Of a DNA stretch of 64,000 bases, positions 1-64,000 are shown one piece after another (position 1 is the stretch's first letter; each line of letters begins with the position of its first letter). The DNA is from Methanococcus voltae. GTDB taxonomy: Archaea > AGJL01 > Methanococci > Methanococcales > Methanococcaceae. Position numbers and translations under genes: made by a program. The stretch is from the NCBI RefSeq assembly GCF_024807655.1, contig NZ_JANUCR010000001.1:248001-312000 (forward strand). The letters are read 5' to 3'. Below the pieces are notes generated by a model. That model worked only from the letters and a program-made list of their open reading frames with translations, searched no databases and had not been told where the DNA came from.

Positions 1-520
1 TTATAAACATTAAGGTATACTGTTCAGAAAGACCATTTACTATGAAATAGAGGATTGTTATAAGGGAAAGAGTTAAAAACACCACACTATCCAGCAATCT
101 TTCTATCATAACTGTTGAAAAAGAAACGTGATAAGGGATATCTTCAAGTTTTGAAAGATAATAAGCTCGGAAAGGTTCTCCACCCCCCTTCATAGATGGA
201 GTTATATTGTTTATAAATTGCCCCATTAAGACTAAATTAAGCAAATCCGTATATTTTGCGTTATATCCTTTGAGTTTTAGCAAATATTGCCATCTCATTA
301 TAAGCATTAAAATTGCAAAACCATAAACTATGATAGAAATCCCGAATATTTGGAAATTCGTTTTTAATAAAACTTGGTATATATCATCAATACCTATCCA
401 ATTAAATATATATGCCAATATTACAAAACCTAATCCATAAAATACGATATTTTTTACCCATTTTTTGATATTAATTTTTCCTTTGGATTTGAATTTTGGC
501 TCTGGATTCTTTATATTCAT
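1..520 (-). CDS. Flippase-like (lysylphosphatidylglycerol synthase TM region, UPF0104) membrane protein, partial
   Basis: The gene runs off the left edge, so only about the first 173 residues are visible, starting MNIKNPEPKFKSKG at 520. After a basic cytoplasmic N-terminus there are several hydrophobic segments (roughly residues 24-45, 55-78 and 125-150). Between them lies the segment GQFINNITPSMKGGGEPFRA, which resembles the conserved GGEP-R motif of the lysylphosphatidylglycerol synthase transmembrane (flippase-like, UPF0104) family. In archaea such proteins are linked to lipid-linked sugar metabolism, including AglD-type glycosyltransferases. The substrate cannot be told from this fragment. 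It is transcribed leftward, in the same direction as secF-secD but about 500 bases downstream, so it probably has its own promoter. Confidence 0.7.
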   Translation of the reverse strand, partial: MNIKNPEPKFKSKGKINIKKWVKNIVFYGLGFVILAYIFNWIGIDDIYQVLLKTNFQIFGISIIVYGFAILMLIMRWQYLLKLKGYNAKYTDLLNLVLMGQFINNITPSMKGGGEPFRAYYLSKLEDIPYHVSFSTVMIERLLDSVVFLTLSLITILYFIVNGLSEQYTLMFI

Positions 521-1029
521 TTTTTCCCCTTAATTGTAAAATTAACCTATTTTGTATAATATAGGGTTAATTTATAATAATTATATAAATAATCGATAAA
601 TGACTAACAAGTAATCGACAAGTACTGTATCGTATAAATACTGCCCATTATGGCATTATAAAAGTCAACAAAAATTTACATATAATTTTAAATTCCTAAA
701 TTCCTAAATTCTCAAATTCCTAAATTTATATATTTATATAAAAGCTAATTCTTTTCTACTTTTAAGATATTTTTTATAATATATATAATTTGTTTTTATA
801 ATTTAATAATAAGATGAATTAATACATTAGTAATACGAAATAATAGGTTTAAATCGAAAAAATCGTATAGGAATCTTAAATAATTGCTGTTTTAAAAAAG
901 AAATAAATTTAAAGTATTATTTTGCAAAAATATTGATTAATATTAAAAAATTGATTGTTAAAAAATTAAGTATTAAAAAATAAAGTATTAAAAATTAATT
1001 ATGAATATATTATGTAATATTTCAATACA
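521..1029. other. Gene-free AT-rich spacer with a short tandem repeat
   Basis: I see no convincing gene in this 509-base stretch between secD and the flippase-like gene, both leftward. It presumably contains the end of the secD transcript and the promoter of the left-hand gene. At about 689-727 an eight-base unit close to ATTCCTAA recurs three to four times. The rest is low-complexity A/T. Confidence 0.5.
689..727. repeat. Short tandem repeat (ATTCCTAA-like unit)
   Basis: Three to four imperfect copies of an eight-base unit ATTCCTAA lie side by side in the spacer downstream of secD. They are probably a simple-sequence repeat. No hairpin or reading frame goes with them. Confidence 0.6.
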
Positions 1030-2199
1030 TTAATATTTTCTCAACAATTCCCTTATGATTGTTGCAAATGCAGGTCTTGAGATGAATACCCCAAATAAAA
1101 CCCCTGCAATTGTTGTAATTGCAAATCCTTTTAACATACCAATACTCATTAAGAATAATGGAGACATTGCTGCTATTGTAGTTGCTGCTGCACCGAATAT
1201 GATAAAGAATGCTCTTTGAATACTTCTTTTAACCTTTTTAGATTCACCTGCCAAGGTTTCATCAGTTATCACAATTTGGTGGTCAACACTTGTACCCAAA
1301 GTTGCAATAATACCTGCAATAGCTGCTAAATCTAATTTCCAGCCGATTACTGAAGCAAAACCCAAGATAAGGAGTACTTCAGAAGCTCCGGTTATTAAGA
1401 TAGGAAGAACTATTTTAGGTGTTTTATATCTAATTCCGATTACAAGAGCTACTGCCAAAAATGCAATAATACCTGCAATCATTGAACTTTTTATGAATTC
1501 CTGACCTAATGTAGGAGATATTGAGTTAATATATGCAATATTAACTTTTACAGGTAATGAACCAGATTTTAAAGCGGTATATATTGCCCAAGCTTCTGTT
1601 TCATCTTCTTCCGTAGGATTACTACCTGCTACAGTAATTACCTGGTCAGGATGTGATTTTCCATCTGCCAAATCTGGCGAAAGTACTGGATTACTTATTA
1701 ATTTATCATCCAAATAAAGATTTACGGTATAACCGCCTTTTCCATATGAAACATTTGCAAATTTAGCTGCGCCGTCAGTGGATAATTTAAAGCTTACCCC
1801 ATAACCTGCTGCAGTTAATCCTGGTTCCTCAACGTATTCAACGTCTTTACCAGTGTATGCCGTTGTATTGGATATTTCAGCATAAAATACCCCTTGTTGT
1901 GCGATAACTTTTTCTATACGTTCCAGGTCCGCACTTTCAGGTATTTCGATGGCTATTTCGTCATTACCCCGTGCATAAACCTTCACATCACTTAAACCAT
2001 TTGTATTCAATCTACTGGTTAAAATCTCGGTAATGACAGCCATTTCCTCGTCATCAACTGTTTCTTCGGTTTGTAGTACTATGGTAGACCCACCACTTAA
2101 ATCTACTCCAAAAGATATTCCATTGAATACGATGGTTAATATAGAAGCCAAAACACACACCAATAGGAATAAAACCTTTTTATCTTTTAATAATTTCAT
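1030..2199 (-). CDS. secD: Protein-export membrane protein SecD
   Basis: SecD works with SecF at the Sec translocon and supports late steps of protein translocation across the cytoplasmic membrane. The 389-residue product has one N-terminal membrane segment (about 8-25), then the SecD D1-type motif GVDLSGGSTIVLQ, a large external domain to about residue 220, and five C-terminal membrane segments. The motif GTSVDHQIVITDE lies in the conserved TM4 region of the RND-like fold. The length is typical of archaeal SecD, which is shorter than the bacterial protein. I place the start at the ATG at 2199, after GAGGGAT. An in-frame TTG at 2211 would add four residues but overlaps that ribosome-binding site. 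It follows secF by about 215 bases. Confidence 0.93.
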   Translation of the reverse strand: MKLLKDKKVLFLLVCVLASILTIVFNGISFGVDLSGGSTIVLQTEETVDDEEMAVITEILTSRLNTNGLSDVKVYARGNDEIAIEIPESADLERIEKVIAQQGVFYAEISNTTAYTGKDVEYVEEPGLTAAGYGVSFKLSTDGAAKFANVSYGKGGYTVNLYLDDKLISNPVLSPDLADGKSHPDQVITVAGSNPTEEDETEAWAIYTALKSGSLPVKVNIAYINSISPTLGQEFIKSSMIAGIIAFLAVALVIGIRYKTPKIVLPILITGASEVLLILGFASVIGWKLDLAAIAGIIATLGTSVDHQIVITDETLAGESKKVKRSIQRAFFIIFGAAATTIAAMSPLFLMSIGMLKGFAITTIAGVLFGVFISRPAFATIIRELLRKY

Positions 2200-2416
2200 A
2201 ATATCCCTCAATTAAATTAACTAAACTTAAATAAACCCAATTAAGTTGGTAATCTTAATTAAAATTATAGTTTTATTAATTTAATTTAATTTTGGTATTG
2301 TATTATCTAATTATTTGCATATTTATTAAATTATTTTTTTATTTTTTATTTTTTATTTTTTTTAGTTATTTGAGTTATTTGAGTTATTTGTTATATAATT
2401 ATACATTAGTTATACA

Positions 2417-3262
2417 TTATTTAGATTTTTTAAGTTCTGTAACGTAATATCTCAATATTCCCACGTTTGTTATCCACGTTAACATTAAATCCGCTATTAA
2501 ACCAATTAATAAAACTACAGAAATGTCCTTTAACATTTCAGCTGCCGGAACTATGTATGAAACTACGAAGTATAATACGGCCATTGCCACAATTGTAGTA
2601 ATAGACATTGTCATTCCTGTTTTCATTGATTGATTAATTCTACCTTCAAGAGTGTCCGATTTTCTCTTTAAAACTCTTGTAGTTAACATAATGTCCGTAT
2701 CGACACTATAACCGATTAACATTAATAATGCTGCTATTGTAGATGTTGAAATAGGTATTCCGAATATGCTCATTCCACCGATTGCAATTGCGATATCTGA
2801 TGCTGCTGCCAAAATAACCGCAAAACTTGGTACTGGTGTTCTAAAGATTACATAAACTACGATTGCCATAAATAAGAACGCAAATCCAACTGCTAATGCA
2901 CCTTGTTCCCAGAATTTACTACTTAATGTAGAACCAATTTGCTTTTCGGTATATTGTAAGTTTGATAAATCGTCCGTATTTAAAGCTGTTGCCAGTGAAG
3001 TTCTTAATTGATTAATATCAACGCCTGTTCCCGCTTTTATATCCAAATATTCTGCAGAGGAAGACTTTGATATTTTAAAATCCACGTTCGGATATTGTTT
3101 TTCTAATGAACTATAGTCAAAGTTATTAGGTACTATTACAGTTATTTCAGTACCTCCGCTAACGTCAATGCTCTGATTTAGACCATTTACGGAAACGAAA
3201 ACCACTGATAAGAGTGCTAAAATTACCGGAATAACTGTTAACACTTTATAATTCTTGTACAT
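2417..3262 (-). CDS. secF: Protein-export membrane protein SecF
   Basis: SecF is the partner of SecD in the membrane complex that assists Sec-dependent export. The 281-residue product begins with a membrane segment (about 9-27) followed by the SecF signature IDVSGGTEITV. It then has an external domain to about 115 and five more membrane segments. LIGYSVDTDIMLTTRVLKR is the conserved TM4 motif. The start ATG at 3262 follows a strong GGAGGGTG ribosome-binding site. It lies upstream of secD on the same strand, so the two are likely co-transcribed in the order secF-secD despite an AT-rich gap of about 215 bases. Confidence 0.93.
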   Translation of the reverse strand: MYKNYKVLTVIPVILALLSVVFVSVNGLNQSIDVSGGTEITVIVPNNFDYSSLEKQYPNVDFKISKSSSAEYLDIKAGTGVDINQLRTSLATALNTDDLSNLQYTEKQIGSTLSSKFWEQGALAVGFAFLFMAIVVYVIFRTPVPSFAVILAAASDIAIAIGGMSIFGIPISTSTIAALLMLIGYSVDTDIMLTTRVLKRKSDTLEGRINQSMKTGMTMSITTIVAMAVLYFVVSYIVPAAEMLKDISVVLLIGLIADLMLTWITNVGILRYYVTELKKSK

Positions 3263-3601
3263 AATGCACCCTCCGAATTTTAAAAATTCTGATAAGTGAT
3301 AATTGAGATGTATATTATTTAAATATATATGAATAAATTTCAGATGAATAATAATATTATATGACTGTATAAATATATGATTTAATATATGAGTTTAAAT
3401 AATTAGTATCCACCATATTAATACGTATATTCATTATAACTTGTAATAAAATATATAATTATTTATTACATTCGGGAAAATCATTGTTTTAGATTATTGA
3501 TTTATATACAATATTTAAATAAAATCTATATATTAGGAATTACGATATATTTATAAATTGATTTTAAATTGATTTTAAATTGATTTTAATTAGGTGCGAT
3601 T
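3263..3601. other. Divergent promoter region secF / pmbA-like gene
   Basis: This 339-base AT-rich spacer separates two divergent genes and must hold both promoters. Several TATA-like tracts are visible, for example around 3316-3330 and 3545-3555. I cannot assign transcription starts. No RNA gene or reading frame is apparent. Confidence 0.4.
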
Positions 3602-4927
3602 ATGGAAAAACTTGATAATATGAATTTTTGTAAAAATTTCAATGACATTGATAATACAATCGATAAGATATTAAATATTGCTGAAAAAGAAGGATATGAA
3701 GCTGATATCTATATATCTAAAGATGATGACTTTAGTGCCGAATTAGAAGGCAAACACTTGGATAATGTAGAAACCTCCGATAGTTTTGGTATGGGGGTGC
3801 GTGTAATTAAAGATGGTAAAGTAGGTCTTGCATACAGCACCGTCCAAAGTCCCGAAATTATATATAAAGCTATGGCTAACCTTGTAAAAGATAAATACAC
3901 GGAAATACCATCACCTCAAAAATATAAAACCCCAAAAGGTATTTTCTTTAAGGAATTAAGAGAAATTAACCAGTCTAAAATTCTTGAAGATGTATTTTAT
4001 ATGGCTGAAGAATTGGAAAAAAATAACATTACTGCAGTAGGCGGGGGAGTTTCTACAAGTTATGGATATAGTAGACTTATAAATACGAACGGTATTGATG
4101 TAGAAGAAGAAGGAACTTATTATTCTGCATCTATTTCGGGAATAAAAGATGGAGAAACTGCTTACGAATATCTTACCAAAAACAATATGTTTAATGTAGA
4201 TATTATTTCTGATTATGTGATTAATATCCTCAAAAACACCCAATCAATTAAAGAAAGCTTTGAAGGTAATATCGTTCTTAGTCCTCGTGCTTTATACTCG
4301 TTATTAGCGTATACGTTGATACCCGCATTTAACGCTGAAAGTGTACAAAGAAACAGGTCAATGTTAGCGGGAAAAATCGGAGAAAAGATATTTGGGGAAA
4401 ATATATCTATTTATGATGATAGTACGCTTGATAATGCACTTTACTCTTCAAAAACTGATGATGAAGGTATTCCAAGTCAAAGAACGGTTTTAGTAGAAGA
4501 TGGAATTTTAAAAAACTATTTATATGATATTAAAAGAGCAAATATTGAAAATGAATCTAAAAAAGATGAAAAAGAGCGTGTAAAAACTACAGGCAATGCT
4601 TCAAGAGGTTATTCAAGCCTACCAAGTATTTCAAGCTCCAATATCATAATTAATCCGGTTGAAAAGATTGAAGAATTAGATAAATACCTATATGTAAATT
4701 CATTAATCGGTACACATACCTCAAACCCAATTACTGGCGACTTTTCCGTAGAAATTAGCAATAGCTATATTGTAAATAAAGGGGACAAAACACCAGTTAA
4801 AAAGGGTATGCTCTCAGGAAATATATTTGAAATATTAAAAGAGGCCGTTCCATTAGATAATGTGGAACAGAGGGGTAAATTAATAGCTCCAGCTCTTAAA
4901 TTTAATGGAAAAACAATTATAGAATAA
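3602..4927 (+). CDS. TldD/PmbA family protein (PmbA/TldE-like)
   Basis: TldD/PmbA proteins form heterodimeric metalloproteases; in bacteria TldD-TldE matures peptides such as microcin B17. The 441-residue product has the family layout: an N-terminal domain (about 15-150) with GMGVRVIKDGKVGLAYS, and a C-terminal domain ending in GDFSVEISNSYIVNKGDKTP and SGNIFEILKE. I find no HExxxH zinc site, which favours the non-catalytic PmbA/TldE partner over TldD. No tldD neighbour lies in the window, so its catalytic partner must be encoded elsewhere. ATG at 3602 follows AGGTGCGAT. The archaeal substrate is unknown. Confidence 0.85.
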   Translation: MEKLDNMNFCKNFNDIDNTIDKILNIAEKEGYEADIYISKDDDFSAELEGKHLDNVETSDSFGMGVRVIKDGKVGLAYSTVQSPEIIYKAMANLVKDKYTEIPSPQKYKTPKGIFFKELREINQSKILEDVFYMAEELEKNNITAVGGGVSTSYGYSRLINTNGIDVEEEGTYYSASISGIKDGETAYEYLTKNNMFNVDIISDYVINILKNTQSIKESFEGNIVLSPRALYSLLAYTLIPAFNAESVQRNRSMLAGKIGEKIFGENISIYDDSTLDNALYSSKTDDEGIPSQRTVLVEDGILKNYLYDIKRANIENESKKDEKERVKTTGNASRGYSSLPSISSSNIIINPVEKIEELDKYLYVNSLIGTHTSNPITGDFSVEISNSYIVNKGDKTPVKKGMLSGNIFEILKEAVPLDNVEQRGKLIAPALKFNGKTIIE

Positions 4928-5019
4928 AATAATAATATAAAATAATAAAATAATTTTTTTAGTTTTAATTTAGTTTTAATAATTATTTTAAAAAATAAAT
5001 ATTTTTAAAATTATATTTA

Positions 5020-6267
5020 TTAGAATACAAATTCAACGTCAGATAATCTTCTTTTTACTTCATTTAAGATTTCATCTTCTTTCTTTTCCGAAAGTTTGCC
5101 ATCTTCAAAAGCACTGAAACAAGCTGCCATTCTTATGTAGTTTCCTACGTCATCCCAGGGTACTGTTGAGATTAATTTTTCTTTAATGAGATATTGTGAA
5201 AATTCTTCCGCATTTGCAAATTTAGCACCGTCCTTTGTTCCAATTGGTGCTTTTACGTATAAATAGAAAGTTCCACCAGGCATTTGTGCATTGAAACCTA
5301 ATTCTTTTAACATATTTACCATTTTTTGGAGTCTTCTTTCATATTTAGCTCTTGTAGCTTCCGTAATTTCAGGATGTCTTAAACAGTAAATACCTGCTTT
5401 TTGAATAGGTATAAATTGACCGCTATCGTAATTATCCTTAACAGCTGCAAAACCCCTTACAATTAACTCATTACCTACTACGAAAGCTAATCTCCATCCT
5501 GTCATATTGTAAGCTTTTGAAAAACTGTGTATTTCTACACCAACGTCTTTAGCCCCTTCAACTGATAAAAATGAAAGAGGTTTCTCGCCGTATGTTAATG
5601 CTGCATATGCTGCATCTTGTACAATTAAAATGTTATTTTCTTTTGCAAATTCAATTGCTTCTTTGTAAAATTCAACTGTTGCTTGTGCACCTGTTGGGTT
5701 ATTTGGATAGTTTAAGTATAAAATCTTAGCTTTTTGCTTTATATCATCAGGTATACTTTTTAAATCAGGTAAAAATCCGTTTTCTTCTTTTAACTCTAAG
5801 TTGTAAACTTCTCCGCCATACCATTTTGTGTGTGTTGCTGTCACAGGGTAGCCCGGAGTAGTCATTAATGTAATATCCCCTGGATTAATAAATACCGATG
5901 TAATATAAGCCAAAGCTGGTTTTGAACCTATTGAATGGATTACTTCAGTTTCTGGGTTTATACCTTTTACACCGAATACCTTTTCCATATATATTGGTAT
6001 TTCATCTTTTAAAGCTTGCGTACCGTTATCAGAGTATCCCCTGTTTTCAGGTTTTTTTGCCTCTTCATAAAGAGTTTCGACTACTTTTGCATCTGCCATT
6101 TCGTCTGGCTCCCCTACGCCCATATCGATTAATTCAATGTTTGGGTATTTCTTTTTAGCTTCATTCTTTGCTCTTTTGATTTTTTCGAATTTGTAAATTA
6201 CATCTTCTTTTCCAAAGTTATTGCCACCGATTCTGTCTGCAAAAAGATTTTGAATATAACTTTCCAT
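5020..6267 (-). CDS. dapL: LL-diaminopimelate aminotransferase
   Basis: DapL converts tetrahydrodipicolinate directly to LL-diaminopimelate with glutamate as amino donor, short-cutting the succinylase or acetylase routes to lysine. The 415-residue product is a class I/II PLP aminotransferase. It has YSDNGTQALKDEIP near the N-terminus, NYPNNPTGA in the cofactor region, and the Schiff-base lysine in SFSKAYNMTGWR. The methanococcal enzyme belongs to the second DapL subgroup, from knowledge of the family. I start at the ATG at 6267, preceded by GGTG with good spacing, rather than at 6297. It converges on the pmbA-like gene and lies downstream of pheA on the same strand. Confidence 0.88.
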   Translation of the reverse strand: MESYIQNLFADRIGGNNFGKEDVIYKFEKIKRAKNEAKKKYPNIELIDMGVGEPDEMADAKVVETLYEEAKKPENRGYSDNGTQALKDEIPIYMEKVFGVKGINPETEVIHSIGSKPALAYITSVFINPGDITLMTTPGYPVTATHTKWYGGEVYNLELKEENGFLPDLKSIPDDIKQKAKILYLNYPNNPTGAQATVEFYKEAIEFAKENNILIVQDAAYAALTYGEKPLSFLSVEGAKDVGVEIHSFSKAYNMTGWRLAFVVGNELIVRGFAAVKDNYDSGQFIPIQKAGIYCLRHPEITEATRAKYERRLQKMVNMLKELGFNAQMPGGTFYLYVKAPIGTKDGAKFANAEEFSQYLIKEKLISTVPWDDVGNYIRMAACFSAFEDGKLSEKKEDEILNEVKRRLSDVEFVF

Positions 6268-6400
6268 TTTAACACCAATAAGTTGTTTTTTATACATACT
6301 TAGTTATCCTATATAAAATATAGGGATAAATTTAAAATAATGAATTTATAAAAAAAATAACCTAAAAAAATATAAAAAATTAAAAAATAAGCGTTATAAA

Positions 6401-7267
6401 TTATAAAACAAAATAAGTACCTAAATATATTAATTTAGAAACCCATTTTTCCAATTTATTAAATAATTCATCCATATTTTCATAATATTCAAAATCCATA
6501 TAAAATACATAAGTTCCTAATTTTGTTTTAGAAGGTCTGGATTCAATCCTTGATAAATCAATATTGAGCTTTTTAAATTCCCCCAATACATCATATAAAC
6601 TTCCTGCCCTATTTTCCTTTAATTCCAATATTACTGTGGATTTTACTTTATTTAAATCATCTATTCCAAAGTTAATATCTTTTATATACTCTTTATTTTG
6701 CTTTTTTGAAATTAATAAAAACCTTGTTTGATTATTTTTATAATCCTGTATATTTTTATCGAGTATATTTAAGTCATACAATTCTGCATTAGCATCTGAA
6801 CAAATTGCCGCAATTTCGTTGTTCTTTCTTTCTGCAACCGTTTTTGCTGAAAGTGCAGTACTTTCCATTGTTTGAGTCGCCCAGTGATTAGAATTAATAT
6901 AATTTCTACATTGTGCAAGTGCTTGAGGATGGGATAAAACTCTTTTTATGGTTTTTTTGTCATTTGATACCGAAATTAAAGCGTGTTCTATGCTTATGTC
7001 TATTTCTGCGAGTATTTTAACGTTTGTTTCCATTAACAAATCCTGGGTTAATGTCACAGAGCCCTCTATGGAATTCTCAGAAGGTACTACGCCATAAACC
7101 ATTGATTCGGAATTGCAATCAATTGAATTGTCGATTTTTTCAAGTTTTTCAAATATTTCATTTATTGAATTACAATAAACTATCTCTTCAGAATTTTTTA
7201 GATGTTCTGCAAATAATTTAGCTGCTTTTTCGCTATAACTACCCACAGGTCCAAGACAATAAATCAT
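6401..7267 (-). CDS. pheA: Prephenate dehydratase
   Basis: This enzyme decarboxylates and dehydrates prephenate to phenylpyruvate, the penultimate step to phenylalanine. The 288-residue product has the catalytic dehydratase domain (about 1-190) with GPVGSYSEKAAKLF and PSENSIEGSV. A C-terminal ACT domain follows (about 210-280), including RAGSLYDVLGEFKK and the phenylalanine-binding ESRPSK motif, so feedback inhibition by phenylalanine is expected. No chorismate mutase domain is fused. ATG at 7267 follows GGTGAT. It is about 130 bases upstream of dapL in the same direction. Confidence 0.93.
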   Translation of the reverse strand: MIYCLGPVGSYSEKAAKLFAEHLKNSEEIVYCNSINEIFEKLEKIDNSIDCNSESMVYGVVPSENSIEGSVTLTQDLLMETNVKILAEIDISIEHALISVSNDKKTIKRVLSHPQALAQCRNYINSNHWATQTMESTALSAKTVAERKNNEIAAICSDANAELYDLNILDKNIQDYKNNQTRFLLISKKQNKEYIKDINFGIDDLNKVKSTVILELKENRAGSLYDVLGEFKKLNIDLSRIESRPSKTKLGTYVFYMDFEYYENMDELFNKLEKWVSKLIYLGTYFVL

Positions 7268-7322
7268 ATTATCACCTATATCATTATTTAGGTAATCTTT
7301 TTTAATCTTTAAGTTTTAATTT

Positions 7323-8189
7323 TTAATTTTTAATTTTTTTATATTTTTTAATTTGAACCATTAAGAATTGACCTTTTGATTTTAATTTTGACTTTGATAT
7401 TTTCTTATTATACTTTAATGATAATTTAAGTATTTTATCCAATAAAAAATTTGGTAAAATCTTAAAAATGGGATGAACAAAATAAAACGTCTCAAAATGT
7501 TCAATTTTTAAATTTGACGAATTATTATTATTATTTTTATTAGTATTTTTATTAGTATTATTATTATTTTTATTAGTATTATTAGTATTATTAGTATTAT
7601 TATTGTTTTCATTATATTTCGTTATATAATTATTAAAAGTTTCCAAATTTAAAAGATTATGCTCGATTTTCCAATCAGTGAAAACATCCTCATTAAAAAA
7701 GGAATCTTTATTTACTACAATTAAAACTATGGTACCATCGTCTTTTAATACTCTTGTTAATTCATTCATTGCTTTTGTTATATTTACATGCTCTAAAACA
7801 TTTATACATAAAATGGTGCTTGCAAAATTATCTTTTAAAGGCAAATTTTCTATATTTGCACATAATAATTTATCAGAGCTAATTTTTGTATTATTTTTAA
7901 AAATATCGAGTAAATTTTGCGAAAAATCTATGTAAATTGTATCTAAATCTTTTGTAAGATTATAAAAAGAGCCATATCCACATCCACAATCAACAACTGG
8001 CTCTTTTAACTTTAAAGTACCATTTTTCTTATTTTCATCAAAAATATTAAAAATAAGGTCTTCTTCGTGTTTCATTATATTTTTTACATAATTTGGATAA
8101 TTTTCAACTTTCCAATTATCATAAAAATCTTTTACTCTAAAATTAGTTTCTTTTTTAGATAACTTCTTAGTTTGGTCTTTAATAGTCAT
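7323..8189 (-). CDS. Class I SAM-dependent methyltransferase with poly-Asn insertion
   Basis: The 288-residue product has the SAM-binding motif I VVDCGCGYGSF (about residues 65-75) and a post-motif ILCINVLEHV of the Methyltransf_11 type. The methyl acceptor cannot be inferred. Around residues 190-230 the protein is interrupted by a run of Asn and Thr/Lys encoded by ATT/AGT/TTT trinucleotide repeats. This is probably a disordered loop produced by repeat expansion. A basic C-terminal segment follows. ATG at 8189 follows a weak GTGAG. It ends about 55 bases before pheA, so the two may be co-transcribed. Confidence 0.75.
   Translation of the reverse strand: MTIKDQTKKLSKKETNFRVKDFYDNWKVENYPNYVKNIMKHEEDLIFNIFDENKKNGTLKLKEPVVDCGCGYGSFYNLTKDLDTIYIDFSQNLLDIFKNNTKISSDKLLCANIENLPLKDNFASTILCINVLEHVNITKAMNELTRVLKDDGTIVLIVVNKDSFFNEDVFTDWKIEHNLLNLETFNNYITKYNENNNNTNNTNNTNKNNNNTNKNTNKNNNNNSSNLKIEHFETFYFVHPIFKILPNFLLDKILKLSLKYNKKISKSKLKSKGQFLMVQIKKYKKIKN
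7519..7606. repeat. Coding (ATT)n-type trinucleotide repeat
   Basis: Clustered ATT, AGT and TTT triplets run through the methyltransferase gene in frame and encode an Asn-rich stretch on the minus strand. The tract length is a multiple of three and keeps the frame open, as expected for a tolerated coding microsatellite. Confidence 0.85.
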
Positions 8190-8291
8190 AATCTCACAAA
8201 TATTTAGTAATAAAATTAAAAAGAATTTATTATTTTTATTGATATTAAAATAAAATTAAGTGGGCAGTGGTTTCCCAATATTATAGTTTAA

Positions 8292-8588
8292 TTAAATTAC
8301 TTCACATTTTAAACCATACACTATTGTATCCTGAGGAAATAAATCTTTAATTTTAATAATTATTTCATCCCTATTTTCATCGGTTATTTTTTCATCTTCA
8401 TTCAATTCTTTATCCAATGAAAAACCAGTTCTATGATAGTATGTATTTTCCATAATCATTGCCACTTCGGGAAATTCTATAGAAACAACTCGTGAATCTT
8501 CGCCCAATATATTTACAATACCTTTTAATATATTTTCAAAATCGATTACTTCTTTGTTGTAAAAAACACCATCAACCATTAATTTCAT
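8292..8588 (-). CDS. Small conserved-looking protein of unknown function
   Basis: The 98-residue product is acidic, without membrane segments or cysteine clusters. It alternates likely beta and helical segments (MKLMVDGVFYNKEVIDFENI at the start, a charged middle near residues 58-75). I do not recognise the family. ATG at 8588 is preceded by GGTGATT, a good ribosome-binding site, and codon use matches neighbouring genes, so it is likely real. It sits about 100 bases upstream of the methyltransferase gene on the same strand and could share a transcript. Confidence 0.6.
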   Translation of the reverse strand: MKLMVDGVFYNKEVIDFENILKGIVNILGEDSRVVSIEFPEVAMIMENTYYHRTGFSLDKELNEDEKITDENRDEIIIKIKDLFPQDTIVYGLKCEVI

Positions 8589-8872
8589 AAAATCACCAAA
8601 ATTTAGATAGTTTAAAGGTATATTAATTCAATTAATATTTTTATACAGTTAATTTAAAAATTATATTTGAGTAAATTAATAATAACGTACAAATAAGTAT
8701 TAAAATTAAAAAATAAAGCATTATTTTGAAAATTTTATATATTATATCTCATATATTATATAATATGGCATATAATATGGCATACTTCAAAATATATATC
8801 ATATTCCTCTTTTATACATTCTATTGTATACTACAAATTATAACATATAATATAAATATTTATCAATTTTTT

Positions 8873-9856
8873 TTAACATCCACAAATATATTCTTTCTCA
8901 AAGTCATACAATAATTCTTTATCATTCTTATCATTTGTGATATAATACTTTTTATCTGCTTTAACCTCACCACAAACTTCTGCTGTGATATTTACATCTT
9001 CTAACGTCTTTTTTAGTGCATTTACATTATTTTCGCTTGTAGTAAATACAAAAGCACTTCCTGGATATATATTTAACCATTGCGACATTGGAATATCATC
9101 ACTTTTTGGTATTTTATCTACATTAACCACTGCACCTTTTCTCGAAACTTCTAATAGCATTCCAAGAGTTCCCAAAGCTCCAGGATTACTAATATCTTTA
9201 CAAGCGTTTGCAAGCTTATTCTCCCCTATGTCGACTAAAGATTTTAATTGAGACCTTACAAGCCTTTTAGATTTCATTGAAGTTGTATCCCAGTTTAAAG
9301 AAAAATCATCGTGTGCTTTCCCATCAATATCGTAGGCAAAAACTATTTTATCGCCTGCTTTAGCTGAATCACTTCTTAAAACGGAATCTTTCCTAACTGT
9401 ACCCGTTATTGAAACGTCTAAAACGTTGCATTGTGCGTCAGGGTGTGTATGTCCCCCAACTACGGGAATTCCAAATTTTTTAACGCCGTCCTTTAAACCT
9501 TTTAATAAATCTTTTCCCATTTCTAAGTTTTTTATACCAATTATATTTGTCATCCCGATTGATTTACCACCCATTGCTGCGATATCGTTTGCATTCACCA
9601 ATACAGAACAATAACCTGCCCAGTAGGGATTTTTTTCCAATAATTTACCCCATATTCCATCTGCGGCCAAAAGGATTGCATTTTCGTCATCATAACCGAT
9701 AATTGCTGCGTCATCACCAAAGTCTGATATAATTTCAAAATCATAATCACATTCTTCTGCGTTGAATTTAAAATTATTCACTACATTTTTTATTTCCTTT
9801 TTACGAGTCACCCCGTCAAAAGTTTTTACTAAATTAACTACGCTCTTTAAATCCAT
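8873..9856 (-). CDS. AIR synthase/ThiL-related protein, probable methanogenesis marker protein 2
   Basis: The 327-residue product has the PurM/ThiL/SelD superfamily fold. The N-terminal half carries DFGDDAAIIGYDDENAILLA and the nucleotide-site motif VNANDIAAMGG. GGHTHPDAQ follows, and a C-terminal domain ends in CGC. Overall it matches, from memory, the AIR-synthase-like family called methanogenesis marker 2, which occurs in methanogens with unknown function. These folds bind ATP and make acyl-phosphate-like or phosphorylated intermediates, so an ATP-dependent biosynthetic step is likely. ATG at 9856 has no strong ribosome-binding site. It is not ThiL itself as far as I can judge. Confidence 0.75.
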   Translation of the reverse strand: MDLKSVVNLVKTFDGVTRKKEIKNVVNNFKFNAEECDYDFEIISDFGDDAAIIGYDDENAILLAADGIWGKLLEKNPYWAGYCSVLVNANDIAAMGGKSIGMTNIIGIKNLEMGKDLLKGLKDGVKKFGIPVVGGHTHPDAQCNVLDVSITGTVRKDSVLRSDSAKAGDKIVFAYDIDGKAHDDFSLNWDTTSMKSKRLVRSQLKSLVDIGENKLANACKDISNPGALGTLGMLLEVSRKGAVVNVDKIPKSDDIPMSQWLNIYPGSAFVFTTSENNVNALKKTLEDVNITAEVCGEVKADKKYYITNDKNDKELLYDFEKEYICGC

Positions 9857-10151
9857 ATAAAATCGCCTAATATTGTTTAATATATAGTAATAGATGAGAT
9901 ATATTAATTTTAAACTGTTAAATTTAAAATATAATCATAAAATATAATTTAATGTTTTATTTAATATTCTTTTTTTCTTATTATTTATTAAGCTATTGAT
10001 TTAAATAATAATCAAAAATTTGAGAATAAGATAGATTATATAAGATAAATTAAATTATTGAAAAATTTAATAGTTTAAAAAATAAATAATGATAAGTTAT
10101 TATTTTACTTTTATATTTTATATATACATTATTTTATTATTAGTATTGGCA

Positions 10152-11399
10152 TTATTTGTTATTATATTTTTTATAGGAGTCCCTTAAAAGTTCAATAACG
10201 GGCAATTTTTTACCCGAAAGATACTCAATACAAGCCCCTCCACCCGTACTAATATGGTTAATTTTCTTTGAAAGACCTATTTTTTCAGTTGCCGCTGATA
10301 AGTGTCCCCCACCAATTATTGAAAAGGCTTCTGAATCAGCTATGCTTTCAATTAATGATTTAGTACCTGCCATAAAGTTAGGGTCTTCAAATACTCCCGC
10401 AGGACCATTTGCTACAATAACTTTTGCACTTTTTAACTCTTTTTCGTATATATTCATTGTTTTTCTGCCCATATCAAATATTGGATAATTAAAAGAGTCT
10501 TCCTCATTTAAATCTCGTTCTACCCGTTCATTATTGATATTTAAAGCCACATCTACAGGTGTTAATATCTTACTTCCATATTTAATTAATAAGCCTTTTG
10601 CAATGTCTATCTGGTCTTTATAACCCATTTTTTCAATTGTATCTACATTAGCGCCTATATCATAACCCTTAGCTGATAAAAAAATGTTTGCTACGATACC
10701 ACTTGTTAAAACCTTATCTGCGATATCTTTTTTAAGAACGTTGTCAATAACTTCGATACTGTCATCAGCTTTAGCTCCACCTACTGCATAAACACAAGGT
10801 TTTTCCGGGTCATTTAATGCTTTAGTTAAGCTATGCAATTCTTTTTCCAAAATTCTACCTGCCAACATTGGCATATAGTATGCAAAGCCTACTAATGAAG
10901 GTTGAGCCCTGTGAGCTGCTGCAAAAGCATCATTTATAAAGTAATCAAAAAGAGGTGCCAATTTTGAGATTGCAACGGTATTGGCTTGTTTTTCAGGAGT
11001 GATGTTTTCCCATTTTTTCCAGTCTGACATAACTTCTTCTGCTAAAAATCTGAAATTTTCAAGCATTAAAATCTCGCCACTCTTTAAATTTTCAATTTGG
11101 TTTACTACTGCACTACAGATTATCGAGTCTATGAACTTTACAGGGTAATCCAAAACTTCAGCTAATTTTTTCGAGTGTTGCTCAAGCGATATGTAGTCAT
11201 TTTTGCCAGGTCTACTTTGGTGTGCGATAATAACTATCTTCGAGCCTTTTTTAACTAAATCACATATTGTGTCCTTGCAAGCTTCTATCCTTGTGATGTC
11301 AGTTATTTCCTTCGTTGATGGGTCGATGGGACTATTAATATCTACCCTCAAAACTACAGTTTTATCCTTTAAATCAAAATCATCTATTGTATAATACAT
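10152..11399 (-). CDS. pgk: Phosphoglycerate kinase
   Basis: This enzyme interconverts 1,3-bisphosphoglycerate plus ADP and 3-phosphoglycerate plus ATP. In autotrophic methanogens it runs mainly toward gluconeogenesis. The 415-residue product has the N-terminal substrate motif [10 protein letters not shown], the basic-patch HQSRPG, the linker motif [14 protein letters not shown], and the C-terminal nucleotide-binding motifs [10 protein letters not shown] and [10 protein letters not shown]. Length is as expected for archaeal Pgk. ATG at 11399 follows GGTGACGAT. It is a single gene divergent from the sepF-like gene. Confidence 0.95.
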
Positions 11400-11873
11400 A
11401 TTATCGTCACCAAATCAATTTATTACCTTTTCAATTATTTGATTATTATTATTATTATTATTATTTAGTATTTTATTTAGTATTTTATTTATTTAATTTT
11501 ATTTTTATTTATATATTCAAATTGTATAGTTATTGTGTTTCTAAGATAATCTGAATACCTATTTCGCCATATTAATTATATCAGTATAATAATTAAATCA
11601 ATTATATATAAGTATGTAGATTATAATATTTGGGTACATTTTAGTGTATAATTTTAGTGCATATTTCGTGTATAGTTTGTATATAGTTTGTGTATTTTAA
11701 TTTATATCCAAATATGATTTTTTATGAAATATAAAAATTCAATCAAAAAAGATATATAAAAATAAACATAAAAGATATATTGATTTTAAAAAAATTAATA
11801 ATATAATCATATGATACTAAAAAAATGGGCATATATATAAGTTATTTGAATTCTAACCTTAGGAGGTTGAATA
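11400..11873. other. Divergent promoter region pgk / sepF-like, with (ATT)n tract
   Basis: The 474-base spacer separates divergent genes and has no visible gene. It contains a (ATT)n tract at 11442-11466 and repeated TTTAGTATTTTA-type units just after it. Near 11660-11695 there are repeated GTGTATA/GTATAGTTT units. TATA-like tracts precede both genes, but I cannot fix start sites. Confidence 0.45.
11442..11466. repeat. Intergenic (ATT)n microsatellite
   Basis: About eight consecutive ATT triplets lie upstream of pgk. The same triplet repeat occurs elsewhere in the window, both between genes and inside coding regions as poly-Asn. Confidence 0.85.
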
Positions 11874-12404
11874 ATGTTAAGAAAAATAAAAAGAATATTT
11901 GTTGGCAATAAAGAATTACCTGCACAAGTACCTATAAAAGAGGAAGAATATGTTATATATGGGGAAAATAAAGGCAAATTACCTATAAAAAATGAAGAAA
12001 GAATTCCAATACAAGAAGTACCAGAAAAAGTAGCAATATCTGAAGATATACAGCCAGCGCCAGAAACACAACCGCAAACTGTAAATGTTCCTGAAGAAAA
12101 AATAAAAATTATAACTGAAAAAATAAACCCTAAAATGATAATAGCAAGAATAAAATCTCCAGAAGACTTTGAATACCTTAAAGAACGACTTAACAAAGAA
12201 ATTTATGACGTATTCATCATAAATCTTGAAGAAGTTCCTATCGAAGCTATCATAAAACAGTTTTCAGACTTTAGAAAGTATCTTGAAACTTTAGGCTACA
12301 ATTTGGGCGGATTGAGCGAAAACATTATTTTAGCATACAGGGACGAAGTAGAATTGGATAAATATGTTTCAGATGCAATTGCTAAAAGTATGGTGGGACA
12401 ATAA
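11874..12404 (+). CDS. SepF-like cell division protein
   Basis: SepF tethers FtsZ rings to the membrane in Gram-positive bacteria and in FtsZ-using archaea. The 176-residue product begins with a short basic/hydrophobic stretch (MLRKIKRIFVG) that could be a membrane-anchoring amphipathic helix. A Pro/Glu-rich linker follows (about 20-85), then a C-terminal domain from about 95 (IARIKSPEDFEYLKERL, DVFIINLEEVP, LGGLSENIILAYRDE) with the spacing of the SepF core. This assignment rests on pattern, not a search. A DUF-type unknown is the alternative. ATG at 11874 has a strong AGGAGGT. The stop codon overlaps the proposed kinase start by two bases. Confidence 0.6.
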   Translation: MLRKIKRIFVGNKELPAQVPIKEEEYVIYGENKGKLPIKNEERIPIQEVPEKVAISEDIQPAPETQPQTVNVPEEKIKIITEKINPKMIIARIKSPEDFEYLKERLNKEIYDVFIINLEEVPIEAIIKQFSDFRKYLETLGYNLGGLSENIILAYRDEVELDKYVSDAIAKSMVGQ

Positions 12405-13012
12405 AAATTGCAATAACTGGTACTCCAGGAGTTGGAAAATCAACTGTTTCAAAAGTATTTTGCGACATACAAAATTATAAATTATATGATATAACTAAAA
12501 TTGTCAAAGAAAAAGAGTTGTATTATGAAAAAGATGAATCAATGGATTCCTACGTTGTTAATTTCAATAAATTAAAAGAATTTTTTGAAAAAGAAATATA
12601 TTCTAATGAAAATAAAGAAAATAAGAAAAATAAGAAAAATAATTTAAAAAATGAGTTAGATAATAATATTGTTATTGAAGGGCACGTTAGTCAGCATCTT
12701 GATATTGATTATGATTATATAATTGTTTTAAGATGCGAACCAAAAATTATTGAGGAAAGGCTCAAAAAAAGAGGCTATTCTGAAAATAAAATTAAGGAGA
12801 ATGTTGAAGCTGAAATAATGGATGTTTGTCTAATTGAATCATTAGAAAGATATAAAAACGACGAAGAAAATTCAAAAGTTCATGAAATAGACTGTACAAA
12901 CAAAAAACCCGATGAAATAGTTAAAGAAATAAATGATGCACTAACTACTGATGAATTAGAATATGGAAAAGTTAGCTGGCTTGAAAAATATTTTGACTAT
13001 TTGACTATTTAA
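12401..13012 (+). CDS. AK6/Fap7-type adenylate kinase with non-AUG (ATA) start
   Basis: The 203-residue product belongs to the archaeal/eukaryal AK6 (hCINAP/Fap7) adenylate kinases. These bind ATP through a P-loop and in eukaryotes and archaea act in 40S/30S ribosome maturation. The P-loop TGTPGVGKSTVSK is at residues 5-17. LRCEPKIIEERLKKRGY carries the lid-region arginines and VSWLEKYFDYL is the typical C-terminus. No ATG, GTG or TTG lies in frame before the P-loop; the first is TTG at 12518, which would delete it. ATA at 12401 gives MKIAITGTPG. It has GGTGG four bases upstream and overlaps the sepF-like stop as ATAA. ATT at 12407 is an alternative. An Asn/Lys-rich insertion sits near residues 67-85. 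Confidence 0.75.
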   Translation: MKIAITGTPGVGKSTVSKVFCDIQNYKLYDITKIVKEKELYYEKDESMDSYVVNFNKLKEFFEKEIYSNENKENKKNKKNNLKNELDNNIVIEGHVSQHLDIDYDYIIVLRCEPKIIEERLKKRGYSENKIKENVEAEIMDVCLIESLERYKNDEENSKVHEIDCTNKKPDEIVKEINDALTTDELEYGKVSWLEKYFDYLTI

Positions 13013-13153
13013 GTGCATAATTACAATAAAAATAATAGAAATAGAGATAATAAATTAATAAATATAAAAATAACAAATATAAAAATTATTATTTTTCATA
13101 TATTTTATCTAATTATATCATATTTTTATTTTTATCAATAAATTAGTTAAAAT

Positions 13154-14617
<1,464 letters not shown>

Positions 14618-14656
14618 AATTTCACCGGTTTTTAATTTTTTAAAATAAGTAAACTA

Positions 14657-14725
14657 ATTAATAAGTAATAAGTAATAATTAGTAAGTAATAATTAATAAG
14701 TAATAATTAATAATTAATAATTAAT
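14657..14725. repeat. Tandem AATTAATAAGTAAT-type repeat
   Basis: Short units built of TAAGTAAT and AATTAATAAT repeat several times in the spacer upstream of the TctA-like gene. They form simple low-complexity DNA with no evident gene. Confidence 0.6.
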
Positions 14726-14772
14726 TTTATTAGATAATATAGATTATGAAGTATATTTATTTTGATATAGAT

Positions 14773-15477
14773 TTAATCGACTAAATGAGATTTGCAATAG
14801 CTACAAATTTCGTAAGTATCATTTATTTCTGAAATATTTACATAAGTCTTATTTGTTATTCTACTGCCATAAGGACAGTTATCTAAAGTATGATAAACTT
14901 TTGAAGAAGATTTTAAACTAATATATACTAAACTTAAATTATATTCTGTTTTATTTTCATTTAATATTGCCCTTGTCATATTATTTTGATTATCTGCATT
15001 TTCGATAGTTTTTATATTTGATTTAGAAACTATTGTTAAATCAGAGGCTTCTTTTAAGTACATTATTTTATAACCCATATACTCGGTTATTTTTCCAATT
15101 ACTTCTAATTTATCTCCTTTTGATATATTGAGGTTGTATATGTAGCGATTATACATTAAATCCTTATTATTATTATTATTATTATTATCCCCATTCTTTA
15201 ACAAATTATTTTCGGGATAAATTATTAATGAATTTTGATAATCTATATTTTTGCCACTGCAATAATTTTCATATTCGTCATTTTTACATATTTTTATTTT
15301 ATAAGTTTCCTTTTCATGAATATAGTCTATATAATAGACAATTCCCAAAGTTTTTACATATTCTCCAGCTTTTAATTCAGATATACTTTTGTTTTGGGGG
15401 TCTAATGGTATATTAATTAGCAAAAATCCCAATAAAACCATTAAAACGCATAAAAATCTTATAAAATTATTGTTCAT
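14773..15477 (-). CDS. Exported or membrane-anchored OB-fold-like protein with C-terminal Cys/His motif
   Basis: The 234-residue product has an N-terminal hydrophobic segment (residues 6-24) that would export or anchor it. One or two OB-fold-like strands follow (AGEYVKTLGIVYYIDYI, GDKLEVIGKITEYMG). The C-terminal motif VYHTLDNCPYGSRI ... CSYCK resembles the His/Cys zinc-binding tail YHxxxCxYxxRI...CxxC found in some secreted nuclease-related and Ada-like proteins. A short Asn run (about 98-104) comes from an ATT repeat. No nuclease catalytic domain is evident. A role outside the membrane is an inference. ATG at 15477 has only a weak ribosome-binding site. Confidence 0.6.
   Translation of the reverse strand: MNNNFIRFLCVLMVLLGFLLINIPLDPQNKSISELKAGEYVKTLGIVYYIDYIHEKETYKIKICKNDEYENYCSGKNIDYQNSLIIYPENNLLKNGDNNNNNNNKDLMYNRYIYNLNISKGDKLEVIGKITEYMGYKIMYLKEASDLTIVSKSNIKTIENADNQNNMTRAILNENKTEYNLSLVYISLKSSSKVYHTLDNCPYGSRITNKTYVNISEINDTYEICSYCKSHLVD
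15167..15188. repeat. Coding (ATT)n repeat
   Basis: Seven ATT triplets in the exported OB-fold-like gene encode consecutive asparagines on the minus strand, as in the two other Asn tracts of this region. Confidence 0.85.
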
Positions 15478-15899
15478 ACATTATCATTTTTTAGTTTTTA
15501 GTTTTTAGTTTTTATTATTATTCTTATTATTATTATTATTATTATTTTATTATTATTTTTATTATTTAATTTTATTATTTTATTTAATTTTATATTTTGT
15601 TGCCATCATATATTCCATATTTATATTAGTAGGTATTATATAAATTAATATGTATTTAGATATTAGATTACCTAAACACTACTTTTATATACCATATATG
15701 CGAAAATATTATTTGGCTATATTTTCAGAATAGCTTAAATATATATCAAAAATAAAGATTTCTAAAGAGTATATTTTTCAAAATATTGATACATATTAAA
15801 TAACTTAATATTATATTGTTTATTAGATTAATTAATATGTTTGATTTAGAAGATATATTTAAATAAATTATAATGTTAAAAAATTTTTAAAGTGAAAAA
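15478..15899. other. Divergent spacer with (ATT)n tract
   Basis: This 422-base region between the exported protein gene and the first yeeE-like gene has no visible coding sequence. It starts with a TTTTTAG repeat and an (ATT)n tract at about 15523-15560. The remainder is AT-rich with TATA-like stretches, such as near 15725-15745 and 15850-15862, that could serve the rightward gene. Confidence 0.45.
15523..15560. repeat. Intergenic (ATT)n / TTATT microsatellite
   Basis: Multiple ATT triplets, broken by single substitutions, lie just upstream of the exported protein gene. Confidence 0.8.
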
Positions 15900-16355
15900 A
15901 TGAAAATTACACCGGGAAAAGTTGGATTATTTGCAGGATTTTCAGCAATAATATTGGAAACTATTTTTAAAGTTACACCACCACCAGCATACGGTTTATG
16001 TATTGCTTGCCATACGAGAGATTTAACCAATTGGATTGTTAACAACGCATTTGGAACTTCATTAGGTATGGCACCTGTTTCAAAAATAATTCCTGTATTA
16101 ACAGTTGTTGGTATATTTATAGGAGCTTTAGTTGCTGCAAAAGCAAACGGAGATTTCAAATTAAGAACTACGCACAATATGGTAGTTGGATTTATATTAG
16201 GTCTTTTAGTTATCAACTTTGCATTATTAATGGGCGGTTGCCCTGTTAGAATGGCTTTAAGAACTGCTTACGGCGATATGATATCATTAATTGGTTTAGT
16301 ATTCATAGCAATTGGTGTATACGTAGGTACAGAATTCTATTTAAAAAGAGCTTAA
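15900..16355 (+). CDS. YeeE/YedE family membrane protein (first of a pair)
   Basis: YeeE/YedE (DUF395) proteins are membrane transporters for small sulfur species such as thiosulfate. A YedE branch is tied to selenium metabolism. This 151-residue half-size member has about four membrane segments. Two conserved cysteine sites would line the pore: CIACHTRDLTNW (about 37-48) and GGCPVRMALRTAYGD (about 115-129). ATG at 15900 follows GTGA. A second half-size protein lies 160 bases downstream; together they equal one full-length YeeE, so they may pair in the membrane. The ion carried is not known. Confidence 0.8.
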   Translation: MKITPGKVGLFAGFSAIILETIFKVTPPPAYGLCIACHTRDLTNWIVNNAFGTSLGMAPVSKIIPVLTVVGIFIGALVAAKANGDFKLRTTHNMVVGFILGLLVINFALLMGGCPVRMALRTAYGDMISLIGLVFIAIGVYVGTEFYLKRA

Positions 16356-16515
16356 GAATTATTGAATAATAGTTAATTAACGAGTTTAAGTAATAATTAT
16401 TGATTAAAAACTTAGATTACGTCAAAAACGAACTTAATGTAATTAAAATTGGATAAAAATAATAAAAAATAGATAAAAAATAGATAAAAACAACATTCAA
16501 AATATGGTGAAAAGA

Positions 16516-16998
16516 ATGTCAGAAGTTATAAACTGGCTTCCAGCAATTGGAACTTTAATATTTGGTCTCATTCTTGGATACCTTGGACAAAGGTCTGCAC
16601 TCTGCTTCTGCGGTGGTATTCGAGATATGATATTAATAAAAGATAGTTGGTTATTCAAGGGTTTAATCGGATTTATTGGAGGCGCCCTTATAACTGCAAT
16701 ATTATTCAGCTTATTAGGTCAATTGCCTACATTCCCATGGATAGTTACAAAAGGATTTACTGCAATACCTGGAGATGCTGCAGGAAGTTTAGGATTAATG
16801 CCCCACATCATCGTTACAGTTATTGGCGGTCTTGGTGTTGGTATATTATCCATTATTCAAGGCGGTTGTCCATTCAGAAACTTTGTTATGGCAGGAGAAG
16901 GTAATAAAACAGCTATTGCATATGTATTCGGTATGGCAGTAGGTGCTGTAATATTCCACCAATGGGTTACTCCATTAGTACAATCAATATTATCATAA
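16516..16998 (+). CDS. YeeE/YedE family membrane protein (second of a pair)
   Basis: The 160-residue product is the likely partner of the preceding protein. It has about four membrane segments and the paired cysteine motifs YLGQRSALCFCGGIRDM (about 22-38) and IIQGGCPFRNFVMAGEG (about 115-131), matching the YeeE/YedE pattern. I start at the ATG at 16516, five bases after GGTGA; the in-frame ATG at 16504 would overlap that site. The DUF3343 and kinase-fold genes downstream run in the same direction after a 295-base gap. The context suggests sulfur or selenium uptake and delivery. Confidence 0.8.
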   Translation: MSEVINWLPAIGTLIFGLILGYLGQRSALCFCGGIRDMILIKDSWLFKGLIGFIGGALITAILFSLLGQLPTFPWIVTKGFTAIPGDAAGSLGLMPHIIVTVIGGLGVGILSIIQGGCPFRNFVMAGEGNKTAIAYVFGMAVGAVIFHQWVTPLVQSILS

Positions 16999-17293
16999 TT
17001 AATCTACATAAAATATAAAATACCCTATTTTATTCTTTTTAGAATTAGAATTACTTCGACTTATTTCGACTTTTTTCAGATTATAATTTCAGTAATTATA
17101 ATTTATGTAAAAAATAATTAAAAAATTAAAAACAATTTAATAGTACATATCATAAAATGTATTTTAAAATTTGATTATCAATAATAATTATTTCCATATA
17201 GTGTTAATAGAGAATATTTGCACAGATATGTACGGTTAAAATCTCTAAAATTGATGAATAATAATTAATTGACCCCCGCCATTTGGTGAAATT

Positions 17294-17896
17294 ATGATAC
17301 TAAAAAAATTAAAGAATATTATATCAAAGTCAGAAAATCCAAAAGATTTTGAATCGCAAAATACTTCAAAAAACAAGACAGGTAATGAAAAATTATCTGG
17401 AAAAGGGCTATTAATTTTTAAAAACGTTAAAGATACAATAAACTCTGAAAAGATATTGAAAAAGAAAAATTACAATATAAAGGTAGTCGCACCCCCTGCA
17501 GAGGTTCGAGAAGGTTGTGATTTAGCTTTGCAATATGAAATAATAGAAAATATAGAAATAATCCGAGAATTAAAAAATAATGATATTGAAGTAATTAAAT
17601 CCATATCCCTTGAAGAAACTATGTTAAAACCAATAGAACTTGTAAAAATTAAAAAAATTGGTGAACATACGATGTATAGGTCCGGCAATATGAAAATAAC
17701 GTTGGATAAAAACGGGATAATTACAAATGTTTCGGGAGGCGGTTGTCCTGATGTGCCATATCTTACCATAAAATTGATGAATAAAAATATTTCAGATATC
17801 CCAGAACAAGAGCACCCTAAAGAATTGGGGTATTCATTATGTGCATATACGCTCCATAAAGCCTTTGAAAGGGCTAAAAACCACAAACAAAATTAA
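17294..17896 (+). CDS. DUF3343 (putative Se/S carrier-like) domain protein
   Basis: The 200-residue product has a basic linker (1-36), then a DUF3343-like segment (about 37-90) beginning GKGLLIFKNVKDTINSEKIL and containing APPAEVREGCDLALQYE with one conserved cysteine. DUF3343 has been described as a putative selenium or sulfur carrier domain. The C-terminal part carries NVSGGGCPDVPYL, another cysteine site, and ends in a helix. ATG at 17294 follows GGTGAAATT. Its place after two YeeE/YedE genes supports a role in trafficking a reduced sulfur or selenium species. No catalytic activity is evident. Confidence 0.65.
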   Translation: MILKKLKNIISKSENPKDFESQNTSKNKTGNEKLSGKGLLIFKNVKDTINSEKILKKKNYNIKVVAPPAEVREGCDLALQYEIIENIEIIRELKNNDIEVIKSISLEETMLKPIELVKIKKIGEHTMYRSGNMKITLDKNGIITNVSGGGCPDVPYLTIKLMNKNISDIPEQEHPKELGYSLCAYTLHKAFERAKNHKQN

Positions 17897-17931
17897 ATCA
17901 AGTAGAATAAAATAAATAAAATAAAAAACAG

Positions 17932-17957
17932 ATTATTATTATTATTATTATTATTAT
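17932..17957. repeat. Intergenic (ATT)n microsatellite
   Basis: About eight ATT triplets lie between the DUF3343 gene and the kinase-fold gene, followed by three short TATAAGTATAATTATAAG-like units. Confidence 0.85.
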
Positions 17958-18055
17958 AAGTATAATTATAAGTATAATATGTTAATTACACCATATATAA
18001 TATAATTTTAAAAATATAATTAAAAATTAGGTATTATAAACGATAGGGGGATATC

Positions 18056-18928
18056 ATGGAAAATAATAAATTCTCCGAAATGGTTATTGCTGGAACAATT
18101 CCTATTCACGGCTTAGGACTTACAAAAGGAAACGTTGAAATCTCATTCGATAATATAAGGTTTTATAATGAAAACATTCCTGAGAATACGGTTCAAATAC
18201 CAATTTCTATGGGTACTGCTACATTGATAGCTTCTTGCTATAAAACTCTTCAATATTTTAATAGAAGTAAGGAGTTAATTGCAATACTTGCAGGCGATAT
18301 TGGAGATGGAGACGGTAGTGCTAAGATATATGACGAAATCAGTCATTTAAATAACAAATTCCTTATTGTACACTACATAAAACCAAAAATATCCGAAATC
18401 AGTAGGGTTGATTTTGAAAGAAACTTTGTAGTTGGGGATGCAGGTGGAATGTATGCAGGAAAAGCTGCTGGAATAGGCGATAAATTTAAATTATTCCTGC
18501 CAGATGTTGGAGAATTAGCATTTTTAGCAGATAAAGATTCTTCACATCCTGCATATGTAAGGGGCTTTATTTCAGAAGTTGACGATTTAGATGTTGTCAA
18601 ATTGATAAAAATGGCGTATGAAACTGGCAAAATGCCTGATAATATGATTGTGAAAGGAGAAACAGATTATATTGTTGAAAAAGGTGAAATTATAGCCTCA
18701 GTTTCAGAACCAAAACACGCCGCTATGGAGTGTATTGGGGGTACAGGCGACAATTTAACAGGTATAATTTCAGGTTTAATCTACTGCGGTTATGAAATTT
18801 CAGAAGCTTGTACATTGGGATGTCTTGTAAATCGAGAAATTGCAAATATGATTAAACCTACTCCGGACACCAAAATTAATGAAATAATTGATGCCATACC
18901 TGACGCATTAGATAAAATTATCGAGTAA
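18056..18928 (+). CDS. NAD(P)H-hydrate dehydratase-like ribokinase-superfamily protein
   Basis: The 290-residue product has the ribokinase-like nucleotide fold of the ADP/ATP-dependent NAD(P)H-hydrate dehydratase (NNRD) group. GDIGDGDGSAKIYDEI lies near residue 82 and the anion-hole/catalytic motif GGTGDNLTGIISGLIYCG near residues 230-247. GDAGGMYAGKAAGIGDK sits in the middle. No NNRE epimerase domain is fused, and the N-terminus differs from the usual NNRD, so it may act on another substrate. ATG at 18056 follows AGGGGGAT. It is the last gene of the YeeE/DUF3343 group, about 160 bases after the DUF3343 gene. Confidence 0.6.
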   Translation: MENNKFSEMVIAGTIPIHGLGLTKGNVEISFDNIRFYNENIPENTVQIPISMGTATLIASCYKTLQYFNRSKELIAILAGDIGDGDGSAKIYDEISHLNNKFLIVHYIKPKISEISRVDFERNFVVGDAGGMYAGKAAGIGDKFKLFLPDVGELAFLADKDSSHPAYVRGFISEVDDLDVVKLIKMAYETGKMPDNMIVKGETDYIVEKGEIIASVSEPKHAAMECIGGTGDNLTGIISGLIYCGYEISEACTLGCLVNREIANMIKPTPDTKINEIIDAIPDALDKIIE

Positions 18929-19052
18929 ATATTTTTTAAAATAAAAAATAAAAATAATAAATTCTCTATTTTTTAAAAGATTATCAAATTTAAATATTAA
19001 AACAGCGCCCTTTTAAAGAATACTAAATTTAAATTTATTAATTATAAAAAAC

Positions 19053-19070
19053 TTTATATAGTATGAGTGC
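19053..19070 (+). promoter_or_regulatory. Box A (TATA) and box B-like promoter of tRNA-Ile
   Basis: TTTATATA at 19054-19060 matches the box A consensus of methanococcal stable-RNA genes. GAGTGC at 19065-19070 resembles a box B/start element at the usual distance. The tRNA begins about 65 bases downstream, leaving a leader that must be removed by RNase P. Confidence 0.5.
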
Positions 19071-19134
19071 ATAGTTGAATTTGCGTTTAAGATGAAAGGT
19101 AAAACAAGAAATCTTAAATTATAATAGGAACATT

Positions 19135-19209
19135 AGGACAGTGGCTCAGCCTGGTTAGAGTGCTCGGCTGATAACCGAGTGGTCCGGGGTTCGAATCCCC
19201 GCTGTCCTA
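19135..19209 (+). tRNA. tRNA-Ile (anticodon GAU)
   Basis: A complete 75-base cloverleaf is present. The acceptor stem AGGACAG pairs with CTGTCCT, and the discriminator is A. The D-arm begins GCTC. The anticodon stem CTCGG/CCGAG holds the loop CTGATAA with anticodon GAT. The T-arm contains GGTTCGAATCC. CCA is not encoded. No intron is seen. Confidence 0.95.
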
Positions 19210-19566
19210 CTTTTTATTTTAGACATATTAATTTGTACATATAGATATACAAATATAATATATAAAATTCTATTGAGTATAAAAAGGTTAATAAAAAATC
19301 TCATAGGCTAATTAAATAGTTAGATATCTTACAAATAGATAATTATTAATACCATAACCGTGTATTGTATATTAGAAAAATAACAACTTAAAAATTAAAT
19401 AATTAACATTATAATATCCTACTAAGTTATTAAATATTAATATATACGAAATACTAAGGAAAACCCCTATTTTTTGATACAAATTCCCCCCTTTAATTTT
19501 TTTTAATTTTAAAGATATTTAAAAAGAAATAATTGTTTTATTTAGCACATAAGTTATAGTAAATTT
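19210..19566. other. Spacer between tRNA-Ile and a convergent membrane protein gene
   Basis: The 357 bases hold no visible gene. A T-rich run immediately after the tRNA (CTTTTTATTTTAG at about 19210) probably terminates its transcript. The remainder is AT-rich and lies at the 3' end of the leftward membrane protein gene. Confidence 0.45.
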
Positions 19567-19956
19567 TTAAAAATTCCCAAAAATGTTTAAAATTTCTGAA
19601 ACGCTTATAATCCCTGTTAAGACTGCAGTAATTGATAATATTACAAGCAAAATGTTTAAAACTACAAATCTTACTAAATATGCCATAATCGCTTTTTTCC
19701 AAGTTGTTTGAGCTTCTTCTTTTATCAAATAGATAATTACTAAAACTCCCCCAAATAATCCAATAAAAGGTACAAACATTAGTATTATAGATGCTAAAGA
19801 GCTATAAACAGAAATTTTTAAAGATTTTATAAAATTTAAATCTATTTTTATCACTTTTGCGCCGAATAACGTTGAAAGTGTATCAATTAATGTATATCCA
19901 AGTATTACGAATATACTTGCCACACCCAATATTGAAATTAAATAAAAAATATCCAT
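19567..19956 (-). CDS. Small polytopic membrane protein, unknown function
   Basis: The 129-residue product is almost entirely hydrophobic, with three to four membrane segments (about 4-27, 50-80 and 90-122). A short charged loop KEEAQTTWKKAIM lies between the second and third. I do not recognise the family. It starts 27 bases after the end of the translin-like gene on the same strand, so the two are probably co-transcribed. Confidence 0.6.
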   Translation of the reverse strand: MDIFYLISILGVASIFVILGYTLIDTLSTLFGAKVIKIDLNFIKSLKISVYSSLASIILMFVPFIGLFGGVLVIIYLIKEEAQTTWKKAIMAYLVRFVVLNILLVILSITAVLTGIISVSEILNIFGNF

Positions 19957-19983
19957 AATTTCCCGTTTTACCCCATTTTCGTA

Positions 19984-20628
19984 TTATAAATCGTTTGATT
20001 CTTGTAATTTTTTCAATTCATTTCTTAATTTTAAATTTTCAACAAAATTAATAAAATCTCCATTTGTTTTTTCGACTAAACTTCTTGAAACGTCTTGTTT
20101 TCTTCTTAAATTGTCTATTACGTGGTAATAATCAAATTTCATAATAAAATCATATAAAATTTCCATAACGTCATTATAAAACTCTGCATCGTCCTTATTA
20201 TCTTTTGAAATACAATCTAAAACTTTTCTACGAAGTTCCCCTATTACATCACATAATCCTAAAATGTAGCTTTCTTTTAACAAAGTACTGCATTCTTTCT
20301 TTAAATCTTCATAAGTTGGTATTTTTTTATGAGTTGTTATCATATGGTATACTATTGCTTCCACATACTCTTGTTGTGGGGTACCCAAGTATTTTTTAAA
20401 TTCAGGAAACTCTACCGTATGACTATGTAAATTATTTAAATCGTTTGTTAATTGATTAAAGGATACTTCTTCGTCTTTCTGTATTTTTCGTATTGTAATT
20501 CCGCAATTTCTTACAATATCTCTTGAAAGTTTTAATATTTTTTCTCTTTTTAAATCTTTATTTTCAAAAAAATCAATAAGTTCATTTTGATTATTAAAAT
20601 TATCGTAATTTAATAAATTTTTTTCCAA
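19984..20628 (-). CDS. Translin family protein
   Basis: Translins are all-helical proteins that assemble into octameric shells and bind single-stranded RNA or DNA; some members have RNase activity with the partner TRAX. The 214-residue product shows the family pattern. An N-terminal helix contains REKILKLSRDIVRNCG, a middle helix contains YVEAIVYHMITTHKKIP, and the diagnostic RRKQDVSRSLVEKTNGDF lies near residues 170-190, followed by a C-terminal helix. The start is TTG at 20628 after GGTGG. It lies upstream of a small membrane protein gene. The archaeal function is poorly known. Confidence 0.8.
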   Translation of the reverse strand: MEKNLLNYDNFNNQNELIDFFENKDLKREKILKLSRDIVRNCGITIRKIQKDEEVSFNQLTNDLNNLHSHTVEFPEFKKYLGTPQQEYVEAIVYHMITTHKKIPTYEDLKKECSTLLKESYILGLCDVIGELRRKVLDCISKDNKDDAEFYNDVMEILYDFIMKFDYYHVIDNLRRKQDVSRSLVEKTNGDFINFVENLKLRNELKKLQESNDL

Positions 20629-20928
20629 GATACCACCGTATGGTCAGTTTTTTTAAGAATAATTTGTAATAATTTATAATAATTAATAATAATACCCAAT
20701 AATGTACTTAATACTATATTTATGAACAATTATATCTCATTGGGATTATATAATTGTATAATTATATAATTATGTTATACATATTTTGAGTTCAAATTTG
20801 AATGGTATTAAAATTTGGTACATAATATTATATCCCATTAAATACTTAACATCATCAAGAGGATATCAATAACAATAGTATGTTAATAATAACATATGGT
20901 TTATTACAATACTAACTTTTTGAGTAAA

Positions 20929-20938
20929 CTTTATATAT
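20929..20938 (+). promoter_or_regulatory. TATA box before a candidate small RNA
   Basis: CTTTATATAT fits the archaeal box A. It lies about 25 bases before the structured element at 20957-21012, which is the spacing expected for transcription starting at its 5' end. Confidence 0.45.
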
Positions 20939-20945
20939 TGTGATA

Positions 20946-21012
20946 CTCTACATTGATAGAGCAACTATATGGAAAACCTGAAAAGGCGTGAGCCATCAAT
21001 AGGTTGCTTTTA
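20946..21012 (+). ncRNA. Candidate small structured RNA with alternative hairpins and U-run
   Basis: In an otherwise AT-rich gap there is a compact, unusually GC-containing element. CTCTA/TAGAG (20946-20950 with 20957-20961) can form a 5' hairpin. GCAAC at 20961-20965 pairs with GTTGC at 21003-21007, directly followed by TTTT. Inside, ATGG/CCAT pairs, and GGC-GTGA-GCC (20985-20994) is a GNRA-loop hairpin. A competing pairing AACCT/AGGTT (20975-20979 with 21001-21005) excludes the GCAAC stem. This suggests a switch, a pseudoknot or simply a short independent RNA. It matches no RNA family I can name. Confidence 0.4.
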
Positions 21013-21089
21013 TTTTGCAATATTTTAAATATCTATAATATATAATATGTTAAAATATTTGAAAATAAACTTTCAAAAAACTTAAAACA

Positions 21090-21098
21090 CTTATAAAA
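21090..21098 (+). promoter_or_regulatory. Probable TATA box of the L3 ribosomal protein operon
   Basis: CTTATAAAA lies about 25 bases upstream of position 21119. Transcription starting there would place the long inverted repeat at 21129-21213 near the very 5' end of the operon mRNA, giving a leader of about 174 bases. Confidence 0.4.
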
Positions 21099-21128
21099 GC
21101 TATTAAAACTTAAATAAGTTGTTAGCTA

Positions 21129-21213
21129 TTATTGTATATTTATTAAAGGTGTAAACACGCAATTTCATCAATATTTTAATATTTTAATGAAATGTCGTAT
21201 AAATATACAATAA
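21129..21213 (+). promoter_or_regulatory. Structured leader of the L3-L4-L23-L2-S19 operon
   Basis: A perfect 15-base inverted repeat (TTATTGTATATTTAT at 21129-21143 and its complement at 21199-21213) encloses two smaller hairpins. These are GTG-TAAA-CAC at 21151-21160 and ATTTCAT/ATGAAAT at 21162-21168 with 21187-21193. Together they make a three-way junction about 80 bases before the L3 start. A site for autogenous control by a ribosomal protein is a reasonable inference, since such control is known for the methanococcal L1 operon. No experimental link is visible here. Confidence 0.5.
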
Positions 21214-21292
21214 GTTAAAAAAGTAATTAATAACAATAACTGACGATAACCTAATAATTACACTATGGGGTTAATTATAAGGAGGTTAGAAT

Positions 21293-22294
21293 ATGGGTAT
21301 GAAAAAAAATAGACCTCGTAGAGGTTCTTTAGCATTTAGCCCAAGAAAAAGAGCTAAAAGAATCGTTCCAAAAATCAGGTCATGGCCTGTTGACGAAAAA
21401 GTGAGACTCCAAGCTTACCCTGTATATAAAGCTGGTGTAACACACGCTTTATATGTTGAAAACAACCCAAAAAGTCCAAATGCTGAGCAAGAAGTAGCAT
21501 CCCCTGTAACTGTTTTAGAAACTCCAAATATCACAATCGCTGGTATCAGAGTTTACAAAAAAGATACAAATGGATTAAAAGTATTGACAGAAGTTTGGGC
21601 TCCTGAATTAGACCAAGAATTAGCAAGAAAATTGACTGTTGCTAAAAAAGAATTGAAATCAGTTGATACATTAGACTCATTAATTAACGAAATTGTTGAT
21701 GTAAGAGTAATTGTATACACAATTCCTAAAGAGACAGCAATAGCTAAGAAAAAACCTGAAGTAGTTGAAATTAGAGTTGGCGGCAGTAGCGTTGACGAAA
21801 GATTAAACTATGCAAAAGGTATTCTCGGTCAAAAATTGTCAATCAACGACGTATTTGAAGCTGGAGAAATCATCGATACTGTAGCTGTAACCAAAGGAAA
21901 AGGTTTCCAAGGTTCAGTTAAAAGATGGGGCATCAAAATACAATTTGGTAAACACCAAAGAAAAGGTGTAGGTAGACACACAGGTTCAATCGGTCCTTGG
22001 AGACCAAGAAGAGTTATGTGGTCAGTACCATTACCTGGTCAGATGGGTTTCCACCAAAGAACTGAATATAACAAAAGAATATTCAAAATTGGTGCAGAAG
22101 GAACAGAAGTTACACCGAAAGGTGGATTCTTAAACTACGGTGTACTTAAAAATGGATACGTTTTAGTAAAAGGTACCGTTCAAGGTCCTGCTAAAAGATT
22201 AGTTATGATAAGAGGCGCTATTAGAGCACCTGTTGATAAATTCGGATTACCTGAAATTACATACATCAGCACCGAATCAAAACAAGGAAACTAA
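21293..22294 (+). CDS. rpl3: Ribosomal protein L3 (uL3)
   Basis: L3 is a core large-subunit protein that binds 23S rRNA near the peptidyl transferase centre. The 333-residue archaeal-type product has the basic N-terminal extension ([17 protein letters not shown]) and the characteristic central region [15 protein letters not shown] followed by [15 protein letters not shown] and [14 protein letters not shown]-type residues. ATG at 21293 follows GGAGGT with six-base spacing. It is the first gene of the L3-L4-L23-L2-S19 operon. Confidence 0.97.
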
Positions 22295-22405
22295 TCAAAT
22301 TAACGTTTCAAATTAGATAGATTATGAATAATATATTCATTAACGCTAAGAAGAAAATTCATTAAATCAATCACCTATAAATAAAACACGAGCAGGTGTA
22401 AATTT

Positions 22406-23167
22406 ATGAACGCAAAAATATTCAACTTAGATGGTTCTGAAAAAGGAGAAGTAGCAATACCATCCGTATTCAGTGCAGAATACAGACCTGACTTGATTAA
22501 AAGAGCTGTAATTTCATCATTGACCGCAAAATTACAACCAAAAGGTTCAAATTTATTAGCTGGTCATAGAACTTCCGCTAAATCAATCGGTAAAGGTCAT
22601 GGTAGAGCAAGAGTTAGAAGAACCGCTCAAGGTGGTGGAGCATTTGTTCCTCAAGCTGTTGGCGGTAGAAGAGCACACGGACCTAAAGTAGAAAAGATTT
22701 TATTAGAAAGAATCAACAGAAAAGAAAGATTAAAAGCTTTACAAAGTGCTATTGCTGCAAGTGCAAACGTAGAAATTGTTAAAGCAAGAGGACACATCAT
22801 ACCTGATGTTCCGGCATTACCTTTAATCGTAAGTGAAGAATTCGAAAGTATTGTGAAAACAAAAGATGCTTTAGATGTATTCAAAGCTTTAAAATTAGAT
22901 GCAGATTTAACGAGAGCTAAAGAAGGTATCTCAATTAAAGCTGGTAAAGGTAAATTAAGAGGAAGAAAATACAAAAAACCAAGAAGTGTTTTGGTTGTTG
23001 TATCAAAAGCTTGCGATGCTGTTAAAGCTTCCAAAAACATTGCAGGTGTTGATGTAATCACAGCTGATGACTTAGGTACTATGCACATAGCACCAGGTAC
23101 TGCAGCAGGTAGATTAACACTCTGGACTGAAGGAGCTATCGAAGCATTAAGAGAAAAATTCGAATAA
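22406..23167 (+). CDS. rpl4: Ribosomal protein L4 (uL4)
   Basis: L4 contacts 23S rRNA domain I and lines the exit tunnel. The 253-residue product is of archaeal/eukaryal type (L4/L1e). The tunnel loop contains [20 protein letters not shown] and [20 protein letters not shown], and the C-terminal half contains [20 protein letters not shown] at 22406 follows AGGTGTAAATTT. It is the second gene in the operon. In bacteria L4 is also the autogenous repressor of the S10 operon, which is a reason to look for control at the operon leader. Confidence 0.96.
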
Positions 23168-23391
23168 TCATTCTATTTAATTTAATTAATTTATTATTCG
23201 ATTATTTATCAATGGTTAAAAATTGCAAATTGCAACAAGTTGAATAAAATCTAATAAATTTAATCGAAATATGAAAATAGAAATATAATATTTTATTATA
23301 ATTCTACATATGCGTATAAAATTTAAATTAGATTTGATTTGTCTTAAAGTTTGCAATTATTTGGTCAAAGTAGACTTTGAGGTGAATGGCA

Positions 23392-23652
23392 ATGGATGCC
23401 TTTGACGTAATTAAAACACCTATTATCAGTGAAAAAACAATGAAACTGATAGAGGAAGAAAACAAGATTGTATTCTATGTGGAAAGGAAAGCCACAAAAG
23501 AAGACGTTAAAAAAGCTATGAAAGAGTTATTCGAAGTTGAAGCTAAAAGCATTAACACAGAAATAACCCCGAAAGGACTTAAAAAAGCTTACATTACATT
23601 AAAAGAAGAATATGATGCAAGTGAAGTAGCTGCAAACTTAGGTATTTACTAA
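23392..23652 (+). CDS. rpl23: Ribosomal protein L23 (uL23)
   Basis: L23 sits at the tunnel exit and docks SRP and the translocon. The 86-residue product MDAFDVIKTPIISEKTMKL... has the family pattern, including IVFYVERKATKEDVKKAM. I choose the ATG at 23392, six bases after GGTGA. The in-frame ATG at 23386 touches that site and would leave no spacing. The gap from L4 (about 220 bases) is long for a ribosomal operon and includes a TATA-like tract near 23310-23325. Confidence 0.94.
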   Translation: MDAFDVIKTPIISEKTMKLIEEENKIVFYVERKATKEDVKKAMKELFEVEAKSINTEITPKGLKKAYITLKEEYDASEVAANLGIY

Positions 23653-23738
23653 TTTTACTTAGCATTTTGCAAATATACGAAAAAGGAAATTCAGATAATT
23701 CGTTTATTGATAAACTATGCAATTCGCAATACGTTTGT

Positions 23739-23800
23739 TAAAAGATGAAAAAGTATTGAATTTCGCCCTAAGTGGTAAATCCTATCGTAAAAGATGAAAA
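23739..23800 (+). repeat. Direct repeat TAAAAGATGAAAA in the L23-L2 spacer
   Basis: The 13-base sequence TAAAAGATGAAAA occurs at 23739-23751 and again at 23788-23800, in the 205-base spacer between the L23 and L2 genes. Its role is unknown; it might be a protein-binding or RNA element. Confidence 0.6.
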
Positions 23801-23857
23801 CAAGTAAAATCAGATTACTCAAACACACACTTGTAGATACAATCGATGGTGATATAA

Positions 23858-24583
23858 ATGGGTAAAAGACTAATATCCCAAAATAGAGGTAGGGGGACTC
23901 CTAAATATACATCCCCATCTCACAAAAGAAAAGGCGCAGTTAAATACAGAGCATACGACGAATCAGAGAAAACCGGCAGTGTTGTAGGTGCTTTAATCGA
24001 CGTATTACACGACCCTGGAAGAAGCGCTCCTGTTGGAAAAGTAAGATTTGAAAATGGTGAAGAAAGATTAGTTTTAATCCCTGAAGGTAAAAAAGTTGGG
24101 GATGAAATTGCTTGTGGTATCAGTGCAGAAATCAAGCCTGGTAACGTATTGCCTTTAGCTGAAATACCTGAAGGTATTCCTGTATACAACATTGAAACTA
24201 TTCCTGGAGACGGTGGTAAATTAGTAAGAGCTGGTGGTTGCTACGCTCACGTTGTTTCACACGACGTAGGTAAAACAATTATCAAATTACCATCTGGATA
24301 TCCAAAAGTTTTAAATCCATCATGTAGGGCTACAATTGGTGTAGTTGCTGGTGGTGGAAGAAAAGAAAAACCTCTTTTGAAAGCAGGTAAGAAATTCCAC
24401 GCTTTAAGTGCTAAAGCTGTTGCTTGGCCAAGAGTTAGGGGTGTTGCAATGAACGCAGTAGACCACCCTTACGGGGGAGGTAGACACCAACACACAGGTA
24501 AACCTACAAGCGTTTCAAGACACACATCACCAGGTAGAAAAGTTGGTCACATAGCTTCAAGAAGAACTGGTGGCAAGAGATAA
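23858..24583 (+). CDS. rpl2: Ribosomal protein L2 (uL2)
   Basis: L2 is required for subunit joining and peptidyl transferase activity. The 241-residue archaeal product has the N-terminal GKRLISQNRGRGTPKYTSPS. The conserved C-terminal loop WPRVRGVAMNAVDHPYGGG holds the histidine implicated in activity, followed by HTGKPTSVSRHTSPGRKVG. ATG at 23858 follows GGTGATAT. It is the fourth gene of the operon. Confidence 0.97.
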   Translation: MGKRLISQNRGRGTPKYTSPSHKRKGAVKYRAYDESEKTGSVVGALIDVLHDPGRSAPVGKVRFENGEERLVLIPEGKKVGDEIACGISAEIKPGNVLPLAEIPEGIPVYNIETIPGDGGKLVRAGGCYAHVVSHDVGKTIIKLPSGYPKVLNPSCRATIGVVAGGGRKEKPLLKAGKKFHALSAKAVAWPRVRGVAMNAVDHPYGGGRHQHTGKPTSVSRHTSPGRKVGHIASRRTGGKR

Positions 24584-24662
24584 TTGCGCTAATCAGTTAA
24601 TCATTTATGCTTAAGATTAACAATTATAAAATGATTGATTATTATTACTAAGGTGAATAAAC

Positions 24663-25145
24663 ATGGCCAGACAAAAAAAGTTTAGTGGAAAAGGCGGCAA
24701 AAGAAAAAAGTCAACTAAACAAAATGTGGCTCCTAGAAGAAGAGTAGAATTCAAATACAAAGGATACACATTAGAACAGTTGCAAGAAATGCCTGTAAAG
24801 AAATTCATGGAAATAATTCCTTCAAGACAAAGAAGAACTATGAAAAGAGGAATTACTGCAAACCAAAGAAAATTGGTTATGAAAATTAAAAAGGCAAGAA
24901 AACTCGTAAATAGAGGAAAAGACCCAAGAGTTATCAGAACACACTGCAGAGACTTTGTGATTACTCCTGAAATGATTGGATTATCATTCGGTATTTACAA
25001 CGGTAAAGCCTTCAAAGAAGTAAAATTAGTTGAAGAAGCTGTTGGTAGATTCTTAGGAGAATTTGCACCAACAAGAGCTGTAGTTCAACACGGTTCCCCA
25101 GGTATGGGTGCTACAAGAGGTTCAATGTTCGTACCGATTAAATAA
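24663..25145 (+). CDS. rps19: Ribosomal protein S19 (uS19)
   Basis: S19 binds the head of the small subunit. The 160-residue product has the archaeal basic N-terminal extension (MARQKKFSGKGGKRKKSTK), the S19 core RTHCRDFVITPEMIGLSFGI and the C-terminal motif GEFAPTRAVVQHGSPGMGAT. ATG at 24663 follows AGGTGAAT. It ends the operon here. L22 and S3, which often follow S19, are not adjacent. From memory the same split occurs in Methanocaldococcus, so it is a lineage feature. Confidence 0.96.
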   Translation: MARQKKFSGKGGKRKKSTKQNVAPRRRVEFKYKGYTLEQLQEMPVKKFMEIIPSRQRRTMKRGITANQRKLVMKIKKARKLVNRGKDPRVIRTHCRDFVITPEMIGLSFGIYNGKAFKEVKLVEEAVGRFLGEFAPTRAVVQHGSPGMGATRGSMFVPIK

Positions 25146-25266
25146 GGTACTTACATACCCAAATCTTATTTTTTTCAATTTTTAAAACAAATTAAAACTA
25201 CTTTAAAAAAATATTATAATATATTATTTAAGTTATATTACTTAATTTATATTATTTTTATATTAT

Positions 25267-25431
25267 TTAATCGATAAATTCAGATATAAGGATTATTAGA
25301 ATAATTCCCATAAAATAGTAATAAATTATATTGTATCCAATTTGAGGAATAAACAATATTGTAAAAGGTATTGTAAAAATACCCAAATAAATATATTTTT
25401 CCAAAAGATTATTTAAAACTTTTTTACCCAT
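25267..25431 (-). CDS. Small two-helix membrane protein
   Basis: A 54-residue open reading frame on the minus strand starts MGKKVLNNLLEKYIYLG and ends ISEFID. It has two hydrophobic segments (about 15-30 and 33-50) separated by a short polar turn near PQIGYN. ATG at 25431 is preceded by GAGTGAT about six bases upstream. It lies downstream of the F420H2:NADP oxidoreductase gene on the same strand, about 90 bases away, and could be its operon partner. The family is not recognised. Codon use looks like the neighbours. Confidence 0.5.
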   Translation of the reverse strand: MGKKVLNNLLEKYIYLGIFTIPFTILFIPQIGYNIIYYYFMGIILIILISEFID

Positions 25432-25521
25432 ATAATCACTCGAACTTTAAATGAAACAACTAATATAAAACTAAAAAATAAAAATTTAAATAAAAATTTA
25501 AATAAAAAATAAAGTTAATTA

Positions 25522-26217
25522 TTATAATTTACCTTCTAAACCTGTTATTCTCAATCCAGTTCCTTTAGCTTTGTATTTTATATTCAATTGAACTAAAAGC
25601 GGAGTTATCTGTTCGATATATCTTGAAATTTCTAATTTTCCGCAATCAATACCATTTACACCGTTGATTGTATTTGCAAGTTCCACAACTGTTTTATTTG
25701 CTTCTTTATCATCACCTGCAATCAATACATCACAATTGATAGGATTTTCTAAATCACATAAACACTTATGGCATACATTATGGAAACCACTTACCACAGT
25801 TGATTCTGGTAAATATGCTTGCACCATTTCAGCTACGGAGCCTTGTGGACAAGTGATTACTCTTGTAGGTTTATCTCCAAATGCACTTGCTAATGGAACC
25901 ATTAAAGAAACTACTATTTTACCTTTTAAAGCGTCTTTCAAATCTTTTAATGTTGAAATAGTGTATTCAAACGGTAATGATAAAAGTACCACGTCAGCTT
26001 CTTTTGCAGCATCTAAATTTGTCATTGCATTTATAGATATGTTTTTTGTATCTTTTGATTGTACTGTGGATAAACGTTCCATTGCTTCTTTTGCAGCTTC
26101 GATTGCTTTTTCTTCTTTTCTTGAACCAATGATTACTTCATTAGCTTCATTCATTGCAAATCTCATTGCAAGACCTAATCCTTGGTCGCCTGTTCCGCCC
26201 AATATTGCTACTTTCAT
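25522..26217 (-). CDS. fno: F420H2:NADP oxidoreductase
   Basis: This enzyme moves hydride between reduced coenzyme F420 and NADP, supplying NADPH for biosynthesis. The 231-residue product has the NADP-binding Rossmann motif VAILGGTGDQGLGLAMRFA with a following GSRKEE that selects the 2'-phosphate. It also has ALSLPF-like strand LSLPFEYTI and the C-terminal GIDCGKLEISRYIEQITPLL near the F420 site. Length matches the characterised archaeal enzymes. ATG at 26217 follows GGTGAAATT. It is likely followed by the small membrane protein gene. Confidence 0.9.
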   Translation of the reverse strand: MKVAILGGTGDQGLGLAMRFAMNEANEVIIGSRKEEKAIEAAKEAMERLSTVQSKDTKNISINAMTNLDAAKEADVVLLSLPFEYTISTLKDLKDALKGKIVVSLMVPLASAFGDKPTRVITCPQGSVAEMVQAYLPESTVVSGFHNVCHKCLCDLENPINCDVLIAGDDKEANKTVVELANTINGVNGIDCGKLEISRYIEQITPLLVQLNIKYKAKGTGLRITGLEGKL

Positions 26218-26339
26218 AATTTCACCGACTTAATCTTTTTGGTTAACTCATTGATACTGCATATTTAGATTATATTTACATAATACAATATTCATTATAT
26301 AATTTACTGATAAATTAAATCAAATAAATTGATTAAGTA

Positions 26340-27209
26340 TTAATTAATATCTTTCAAAATTTCTGATATAATACGCCTACTTTCAACTGCATCATCTATA
26401 CTTCTACATTCCAAACTATAAATTCCGTTATAATTAATGTCGTTTAAGTTTGTAAAGACGGCTTCTAAATTAATATTACCCTCTTTTAGTTTAAGGTGAG
26501 AATCGTCAGTCCCATCATTATCGTGAATATGAGTATGAACTATACCTTTACCAATATTGTTTAATTCAGCGATGTAATCCTCAGTATTTAAGTTTGACAA
26601 CTCTTTGCAAGTATTTGCATGACCAATATCGAATGTAATACCCAAACTATTTGAATCAATTCCTTTTGTAAGCAGTTCTAATTCTTCGGGTGTAGTTCCT
26701 AAAACACCAAAAAAGTTAGGCATATTTTCCAAACCGATTGTTATATCGTAAGTTTCAGCCACTTCCACTAATTTTTTTATCGAATTACTATTCCTTTCGA
26801 TTACTCGCTCCTTATAATCTTTCCAAAGATATGGAATATAACCCGGGTGTACAGTCACGATTTTAGAGTTTGTTTTTGAAGCAAAATCTATTGCCTCGAT
26901 TATACTGTCTACGGTCACTTTTGAAACCTTGTCATTTAATGAAGCAGGGTTTAAATCAGTAAATGGGGCGTGTACTACAGTTTCCAAACCTTTTTGACAT
27001 TTTTTCATTTCACAATGTTTTAAATTTAAAATATTATCCATTTTACAGTCTGCTTCTGCGTGAGTACCTTCAAAAACTATTTCCCAAGAATCAAAGTTAT
27101 ATTTGCTTATTTTTTCTAAGGAAGATACTATATCATCGTGTATATATACAAGTGAAGATAATCCACACTTATTATTAAATTTACCAAAATTAAAAGATTG
27201 ATTTTCCAT
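26340..27209 (-). CDS. Sugar-phosphate isomerase/AP endonuclease family 2-like TIM barrel
   Basis: The 289-residue product is an xylose isomerase-like TIM barrel (AP endonuclease 2 family). Probable metal-binding residues are visible in VHPGY, IGLENMPNF (glutamate), ITFDIGHANT (aspartate and histidine) and VHTHIHDNDGTDDSH. The family includes isomerases, epimerases and endonuclease IV. Lack of the full endonuclease IV cysteine/histidine pattern and general similarity favour a sugar isomerase or epimerase. The substrate is unknown. ATG at 27209 follows GTGATAAA. It lies about 120 bases upstream of fno on the same strand. Confidence 0.75.
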   Translation of the reverse strand: MENQSFNFGKFNNKCGLSSLVYIHDDIVSSLEKISKYNFDSWEIVFEGTHAEADCKMDNILNLKHCEMKKCQKGLETVVHAPFTDLNPASLNDKVSKVTVDSIIEAIDFASKTNSKIVTVHPGYIPYLWKDYKERVIERNSNSIKKLVEVAETYDITIGLENMPNFFGVLGTTPEELELLTKGIDSNSLGITFDIGHANTCKELSNLNTEDYIAELNNIGKGIVHTHIHDNDGTDDSHLKLKEGNINLEAVFTNLNDINYNGIYSLECRSIDDAVESRRIISEILKDIN

Positions 27210-27427
27210 TTTATCACTATAAATTTTAAAATTAATACATTTAAATAGTATTTCATTGCAATGAATGTATTTAATAGATTAAATATTATTGAATATCTTA
27301 AGTATATTAATAATTAAACTACATAATATAAAAAATATATTAATAATTATAAGTTATAATTAAAAATATAATTAAAAATACAGTAATAAGATTAGATATA
27401 TAAATTAAATTATAAAACGGTGAAATT

Positions 27428-28027
27428 ATGCAATATCATTTAAAAACCCCTATTTCAAAAGAAGATATTAAAAAATTAAACGTTGGAGATATTGTTTATT
27501 TATCTGGCAATATATGCACTGGGAGAGACGAAGCACATATTACTGCAATAGAAGAAGAAAAACCCCCTGTTGATTTAAAAAATGGCGTAATATATCACGC
27601 AGGCCCCATAATGAAACAGAAAAAGACAGAAACGGGAAAAACAACTGATGAATGGGAATGTGTGGCAATTGGTCCAACCACGTCAGCACGTATGAATAAA
27701 ACTGAAAAAAAATTTATAGAAATTACTAATATTTCGGCGATTATCGGAAAAGGGGGAATGTCTGACGACTTATTAAGTGTTTTTGAAGAACATTCCGTCG
27801 TTTACTTATCAGCACCTGGTGGATGTGCTGCATTACTTGCAGAAAGTGTTAAAAAAGTTGAATCAGTCCATAAACTAAATTTGGGGATTCCAGAAGCTTT
27901 TTGGAGTTTAAAAGTTGAAGAATTTGGTCCTTTGGTTGTTTCGATGGATAGCCATTGTCAAAGTTTATATAAAAATGTAAATAAAAATGTTGAAAAAAAT
28001 TTAAAAGAAATAAAAGAGTTAATTTAA
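27428..28027 (+). CDS. Class I fumarase, beta subunit (C-terminal domain)
   Basis: In methanogens class I fumarate hydratase is often split into alpha and beta subunits. Together they interconvert malate and fumarate in the incomplete reductive TCA pathway. This 199-residue product is the beta part, with GDIVYLSGNICTGRDEAH near the start, GVIYHAGP, GPTTSARMNK and IIGKGGMSDD, and near the end GCAALLAESV. The alpha subunit with the iron-sulfur cysteines is not in the window. A tartrate dehydratase beta role is the alternative. ATG at 27428 follows GGTGAAATT. Confidence 0.87.
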   Translation: MQYHLKTPISKEDIKKLNVGDIVYLSGNICTGRDEAHITAIEEEKPPVDLKNGVIYHAGPIMKQKKTETGKTTDEWECVAIGPTTSARMNKTEKKFIEITNISAIIGKGGMSDDLLSVFEEHSVVYLSAPGGCAALLAESVKKVESVHKLNLGIPEAFWSLKVEEFGPLVVSMDSHCQSLYKNVNKNVEKNLKEIKELI

Positions 28028-28107
28028 AAATAAAATAATTTTTAGTTTATTAGCTTATTATTTTATTAATTTATTATTTTATTAATTTATTATTTTTATT
28101 AGTTTAA

Positions 28108-29460
28108 TTATTCTTTATACATAATTTGTCTCATAATTTTACCCATTTGACCGCCCATTTTTAGCATTTTACCACGTTTTAAGTTTGAGAAAGCATTTTT
28201 AGTAGTTTGGTAATATTTTAATAATTCTTTTACCTCTTCCTGTTTTGCTCCTGCCCCTCTTGCAATTCTTTGCATTCGTGAAGTTTTAATTAGTTCTGGG
28301 TTTTCCTTTTCTTCTTCAGTCATAGAATCCATTAAAATTTTATAACGTTTCAATTTTTGCTCTGTTAAACTTGCTGCCTCTTTTGGCATTGATGCACCCA
28401 TTCCTGGTATCATACTTAATATTTGTTTCATTGGCCCCATTTTTGAGATTGTTTCTAATTGGGAATATAATTCAACCAATGTAAACTTACCCTTAAGTAT
28501 TGCTTCGATATCTTCTTCGTTTGCTTCTTCTACGATATCATCGGTTTTTTCAAGTAAACTGTCTAAATCACCCATACCTAAAAGTCGGGATATAAATTTT
28601 TTAGGTTCAAATGTTTCTAAATCGTCTACACCCTCACCAGTACCAATAAATTTAATAGGAGCGTTTATTTCAGCTACCGCACTTAAAGCACCACCACCTT
28701 TTGCAGAACCGTCTAATTTAGTAACTAAAATACTACCGATATCTTCCACGGCGTCCTTAAATGCTTTAGCTTGGTTTTTAGCCTGTTGTCCCAAAGTACC
28801 ATCAATAACCAAAACAATTTCTTTTGGATTTAGTTCATCTTTTAATTCTTTCATTTCCGTTAAAAGACCAGATTCTTCTTTGTGCCTACCTGCAGTATCA
28901 ATAATAAATACATCTGCTTTTTTTAGCTTATTTAAACCATCTTTAGCTATTTCTATAGGAGTTTTGGTTCTTGTTTCGTCACCATAAAGAGGAACATTTA
29001 TTTTTTCAGCGAGCTGTTGTAATTGCTTATATGCCGCAGGTCTGTAAACATCTGCTGCAATTAAAGCGGGTTTTAAACCTCTTTTTTGGATTAATCTTGC
29101 TAATTTTGCGGAACTTGTAGTTTTACCACTCCCTTGGATACCAACCAACAAAATTATTGATTTTTTTGAAGGGTCTAAGTCTAACTTTTGAGGCTCATTT
29201 CCAATCAATTGTACAAGTTCATTGTAAACTATTTGGATAATGTGTTCCTTTTTTGTTAAACCTTTTGGAGGATTTTCTTCTATCGCTTTCTTTTCAATAT
29301 CCTTACTCATTTTTAAAACAAGCTTAACATTAACGTCCGATTGAATTAAAGCTTTTTGGATATCCTTTATAACTTCTTTAATTAATTTTTTATCCACTAA
29401 TGTTGCACTTTTTATTTTATTTAGTGCAGTTGAAATATTTTGACCCAATTTGTCAAGCAT
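28108..29460 (-). CDS. srp54: Signal recognition particle 54 kDa protein
   Basis: SRP54 binds signal peptides and 7S RNA and delivers ribosomes to the FtsY receptor. The 450-residue product has the helical N domain (about 1-90), then the G domain with [17 protein letters not shown] (G1), DTAGRHKEE (G3) and [14 protein letters not shown] (G4/G5 region). The methionine-rich M domain includes [14 protein letters not shown] and the RNA-binding [14 protein letters not shown] at 29460 follows GGTGAAATT. It converges on the fumarase gene. Confidence 0.97.
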
Positions 29461-29689
29461 AATTTCACCAATTAATTATTACATATAAATATTACAGATT
29501 ACTGTTTAAAATCCTAATACTTTTGATAAGTTTAATAATTTGATACGTTGATATTATGAGTATATTATTCAATATATTATATAATTATAATGATATTATT
29601 TTAAATTATAGTAAACTAATTAAATTAGTTTAAAAAAGAAATATGTTAAATTTCATATTATTAATGTTAATATTACTATTAATGTTAAA

Positions 29690-30271
29690 TTATTCATCGC
29701 CCCAACGTTTAACTAAATTGTTTTTAACATCTAAAGTATCTAAAATTCGTCCCACAGTGAAATTTATAATATCATCGACTGTTTTAGGGAAACTATAAAA
29801 TGCAGGTACTGGTGGCATTATAATTACACCCAATTTCGATAATTTAGTCATATTTTCCAAATGAATTGCATTTAAGGGTGTTTCTCGAGTAATCAACACT
29901 AATTTTCTGTGCTCTTTTAAACAAACATCACATACTCTTGCAATTAAATTGTCTGCATAACCATTTGCAACTGCTGAAACCGATTTCATAGAACAGGGTA
30001 TCACTATAGCAGAATCAAATTTATGGGAGCCTGACGCTATCGGGGCATAAAAATCGTCTTCCAAATAATAATTATCCGCTAATTTATAAAATTCATCTAT
30101 TTCTATATTTAATTCATATTTTATTGTAGAAATACCCATTTTTGAAACTACTAACGATGTGATTATCGAATCATCTTTTTTTAGCTCTTCCAACAACCTT
30201 TTTGCATAAATTGCACCACTGGCGCCTGTAATACATACTACAATTTCTTTTCTATTGTTTGAGTTTTCCAT
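29690..30271 (-). CDS. ubiX: UbiX-like flavin prenyltransferase
   Basis: UbiX transfers a dimethylallyl group to FMN, making the prenylated flavin used by UbiD-type decarboxylases. The 193-residue product has the flavodoxin-like N-terminal motif CITGASGAIYAKRLLEELKK, the central PCSMKSVSAVANGYADNLI and the conserved LVLITRETPLNAIHLENM. Length is normal. No ubiD neighbour is present in the window. ATG at 30271 lacks a strong ribosome-binding site. It may sit alone, about 230 bases upstream of srp54. Confidence 0.9.
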   Translation of the reverse strand: MENSNNRKEIVVCITGASGAIYAKRLLEELKKDDSIITSLVVSKMGISTIKYELNIEIDEFYKLADNYYLEDDFYAPIASGSHKFDSAIVIPCSMKSVSAVANGYADNLIARVCDVCLKEHRKLVLITRETPLNAIHLENMTKLSKLGVIIMPPVPAFYSFPKTVDDIINFTVGRILDTLDVKNNLVKRWGDE

Positions 30272-30519
30272 ATTTTCAGCTCAATTTTTTCAAAATATAA
30301 GTTCTAAAATATAAAACAGTTTTAAAAAGTTTCTTTATCGTTATATTTATCTTATAAATTACAATATTATGTTTATTCGATAAATAAATTATAGCCAATA
30401 TTTTGTAAAATATAATAATTTTGTAAAATATATTTACATATAATCATACTTATAATTATAAAATTATCAATAAATTATAAATTATAAATTATCTAAAAAA
30501 GCTCTGAGTTTAAAATATA

Positions 30520-30604
30520 TGCGAGGGAAGGGATTCGAACCCTCGAACTCCTACGAGACTAGACCCTCAATCTAGCGCCTTTGACCAGGCTCGGCGACCC
30601 TCGC
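30520..30604 (-). tRNA. tRNA-Leu (anticodon GAG)
   Basis: The minus strand gives an 85-base class II tRNA. Acceptor GCGAGGG pairs with CCCTCGC, discriminator A. The anticodon stem CTAGA/TCTAG holds TTGAGGG with anticodon GAG. There is a long variable arm (CTCGTAGGAG region) and a T-arm with GGTTCGAATCC. CCA is not encoded and no intron is visible. Confidence 0.95.
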
Positions 30605-30800
30605 ACTAAAACAGTGTATAATACATATTATGCTTGTTATACCGTAGTATATCAATTATTAATCATTATGAGGTATATAACTTAATTACATAGTTTAATC
30701 ATATCTTTAAATATATATAGTTTTCGCTAAATAGTTTAAAAATAAATAGATTACTTAATAAATCCATAAACTTATATATTTGGGTATTTTACGTAATAGA

Positions 30801-30812
30801 AAACTATATATA
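30801..30812 (+). promoter_or_regulatory. TATA box of tRNA-Met
   Basis: ACTATATATA fits the archaeal box A, with GAGTATG about ten bases later as a possible start element. The mature tRNA starts at 30879, so the primary transcript would have a leader of some 45 bases. Confidence 0.45.
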
Positions 30813-30878
30813 GATGTTTTGAGTATGTTAAAGTAGCCAAGATGAATTAGTGGGTTTACGATGAAAAGGTGGAGATTT

Positions 30879-30993
30879 GCCGAGGTGGCTTAGGCTGGTT
30901 ATAGCGCTCGGCTCATACGGAAAATACTCAGGGATTTAATTCCCTGGGTCCTGGGAAACCGAGAGGTCGGGGGTTCGAGTCCCCCCCTCGGCA
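30879..30993 (+). tRNA. Elongator tRNA-Met (anticodon CAU) with a 40-base intron
   Basis: Acceptor GCCGAGG pairs with CCTCGGC, discriminator A, and the T-arm contains GGTTCGAGTCC. The anticodon stem CTCGG/CCGAG encloses CTCATA, then an insertion at 30918-30957, then A, so the intron lies at the canonical site between positions 37 and 38. The intron itself folds (CTCAGGGA with TCCCTGGG), consistent with the bulge-helix-bulge structure cut by the archaeal splicing endonuclease. The acceptor sequence and the intron argue against the initiator tRNA. CCA is not encoded. Confidence 0.92.
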
Positions 30994-31122
30994 TTTTTAT
31001 TTTAGGTAAATTAATTTGTATATTTGAATATACTAATAAAGAAAATTAAAAATTTAAAAAATAAAAGATAATCTAAAAAATAAGGTATAAAGAAAATTAA
31101 AAATAAAAAATAAAAAAATTAA

Positions 31123-32475
31123 TTATTTACTTTTTATGGGAGTTCCAAAGAAATTTATTTTATCAATCAATTCATTAAAACATTCCTTTTCAAATTCTAT
31201 TGCTTGCTCTTTTGTATAAACTCCACTAACTTCTCCATCGAGTGTTAATTTATCAACACCCCGTAATACGATTCTATCGCTTCCGTCTTTCTTTAATATA
31301 TCTTCCATATCCCTATCGTGAACTAATGCTCTTGAAGGAATTAATACAGTATCCTTTAATTCAGTTAAATCAATTGTTTCTAAATCTTTTTTAGTAATAA
31401 GGTCTGAAATATCTTTATTAACTTTTATAACGTTTATCGGCGTATCTTTAAAAAGTTCTGAGAGGAATATATACGATACTGAACCCGTAATAATCGTTGC
31501 TTCGGATTTTATACTATTTTTTAAATTATTTATTGTTTCTTCATCTTTCATTATAGCAAATGGCGTATCAGTAATAGGGTCATAAACTGGCGTTCCTGAA
31601 AGTCTTACTTTATCCCCGTACGTATTGTACATTTCTTCTACAACATTTCTAAATTCCTCTATTGTTTGAACTTCAATCTCTTCAATTAAAGGCTCATTCT
31701 CAAATATCAACCCATTTTCTATTTTATTTGCAAATCTCATCAAAATTATAGCATTTGCACCCCAATCTATTAAATCGGATATTGTTTTTTTCAAAATTTC
31801 CCCATCATTAACGCCAGGAACTACAATTATGGCACAATGGGTTTCACAATGTTTACAGAAGTGCTTTAAACATTCGATTGAAACGTCAGGGTCTTTATCA
31901 TTCATCCATTCTTTTCTAAGTTGTTTATCTGTTGCAAATACTGAAAATGTCACTTCATCAACGCCATAATCAACCATATTTTTTGCAGATTGCAAACTTT
32001 TTATTCCTTTTCCAGAAGTATAGCCTAAATGTATTTTTAAACCCATATTTGCTATTTCTCGGCAAAGTTCCTCCAAATAAGGGTAATAACTTGTATCCCC
32101 ACCACTTGTGATATTTATTTTATCATATCGTTTAAACATTAAAGAGTCCTGTATTTGTTGAATTGCAAAAGGTAAAGGTATAAAATCGCCATTGATTTCC
32201 CTTATTGAGTTAGTACAATAATCACAACCTATACGGTAAGTACATTGTCCACAACCCAAAGGTTCAGGATTTTTGAAATTTACTTTTCTAAAATAGCAAA
32301 ATTTACAAAAGCCCCCACAATTTTTACCCGGTTCTCCTTTTAAATCTATTAAAAGCTGTGTTTTTAAGTTGTCATTCTTTTGGTCGTTTTTTCGCTTCTC
32401 ATTTGCCATTTGGAAAGGGTCAAAAAAGTCCATATCATTAAAATCGTTTAAATTATCAAAGTCAAAATTTTTCAT
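31123..32475 (-). CDS. mmp10: Mmp10, radical SAM arginine C-methyltransferase of McrA
   Basis: Mmp10 (methanogenesis marker 10) is a cobalamin-dependent radical SAM enzyme that adds the C5-methyl group to an active-site-proximal arginine of McrA. The 450-residue product has the cluster motif [13 protein letters not shown] (Cx3Cx2C, about residues 53-65), a cysteine-rich segment [13 protein letters not shown] (about 75-87), [12 protein letters not shown], and a C-terminal domain that binds accessory cofactors. The first 40 residues are acidic and Asn-rich. It is divergently placed 658 bases from mcrB, which fits its role in modifying the mcrA product. Confidence 0.92.
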
Positions 32476-33133
32476 AAAATCACATAAACATAATTGATTA
32501 TCTGTAAGTATAATTTGATTGTAGTTTAATTATAATTTATTTATATTTTTATCATAATATTATTTATCATAATATTGTTATATTGAATATAAATTAATTG
32601 TTATTGAGTATAGGTAGGATATTACCAGGTATGGAATTACAAAGTATAATCAATCGTATGAATATATAATATTATATTACTAATTCATAATACTAAAATA
32701 CGATAATTTAATACTTATAGGATGATTTGTAATACATTATTGAAAAATTTTTTATATATTCTCAATACTTCAGTTTAGTTTTAATTATTTTTGAAAGTAT
32801 TAAAAAATCTTTAAAAAATAGGGGATGGTAATAAAAAACGCCTTGTTTGTAATATACTATCGAAAACGAATTATTTATGCGAATATTGATATAATACTTA
32901 AATTAAATATAATATTTAGATATTGGGATATAATAATTACATATTTTAAAAAAATCTTCTATTTTCATCTTAATTTTATATATTAAAGGCTAATTTTTCA
33001 ATATTTTATCGCAAACTATTGTGTTAATTACATCAAATATATAAACTTTTCTATTTAAAGCTAATGAAAAAGTGAATATATACACATAGAGTAATGTTAT
33101 GATGTATATATCAAAAAAATAGGAGTGATTCCT
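32476..33133. promoter_or_regulatory. mmp10/mcr divergent control region
   Basis: This 658-base AT-rich spacer holds the promoters for mmp10 (leftward) and mcr (rightward). A TATA box AAATATATAAA at 33035-33045 would start an mcr transcript near 33064 with a leader of about 70 bases. A second TATA-like tract at 33075-33082 is possible. An imperfect 21-base direct repeat, TTTGTAATA..TA...GAAAA, occurs at 32726-32746 and 32846-32866, exactly 120 bases apart. It may be a regulator site or a remnant of duplication. No reading frame is visible. Confidence 0.5.
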
Positions 33134-34465
33134 ATGGTAAAGTATGAAGATAAGATATGTCTATTTGATGCGAAAGGAAACCAAGTAGCAGAAGATGTAC
33201 CATTGGAAGCTATCAGCCCATTAAATAACCCAACTATAATGGGGATGGTTAAGAACATTAAAAGAACCGTGGCGGTTAACTTAGCTGGTGTTGAAGATTC
33301 ATTGGCTAAAGGTAAAATCGGCGGTAAAGGTTGCCAGGTTCCTGGTAGAGCTATAGAGTTAGACGTTGTAAGTGATGCGGAAGCTATCGCTGACAAAGTA
33401 AAAAGCATATTACAAGTATCAGCTGGTGATGATACCGAAGTTAAGTTAATTAACGGCGGTAAACAAATGGCTGTGCAAGTACCTACAAAAAGATTAGATG
33501 TTGCTGCAGAATACTCAGTATCAATGTTAGCTACAGGTATGGCTTTAAAAGAAGCTATTATCACTAACTTCAACGTTGATATGTTTGACGGTTCAACAGT
33601 ACACTCAGCTATCATGGGTCAATATCCACAAGATATGGACTACGCTGGTGGAAACATTGCATCATTATTAGGTGCTCCATCAAAATTAGAAGGTTTAGGA
33701 TACGCTTTAAGAAATATCCCTGTAAACCACGCAGTAGCTACAACTAAAAAGAGCTTAATGAACGCTATCGCATTCTCATCAGTTTTAGAACAAACAGCTA
33801 TGTTCGAAATGGGAGATGCAGTTGGTTCATTTGAAAGACAGCACTTATTAGGTTTAGCTTACCAAGGATTAAACGCTAACAACTTAGTGATTGAATTAGT
33901 TAAAGCTAATGCAAACGGTACAGTTGGTTCAGTTGTTAACAGTATCATTGAAAAAGCAATCGCAGATGGCGTTATTGTTGTAGACAAAACCTTAGGTTCA
34001 GGATTCAACATGTACAAACCTGCTGATGTAAACAAATGGAACGCATACGCTGCTGCTGGTTTAGTTGCTGCAGTTATGGTTAACTGTGGTGCTGCTAGAG
34101 CTGCACAAAACGTTGCTTCAACTATTTTATACTACAACGACATTATTGAGTACGAAACTGGTTTACCTGGTGTAGATTACGGTAGATCAATGGGTACTGC
34201 AGTAGGATTCTCATTCTTCTCACACTCTATTTACGGTGGTGGAGGACCAGGTATCTTCAACGGTAACCACGTTGTAACAAGACACTCAAAAGGATTTGCT
34301 ATACCTCCTGTATGTGCAGCTATGTGTATGGACGCTGGTACACAGATGTTCTCACCTGAAAAAACTTCAGCATTAGTTGGTACAGTATACTCAGCATTTG
34401 ATGAATTCAGAGAACCTTTAAAATACGTAATTGAAGGTGCTTTAGAAGTTCAAGATAAACTCTAA
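33134..34465 (+). CDS. mcrB: Methyl-coenzyme M reductase subunit beta
   Basis: McrB is the beta subunit of the alpha2-beta2-gamma2 enzyme that makes methane from methyl-CoM and CoB. The 443-residue product has the family N-terminus [18 protein letters not shown] and the conserved C-terminal [19 protein letters not shown], part of the F430 and CoB pocket. I start at the ATG at 33134, after GGAGTGAT. An in-frame GTG at 33125 lies inside that ribosome-binding site and is rejected. Codon use is strongly biased, as expected for a very abundant protein. It is the first gene of mcrBDCGA. Confidence 0.98.
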
Positions 34466-34655
34466 TTAGATATTTGAATTTTATTAAATTATGACTAATA
34501 AATTCCGAAAATCTAATTTCTAAATTTTATATTACTGATAAAAATCGATTAAATTAGTAAAAATATAAAAAAGGACAATGATAAACTATAATTGTAAATT
34601 ATATTATGAATTGTGTTTAATTATATTTTGAAATAATCGAATAATAGGTAAAAAA

Positions 34656-35135
34656 ATGATTGAAATTGAAGTCTTTCCACATAGGTTCTTAAAAGCCACT
34701 ACTACGGAAAAATTCCTAAATAGTGCTTATAAGTTAGAAACCGTTCAAAGAGTAATACTACATGGCGAATCCTTACCTCAAAAAGTTGGTTATGGACCTG
34801 CAAAAGGGGCACCCGTTAATCACAGTGAGAGGAAACTCATCAATGTGAATGGTGTCGAAGTTCAATTAACCTTACAAGTAGGTAGATTTTGGATATTATT
34901 AGACAATGAAAATGAATTGTCTAAAATTGATGAAATTTGTAATGAATTATTCCCATTCGGATACAGAGTATCAGAAGGAAGATTTATAAAAGATTCACCA
35001 ACAGTTACTGACTACTTGAAATACGGTGAAAGTTTCGTAAATAGCATTGATAAAAGAATGCTTGGTGTTACAGACCCAAGAAGTAGATTTGAGAACTCCG
35101 TTTCACTTATTCCTAAAAGCGAAAAGGGTGAATAA
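34656..35135 (+). CDS. mcrD: Methyl-coenzyme M reductase operon protein D
   Basis: McrD is not part of the mature enzyme. It binds MCR and is thought to help its assembly or activation. The 159-residue product matches the family ([57 protein letters not shown]). ATG at 34656 has only a weak AGGT upstream, in keeping with lower expression than mcrB. It follows mcrB by 190 bases and its stop is one base before the mcrC start. Confidence 0.93.
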
Positions 35136-35136
35136 T

Positions 35137-35730
35137 TTGCCAGTAGGTAGGAGAGAGCAGATTGTTGACTGTAGAGCTGTAATGGGATTAGGCCAAGGTG
35201 GCGGATTAGCTCAGAGAGGAACCTTTGCTGAAGGTCTAAAAAATGATGTTGTAGTAGTTGCAATGTCACCCGGCAGACGACATATCACAAAACCTGTTTG
35301 CGAAATTACCTATGGAATCAGAGAATCTGGTATTCAAACAAGTGTACTTGTACTAAATGCAGGTAGCGGACTTCCAGCAGATGCACCAAATAGTTTAGGT
35401 TCAACTTTTGGTTTAAAACCTGAGGAAGTAGAGCAAGTAAATAGGCATAAATTATGCGTTATTCACTTTGGAAACGTTAAAAGCCACGTTGTTTATAAAG
35501 CAAGGTTGTTTTTAAGACACGTTAACATACCTACGATAGTTGTTTGCCAGACACCTATTGATATGGAAGACTTTGCTAAAATCGGAATTAAAACTGCTGA
35601 TGTAATCCCAGTAGAACCTAAAACTAAAGGAACTATTGTTGAAATAGTTACTGGAGTTGTAAGAGGAGAATCATCACCACAATCTAAAATTGATGAAATT
35701 ATTGAAAAAATAAAAAAACACTTGAAATAA
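35137..35730 (+). CDS. mcrC: Methyl-coenzyme M reductase operon protein C
   Basis: McrC is an accessory protein of the MCR activation complex that, with ATP, reduces the nickel in F430. The 197-residue product begins [20 protein letters not shown] and contains [19 protein letters not shown] and [21 protein letters not shown] place the start at TTG 35137, five bases after GGTGA and one base past the mcrD stop. Upstream in-frame starts would overlap mcrD and give a non-family N-terminus. The mcrG gene follows nine bases later. Confidence 0.92.
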
Positions 35731-35739
35731 GGTGATCTT

Positions 35740-36525
35740 ATGGCATACAAGCCTCAGTTCTACCCTGGTGCAACAAAAGTTGCTGAGAACAGAAGAAATC
35801 ACATTAACCCAGCGTTTGAATTGGAAAAATTAAGAGAAATTCCAGATGAAGATGTTGTTAAAATAATGGGTCACAGACAACCAGGTGAAGATTACAAAAC
35901 CGTTCACCCACCTTTAGAAGAAATGGACTTAGCTGAAGACTACGTAAGAGATTTAGTAGAACCTATCAGCGGTGCAAAAGAAGGACACAGAATTAGATAC
36001 ATTCAGTTTGCAGACTCAATGTACTTTGCTCCATCACAACCATACGACAGATCAAGACTCTACATGTCAAGATTTAGAGGAGTAGATTGTGGTACATTAT
36101 CAGGAAGACAAGTTGTTGAGTTAAGAGAAAGCAACTTGGAAGCTATCTCTAAAAACTACTTAGTTGACACAGAGTTATTTGACCCTGCTACAACAGGTAT
36201 TAGAGGAGCTACTGTACACGGGCACTCATTAAGATTAGATGAAAACGGAGTAATGTTCGATGCATTACAAAGATACGAGTTTGACGAAGCAACAGGACAC
36301 ATATTATATGTTAAAGACCAGGTTGGAAGACCATTGGACGAACCTGTTGATGTAGGAGAACCAGTACCTCAAGAAAAATTAAAAGAAATTACAACAATCT
36401 ACAGAAAAGATGGCGTTGCTATGAGAGACGACATGGAAGTTGTAGAAGTTGTTAAAAGAATACACAGAGCAAGAACACTTGGTGGATACTGTCCACTCAA
36501 TGAAATCTTCGACGCATACTTATAA
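35740..36525 (+). CDS. mcrG: Methyl-coenzyme M reductase subunit gamma
   Basis: McrG is the gamma subunit of methyl-CoM reductase and contributes to the active-site channel and coenzyme M binding. The 261-residue product shows the family sequence (AYKPQFYPGATKVAENRRNH, MSRFRGVDCGTLSGRQVVE, HRARTLGGYCPLNEIF). ATG at 35740 follows AAGGTGAT. Nine bases separate it from mcrC and 57 from mcrA. Codon bias is as strong as in mcrB and mcrA. Confidence 0.98.
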   Translation: MAYKPQFYPGATKVAENRRNHINPAFELEKLREIPDEDVVKIMGHRQPGEDYKTVHPPLEEMDLAEDYVRDLVEPISGAKEGHRIRYIQFADSMYFAPSQPYDRSRLYMSRFRGVDCGTLSGRQVVELRESNLEAISKNYLVDTELFDPATTGIRGATVHGHSLRLDENGVMFDALQRYEFDEATGHILYVKDQVGRPLDEPVDVGEPVPQEKLKEITTIYRKDGVAMRDDMEVVEVVKRIHRARTLGGYCPLNEIFDAYL

Positions 36526-36582
36526 TTAAATACACCACCCTTACGGGAGAAAAACCTCTCATAAATCTTGAGGTGAACCTAT

Positions 36583-38247
36583 ATGGAAGCTGAAAAAAGA
36601 TTATTCTTAAAAGCATTAAAAGAAAAGTTTGAAGAAGACCCTAAAGAAAAATTCACCAAGTTCTATACATACGGTGGATGGCAACAATCAGAAAGGAAGA
36701 AAGAATTCTTTGCAGAAAACGAAAGAATTGTTGCTGAGAAAAGGGACGGAATTCCTATGTACAACCCAGATATTGGTGTACCTTTAGGACAAAGAAAATT
36801 AATGCCTTACAAAGTTTCAAACACTGATTCATATGTAGAAGGCGATGACTTACACTTTATGAACAACGCTGCAATCCAGCAATTATGGGACGATATCAGA
36901 AGAACTGTTATCGTAGGTATGGATACAGCTCACATGGTTCTTGAAAAAAGATTGGGTGTAGAAGTAACTCCTGAAACAATCAACGAGTACATGCACACAA
37001 TTAACCACTCACTCCCAGGGGGAGCTGTTGTTCAAGAGCACATGGTAGAAGTTCACCCTTCATTAGCTTGGGACTGTTATGCTAAGATATTCACCGGTGA
37101 CGATGAATTAGCTGACGAATTAGACGACAGATTTGTAATCAACATTAACAAATTGTTCCCTGAAGAACAAGCTGAAGAATTAAAAGCTGCTATCGGTAAA
37201 AAAACATACCAGGTATCAAGAGTACCTTCACTCGTTGGTAGAGTATGTGATGGTGGTACCATCTCAAGATGGTCTGCAATGCAAATTGGTATGTCTTTCA
37301 TTACAGCATACAAATTATGTGCTGGGGAAGCTGCAATTGCTGATTTCTCATACGCTGCTAAGCACGCTGACGTTATTCAGATGGGTAATGCTTTACCTGG
37401 AAGAAGAGCAAGAGGTCCAAACGAACCTGGTGGAGTTAGATTCGGTATCTTATCAGATGTTGTACAAACAACAAGAGTTAGCGACGACCCTGTTGAGCAA
37501 TCATTAGAGGTAGTTGCAACTGGTGCTGCTTTATACGACCAAATCTGGCTTGGTTCATACATGTCTGGTGGTGTAGGATTCACACAATATGCTACAGCAT
37601 CATACACAGATGACATCTTAGATGACTTCTCATACTACGGATTAGACTACGTAGAGAAAAAATACGGAAGATGCGGAACAAAAGCTACAATGGATGTAGT
37701 TGAAGATATCGCTTCAGAAGTTACACTCTATGCATTAGAACAATACGATGAATACCCAGCATTATTAGAAGACCACTTCGGTGGCTCACAAAGAGCTGCT
37801 GTTGCTGCTGCTGCAGCTGGTATTTCAACATGTATGGCAACCGGTAACTCAAACGCTGGTGTTAACGGCTGGTACTTATCACAAATATTACACAAAGAAT
37901 ACCACAGCAGACTTGGATTCTACGGTTATGACTTACAAGACCAATGTGGTGCTTCAAACTCCTTAGCAATAAGAAACGACGAAGCTTCACCATTGGAATT
38001 AAGAGGTCCTAACTACCCTAACTATGCAATGAACGTAGGTCACCAAGGTGAATACGCTGGTATTGCACAGTCTGCACACTCAGCTAGAGGAGACGCATTC
38101 GCAACAAACGCATTAATTAAAGTTGCATTTGCTGACCCTTCATTAGTATTCGACTTCACTAAGCCAAGAAAAGAAATGGCTAGAGGTGCTTTGAGAGAAT
38201 TCGAAGCTGCTGGTGAAAGAGACGCTATATTACCTGCTAAAATTTAA
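36583..38247 (+). CDS. mcrA: Methyl-coenzyme M reductase subunit alpha
   Basis: McrA holds the F430 and substrate pocket where methane is formed. The 554-residue product keeps the segments that carry the known post-translational changes: [11 protein letters not shown] (methylhistidine, His261), [13 protein letters not shown] (methylarginine, near 274-275), and [14 protein letters not shown], where Gly448 should be the thioglycine and Cys455 the methylcysteine by alignment with the Methanothermobacter enzyme. YANHYPN-type region [19 protein letters not shown] is also present. ATG at 36583 follows GAGGTGAAC. It is the last gene of the operon, before a hairpin terminator. Confidence 0.99.
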
Positions 38248-38276
38248 TTTAGTAAATAATATGGTTTAAAAAAATT

Positions 38277-38306
38277 AAGGAAACCTTTTATGGTTTCCTT
38301 TTTTTA
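38277..38306 (+). terminator. Hairpin plus T-run terminator of the mcr operon
   Basis: AAGGAAACC at 38277-38285 and GGTTTCCTT at 38292-38300 form a perfect nine-pair stem with a six-base loop. The right arm runs straight into eight or more T residues. It lies about 30 bases after the mcrA stop. Confidence 0.85.
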
Positions 38307-38815
38307 TATATTTTAAAAATTGTTATGTAATAGATAACAATTATAATTAAAGTTAATCAAATTCAATTTTTGTTTAATAACTATGATATAAAAAAGTGTT
38401 AAAATTAATTATTTTTATTTGTATAATTTATTAGTCTTATGACATACGGATATGATACAAATTAAATCATAATATAATTATAATACTAAAAATAAAATAT
38501 ATGTTGATGTTAAATTTACGTAAAATTATGCAATATTAACATCTATTATTAATGAGTACATAGTACATTATAATATTTAAAAAGTAAAATATATTTAATA
38601 AAAAAATCTTTAATTAAATTAAAGAGTTTTTTAATTGTATTTTTGGATATTAACGTCATTTTACTTATTAATGAAATGGAAAGTAATATATATCATATAA
38701 ATAAATAATATTTGAATAGTTAACACCATTAAATGTTTAAAGAAATGTTTAACGAATTCTTAAAATATTTAATTAACAAATAGCCAATATTACCTTAATC
38801 AATGAGGTGAAAGAA
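38307..38815. promoter_or_regulatory. mtr operon promoter region
   Basis: The rest of the 568-base mcrA-mtrE spacer is AT-rich with no gene. TATA-like AATATATATCATATAAA at 38684-38700 could start a transcript near 38720, giving a leader of roughly 95 bases. A short direct repeat AAATGTTTAA occurs twice at about 38731-38752. The mtr genes are therefore probably transcribed separately from mcr, given the intervening terminator. Confidence 0.45.
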
Positions 38816-39724
38816 ATGGATCCAACATTATTAACCCTTGGAGCCTTAGCCTTGGCAGGTGCTGCGGCAACTGTTTCAGGTTGTGCGGAAGACTTAGAAT
38901 CAGATGTAGGTTCACAGTCAAACCCTAACTCTCAGGTGCAATTAGGTCCCCAAATGGGTAACATACACAGATATTTCAACAAAGCTATCTCCGGTGAACC
39001 TGTATCCTACGGTTTATACGTAGCGGTTGCAGGAGCTGTAGCATGGGCTTTAATGAATGCAGGATACAATCCAATCTTAGGTTTAATAGTAGGTTCAGGA
39101 GTAGGTGCAATTACTCACGGTGCATACTCATTAAGCGCATACTTAGGTAGGATTGTTGGTCAGTCCAAAAACTTCAACCAACCAGTTTATATGGACGTTA
39201 TAAGTACACACATGGGTCCTATGATGGGACACGGTTTTATAGCAATTTTCACTATGTTATTAGCAGCTTACTTAGCTACATTAGCATTAGGTAATCCATT
39301 CCCATTGCCATTGGTAGCTTTAATCTTCGGTATCACAGTTGGTGCTATCGGTTCATCAACCGGGGATGTCCACTATGGTGCTGAAAGAGAATACCAAAAA
39401 TACGCTTTCGGTGGTGGTATTCCTGTTGCTAACCAAGGTGACATTGATATTAAAGCAGAAACTGGTATTAGAAATGGTTTAGATTCATCATACTTCTGTT
39501 CAAGACTCGGAGGTCCATTAACCGGTCTCTGTTTCGGTTTAATTATCTTCTTAGATGGCTGGAGAACCGTTACAGGAAATATTATCGGCGATATAATGGG
39601 TGCAGACCTCGTTATCAAAGCTTTACTTGCAATTATATTAGGTGTTTTAATCGTAATTGCTACTGCAATTGTTAACAGAAAAGTAGAAGTATATGCAAGA
39701 AACAAGTACGGGCCATACAAATAA
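38816..39724 (+). CDS. mtrE: Methyl-H4MPT:CoM methyltransferase subunit E
   Basis: MtrE is one of the membrane subunits of the Na+-pumping Mtr complex that moves methyl from tetrahydromethanopterin to coenzyme M. The 302-residue product has about six membrane segments and the conserved N-terminus MDPTLLTLGALALAGAAATV, with HRYFNKAISGEPVSYGLY and DVISTHMGPMMGHGF. I start at the ATG at 38816 after GAGGTGA. The GTG at 38807 lies within that site. It is the first gene of mtrEDCBA-[A/F]-GH. Confidence 0.97.
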   Translation: MDPTLLTLGALALAGAAATVSGCAEDLESDVGSQSNPNSQVQLGPQMGNIHRYFNKAISGEPVSYGLYVAVAGAVAWALMNAGYNPILGLIVGSGVGAITHGAYSLSAYLGRIVGQSKNFNQPVYMDVISTHMGPMMGHGFIAIFTMLLAAYLATLALGNPFPLPLVALIFGITVGAIGSSTGDVHYGAEREYQKYAFGGGIPVANQGDIDIKAETGIRNGLDSSYFCSRLGGPLTGLCFGLIIFLDGWRTVTGNIIGDIMGADLVIKALLAIILGVLIVIATAIVNRKVEVYARNKYGPYK

Positions 39725-39746
39725 TTAATAAAGTAATGGTGATAAT

Positions 39747-40457
39747 ATGGATATTTCAAGTATTATATTACCTCTTGTTGAAATCACCCTTGCAGGAGCA
39801 ATTATCAACGCAAGTGTTCACTTTGTTCCAGTAGGTGGTGCACCAGCTGCGATGGCTACTTCAACTGGGGTAGGTACCGGTACAACACAGTTGGCTGCAG
39901 GTGCAGGTTTCACAGGTTTATTAGCAGCAGCAGGAATGGCTGCACAACCTGGCATAATAGCTAGCAATCCACTTCACGCACTTTTGATTATGTTATCAGG
40001 TGCTGTTGGTGCTATGATTATGTTAGGATTAACCATGTTAATAGGTCAGTTAATTTACGTTTACGGTGTTGGTATTGTACCAGCAGCAGATAAATGTGAT
40101 ATTGACCCCATCACAAAAGACCCACAAAGTGCATTTATCACTCCAGGTACAACTGGACACGGTATTCCAACAGTATGTTTCGTTAGTGGACTAATCGGAG
40201 CAGCTTTAGGAGGAATCGGTGGAGGAATGGCTTATGTAGGTCTTTTAGGATTAGGATTTACAATACCTGCAATTGCGGGAGTATTAGCAGTAGGATTCTT
40301 CTTTATGAATGCAGTTCTTGCTTCATATAACATTGGTGGTACCATTGAAGGTTTCCACGACCCTAAATTTAAGAAAATGCCTAACGGAGTTATTGCTTCA
40401 ACAGTGTCATCATTAGTTGCAGCTTTAATATTAGTTGGAATGTCAATGGGACTTTAA
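39747..40457 (+). CDS. mtrD: Methyl-H4MPT:CoM methyltransferase subunit D
   Basis: MtrD is an integral membrane subunit of Mtr. MtrC, D and E are proposed to form the Na+ path. The 236-residue product has about six membrane segments, [20 protein letters not shown] near the N-terminus and [18 protein letters not shown] in the middle. ATG at 39747 follows GGTGAT and is 22 bases past mtrE. Confidence 0.97.
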
Positions 40458-40479
40458 TTAAAAATTATGAGGTGTAATT

Positions 40480-41271
40480 ATGTCACATGGTGGCGGAGGA
40501 CACGCAGCAGAACTATTTCCTGAAACTCAAGTTCTAGGGATTGGTCTTGTACTAGCATTAATCGGAATGTATATTGCAAACTTTCTTCCAGAATATGCAA
40601 TGTTAATAGGCGGAGCATTAACTGTTCCAGCGTGTGTAGCGGGAGCTAACACAACAAGAAAAGTAGCGGCATATGGTTTAGGTACTGGGGTTCCTTCAAT
40701 TGGTATGGTAAGTTTAGGTATGGGTACAATATCAGCACTCGCAGCTGTATATTTACCAGTAGCTTTAGGAATCGACTCAATGGCAACACCAATAATTGCT
40801 GTTATCGTATCATTATTAATCGGTGCAATCGTAGGTAAATTAACACAAAACCCGGTAGGTATGAAAGTGCCTATTATTGTATCAAGTATGATAAAATTAT
40901 CATTAATGGGTGCTTTATCAATTTTGGGATTCTGTACTGCTTTTGCAGGCGGATTTTCAGCAAAAGTATTCATTCCGGGTGCAATAGAAACAGGAATGAT
41001 TGGTTTAGCATTTATTGCAGCAGGTATTGCAATTTTACACCCATTCAACGCATGTTTAGGACCTAACGAAAGTCACAGAAGAACAATGTACCTTGCAATT
41101 GCTTGTGGTTTATTAGCATGGTTAGTATTCGCAATTTCAAAATTAGATGCAATATCAGTTGTTATTTCAGCAGTTTTATGGGTTGCAACATACGCTATGT
41201 TTGTAAAAATGTCTTTGAACGATGCTTCAGATGTTTTATACACACCAGAATTGCCTAAGAAAGAAGAATAA
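40480..41271 (+). CDS. mtrC: Methyl-H4MPT:CoM methyltransferase subunit C
   Basis: MtrC is an integral membrane subunit of Mtr. The 263-residue product begins with a Gly/His-rich stretch ([15 protein letters not shown]) and has about seven to eight membrane segments. The polar motif [16 protein letters not shown] sits near residues 188-203. ATG at 40480 follows GAGGTGTAATT. It lies 22 bases after mtrD and nine before mtrB. Confidence 0.97.
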
Positions 41272-41280
41272 GGTGATAAA

Positions 41281-41607
41281 ATGGAAATTGTTAAAGTATG
41301 TCCTGATATAAACGTAGTATTGGACATCGATTCAGGTTTAATCGCAGAAATGAGAAAAGATATTCTTGTAACTGACTTAAAACCTGTTTCAGCAGAAATA
41401 GAACAATTAGAAAAACTTGCGATAGCATTGGAAAATTCATTAGACCCAAGAAACGCACCTATGAAATCATATGTTGGTAGAGAAGGTACGTACAAAATTG
41501 GAGGTTTATTCCAAGGAATGTTCTTCGGTTTCTGGATTGCCTTGTCAATTTTAATGCTCGCAGTATTCTTAATCATTAAAACGGATTTAAGCCTAATAGG
41601 TCTCTAA
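41281..41607 (+). CDS. mtrB: Methyl-H4MPT:CoM methyltransferase subunit B
   Basis: MtrB is a small Mtr subunit with one C-terminal membrane anchor (about residues 78-100, [20 protein letters not shown]). Its soluble N-terminal part begins [20 protein letters not shown]. The length, 108 residues, matches the family. ATG at 41281 follows AAGGTGAT. Confidence 0.96.
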
Positions 41608-41625
41608 ATTGTTTAATTTTGACAC

Positions 41626-42117
41626 GGAGGTGCTAAAATATGGCAGATAAAAAAGCCCCTGCAACAGGATGGCCTGTTGCTAATGGTGAATATGTTGTAG
41701 GTAATCCTGAAAGCTGTGTAGCTGTTGTTACATTGGGTTCACACGGATTAGATGAAGCAGCTATCGAAGCAGGTGCAGCTATTTCAGGACCTTGCCACAC
41801 AGAAAACTTGGGTATTGAAAAAGTTATCGTTAACTACATTTCAAATCCAAACATCAGATTTATGGTTGTGACAGGTTCAGAAGTTCAAGGACACATTACA
41901 GGACAATGTTTCAAAGCTCTCTATGAAAATGGAATTGGTGACGATGGTGGTATTATCGGCGCTAAAGGAGCTATTCCGTTCATGGAAAACGTTGGACAAG
42001 AACCAGTTGCAAGATTCCAAAATCAAATCGTTGAATTAATTGATATGATTGATTCAGAAGATAAAGGAAAAATTCAACAAACAGTTAAAGACTGTATCTC
42101 CAAAGACCCTGGTGCAT
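41626..42117 (+). repeat. 492-base direct repeat, copy 1 (mtrA)
   Basis: From the ribosome-binding site GGAGGTGCTAAAAT through codon 159 of mtrA the sequence is the same, base for base on my reading, as 42621-43112. The offset is 995 bases. Similarity continues imperfectly for about 60 bases more. Confidence 0.92.
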
Positions 42118-42368
42118 TTGAGGAAGATGCTATGGTTATAGACCTTGAAGGTAAAGCAGGTGGGGCAGGAGAAGAAGAAGGTTCTTCAGTTAAAATAACA
42201 TCTCCTGAAATGGCAATAATTGAATCAAGAATGAGAATAATCTCAAAACAAATTGAACAAGCTGCAATTGTTAACAAATACAACTCTGGGTATTATAACG
42301 GTAAAATCCAAGGTGTTGCAATAGGTTTATTCTTATCACTTCTTATATACAGTATGTTATTAATTTAA
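41640..42368 (+). CDS. mtrA: Methyl-H4MPT:CoM methyltransferase subunit A
   Basis: MtrA carries the corrinoid (5-hydroxybenzimidazolyl cobamide) that accepts the methyl group and passes it to CoM. The 242-residue product has a soluble corrinoid-binding domain (1-175) in which His85 of [10 protein letters not shown] should be the cobalt ligand, by comparison with His84 of Methanothermobacter MtrA. An acidic Gly/Glu linker and a C-terminal membrane anchor (about 222-242) follow. ATG at 41640 has a strong GGAGGTG. The first 159 residues are repeated exactly in the next gene. Confidence 0.97.
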
Positions 42369-42420
42369 TTATTAATTTAGCCAGTATTTAACCATTAAAT
42401 TGATGATTAAATAATAATTA

Positions 42421-42450
42421 ATGATAATTAAGGATAATTAAGGATAATTA
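42421..42450. repeat. Tandem ten-base repeat between mtrA and the chimeric mtr gene
   Basis: Three copies of a ten-base unit (ATGATAATTA, AGGATAATTA, AGGATAATTA) lie in the 266-base spacer. The spacer is otherwise low-complexity A/T, including repeated TTAATAATTAATAATTAATAA. No gene is seen in it. Confidence 0.8.
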
Positions 42451-42620
42451 ATGATTAAAACTGTATATATGAATTAAACACGGATTGGTATCTAAATATA
42501 TTAATAATTAATAATTAATAAAATATTAATAATAATTATGTTAAATTACCAATTAAAAGTTTGAAATTAATTAAGTTAAATATGTAAATACTAAATCAAA
42601 CCAAACATATATGCCTTCCA

Positions 42621-43112
42621 GGAGGTGCTAAAATATGGCAGATAAAAAAGCCCCTGCAACAGGATGGCCTGTTGCTAATGGTGAATATGTTGTAGGTAAT
42701 CCTGAAAGCTGTGTAGCTGTTGTTACATTGGGTTCACACGGATTAGATGAAGCAGCTATCGAAGCAGGTGCAGCTATTTCAGGACCTTGCCACACAGAAA
42801 ACTTGGGTATTGAAAAAGTTATCGTTAACTACATTTCAAATCCAAACATCAGATTTATGGTTGTGACAGGTTCAGAAGTTCAAGGACACATTACAGGACA
42901 ATGTTTCAAAGCTCTCTATGAAAATGGAATTGGTGACGATGGTGGTATTATCGGCGCTAAAGGAGCTATTCCGTTCATGGAAAACGTTGGACAAGAACCA
43001 GTTGCAAGATTCCAAAATCAAATCGTTGAATTAATTGATATGATTGATTCAGAAGATAAAGGAAAAATTCAACAAACAGTTAAAGACTGTATCTCCAAAG
43101 ACCCTGGTGCAT
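42621..43112 (+). repeat. 492-base direct repeat, copy 2 (chimeric mtrA/mtrF)
   Basis: This is the second copy of the repeat starting at the ribosome-binding site GGAGGTG and covering codons 1-159 of the chimeric gene. The lack of silent differences suggests recent duplication or ongoing gene conversion. Confidence 0.92.
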
Positions 43113-43396
43113 CAGAAGAAGATGCTATGGTTATAGACCTTGAAGGTAAAGCGGGAGAAGCGGGAGAAGATTCAGGCGATGGTTTTGCTATTGAAGGTAT
43201 TCCTACAGTATCAGAACCAGATCTCGAATATGTAAAAAAATTAAATGAAAGTCTCGACTATAAAGTAGGACTTATCACAAGAGATTTGGGTCTCGCTTCT
43301 GGAGTTCAGTCTGAAAGTCTCACCGGTTTATTATATGGTACGATATTTGCGTTAGTATTTGTCGCAATACCATTAATATTAAAAATTGGATTATAA
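42635..43396 (+). CDS. mtrF: Chimeric Mtr subunit: MtrA corrinoid domain fused to MtrF
   Basis: The 253-residue product has two parts. Residues 1-159 are identical to MtrA, including the presumed cobalt ligand His85, and about 20 further residues are similar. From about 187 the sequence is MtrF-like ([20 protein letters not shown], then [20 protein letters not shown] as a membrane anchor). It takes the mtrF slot between mtrA and mtrG, and no separate mtrF is seen. Pfam notes MtrF domains at the ends of some MtrA proteins, so the fusion class is known. The exact identity to the neighbour is the odd point. It could place a second corrinoid carrier in the complex. Confidence 0.9.
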
Positions 43397-43443
43397 ATAT
43401 TGAGAAATTAATAATTCCATCATTAAATTTATAAGGTGATTAG

Positions 43444-43668
43444 ATGGCTGAAATTCCTACAGTAATAACACCAAACAAGGAATTCAAAGAATTACAGAAA
43501 AAACTTGACGAAGTTGAAGATAGAGTTGAAAGAACAAATGCTGAAATCTTCCAAAGAACAGGTCAAAAAACAGGAAGAGATGTAGGTATTGTACTTGGTT
43601 TCGCAATTGGAACCGTATTATTATACTCATTAGCAGGAGCTTTGCAGTTCTTCAATCTTATAAAATAA
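43444..43668 (+). CDS. mtrG: Methyl-H4MPT:CoM methyltransferase subunit G
   Basis: MtrG is a small Mtr subunit with a coiled-coil-like N-terminal half (KELQKKLDEVEDRVERTNAE, about 15-34) and one C-terminal membrane segment (about 50-70). It has 74 residues, the usual length. ATG at 43444 follows AAGGTGATT. It starts 48 bases after the chimeric mtrA/mtrF gene. Confidence 0.95.
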   Translation: MAEIPTVITPNKEFKELQKKLDEVEDRVERTNAEIFQRTGQKTGRDVGIVLGFAIGTVLLYSLAGALQFFNLIK

Positions 43669-43689
43669 CATTGTTACAGAGGTGGAATA

Positions 43690-44649
43690 ATGTTCAAATT
43701 CGACAAAGAACAGGAAATTATTGAATTAGCTGGTGCTAGATTTGGAGGACAACCAGGAGAATGTCCTACCGCATTATCAGGTACCATATTTTACGCTAGA
43801 CACAAAATTGTAGAAGATGCTAAAAAAGGTATCTTCGATAAAGCTGCTGCTGAAGAATTAATCAACAAGCAAGCTGAAATGCAAGATATCACAGGTAATT
43901 CCGCATTAGTGCAAGTATTCGGTGGTTCAGAAGAAGCACTCGTTAATTACATTGACTTCGTAGCTGATGTATGGGATGGACCTATGTTATTGGACTCAAC
44001 ATCTGGTAAAGCAAGAATGGCTGCAGCTACAAGAGCTACAGAAGCTGGATTTGCTGGACAATGTGTTTACAACTCAATTAACGTTTCAATGGACGAAGAA
44101 GAGTTCCAAAATTTAGTTGAAAGTGATTTGGAAGCTTCAATCGTTTTATGTTTCGACCCAATGGACCCTTCAGTAGAAGGTAAATTAAACGTTTTAAACA
44201 ACGGTGGTAAAACAGCTGAAACAGGTATGTTAGAACTCGCTGAAAAAGCAGGTATTAAACACCCATTAATTGACGTTGCTGTAACCCCTATGGGTAATGG
44301 TGCAGGTCAAGCTGTAAGAGCTTCATTCGCTGTTAAAGCAAAATTAGGTTTACCAGTAGGTAGTGGTATCCACAACATTCCATCAGCATGGGACTGGTTA
44401 AGAGAATTCAGAAAAGGATTAAGAGAAAACGACAAAGCACAGTTATCAAAAGACGTACACCACGTGTGCGACATTGGTGCTAACATTGTTCAAACAATGG
44501 CTTCAGGAGACTTCGTTCTCTACGGTCCAATTGACAACTCACAATTAGCATTCCCTGCTGTAGCAATGACCGATATGATTATCGCAGAAACAGCTAAGGA
44601 CTTAGGTACAACACCTGATGAAATACACCCATTACACAAATTAATCTAA
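43690..44649 (+). CDS. mtrH: Methyl-H4MPT:CoM methyltransferase subunit H
   Basis: MtrH is the soluble subunit that transfers the methyl group from methyl-tetrahydromethanopterin to the corrinoid of MtrA. The 319-residue product is a TIM-barrel methyltransferase, beginning MFKFDKEQEIIELAGARFGG and containing DGPMLLDSTSGKARMAA and IDVAVTPMGNGAGQAVRAS. ATG at 43690 follows GAGGTGGAAT. It is the last mtr gene; 209 AT-rich bases separate it from a convergent gene. Confidence 0.97.
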   Translation: MFKFDKEQEIIELAGARFGGQPGECPTALSGTIFYARHKIVEDAKKGIFDKAAAEELINKQAEMQDITGNSALVQVFGGSEEALVNYIDFVADVWDGPMLLDSTSGKARMAAATRATEAGFAGQCVYNSINVSMDEEEFQNLVESDLEASIVLCFDPMDPSVEGKLNVLNNGGKTAETGMLELAEKAGIKHPLIDVAVTPMGNGAGQAVRASFAVKAKLGLPVGSGIHNIPSAWDWLREFRKGLRENDKAQLSKDVHHVCDIGANIVQTMASGDFVLYGPIDNSQLAFPAVAMTDMIIAETAKDLGTTPDEIHPLHKLI

Positions 44650-44858
44650 TTAAAACATTAATTAATTTGTTTATAATTTTATACTATTTTTCTATTTTTT
44701 TGAATAATTGAAAAATTTAAAAGACATTTTAAGAAATTTAAATGATTAATTTAAAATAAAAAAACTATTTTAAAACCATATTTTAATCAATAAAAAAAAA
44801 AGTAAAAAAGAAATATTATAGTTTATCATAGAAATTAATAATTAGTAATATAAGTTAA

Positions 44859-45395
44859 TTAATTTAAACTATTAAACTTCCAGATTACTGCCAAATCTTT
44901 TAAAGCAGTCATTATTTTAGACTTTTCGCCTTCAATGAGTATTTTAAGGTCTTCTTCACTACTTTGCGAAAATATAATACCATTATCTTCACTAAGTTCT
45001 CCTAAAATTTCAGGATGCAGTTCTACGGGCATTTTTACACGAATAATTTCGGTAGACTTTCTTTTTTTAACTTCTGGATTATAAAGAGTCTGTTTTAAAG
45101 GAAATTGGACATCTAATTCTCCTCTTGAAGCTTTTCCGAGTCTATCCAAAAAGTTTTTTGCAGTTTGCTCATCACACATACCAAATAATGCACCTTGTAA
45201 TACAGATATTTCTTTTTCCGCATCCATTAATACATTAAAATCTGCGTGTTCATCTAAAATATAATATGTCAAAATATTATTTGCAATTCTTAATCTATCG
45301 AAATATTCTTTTGGAATAGGTCTCTTCTTCGAAAGTTCTAATGTTAAATCATTCAAAACAACCCATTTTTTATCTATCCCTTTTGCGTCCTTCAT
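44859..45395 (-). CDS. DUF2096-like protein of unknown function
   Basis: The 178-residue product is soluble, mostly helical at the N-terminus, with a basic turn KKRKSTEIIRVKMPVELHP near residue 111. The C-terminal part, from about 125, resembles a small regulatory or ligand-binding domain (SQSSEEDLKILIEGEK). From memory it looks like the methanogen family DUF2096; this is a tentative match. It overlaps the end of the upstream gene by 26 bases, showing tight translational coupling. It converges on mtrH. Confidence 0.55.
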   Translation of the reverse strand: MKDAKGIDKKWVVLNDLTLELSKKRPIPKEYFDRLRIANNILTYYILDEHADFNVLMDAEKEISVLQGALFGMCDEQTAKNFLDRLGKASRGELDVQFPLKQTLYNPEVKKRKSTEIIRVKMPVELHPEILGELSEDNGIIFSQSSEEDLKILIEGEKSKIMTALKDLAVIWKFNSLN

Positions 45396-45702
45396 CGCTC
45401 ATCATCTCAATGTAATTTTTTAATATTAATTTAGAATCATGATTCAATACAGCTCCAAATTTTAGCAAGTCGTCTTCTATATCTTTAATATGCATATTCT
45501 TCTTCAAAAAATAAATTTGATAGCTATCAGTACCTTGAATATTTAATATGGCAACCGTATGATTTTTAGAATACAAATCTATACGTTCCCTATTAGCTTT
45601 AGCCTTCATAGTTCCAGAAACTTCCGGAGAATTTAGGACTTCATTGGAGTCGATTATTGTAAGTAGTTTAGCTATGAAATTTCCGCATCTGCAACGTTCC
45701 AT
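45370..45702 (-). CDS. Small protein of unknown function coupled to DUF2096-like gene
   Basis: The 110-residue product starts MERCRCGNFIAKLLTII, with a CxC near the N-terminus, and ends in a basic tail MMSDEGRKRDR. Its centre looks beta-rich (LYSKNHTVAILNIQG). I do not recognise the family. ATG at 45702 follows GGTGAAAAT. It overlaps the next gene by 26 bases and begins about 35 bases after the TatD gene on the same strand, so the three probably form one operon. Confidence 0.6.
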   Translation of the reverse strand: MERCRCGNFIAKLLTIIDSNEVLNSPEVSGTMKAKANRERIDLYSKNHTVAILNIQGTDSYQIYFLKKNMHIKDIEDDLLKFGAVLNHDSKLILKNYIEMMSDEGRKRDR

Positions 45703-45738
45703 ATTTTCACCTGCTTACCTTTACTTTTTAATTCCCGC

Positions 45739-46749
45739 CTATATTTTGAATAATCTTTTAGTTTGAGAATATATAAGTTTAGCGATTTTAATTAGATTAT
45801 CATCTTGGTTAATTTCTTGGTTAATTTCTTGATTATTAATTATATGATTACCAGGATTATTAGACTTATTAATAACATTGTTATCTAATTTGTTTTTCAT
45901 ATTATTAAAAACGTTGCAATTATATTCGTTGTTTTTAGTATTTGTTGAATCAAATACCGAATTATAAATTTTTCCAAATTCATCCATTACCTTTATTACA
46001 TTTAAAGGTTCATTTTGCTCCCCTTTTACGGGCGATACAAATGGACTGTCTGTTTCCGAGAGCGTATTTTTAAACAAATCCATACCATATTTATTTAAAA
46101 GTTCCGTTATTAAATTTTTATGATAATCTGAAAAACATAATTGTGTTGAAATTGAAATATAATTATCATTATTAATTAATTCTTCTGCAAGTTGTTTACT
46201 TCCACTAAAACAGTGATAAATAATTTTTAAATCATTTTTAGTAATTTCCTGAATTATATCATATGCTTTATCCTCAAAACCTCTTGCGTGTATCACTATC
46301 GGCTTATCAAGTTCCATTGCTAAGTTTAAATATTTTCTAAAAATTTTTTCTTGCTTTTGTATATCCGTAGGGGCTGTTATCCCACTATCAAGCCCTATTT
46401 CACCCACTGCTACGACTAAATCCTGATTTTTTTCAATAAATTTGTAAGTGTCTTCAACCACTTTCCAATCTGACTTTATTCTTGAGGGGTGATATCCCAT
46501 AGTAATATCGATATCTTTGGGATATTTCTTTTTTAGTTCGAGTGCCCTTTTACATCCACCCAAACTTTCCCCACTTGTAATCATTCTTACATTGTTGTTT
46601 ATCGCCCGATTTATTACTTCATCCCTATTTTTTAGTCTACGATATTCCATATGGCAATGTGCATCAATATAATATATATTTTTACTATTTTTATTGTTGC
46701 TATTACAGATATTGGTATTATCGATATTATCAATATTATTATTTTTCAA
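45739..46749 (-). CDS. TatD family metal-dependent hydrolase
   Basis: TatD-like proteins are TIM-barrel, metal-dependent hydrolases, several of which act as DNases. The product (336 residues from TTG at 46749) has the metal-binding IDAHCHMEY, then GYHPSRIKSDW, VAVGEIGLDSG, IVIHARGFEDKAYD, YHCFSGS and SETDSPFVSPVKG, so the active-site residues are intact. The N-terminus and a stretch near 280-320 are rich in Asn. I prefer the TTG start because GGTGA lies four bases upstream; an in-frame ATG at 46782 is possible. It is the first of three likely co-transcribed genes. Confidence 0.85.
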   Translation of the reverse strand: MKNNNIDNIDNTNICNSNNKNSKNIYYIDAHCHMEYRRLKNRDEVINRAINNNVRMITSGESLGGCKRALELKKKYPKDIDITMGYHPSRIKSDWKVVEDTYKFIEKNQDLVVAVGEIGLDSGITAPTDIQKQEKIFRKYLNLAMELDKPIVIHARGFEDKAYDIIQEITKNDLKIIYHCFSGSKQLAEELINNDNYISISTQLCFSDYHKNLITELLNKYGMDLFKNTLSETDSPFVSPVKGEQNEPLNVIKVMDEFGKIYNSVFDSTNTKNNEYNCNVFNNMKNKLDNNVINKSNNPGNHIINNQEINQEINQDDNLIKIAKLIYSQTKRLFKI

Positions 46750-46920
46750 ATTTTCACCATAAATACTAAAAATATATAACAATTATATAAGAGTGTTGTA
46801 TTATACATTATTTTAAATATTTTCTAAATATATGTGTAGATTAATTTATTAAGTTATTATTTATTTTATTAATTTAGTATTTTATTATTAAAATATAGCA
46901 TTATTAATTTTGGTGATTTG

Positions 46921-48582
46921 ATGACTTCCGAACTTTCAAAAATTAAAAAAACATACGAATACAAAAAATTTATAAGATGTTTAATTGATGAATTATTGAT
47001 TAATAAAGAAAAAATCGACGAATTAGATGCAAAACGTAAAAAACAAAGAGTAGAAGATATTAAAGCAAAATGTCTTCGGAAATTTAATTTAAATATAGGA
47101 TTTCCCCCAAATTCCGACGTACTTGCTCTTGCTACAGATGAAGAAAAAAAGAAACTATCGCTAATCTTACGAAAAAAACCTATTAGAACACTTTCCGGTG
47201 TTGCGGTTGTTGCTGTAATGACTTCACCTGAACCTTGCCCACACGGTAAATGTGCTTTTTGCCCCGGAGGTAAGGAAAGCGTATTCGGAGATGTTCCCCA
47301 AAGTTATACGGGAAAAGAACCTGCTACTATGCGAGGAATTATGTATAATTTTGACCCATATGTACAAACGTCTGAAAGATTAAAACAGCTTGAAAATGTA
47401 GGTCATCCCACAGATAAAGTGGAACTCATTATTATGGGCGGTACATTCCCAGCTCGAGATACTTCATACCAAGAAAACTTTATAAAAGGCTGTTTAGACG
47501 CTATGAATGGAGTAATCTCTGAAACACTTGAAGAAGCTCAAAAAATAAATGAAACTGCTTCACATAGGTGTGTTGCTCTTACCATTGAAACACGTCCTGA
47601 TTACTGTAAAGAAGAACACGTTAATGAAATGTTAAAATTAGGTGCTACCCGTGTTGAATTAGGTATTCAAAGTACGTATGATGAGATATTAGACTTTGTA
47701 AAAAGAGGTCATTCGGTTTCTGAATCAATTAAAGCTACATCACGTCTTAAAAATAGTGGTTTAAAAGTATCTTACCACATCATACCAGGTTTACCACATA
47801 CGACTGAAGAGATGGATAAAGAAAATATTAGGCGAGTATTCAATAATCCAGAGTTTAAACCTGATTTAATAAAATTCTATCCTTGTTTGGTAATTGAAGG
47901 TACTGAATTATATGATTTATGGAAAAAAGGAGAATATAAACCGATTACTGACGAAGAAGCGGTTGAATTAATCACCTATGGTAAATCGATTATGCCGAAG
48001 TGGATTAGGACATCACGTATTCAAAGAGATATACCTGCAACAGTTATTGATGAGGGCGTTAAAAAGAGTAATCTCGGAGAATTGGTATATAATAACCTCG
48101 AAAAGAAAGGTATAAAGTGTAAATGTATAAGATGTAGAGAAGTAGGTCATGTTTGCTACAAAAAAGGTATAAAACCAGATAATTCAAGTATAAAATTACT
48201 TATTGAAGAATATGAAGCAAGCGGGGGAAAAGAATTCTTTATAACCTATGAAGATATTAAAAACGATTTATTAATCGGATACTTAAGACTTAGAATTCCA
48301 GATATGAATAGTGTTTTTAGACCCGAAATAGATGAAAATACCGCTTTAATAAGGCAAGTGCACGTTTGTGGGCAGCAACAAGAATTAGGTTCTAAAATAG
48401 AAGATACTAAAAATTGGCAACATAAGGGTTATGGCAAATTAATGCTTGAAGAAGCTGAAAAACTTGCAAAAAGCCTTGGAAAATCTAAAATATTAATAAC
48501 AAGTGGTATTGGAGTCCGAGAATATTATAAAAAACAAGGTTATGACCGCATAGGTCCATATATGGGTAAAAAACTAAATTAA
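46921..48582 (+). CDS. elp3: Elp3-type tRNA uridine(34) acetyltransferase
   Basis: Elp3 makes the carboxymethyl group on wobble uridine 34 of certain tRNAs, using acetyl-CoA and a SAM radical. The 553-residue product has an N-terminal basic tRNA-binding region and the radical SAM motif SPEPCPHGKCAFCPGG (cluster Cx4Cx2C, about residues 100-115). GIQSTYDEILDFVKRGH follows, then a Cys-rich KCKCIRCREVGHVC, and a C-terminal GNAT domain (about 445-553) with HKGYGKLMLEEAE. ATG at 46921 follows GGTGAT; the preceding TTG is not needed. Confidence 0.93.
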   Translation: MTSELSKIKKTYEYKKFIRCLIDELLINKEKIDELDAKRKKQRVEDIKAKCLRKFNLNIGFPPNSDVLALATDEEKKKLSLILRKKPIRTLSGVAVVAVMTSPEPCPHGKCAFCPGGKESVFGDVPQSYTGKEPATMRGIMYNFDPYVQTSERLKQLENVGHPTDKVELIIMGGTFPARDTSYQENFIKGCLDAMNGVISETLEEAQKINETASHRCVALTIETRPDYCKEEHVNEMLKLGATRVELGIQSTYDEILDFVKRGHSVSESIKATSRLKNSGLKVSYHIIPGLPHTTEEMDKENIRRVFNNPEFKPDLIKFYPCLVIEGTELYDLWKKGEYKPITDEEAVELITYGKSIMPKWIRTSRIQRDIPATVIDEGVKKSNLGELVYNNLEKKGIKCKCIRCREVGHVCYKKGIKPDNSSIKLLIEEYEASGGKEFFITYEDIKNDLLIGYLRLRIPDMNSVFRPEIDENTALIRQVHVCGQQQELGSKIEDTKNWQHKGYGKLMLEEAEKLAKSLGKSKILITSGIGVREYYKKQGYDRIGPYMGKKLN

Positions 48583-49233
48583 GTTAAAACCTTGAACTTT
48601 TTATTAAAAAAATAAAAAGAAATAAAAAGAAATAAAAAGAAATAAAAAGAAATAAAAAATAAATTGAATAATCGGTGTATTTATAAATTTTTAATCTTAA
48701 AGTATTATTTTAAGATTATTGTATCAACCAACCTAAGTAATTAAACAATTATTTAATTACTTACTAATTAATTAGTATATTATTTAGCATTTTACATATT
48801 TACAGTTTTATTATTGCTTTTATGATTGCTTTTTTGCAATATTTAAATTAATTACTTTATTTATTTTAGTTAATTATTTTTACTAATTTTTGACAGATAT
48901 TTGTTAAATTAGTCTAAATCGTGTTTTTCCTTTATATAATAACAGCACAATAGTGATTTCAAAGTTTTAACATCCTGATATACTATAATATTTGGCATTT
49001 CGTCATATGGGCATATATATTACTTATAACCAAATTTAAGATATGATTGTCTAATATTTATTTTTATTTTTTATTTTTGAGATATTCATATCTTTTAATT
49101 TATATAATACAACCAACCAATTTTATATAAATAAAATTTATGAATATCCAATTTATAACTCTAATATAGGTGTATGATTAATTAATATTAATTATAATAT
49201 TGATAAAAATTAAATTAAAAACCTAAATCAGCG
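48583..49233. other. Gene-poor spacer with decamer repeat
   Basis: This region of about 650 bases after elp3 has no convincing gene. It begins with a decamer tandem repeat (48610-48659). After that it is low-complexity A/T, with TATA-like tracts near 48928-48945 and 49008-49030 and no clear RNA fold. I looked for tRNA, small-RNA and short coding signals and found none I can support. Confidence 0.45.
48610..48659. repeat. Tandem decamer repeat (AATAAAAAGA)
   Basis: Four exact copies and part of a fifth of AATAAAAAGA follow one another about 30 bases downstream of elp3. It is a simple A-rich minisatellite. Confidence 0.9.
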
Positions 49234-49365
49234 TTATACTGCAATAGATGAAATAGTAAGTATCCCTACTACATAAGCCACTAATTTAACAGTGCCATTT
49301 CCTCTAAAAGGTCTTAACATATCATTTTTAAAATTTTTAAATCCATTTTCTATTGAATTAATCAT
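49234..49365 (-). CDS. Tiny single-helix membrane protein
   Basis: A 43-residue reading frame starts MINSIENGFKNFKNDMLRPF and continues RGNGTVKLVAYVVGILTISS, ending IAV. It has a polar, basic N-terminal half and one hydrophobic C-terminal helix, the layout of a tail-anchored membrane peptide. ATG at 49365 follows GGTGAT with four-base spacing, a strong local signal in a gap otherwise without genes. I do not recognise it. It resembles in size the small subunits of membrane complexes such as Sec61 beta or hydrogenase accessory subunits, without sequence support for either. Confidence 0.5.
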   Translation of the reverse strand: MINSIENGFKNFKNDMLRPFRGNGTVKLVAYVVGILTISSIAV

Positions 49366-49850
49366 AACATCACCTAAAATACATTTTATTATCGATATAT
49401 TTTGATAGTATAGAGTTATATTTTATGAAAATTATTTCTACATATACTACATTACTAATTAACCGATTATTGCGAATAATAGTATAAAATAACTAATATA
49501 TATAAGTATTTGTACATTATAAATCATTATAAATGTTTTTAATGAAAAATAATGACAAATCATTGAGTTTTACAATTATTAATAATGACAAATTATGTAA
49601 ATCCATATTTAATTTAAATTATATATTAGTGGATATAATCGCAGATATTGGGGTAAATGGCGAATATTTGGGGATACTATATGTTTAAAAAAATTATAAA
49701 TTTAAATATATTGTTTAAATAATATTTAAATAATCAAAAGATACACATTATATTAATTAAAGTATAAATGGTTAGAAAACAATATATAATGTAATAAAAA
49801 ATAATATATGCAATATCATAAATTAAGTTAAAGCAGATTATGATGATAAT
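49366..49850. other. Spacer upstream of bioW
   Basis: About 485 AT-rich bases between the tiny membrane protein gene (leftward) and bioW (rightward) must hold both promoters. TATA-like tracts are seen around 49496-49506 and 49700-49712. No other gene is visible. Confidence 0.4.
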
Positions 49851-50663
49851 ATGAACGAAGAAGATGAAAAAGTATACTATAGCCTGAAAATGAGAGCTTC
49901 GAATGAAAAAAAGCATATTTCGGGTGCTGAAAGACTCTTAAGAGCCGAAAAAGCCGAAGGTATTGAAAAAGTAGCTTCAGAATTAATACATCGTGCACTT
50001 ACACATGAAAATGGGATACCTGATTTCATAAATTTGAAAGTTGAAAAAGTATGTCAAAAAATTAAAAAAATACCCCACATCCCAATTGTTTATAATAAGG
50101 ACAATATTGGCACCATAAATAATAAAAACTATGAAATGACTTGCAAAGATAATTCAAGACGTTATGCTCACGATTTATTAAAAAATAAATTTAAAGAATT
50201 TGATATAAATGACGTACTAAGTGAATTCTTAATTAAATTGGGTTTTGAAATTATTGATGAAGGGGGTATGCGTGGAGCTGCAATAATATCCCTTGATGGC
50301 TCTCGATTGGATATTGCATTTAATGAAGAAGTTGAAAAAGGCGTTAGGGTAAAAAATATAGATACTGATGACAGATTAAAGGATAAGATAAATAAAAATG
50401 AATTATACACTGACAGAACCGTTGATGCAATAGCTATTGCTTCAAAAGTAATAGATTTAGGCATTGTTGCAGAATTATGCACTTCAGATAATCCCTCATA
50501 CACTACAGGTTATGTAGCTACAGAAGACGGATACTTTAGAGTTAAAAATTTAAAAGATTCTGGAGAGACTGGTGGTAGAGTATTCTACGTATATAATTTA
50601 AATGAACAATTACTTAAAGAATTAATCGATAATTTAGAAAATAAACCATATTTAATATATTAA
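49851..50663 (+). CDS. bioW: 6-carboxyhexanoate-CoA ligase (pimeloyl-CoA synthetase)
   Basis: BioW activates pimelate to pimeloyl-CoA with ATP, the entry step of this biotin route. The 270-residue product has the family motifs YYSLKMRAS and HISGAERLLRAE near the N-terminus, and EGGMRGAAIISLDGSRL in the C-terminal half. ATG at 49851 follows a GATGATA stretch. It starts a bioW-bioF-bioD run, with bioF 22 bases downstream. Confidence 0.93.
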   Translation: MNEEDEKVYYSLKMRASNEKKHISGAERLLRAEKAEGIEKVASELIHRALTHENGIPDFINLKVEKVCQKIKKIPHIPIVYNKDNIGTINNKNYEMTCKDNSRRYAHDLLKNKFKEFDINDVLSEFLIKLGFEIIDEGGMRGAAIISLDGSRLDIAFNEEVEKGVRVKNIDTDDRLKDKINKNELYTDRTVDAIAIASKVIDLGIVAELCTSDNPSYTTGYVATEDGYFRVKNLKDSGETGGRVFYVYNLNEQLLKELIDNLENKPYLIY

Positions 50664-50685
50664 ATATTAGTTATTATGGGATAAT

Positions 50686-51879
50686 ATGTTAAAAAATAAA
50701 ATTAATAAGGAATTAGATGATATTAAAAAAAATAACTTATACAGGTCTTTTAAGAATTTTTATAATGATAAATACGTCGATAATTTAGAAAATAATGAAA
50801 AGATATCCAAAAACTTTTCATCCAATGACTATTTAGGTTTATCAAATAATAGAGAGATACTGAATGTTATAAAGGATGCTTTAAAATATGGTTCAGGTTC
50901 TACAGGCTCACGTTTAACGTCCGGAAATATCAATCACGAAGAACTTGAAAAAACAATATCTAAATTTAAAGATACTGAATCATCCCTCGTATACTCTTCA
51001 GGATATGCAACTAATTTGGGAGTAATAAGTGCTTTATGTGCTAAAAAAGATTTGATACTAAGCGATAGCCTTAATCACGCCTCAATTATAGACGGGTGTA
51101 AACTTTCAAAAGCTGAAAAAATCATATATCCTCATCGTGATGTAGAATTTATTAAAAAGATTCTTGAAGATGAAAAATTTATTTCGCAGTTTGAAAATGT
51201 TTTTATAATTACTGATGGCGTATTTAGTATGGATGGAGATATTGCACCTATTGATAAGTTATTTAAACTGTGTAATGACTTTAATTGTACTTTAATCGTA
51301 GATGATGCACACGGAACCGGCGTTTTAGGAAAAAAAGGTAAAGGAACTTTAAAACATTTTAAAATCAAAGCTAATGAAAATGTCATACAAATTGGCACAT
51401 TATCCAAAGCTAATGGATTATTGGGGGGTTATGTAGCAAGCTATTCAGAAATGATAGATTATTTAATAAATAAATCACGTAGTTTTATTTATTCGACGTC
51501 ATTACCTCCGTATGTAATTACAGGAGCAATTAAATCTTTTGAATTAATTGAAAATAAAGATTATGTTTCTAAATTACAAAAAAATGTAAAAATTGCAAAT
51601 AAAATTTTTAGTGGCTTATCGTATGGGATAAATACATATAATTTTGAAGATAATTATAATAAACATGAAACTCCGATATATCCCCTTATATTTGGTAATG
51701 AAACTATGAAAATGTCTAAATACTTGGATAACCTTGGTTATCAGTGTATAGGGATTAGATATCCCACAGTGGCACGAGGTAGTGAACGAATAAGGGTTTC
51801 GATTACATCATGCCATAAAAAAGAGGATTTTATCAATTTAAAGGAAGAAATTGATAATTACGTTAAAACGCATATATAA
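50686..51879 (+). CDS. bioF: 8-amino-7-oxononanoate synthase
   Basis: BioF condenses pimeloyl-CoA with alanine, releasing CO2, to make the biotin precursor KAPA. The 397-residue product is an alpha-oxoamine synthase with PLP. It has FSSNDYLGLSNNREI, GSGSTGSRLTSGN, VDDAHGTGVLGKKG and the Schiff-base lysine in GTLSKANGLLGGYVA. ATG at 50686 is 22 bases after bioW. Confidence 0.94.
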   Translation: MLKNKINKELDDIKKNNLYRSFKNFYNDKYVDNLENNEKISKNFSSNDYLGLSNNREILNVIKDALKYGSGSTGSRLTSGNINHEELEKTISKFKDTESSLVYSSGYATNLGVISALCAKKDLILSDSLNHASIIDGCKLSKAEKIIYPHRDVEFIKKILEDEKFISQFENVFIITDGVFSMDGDIAPIDKLFKLCNDFNCTLIVDDAHGTGVLGKKGKGTLKHFKIKANENVIQIGTLSKANGLLGGYVASYSEMIDYLINKSRSFIYSTSLPPYVITGAIKSFELIENKDYVSKLQKNVKIANKIFSGLSYGINTYNFEDNYNKHETPIYPLIFGNETMKMSKYLDNLGYQCIGIRYPTVARGSERIRVSITSCHKKEDFINLKEEIDNYVKTHI

Positions 51880-51964
51880 TACCTATCAACTTTATTTTTA
51901 TTTTTATTTTTAGTTTATTATTTTTTTAATAAATATACTAATTAACTCAAATCATGGTGATGTT

Positions 51965-52618
51965 ATGCTATTTATTACAGGTACTGATACAGATATCGGA
52001 AAAACGCACGTTTCGGGAGTTATTGCCTCAAAAGTCAACAAATTTAAGAAAACTGGGTATATGAAACCTGTCGAAACTGGCGGTAGACCTGATACAAACA
52101 AAATTATGAAATTGTTAGATATGAAAAATGTTGAGGGAGGAGAAGTTAGTGTGGATATCGTAAATCCGATTAACTTTAAAAATCCATTGTCCCCTAACAT
52201 ATCCTCTATTGTGGAAAATTCAGAAGATAAAATGGATTTTGAAAAAATTAAAGAATCTTTTGAATATTTAAAAAATATTTATGAGTATATTGTTGTTGAA
52301 GGAGCTGGAGGGGCTTGTGTACCTTTAAAAAAAGGTTATTATGTCGCAGATATTGCCAAAATGTTAGATATACCTTGCGTAGTGGTTGCAAGACCGGATT
52401 TAGGTACAATTAACCATACCATTTTAACGACAGAATTCTTGAAAAACAGGGGTGTCAACGTATTAGGGATTATAATCAACAGCGTTTGTGATTTAAAAGA
52501 TATTCCATATTATGAAGAAACTTTTAAGACTATTGAAGAGTATTCTGGATTTAAAATTATTGGAATTATTGAAAAAGATAAAGTTAAATTGGATATGGAT
52601 GTTTTGCTTAATATTTAA
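51965..52618 (+). CDS. bioD: Dethiobiotin synthetase
   Basis: BioD closes the ureido ring, making dethiobiotin from 7,8-diaminopelargonate, CO2 and ATP. The 217-residue product has the P-loop ITGTDTDIGKTHVSG at the N-terminus, GYMKPVETGG, and VVEGAGGACVPLK in the phosphate-binding region. ATG at 51965 follows GGTGATGTT. It comes 85 bases after bioF. The genes for BioA and BioB, which act before and after it, are not in the window. Confidence 0.93.
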   Translation: MLFITGTDTDIGKTHVSGVIASKVNKFKKTGYMKPVETGGRPDTNKIMKLLDMKNVEGGEVSVDIVNPINFKNPLSPNISSIVENSEDKMDFEKIKESFEYLKNIYEYIVVEGAGGACVPLKKGYYVADIAKMLDIPCVVVARPDLGTINHTILTTEFLKNRGVNVLGIIINSVCDLKDIPYYEETFKTIEEYSGFKIIGIIEKDKVKLDMDVLLNI

Positions 52619-52768
52619 TTTAACTTTATTTTAAATTTATTTTAAATTTATTTTTTATAATCAATTGCGTAAACAAAGTTATAAAACAAAACTAAAAATA
52701 ATATTAAGAATAAAAATATTGTTAGATATTTCATTTAATTTAAGAAAATTAAAGACTAAAAAAGGTAA

Positions 52769-53290
<522 letters not shown>

Positions 53291-53308
53291 AATTTTTATT
53301 TTAAGTTT

Positions 53309-53372
53309 TTATTATTTTATTATTTTATTATTTTATTATCTTATTATTTTATTATTTTATTATTTTATTTTT
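53309..53372. repeat. Tandem ATTATTTT-type repeat
   Basis: Eight to nine copies of a seven- to eight-base ATTATTTT unit lie between nadM and the S15 gene. It is another AT simple-sequence tract and could act as a T-rich terminator for nadM. Confidence 0.8.
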
Positions 53373-53501
53373 TGTTAGTTATTTATTTATATAAGATTGA
53401 ACTATTAAATTTTATTCGAGAAGTAATGTAATTATACACATATATATGTAATTCATCTACTCGAACTGGGAATCATCAACGAATGTAAAGAGGTTATAAA
53501 T

Positions 53502-53957
53502 ATGGCAAGATTACACTCTGGTAAAAGAGGTTCCTCCAGTTCAACAAGACCTTTGAGGACAGAAGTTCCTGCGTGGGTTATTTTGAATGCTGAGGAAGTA
53601 GAAGCAAGAATCATAGAAATGGCAAAAGAAGGAAAGCAATCAGCTTTAATCGGTAATATTATGAGAGACATGTACGGTATACCTAACGTTAAGTTAATGA
53701 CCGGAAAAAGTGTTTCAACAATTATGAAAGAAGCTGGATTCTACCCTGAAGTTCCAGAAGATTTATTAAACTTGATGAAAAAAGCTATCAACTTAAGAAA
53801 CCATTTAGAAAATAACCCAAGAGATACACACTCAAAAACAGGTTTACACTTAATTGAGTCAAAAATCAGAAGGTTAGTTAAATACTACAAAGGTACAAAA
53901 GTATTACCTGCTACATGGAGATACTCACCTGAAACTGCAAGATTATTAGTAGAATAA
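53502..53957 (+). CDS. rps15: Ribosomal protein S15 (uS15, S13e family)
   Basis: S15 binds 16S rRNA and the subunit bridge region. The 151-residue archaeal/eukaryal-type product has the N-terminal [19 protein letters not shown], a linker, and the S15 core with [20 protein letters not shown] and [17 protein letters not shown] at 53502 follows GAGGTTATAAAT. A T-rich run about 25 bases after the stop is a likely terminator. Confidence 0.97.
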
Positions 53958-54080
53958 TTGAAAACTTGCATTTCATACCTTTATTCTCATATCTTTTTTT
54001 CTTTTTATTTATTGATATATTCATTGTTAATTGAAAATTTTAAAAAATAATAAAAAATAATAAAAAAATTATTAATAAGA

Positions 54081-55802
54081 TTATTTTAATTTTAAATCCC
54101 AAAAATCATTATAGTATAGTTCAAAGTCTTGATTATATTTTTTTCCGATTTTTAAGGCAATTTCTGCTTTTTCTAATTCTTTACCAAAATAAGCAGCGTG
54201 GTCCATTTTTGTAATCATATTAAATCTAAGGGCGGTTTCGTAAATTTCTTTTGGATTTTTACCTTTTAAAATCTTTTTAGGGTATCCATATTCATAATAT
54301 ATTGCAACGATGATTGAATTCTCCCTATCTAATTTTATTTTAAAGCTTCCTTTATCTAAAACTTGTTTGTCGTTCTCTTTTGCAATTATTATATCATTTT
54401 CTGTTAAATCATATTTGTATTTATCTTTATTATCGTTTTTATTAATTTTATTCAATAATTTAAGTTCTTCGGATTTACTATAAATTTCTTCATCGTTCTT
54501 TTTATCCTTATAATTAATTAAAGTATAACCCAAATCTTTTGGTAGACTATTTTTAAGCTTTGCCAAAAATGTTATTTTGGAAGCTATTTTCAGCTCTTTT
54601 ATAGAATATTTGCATTTATCTGACGATTCTGGAGTAAATAATATATTACCACCTACTTCCTGACTAATTGCGCATAATGTAGCATTTACACCATTACTAT
54701 CCACGTCAAAAAGTTCTGTCACGTTTCCTATTCCAAAAAACATTGGTAAGTCATATTTTTCTTTAAATAATTTACAAGCAATTACACTGTCTGTAAAATT
54801 ACAGCCTAAATTATTAATGGGCTCCAAAATTGGGTCTGCAACTACTTTTAAATCATTATTTAATAATTTTTCCACATTTAATTTTAGCTTATCTAATTTA
54901 GTATCTATTGTATGAGGCACTTCGTTGGTTTTATAGTTTGTAGGCAATACAACGGATGCAGTATTTGAATTAGTTAAATAAGGTATTAAATCGTCTGAAT
55001 TACCTTCATCTACACTTAAAATCATATCTGCATCTAATTTAATAGCTTCGATAAGTTCTTTTGTGTTTAAAGTATCTACACTTATGGGTTTATCGGTTAA
55101 ATCTCTTGTAATAGATATAATTCTTTTTAAATCTTTAGAATTATCTTCATTACTAACCATTCCCAAATCTATCATATCAGCCCCTGAATCAAGATAATAA
55201 TTGATTTTATTTTCCAATGATTTGTCTGATAACCAGGGCGTATGTACTATTTCGCCCAAAACCCTCATAGGATACTTATCCCCAACTTTTAGGTTTCCTA
55301 TTTTAATAGCATTTTTTAACTTATTACTTTTTAAATTAAAACTATTTTTATTATACAAAGGCAATTCTTCGGCATTTAATAACTCTTTTTCAGCTTCTTT
55401 TATTATATATTTAGATATTTGGTCATCTGCATAATCTTTAGTGGATAAAGTAATATAATCCAAATTTTCAATTAAAAGGGGTATATCTGAAGCTTCACGT
55501 GTAGATTTATAACATTTTATGCCCGTTTCTTCCTCAATTATTTTTAAATCATGCCTAATTAATCCAGTAACCAGTATGAAATCATAGATGGTATCTAATT
55601 TACTTCTTTGAATGTTTAAATCGTCAGCATATTTGTTTATTGCTTTCAATATTAAATTAGGGGTCAAAAATGCAGCTATTGATATATCTGTCTGATAAAC
55701 GTCGATATTTTCATATTTTAAAACTGCCTTGCTTACTCTCTCGTAAGCTTGCTTTCCAGTAATTATTAAAATTTTAGAGGTTTGATTGGAGGTTTGATTC
55801 AT
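54081..55802 (-). CDS. Dihydropteroate synthase-related protein
   Basis: The 573-residue product has a unique N-terminal domain (about 1-180). A DHPS-like TIM barrel follows (about 185-430), with LGEIVHTPWLSDKSLENKI, SGADMIDLGMVSN and KPISVDTLNTKELIEAI. From about 460 there is a charged C-terminal extension whose end has ILKGKNPKEIYETALRF. It looks like the methanogen DHPS-related family typified by MJ0107, tied to tetrahydromethanopterin synthesis, in which an aryl amine rather than p-aminobenzoate is joined to the pterin. That activity is inferred. ATG at 55802 follows GGTGAATT. It converges on the S15 gene. Confidence 0.82.
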   Translation of the reverse strand: MNQTSNQTSKILIITGKQAYERVSKAVLKYENIDVYQTDISIAAFLTPNLILKAINKYADDLNIQRSKLDTIYDFILVTGLIRHDLKIIEEETGIKCYKSTREASDIPLLIENLDYITLSTKDYADDQISKYIIKEAEKELLNAEELPLYNKNSFNLKSNKLKNAIKIGNLKVGDKYPMRVLGEIVHTPWLSDKSLENKINYYLDSGADMIDLGMVSNEDNSKDLKRIISITRDLTDKPISVDTLNTKELIEAIKLDADMILSVDEGNSDDLIPYLTNSNTASVVLPTNYKTNEVPHTIDTKLDKLKLNVEKLLNNDLKVVADPILEPINNLGCNFTDSVIACKLFKEKYDLPMFFGIGNVTELFDVDSNGVNATLCAISQEVGGNILFTPESSDKCKYSIKELKIASKITFLAKLKNSLPKDLGYTLINYKDKKNDEEIYSKSEELKLLNKINKNDNKDKYKYDLTENDIIIAKENDKQVLDKGSFKIKLDRENSIIVAIYYEYGYPKKILKGKNPKEIYETALRFNMITKMDHAAYFGKELEKAEIALKIGKKYNQDFELYYNDFWDLKLK

Positions 55803-55958
55803 GAATTCACCGATTAAATAACTATATATTGTATGAAAATTGCAAAATATTATAATGATGACTAGGACAATAATTTTAATGGTAATTGTAATAATATATA
55901 GGGTTTTAATTATATAATATATATTTTATAAGTTAGATATAAATTTATTAGGTGGATT

Positions 55959-58157
55959 ATGGATTTAAAAAGTTGTTATTCGGAAAATTTTAAAAAACTA
56001 ATTAAAAAAGAGCGAGATTATGAAATAAATTTCCATAGAAATGAAATTAAAAAAATGGGTGAAAAAAGGGAAAAAACCGGTCGTGCAATATTAAATTTAA
56101 ATGGAAAAATTATAAAACAGATTTTTAATGAAAAAATTGTGCGATACGGTCGAAAAAAGAAATTTGAAAAAATTGATATTTCCGTTGGTGATGTAATACT
56201 TATTAGCAAAGGCAATCCACTTTTAAGCGATTTTTATGGCAATGTGATTGCAATAGGTAGTAATCATATTGACGTTAGTGTCGAAAGTGTACCAAAATGG
56301 GCTTTAAAAGATGTTAGAATTGACCTTTATGTTAATGATGTAACGTTTAAACGAATGGTTAAAGCACTTGAAAAGTTTGAAATAACAAGAAAAAAAATCG
56401 CAAACATTATTATCAATATTGAAAAGCCAAAATACTGCTCAATTGATGAAAAAACATTAAAATATTTAGATTTAAAGAATGATATCAATTTATCGACTAT
56501 CAATACTAAAAATACGGAAAATACTGAAAAATTAACAACTGAAATTATTGAAAATTTTGAATATTGTGATAATAATTTAAATTATTTTCAAAAAGAAGCA
56601 GTGATTAGTGCTTTAACGTCTAATGATTTATATCTTGTTCACGGCCCCCCGGGAACTGGTAAGACCCGTACGATTACAGAAATAATTATACAAGAATCTA
56701 AACGGGGAAATAGCGTTATTGCAACCGCTGATTCAAATACGGCGGTTGACAATATACTTGAAAATTTGGCAAAAGCTCCAAAGATTGCTAAAAAATTAAA
56801 GATAACATATGATGCGAAATATAACCCTAAAAATAATTTTAAAAATAATCCTAAAAAAGATAATATCAGAAAAAACGGACTTGAAAAATTAAAAATTGTT
56901 AGAATTGGGCACCCTTCGAGAATTTCAAAAGAATTAATTGATTACTCGTTGCATTCCAAAATAACAAAACACGAATTATATATTAAAATTGTAAAATTAA
57001 GGGAACTATTAGAGCGAGAATATCTAAAAAGAAAAGATATGCCAAGTCCTGACCCAAAATTTAGACGTGGGCTTACTAATGATGATATAGTATTGTATGC
57101 CAAATTAAAACAGCGTATAAGAGGAATTCCACCTCAAAAAATTGAAGAAATGGCATTATGGGTAAAATGTAATGAAAAAATCGCAAAAATCAAAGATAAA
57201 ATTGTAAAAACTGAAAAACAGATAATCTGTGATATAATTGAAAACTCTGATGTAGTTCTTGCCACTAATTCAATGGCCGGAAGTGAGTATTTAGAAGATT
57301 TTGAATTTAATGTTGGCGTTATTGACGAATGTAGTCAATCGATGGAACCTTCCACATTGATTACTGCTTTAAAATGTGATAAGATCATAATGGCAGGAGA
57401 CCATAAACAATTACCGCCCACAGTACTTTCTGATGAATTAGAATTGAAAAATACATTATTTGAAAGAATGATTAAGAAAAATAAGGATTTTTCACAAATT
57501 TTAAAAATACAATATCGTATGAATGATAAAATAATGGGCTTTTCAAATGGGTTATTTTATAATAATCAGCTTGTTAGTGATAATTCCGTTAAAAACCAAG
57601 TTTTAAGTGATTTAAATCCAAATTTAGATTTGAATTTAGAATTAGGTTCAATTATGGAAGGATTATTTAATGATAATCCGCTTGTATTAATTAATATATC
57701 AGGTAATGAAAAGCGAGATGACTTTAAATCATATTATAATACTTCAGAATTAAAAATCGTTGACATAATCGTTGATAACTACTTAAAAAATGATTTACCA
57801 ATTAGTGTTATAAGCCCATATGATGCACAGGTTAAAAAAATAAAAGAAATGTTATCAAAATATGAAACTGATGAGATTGAAGATAATGAAATAATCAATG
57901 GTCGAAACGTTAACGTTAAAGTAAAATCTATAGATGGATACCAAGGTCGTGAAAATGAGATAATAGTTGTATCTTTTGTAAGGAGTGAAAAAATAGGGTT
58001 TTTATCAGATTTAAGGAGATTAAATGTTGCATTAACACGTGCAAAACGTAAGCTTATACTTGTGGGTAATTTCGATTTCTTGACGTCCAATAGCACTTAT
58101 TCGGACTTATATGATTATATGGTGGAAAATAACGCAAATGTAATTAACATTGTATAA
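55959..58157 (+). CDS. UPF1/SMUBP2-like superfamily 1 helicase
   Basis: The 732-residue product is an SF1B helicase of the archaeal UPF1/IGHMBP2/DNA2-like group. An N-terminal OB-like domain (about 40-130) is followed by motif I GPPGTGKTRTITEII (about 229-243), motif Ia ATADSNTAVDNIL, motif II VIDECSQ, motif III GDHKQLPP, motif IV QYRMN, and motifs V-VI SIDGYQGRENEIIVVSF and NVALTRAKRKLI. All catalytic residues are intact. A role in RNA or DNA remodelling is inferred. ATG at 55959 follows AGGTGGATT. It is divergent from the DHPS-related gene. Confidence 0.88.
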   Translation: MDLKSCYSENFKKLIKKERDYEINFHRNEIKKMGEKREKTGRAILNLNGKIIKQIFNEKIVRYGRKKKFEKIDISVGDVILISKGNPLLSDFYGNVIAIGSNHIDVSVESVPKWALKDVRIDLYVNDVTFKRMVKALEKFEITRKKIANIIINIEKPKYCSIDEKTLKYLDLKNDINLSTINTKNTENTEKLTTEIIENFEYCDNNLNYFQKEAVISALTSNDLYLVHGPPGTGKTRTITEIIIQESKRGNSVIATADSNTAVDNILENLAKAPKIAKKLKITYDAKYNPKNNFKNNPKKDNIRKNGLEKLKIVRIGHPSRISKELIDYSLHSKITKHELYIKIVKLRELLEREYLKRKDMPSPDPKFRRGLTNDDIVLYAKLKQRIRGIPPQKIEEMALWVKCNEKIAKIKDKIVKTEKQIICDIIENSDVVLATNSMAGSEYLEDFEFNVGVIDECSQSMEPSTLITALKCDKIIMAGDHKQLPPTVLSDELELKNTLFERMIKKNKDFSQILKIQYRMNDKIMGFSNGLFYNNQLVSDNSVKNQVLSDLNPNLDLNLELGSIMEGLFNDNPLVLINISGNEKRDDFKSYYNTSELKIVDIIVDNYLKNDLPISVISPYDAQVKKIKEMLSKYETDEIEDNEIINGRNVNVKVKSIDGYQGRENEIIVVSFVRSEKIGFLSDLRRLNVALTRAKRKLILVGNFDFLTSNSTYSDLYDYMVENNANVINIV

Positions 58158-58409
58158 TCATTCATACAATTATTTGTTTTTTTAGCCCTACATTGTTATT
58201 TTTTAATTTTATTTAGTTTTAAGAGTTTTTTGATTAAATAAACCGTTTATATTCATATTTATGTGTTTGACCGAATTATTTATATAATATAATGGGATAA
58301 TTAATTTAAAATTATAACATATAATTTATAATCTATTTTTTAATTGACATTTTGTAAAAAACTAAACAAAAATAGCCAAAAATATGATAAAACATGAGGT
58401 GTTTGTTAT

Positions 58410-58904
58410 ATGATGCAATCAAGTGCAATACACTCCCCATTCAACGCCCCAAATACTATCTCATTAGTAGCTGGCGAAGGAGACGCTGAAATAGCTTTAA
58501 ACGCTTTCGATATGTGCCTTATACAGTCAGGTATCGCAAACGTTAACTTAATAAGAATTAGTAGTATTATGCCCCCAAAAGCTGAGGTAATACCATTACC
58601 TAAACTCCCAATGGGTTCATTAGTACCAACAGCATATGGATATCAAATGAGTGATGTTAAAGGAGAAACAGTTGCTGCATCCATTAGCGTTGCTATACCA
58701 AAAGATAAAGAATTATGCGGTTTAATTATGGAATATGAATGTGTTGGTGGCAAAAAAGAAGCTGAAGACACAGTTAGAGAAATGGCAAAAGAAGGCTTTG
58801 AAATGAGAGGCTGGGAAATTGATGAAATTATATCAATTGCTGCTGAACATACCGTCGAAAAAGTAGGATGTGCATTTGCTGCCGCTGCTTTATGGTACAA
58901 ATAA
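58410..58904 (+). CDS. pdaD: Pyruvoyl-dependent arginine decarboxylase
   Basis: PdaD decarboxylates arginine to agmatine, the first polyamine step in these archaea. The 164-residue proenzyme self-cleaves before a serine to make the pyruvoyl group. The cleavage site is in [16 protein letters not shown] (about residues 50-65). The active-site glutamate region is [10 protein letters not shown], and the C-terminus [20 protein letters not shown] is typical. ATG at 58410 follows GAGGTG. It begins the polyamine group pdaD-speH-speE-speB. Confidence 0.94.
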
Positions 58905-59237
58905 AATAGTAAAATACTAATTATTATTAAAAATTATTAAAAATTAAAATAATAAAACCTAAATAACTTAATAAAAATATTTTATAATTGTATACATTAA
59001 TGTAAATATATAAAATAAGAAAATATATGATTAAATATATTAATAATCCAAAAAATGAATAATCCAATTAAAAGGAACTCGAAACTATGTTGTTTAATCA
59101 ACCGAAATCAGTTAATTCAGGCGGAAAATTCAAATTTTTGAAATTAAGTGATATTCACAATAAAAACACAAAAACAAATATCAATAAAACTAATACTAAC
59201 AATATTAACCTTTTAAAAATTAAAAGAGGCGAGATAG
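58905..59237. other. Spacer between pdaD and speH with a possible upstream ORF
   Basis: The 333-base gap is long for an operon. It holds AT-rich DNA with TATA-like tracts near 59000-59012 and 59020-59035. It also contains an open frame from ATG 59087 that runs into speH out of frame and ends at 59302. Its residues [11 protein letters not shown] just before speH recall the SpeH C-terminus DIKRGNIVE. Whether this frame is translated is doubtful: only a weak AAGGAAC precedes it. Confidence 0.4.
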
Positions 59238-59591
59238 TTGAAACAGTTAGGGAAACACATCATCCTCGAACTTTGGGGATGCGAGAAGGAAGCTCTGGAT
59301 GACCAGCCAGGTATTGAGAAAATGTTAGTTGATGCAGTTAAAGCTTGTGGAGCTACATTAATATGTGTAAAAACACACAAATTTTCACCACAAGGTGTTA
59401 CCGGTGTTGCAGTACTTGCAGAAAGCCATATTAGTATACACACATGGCCAGAATTAGGCTATGCGGCTATGGATGTATTTACCTGTGGCGCACACGTTGA
59501 ACCAGAAGATTCTATCACCACGTTAAAAGAATTCTTAAAACCTAGCCATATTGATGTAATGGACATTAAAAGAGGAAATATCGTAGAATAA
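59238..59591 (+). CDS. speH: S-adenosylmethionine decarboxylase proenzyme
   Basis: SpeH makes decarboxylated SAM, the aminopropyl donor for spermidine. The 117-residue prokaryotic-type proenzyme self-cleaves at the serine in [13 protein letters not shown] (about residues 60-72) to give a pyruvoyl enzyme. [14 protein letters not shown] and DVFTCGAH carry other active-site residues. The start is TTG at 59238 ([15 protein letters not shown]), after GAGGCGA. No ATG lies in frame before the conserved N-terminus. speE follows after 66 bases. Confidence 0.95.
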
Positions 59592-59657
59592 TGCTAATGA
59601 AATTCGATATAAAAGAAGGACGAATAATTGATAATTATTAATTAATAAGGTGATAAA

Positions 59658-60512
59658 ATGAAGTTTGACGCATGGTATACAGAACCACAAACTGAAAATT
59701 TGAGTTTATCCACAAAAATTAAAGATATATTATATGTTGGAAAATCAGAATATCAAGAAATTCAGGTTATAGACACTTACGAATACGGAAAAACCTTGAT
59801 ATTAGAAAACACTTACCAAACGACAGAAAGGGACGAGTTTATCTATCACGAATTAATATCCCACCCTGCATTATTTACACACGGCAACCCTAAAAATGTG
59901 CTTGTAATCGGTGGCGGAGATGGCGGAACAGTTCGTGAAGTTTTAAAACACGAAACCGTTGAAAATGTTGATTTTGTGGAATTAGATGGTATGGTTATTG
60001 AAGCTTGTAAAAAGTACATGCCTACCCTAAGTTGCAAAATTGACGACGAAAAAGTGAACGTTATCATAACAGACGGTATTAAATATGTTGCGGACGTTGC
60101 TAAAACAGAAAAACGGTACGATGTAATTATTGTAGATTGTCCTGACCCAGTTGGACCAGCAGCAGGTTTATTTGAGATGGAATTTTACAATAACTTATAC
60201 AAATGTTTAACTGACGATGGAGTTATGGTTCAGCAAACAGAAAGCCCATTATTACACGAAAGTCTTATTTCCAAAATTAAAGGACACTTGCAAGATGCAG
60301 GATTTGGATTTATAAGACCGATGGTATGTTCAATTCCTACATACCCGAGTGGATTTTGGAGTTTCACATTGGCATCAAAACAAAACAGTCCGTTAGAAAC
60401 TGAAACGGCTGAAATTGTTGCTAAAATGGAAAAATACGGTATGGAAACTAAATACTATGATGAAGAAGTGCATAAAGGAGTATTTTTAGCTATACCAAAA
60501 TTCTTAAAATAA
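59658..60512 (+). CDS. speE: Polyamine aminopropyltransferase (spermidine synthase)
   Basis: SpeE transfers an aminopropyl group from decarboxylated SAM to putrescine or, in some archaea, to agmatine. The 284-residue product has the N-terminal beta domain to about 60, the conserved DEFIYHELISHPAL, the nucleotide-binding GGGDGGTVREVLKH, the catalytic VDCPDPVGPAAGLFE, and QTESPLLHES. ATG at 59658 follows AAGGTGAT. It lies between speH and speB. Confidence 0.95.
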   Translation: MKFDAWYTEPQTENLSLSTKIKDILYVGKSEYQEIQVIDTYEYGKTLILENTYQTTERDEFIYHELISHPALFTHGNPKNVLVIGGGDGGTVREVLKHETVENVDFVELDGMVIEACKKYMPTLSCKIDDEKVNVIITDGIKYVADVAKTEKRYDVIIVDCPDPVGPAAGLFEMEFYNNLYKCLTDDGVMVQQTESPLLHESLISKIKGHLQDAGFGFIRPMVCSIPTYPSGFWSFTLASKQNSPLETETAEIVAKMEKYGMETKYYDEEVHKGVFLAIPKFLK

Positions 60513-60718
60513 ATTATAAGTTGTTTAACTTATAACAAAAATATTATTTTTAATTTTATATTATAATATTATTATGTGATTATAAGATTATACCTTATTA
60601 CACAATTAAATATTATTAAAAAATATAGAAAAATATAGAAAAATAACCTATTTTAAAATATATAAATATTAAGTTTACATTGTTAATTATATTGTTAATA
60701 ATAATTATGGTGATATAT

Positions 60719-61579
60719 TTGTATTTTGAAGATTTATCTCAGTTTATTTGTGCATATGAAGAATTTGAAACAGCAGATTTTGTAATTTTTGGAATTCCAT
60801 ACGATTCCACAACTTCGTATAAGCCAGGTGCTAGATTTGGACCCGATGAAGTTAGGAAATCTTCTTGGGGTCTTGAAACTTACAGCCCTAATTTAGATTT
60901 GGATTTAATAGATGCAAAAGTTCACGATGCTAAAAATGTTGATATTGATGGATGTCAGTCTGAAGTAATAGAAAGAACATATAAATCCACCAAATATTTG
61001 CTTGAGCATAAAAAAATACCGGTAATGATTGGAGGGGAGCATTCTGTAAGTTATCCTGTAATAAAAGCAGTTAGTGAAGAATATGAAGATATTATCGTCG
61101 TACATTTTGATGCACATTGCGATTTAAGAGACGAATATCATAATAATCCTCAATCCCACGCTTGTGTAATAAAACAAAGCCTTAATCACGTGCAAAATGT
61201 GTTTCAATTTGGTATTAGAAGTGGAGATGCGGATGAATGGGAATTCGCAAGAAATGACGAACGTATAACTATATCTCAAGACTTACCAACTGTTGAAGAT
61301 GTTAAAAAAATCGCAGAATTGAATAAACCAATCTACATAACCGTAGATATCGATGTCTTAGACCCTGCATTTGCTCCAGGTACGGGCACTCCAGAACCTT
61401 GCGGATTTTCTACAAAAGAACTAATAAATTCGCTATATTTATTTAAGGATATTTTCGATAAAGTTGTTGGTTTTGATGTTGTTGAAGTTTCACCACCTTA
61501 TGACCTTAGTGGGATTACGTCAATAGCTGCATCTAAAATATTGCGTGAAATGATATTAATGAAAAACGAAAAGAACTAA
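60719..61579 (+). CDS. speB: Agmatinase
   Basis: SpeB hydrolyses agmatine (or an aminopropyl-agmatine) to putrescine (or spermidine) and urea. The 286-residue product is an arginase-family binuclear manganese enzyme. Metal ligands are in GGEHSVSYPVIKAV, VVHFDAHCDLRDEY and ITVDIDVLDPAFAPGTGTPE. The start is TTG at 60719, five bases after GGTGA. An in-frame start at 60680 would add a hydrophobic tail not typical of the family. It ends the polyamine group. Confidence 0.93.
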   Translation: MYFEDLSQFICAYEEFETADFVIFGIPYDSTTSYKPGARFGPDEVRKSSWGLETYSPNLDLDLIDAKVHDAKNVDIDGCQSEVIERTYKSTKYLLEHKKIPVMIGGEHSVSYPVIKAVSEEYEDIIVVHFDAHCDLRDEYHNNPQSHACVIKQSLNHVQNVFQFGIRSGDADEWEFARNDERITISQDLPTVEDVKKIAELNKPIYITVDIDVLDPAFAPGTGTPEPCGFSTKELINSLYLFKDIFDKVVGFDVVEVSPPYDLSGITSIAASKILREMILMKNEKN

Positions 61580-61779
61580 AAAACTAAAAAACTAAAATAT
61601 GGTGCATATTTTCTTTAATTTGCACATAATTTTCGCATATTTTTTTAATTAATTTAATATATCATTATTCAGTATTCCAAAATTAAATAAAAAAGGTTTT
61701 AAAGTTAAAACGCAAATATTAAATTATATATAGTTAAAATTAGATAAATCATAACATTATGTAATAACTTGGTGATAGA

Positions 61780-62025
61780 TTGGCATCAGAAACTGTTAAA
61801 AAAACTATTGACGATATAGAAAATCAAATACAAAACGATAGCAGATACATTGAATTAGTAACAACTGTAGAATACATGGTTAATATGGTTGCAGATGAAA
61901 CCAAAAAAGAAACATTTAAAAGAGCTTTAGAAGACGCTGAAAATGTTGAAGACGTTAAAAAGTTATTAAATGTTATAAAATTACAAATTGGCTCACAAGG
62001 AGCTAAAAAATTCTTGGGAATTTAA
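61780..62025 (+). CDS. Small helical protein of unknown function
   Basis: The 81-residue product is acidic and predicted to be mostly helical (IDDIENQIQNDSRYIELV, then ADETKKETFKRALEDAENVE), with no cysteines or membrane segment. TTG at 61780 is preceded by GGTGAT, so it is probably translated. I do not recognise the family. It lies about 200 bases downstream of speB in the same direction. Confidence 0.6.
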   Translation: MASETVKKTIDDIENQIQNDSRYIELVTTVEYMVNMVADETKKETFKRALEDAENVEDVKKLLNVIKLQIGSQGAKKFLGI

Positions 62026-62220
62026 ATTATTGGGCATATTTATATTATTGTATTCTAATATTTTTATTTTAAATTTTTTTATAGCATACTATGATTATAG
62101 TTTTTAAATAATAATTCATTGAATTAAAAGTAAAAAAGTAAAAAAGATATTTTAAGATTTTATAGTTATAGTTATAATTATAGTTATTTTGAGTTTATAT
62201 GTAAAACTTAAATAAGGTTA

Positions 62221-63792
62221 TTATAAAGTAACCATTTTTGCAGTTCTTACATTGTCCATTTCTTTTAATTTTGACATTACATCTTCAGAGATTGTATGGT
62301 CAACATCTAAAATCATTATACTATGACCCCCAGGCTCTTTTCTACCCACTTGCATCTTTGCAATGTTAATGCCGTACTCTCCAAGTAAAACACCAACTTT
62401 TCCAACCATTCCTGGTCTGTCAATGTGCCTTATTACGCATAAATCGCCTTCTGGTTTAACGTCAATGTCATATCCATTAATTTTTCTAAATACGACTTCT
62501 CCATCTACAATATTACCGATAATTGAAATTTCGTCATTATTACCTTTTGCAACAATTTTTAACGCATTTCCATATTGGTTTTCTTTCATAGTACCTTCAG
62601 AAATCTTAATATTCCTGTTTTTAGCAACGACTGGTGCATTTACTAAGTTTACGCCAGCTAATAGGATAGGTGATAATATACCTCTTAAAAATGACCTTTT
62701 AATCATTTCAGTTTTTTCAGTTGCTAATTCACCCAAATAGGTAATTTCAATATTATCTATGGTATGATCTAATAATTGAATAGCCATTAAACCCATTTTT
62801 TCAGCTAAAATCATATATGGTTTAATTTTATTCATTTTTTCTGATGGCAACATTGGTAAATTTACCACGTTTTCAGCAGATTCTCCTTTTAAAATCTTTA
62901 TAGCTTGTCTTGCTACTATTGTACCTGCACTTATTTGTGCCTCTTCTGTTGAAGCCCCTTGGTGTGGAGTACCAATTACATTGTCCAATTCTAAAAGAGG
63001 GTTTCCTTTAGGCGGTTCTTGCTCAAATACATCTAAAGCAGCGCCCCTAATTTGATTAACTTTTAAAGCGTTGTATAATGCTTCTTCATCAATTAAACCG
63101 CCTCTTGCACAATTCATAATAATTGTATTAGGTTTCATAAGGTCTAATTGTTCCTTAGCAATCATATGCTTTGTTTTAGGAGTTAATGGAACGTGTAAGG
63201 TTATAAAATCACTTGTTTGGCATAAATCATTTACACTTAATAACTCAATGCCTAAAGAGTTCGCAACGTCTTCAGGAATGTATGGGTCATAAGCTACTAC
63301 TTGCATACCAAAAGCTTGTGCTCTTTTTGCAACTTGCTGACCGATTCTACCGAGCCCTACAACACCCAATGTTTTTCCGTAAACTTCGAGACCTTTAAAG
63401 GATTTTCTATCCCATTCGCCTCTTTTTAATGATGCGGTAGCTTGAGGTATGTTTCTTACAGCAGATAACATCATACCAAATAAGAGCTCTGCTACAGATA
63501 TTGAAGATGCGTCTGGTGCATTCAACACAATAATACCTTTTTCGGTTGCTGCGTTTATATCAACATTATCTACACCTACACCAGCTCTTGCAATAACTTT
63601 TAAGTTTTCACTTGCGTCGATGATTTCTTTTGTGGCTTTTGTACCACTTCTGATAACCAAAACGTCTGCATCTTTAATTTTTTCCTTTAATTCTTCTACA
63701 GATAATCCGGTTGCCACTTCAACATCGCCAGCAGCTTTTAAAATATCCACTGCATTTTCGTGTAAAGCGTCAGTAATTAGGATTTTTGACAT
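62221..63792 (-). CDS. serA: D-3-phosphoglycerate dehydrogenase
   Basis: SerA oxidises 3-phosphoglycerate to phosphohydroxypyruvate, the first step to serine. The 523-residue product is the long form. The catalytic and NAD domains (about 1-310) include [33 protein letters not shown] and [12 protein letters not shown]. An intervening domain follows (about 315-440), then a C-terminal ACT domain with [19 protein letters not shown], suggesting serine feedback. I start at the ATG at 63792 ([10 protein letters not shown]), five bases after GGTGAT; ATGs further up overlap that site. It converges on the small helical protein gene. Confidence 0.95.
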
Positions 63793-64000
63793 TATCATCA
63801 CCAATATAATTAACTCGCATAAATAATTTAATAATTATTTGAATAATTTTTAATTAAGTTATTTTTTTCTATTTTTTCTATTTTTTCAATAGTTTATGCT
63901 CATATGTTATTTAATTATCATAATATAATAATTTGTACTTATATTTAAAAGTAATTTATATAATAATTAATTTAAAACAATAATATGAATAAAGTAAATT

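Follow-up and report, generated by a model that had tools for sequence, protein, structure and literature searches.

Why would a methanogen carry the same B12-binding domain twice in one operon, once on the usual MtrA anchor and once on the anchor of another subunit, MtrF? Mtr carries out the sodium-pumping methyl-transfer step of methanogenesis, and no agreed mechanism yet links methyl transfer by the mobile MtrA domain to pumping. Complexes with two carriers, together with relatives that have a carrier only on the second anchor, offer natural tests of the tether position, and the same natural cases test the need for the MtrA anchor apart from its cofactor. Here, we analyzed the mtr operon in a 64,000-nt stretch of Methanococcus voltae DNA (referred to as ‘the window’) and compared it across the order Methanococcales. 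The window itself re-finds a published case; it is the carrier relocation seen in relatives that merits further work.

The mtr locus and its two carrier genes

The window genome is a draft assembly of ~1.86 Mb in 18 contigs. Its mtr operon is complete, in the order mtrE-D-C-B-A-AF-G-H, and is preceded by two genes that we take to be mcrG and mcrA. All window features given here with coordinates lie on the forward (+) strand. Downstream of mtrB (41281..41607; PF05440) is mtrA (mtrA-1; 41640..42368), an open reading frame of 242 aa comprising a corrinoid domain and a normal MtrA anchor, which matches MtrA over its full length (PF04208, 2e-80; TIGR01111, 363.8 bits over residues 1–241). The C-terminal stalk/membrane anchor, delineated as a phmmer MtrA_C segment, occupies 42174..42365 and is present throughout the order except in two genomes (G001 and G034). 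An AT-rich spacer of 266 nt (42369..42634) separates mtrA from the mtrAF fusion (mtrA-2a; 42635..43396), which is followed by mtrG (43444..43668; PF04210) and by mtrH, encoding the methyltransferase subunit (43690..44649; open reading frame, homology across the order).

The fusion is an open reading frame of 253 aa that joins a corrinoid domain to an MtrF anchor. In one frame, residues 4–175 match MtrA (PF04208, 1.8e-79) and residues 188–249 (43196..43381) match MtrF (PF09472, 6.4e-19; TIGR02507), so the gene is indeed the mtrA/mtrF chimera proposed in the preliminary description. The MtrF profiles are matched as a whole subunit, with 67.5 bits against a cut-off of 22 for PF09472 and 83.9 bits against 25 for TIGR02507, and the MtrF chain of a PDB entry (9qtp_P) aligns to residues 187–249. 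A search for a separate, intact mtrF elsewhere in the window genome, which is 97% complete, returned the fusion as the single PF09472 match. The fusion stands in for a separate mtrF and is the sole detected mtrF of this genome, as had been proposed from its place between mtrA and mtrG, with which the operon order agrees.

The two genes begin alike. An ungapped comparison found the same 492 nt at 41626..42117 and 42621..43112, offset by 995 bases, which matches to the base what had been read by eye. The block starts 14 nt 5′ of the ATG, thereby taking in the ribosome-binding site, and runs to the first base of codon 160; after it, the first mismatches fall in codons 160 and 161 and then from codon 173 onward. 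The linkers are still homologous up to about codon 176, and the anchors differ thereafter. The second copy also keeps the cobalt-ligand histidine ascribed to it, at residue 85 as in the first. The computed position of the His85 codon is 41892..41894 in mtrA, where by alignment the residue equals His84/His85 of PMC4915002 and PMC12774963, and 42887..42889 in mtrAF. Cobalt-ligand His84/85 and the supporting Glu54/55 of MtrA are named in PMC4915002. His85, Glu55, and a GAIPF-x-EN segment are intact in both window genes and invariant in all ten fusion proteins aligned.

The spacer is 279–297 nt long in the two nearest genomes and 16–40 nt in the other genomes with mtrA followed by the fusion. The close relatives G019 and G020 have the same mtr layout as the window, and parts of the spacer are conserved in both, namely its final stretch, leading up to the ribosome-binding site, and a block close to ttaaacacggattggtatcta. 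An Rfam search of the 266 nt at E 0.5 gave no match to an RNA feature, and a promoter scan of the spacer gave scores no better than those of shuffled sequences under a bacterial-type model, which is ill-suited to archaea. Separately, a contig labelled as a Bacteroidales MAG (L088, JASGMZ010000055.1) carries mtr genes ~90% identical to those of the window, a probable contamination of that MAG.

Distribution of the fusion in Methanococcales

We surveyed 31 mtr operons/genomes of the order, including that of the window (G000). The fusion is present in 20 of the 31 and absent from a third of the sample. Eleven genomes have mtrA with a free mtrF, and 11, the window among them, have mtrA followed by the fusion; the comparison with relatives called for earlier thus recovered ten further Methanococcales genomes organized like the window. 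In seven (G021, G024, G025, G026, G028, G030, and G032), the fusion follows a shortened upstream gene, and in two (G001 and G034), it is found by itself. Genome-wide searches for the MtrA anchor in these last two, assembled in one and 120 contigs, respectively, found none. The fusion-only operon of G034 is likely a repeat collapse. At the locus of G001 (L107, 1897–4698 on its reverse complement), a tandem mtrC-mtrB repeat with a short second mtrC precedes the fusion, and this layout may be a real rearrangement or a mis-assembly of a single-contig genome.

Across the order, the stalk subunits (MtrB, the MtrA anchor, MtrF, and MtrG) fall into two deeply diverged types. One member of the window's family, G023 (L099, compared with L090–L093 and L102), has the stalk type otherwise found in some genomes of the other family. 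Its MtrE, D, C, and H nevertheless cluster with those of its own family, a mismatch that suggests horizontal exchange of stalk genes.

An old duplication with recent sequence identity

How old is the second carrier, and how old is its identity to the first? Within the window, the first 157 codons of mtrA and mtrAF differ at 0 of 471 nt and 0 of 69 fourfold sites, which settles the count of silent differences that had been suggested as a check. The same domain differs from its orthologue in a more distant genome of the genus (G015) at 77 bases, including 24 of 61 fourfold sites. Compared with the nearest relative, G019, it shows eight differences, and the two G019 copies are themselves identical. 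In both comparisons, mtrA and mtrAF give equal counts. Because the copies are identical within each genome, the changes that arose after these two lineages split are present in both. Paralogues pair by genome in the DNA tree, and a tree holding the mtrA-1 copies as one clade is rejected (AU p 2.2e-10).

The fusion itself is shared across genera. The tree built from the stalk genes (MtrB, MtrA anchor, MtrF, and MtrG) places it in essentially one clade and requires just two changes of state, which fits a single origin followed by reversion to free MtrF in G029. On the MtrE+D+C+H tree, four changes of state are needed, and some exchange between lineages is therefore likely. In most pairs, the shared stretch begins at the ribosome-binding site or further 5′, 14–27 nt ahead of the ATG; the exceptions are G016 and G017, where it begins 3 nt ahead. 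High identity ends at about codons 160–180, where the linkers diverge. Beyond the carriers, the two genes have diverged from one species to the next, while the carrier copies remain matched to each other. Since the fusion is shared across genera, paralogues pair by genome, and the copies are identical, the comparisons point to a duplication that is old and a sequence identity that is recent on the scale of species divergence, i.e., to gene conversion. The earlier wording, ‘recent duplication or gene conversion’, is thus borne out in its second half, by the 0 of 69 fourfold differences and the AU test, and fails in its first, given a fusion shared between genera and essentially one clade on the stalk tree.

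The identity has also been lost in one lineage. The G016 pair (L094, 3253–3972 and 3989–4750) has escaped homogenization, with 51 of 471 nt differing and 25 nonsynonymous against 15 synonymous codons. Homogenization can lapse, and strict identity is not needed in all lineages.

Two other origins of the identical copies have to be weighed. Tandem duplication and fusion could have occurred recently and independently in each species, with no conversion of old duplicates, and would leave identical copies in tandem that pair by genome, as seen. This account is very improbable, as it must place the same fusion at the same place in 20 genomes, and it runs against the one history shared by the MtrF parts and stalk genes, with two state changes, and against downstream parts that diverge between species while the carriers stay locked; we reject it on the shared fusion and on the DNA, MtrE+D+C+H, and stalk trees. 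Still less credible is an assembly artefact as the source of the second copy, or of a spurious identity, in the window. The genome is a draft of 18 contigs, and assembly readily goes wrong at identical repeats, but the copies have different flanks with a 266-nt spacer between them, and ten other Methanococcales genomes, several of them single-contig, are laid out in the same way. Distinct flanks and recurrence in independent genomes lead us to reject the artefact as unlikely.

A proposed two-carrier Mtr

We favor, with a probability of roughly 0.78, a Methanococcales-type operon whose second carrier arose when an ancient duplicate of the corrinoid-carrier domain of MtrA was joined to MtrF, so that Mtr would hold two B12 domains of the same sequence on its MtrA and MtrF anchors, kept interchangeable by conversion, and both shuttling. 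The stalk of the Mtr complexes with solved structures is built from the MtrA, B, F, and G anchors. Because each protomer needs an MtrA and an MtrF anchor and there is no free mtrF gene, the likeliest reading of the gene content is that a protomer of the window organism holds two carriers, as the preliminary description had soundly deduced. Each protomer would have one MtrA and one MtrF anchor, each tethering an identical corrinoid domain; with both carriers moving methyl groups, a trimer would have as many as six. The second carrier may raise turnover, buffer against damage, or simply persist. Recurrent conversion between the tandem copies would keep the carriers interchangeable for MtrH and MtrCDE, while the anchors, having different places in the stalk, would be left to diverge. 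An AlphaFold model of the fusion reached a mean pLDDT of 39.7, with ten similar sequences only, too low to be informative.

Alternatively, the fusion could be chiefly an MtrF subunit, freed by an internal start or by proteolysis, with the extra carrier as a by-product. Three M. maripaludis-like genomes (G015, G017, and G018; L097, L096, and L095) have an in-frame ATG at codon 184, where the MtrF domain starts, after a GGAGG/AAGGTGG-like site, and internal initiation there could yield free MtrF in these three. The window and most other fusion genomes, however, have no start with such a site at that place; the carrier residues are intact in the fusions; and in the seven genomes with a shortened upstream gene, the fused carrier is the only one and is thus needed. 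We therefore hold release of MtrF from a by-product carrier to be unlikely and retain the two-carrier complex as the preferred reading.

Probable relocation of the carrier in seven relatives

The best available argument that the MtrF-tethered carrier of the window is functional comes from these seven genomes (G032, G024, G025, G028, G026, G030, and G021; loci L109, L110, L113, L115, L116, L117, and L118, respectively), in which the carrier is found only on the MtrF anchor. Their shortened gene upstream of mtrAF is an anchor-only mtrA that has lost its corrinoid domain and has a start codon and ribosome-binding site of its own. Its first ~20–45 codons form a leader with little similarity to the corrinoid domain, after which come the end of the carrier domain (NPGAIDEEPMILDLEGG), an acidic linker, and the normal MtrA anchor; the match to TIGR01111 covers only positions ~134 to 237 of 238. 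No further MtrA domain was found in the seven genomes, one of which (G028) is a single contig. Gene order argues against repeat collapse as the source of this layout: a collapse in assembly would not leave the anchor 5′ of the carrier.

The anchor-only protein is evidently under purifying selection, since silent changes outnumber replacements in every pair compared (e.g., 31 versus 6 and 33 versus 5). The seven genomes are monophyletic with full support and belong to one genus-level group. Solved structures of Mtr place the MtrA helix at the center of the stalk on the cytoplasmic side, in contact with MtrE, and retaining the anchor without its carrier is therefore structurally sensible. From the gene content, we infer that the MtrF anchor is the only tether from which the B12 domain shuttles in these genomes, which suggests, by a natural domain transfer in relatives, that an MtrF-anchored carrier can work by itself. 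More broadly, it is quite probable that the duplicated carrier has been a route by which the Mtr sodium pump moved its B12 shuttle to another anchor, leaving these seven Methanothermococcus-related genomes with a selected anchor-only mtrA and their sole corrinoid domain on the MtrF anchor. If true, the relocation separates the structural role of the MtrA anchor from cofactor carriage and means that the shuttle works from another tether point. No report of an anchor-only mtrA or of carrier relocation was found in the papers searched, a set outside which most subscription journals lie.

Comparison with known Mtr systems

The arrangement in the window and its conversion were already published in 2015. 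Wang et al. (2015, PMC4632066) described mtrA-1/mtrA-2a in Methanococcales, including M. voltae and M. maripaludis, reported the fusion for the Methanococcales surveyed there, a smaller sample than the present one, and found conversion lasting through the history of Methanococcales and Methanomicrobiales; PMC6053082 repeats the mtrA-1/mtrA-2a case and confirms concerted evolution. Both mtrA copies are essential according to Sarmiento (2013), as given by Wang et al. (2015, PMC4632066). The window has the same genes in the same order (mtrA, fusion, mtrG) with the same homogenized carrier domain, and its fusion carrier is closer to its own mtrA-1 than to orthologues (AU p 2.2e-10), so that there is no essential difference from mtrA-1/mtrA-2a (PMC4632066). 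What is added to the mtrA-2a picture here are the genomes without the fusion, one pair escaping conversion, and the seven genomes with an anchor-only mtrA.

The mtrA-2b of Methanomicrobiales, an MtrA–MtrG fusion, likewise puts a second corrinoid domain on a stalk anchor and evolves in concert with mtrA-1 (Wang et al., 2015), but its anchor is MtrG rather than MtrF, and its origin is separate (PMC4632066). When we sampled 120 genomes of the order to which a Methanospirillaceae genome belongs, two MtrA matches were present in most. The canonical Mtr complexes of M. marburgensis (8Q3V) and M. mazei (9QTQ) resemble that of the window in having eight subunits and a stalk of MtrA, B, F, and G helices; unlike it, they carry a single corrinoid domain in each protomer, and their MtrF is a free subunit.
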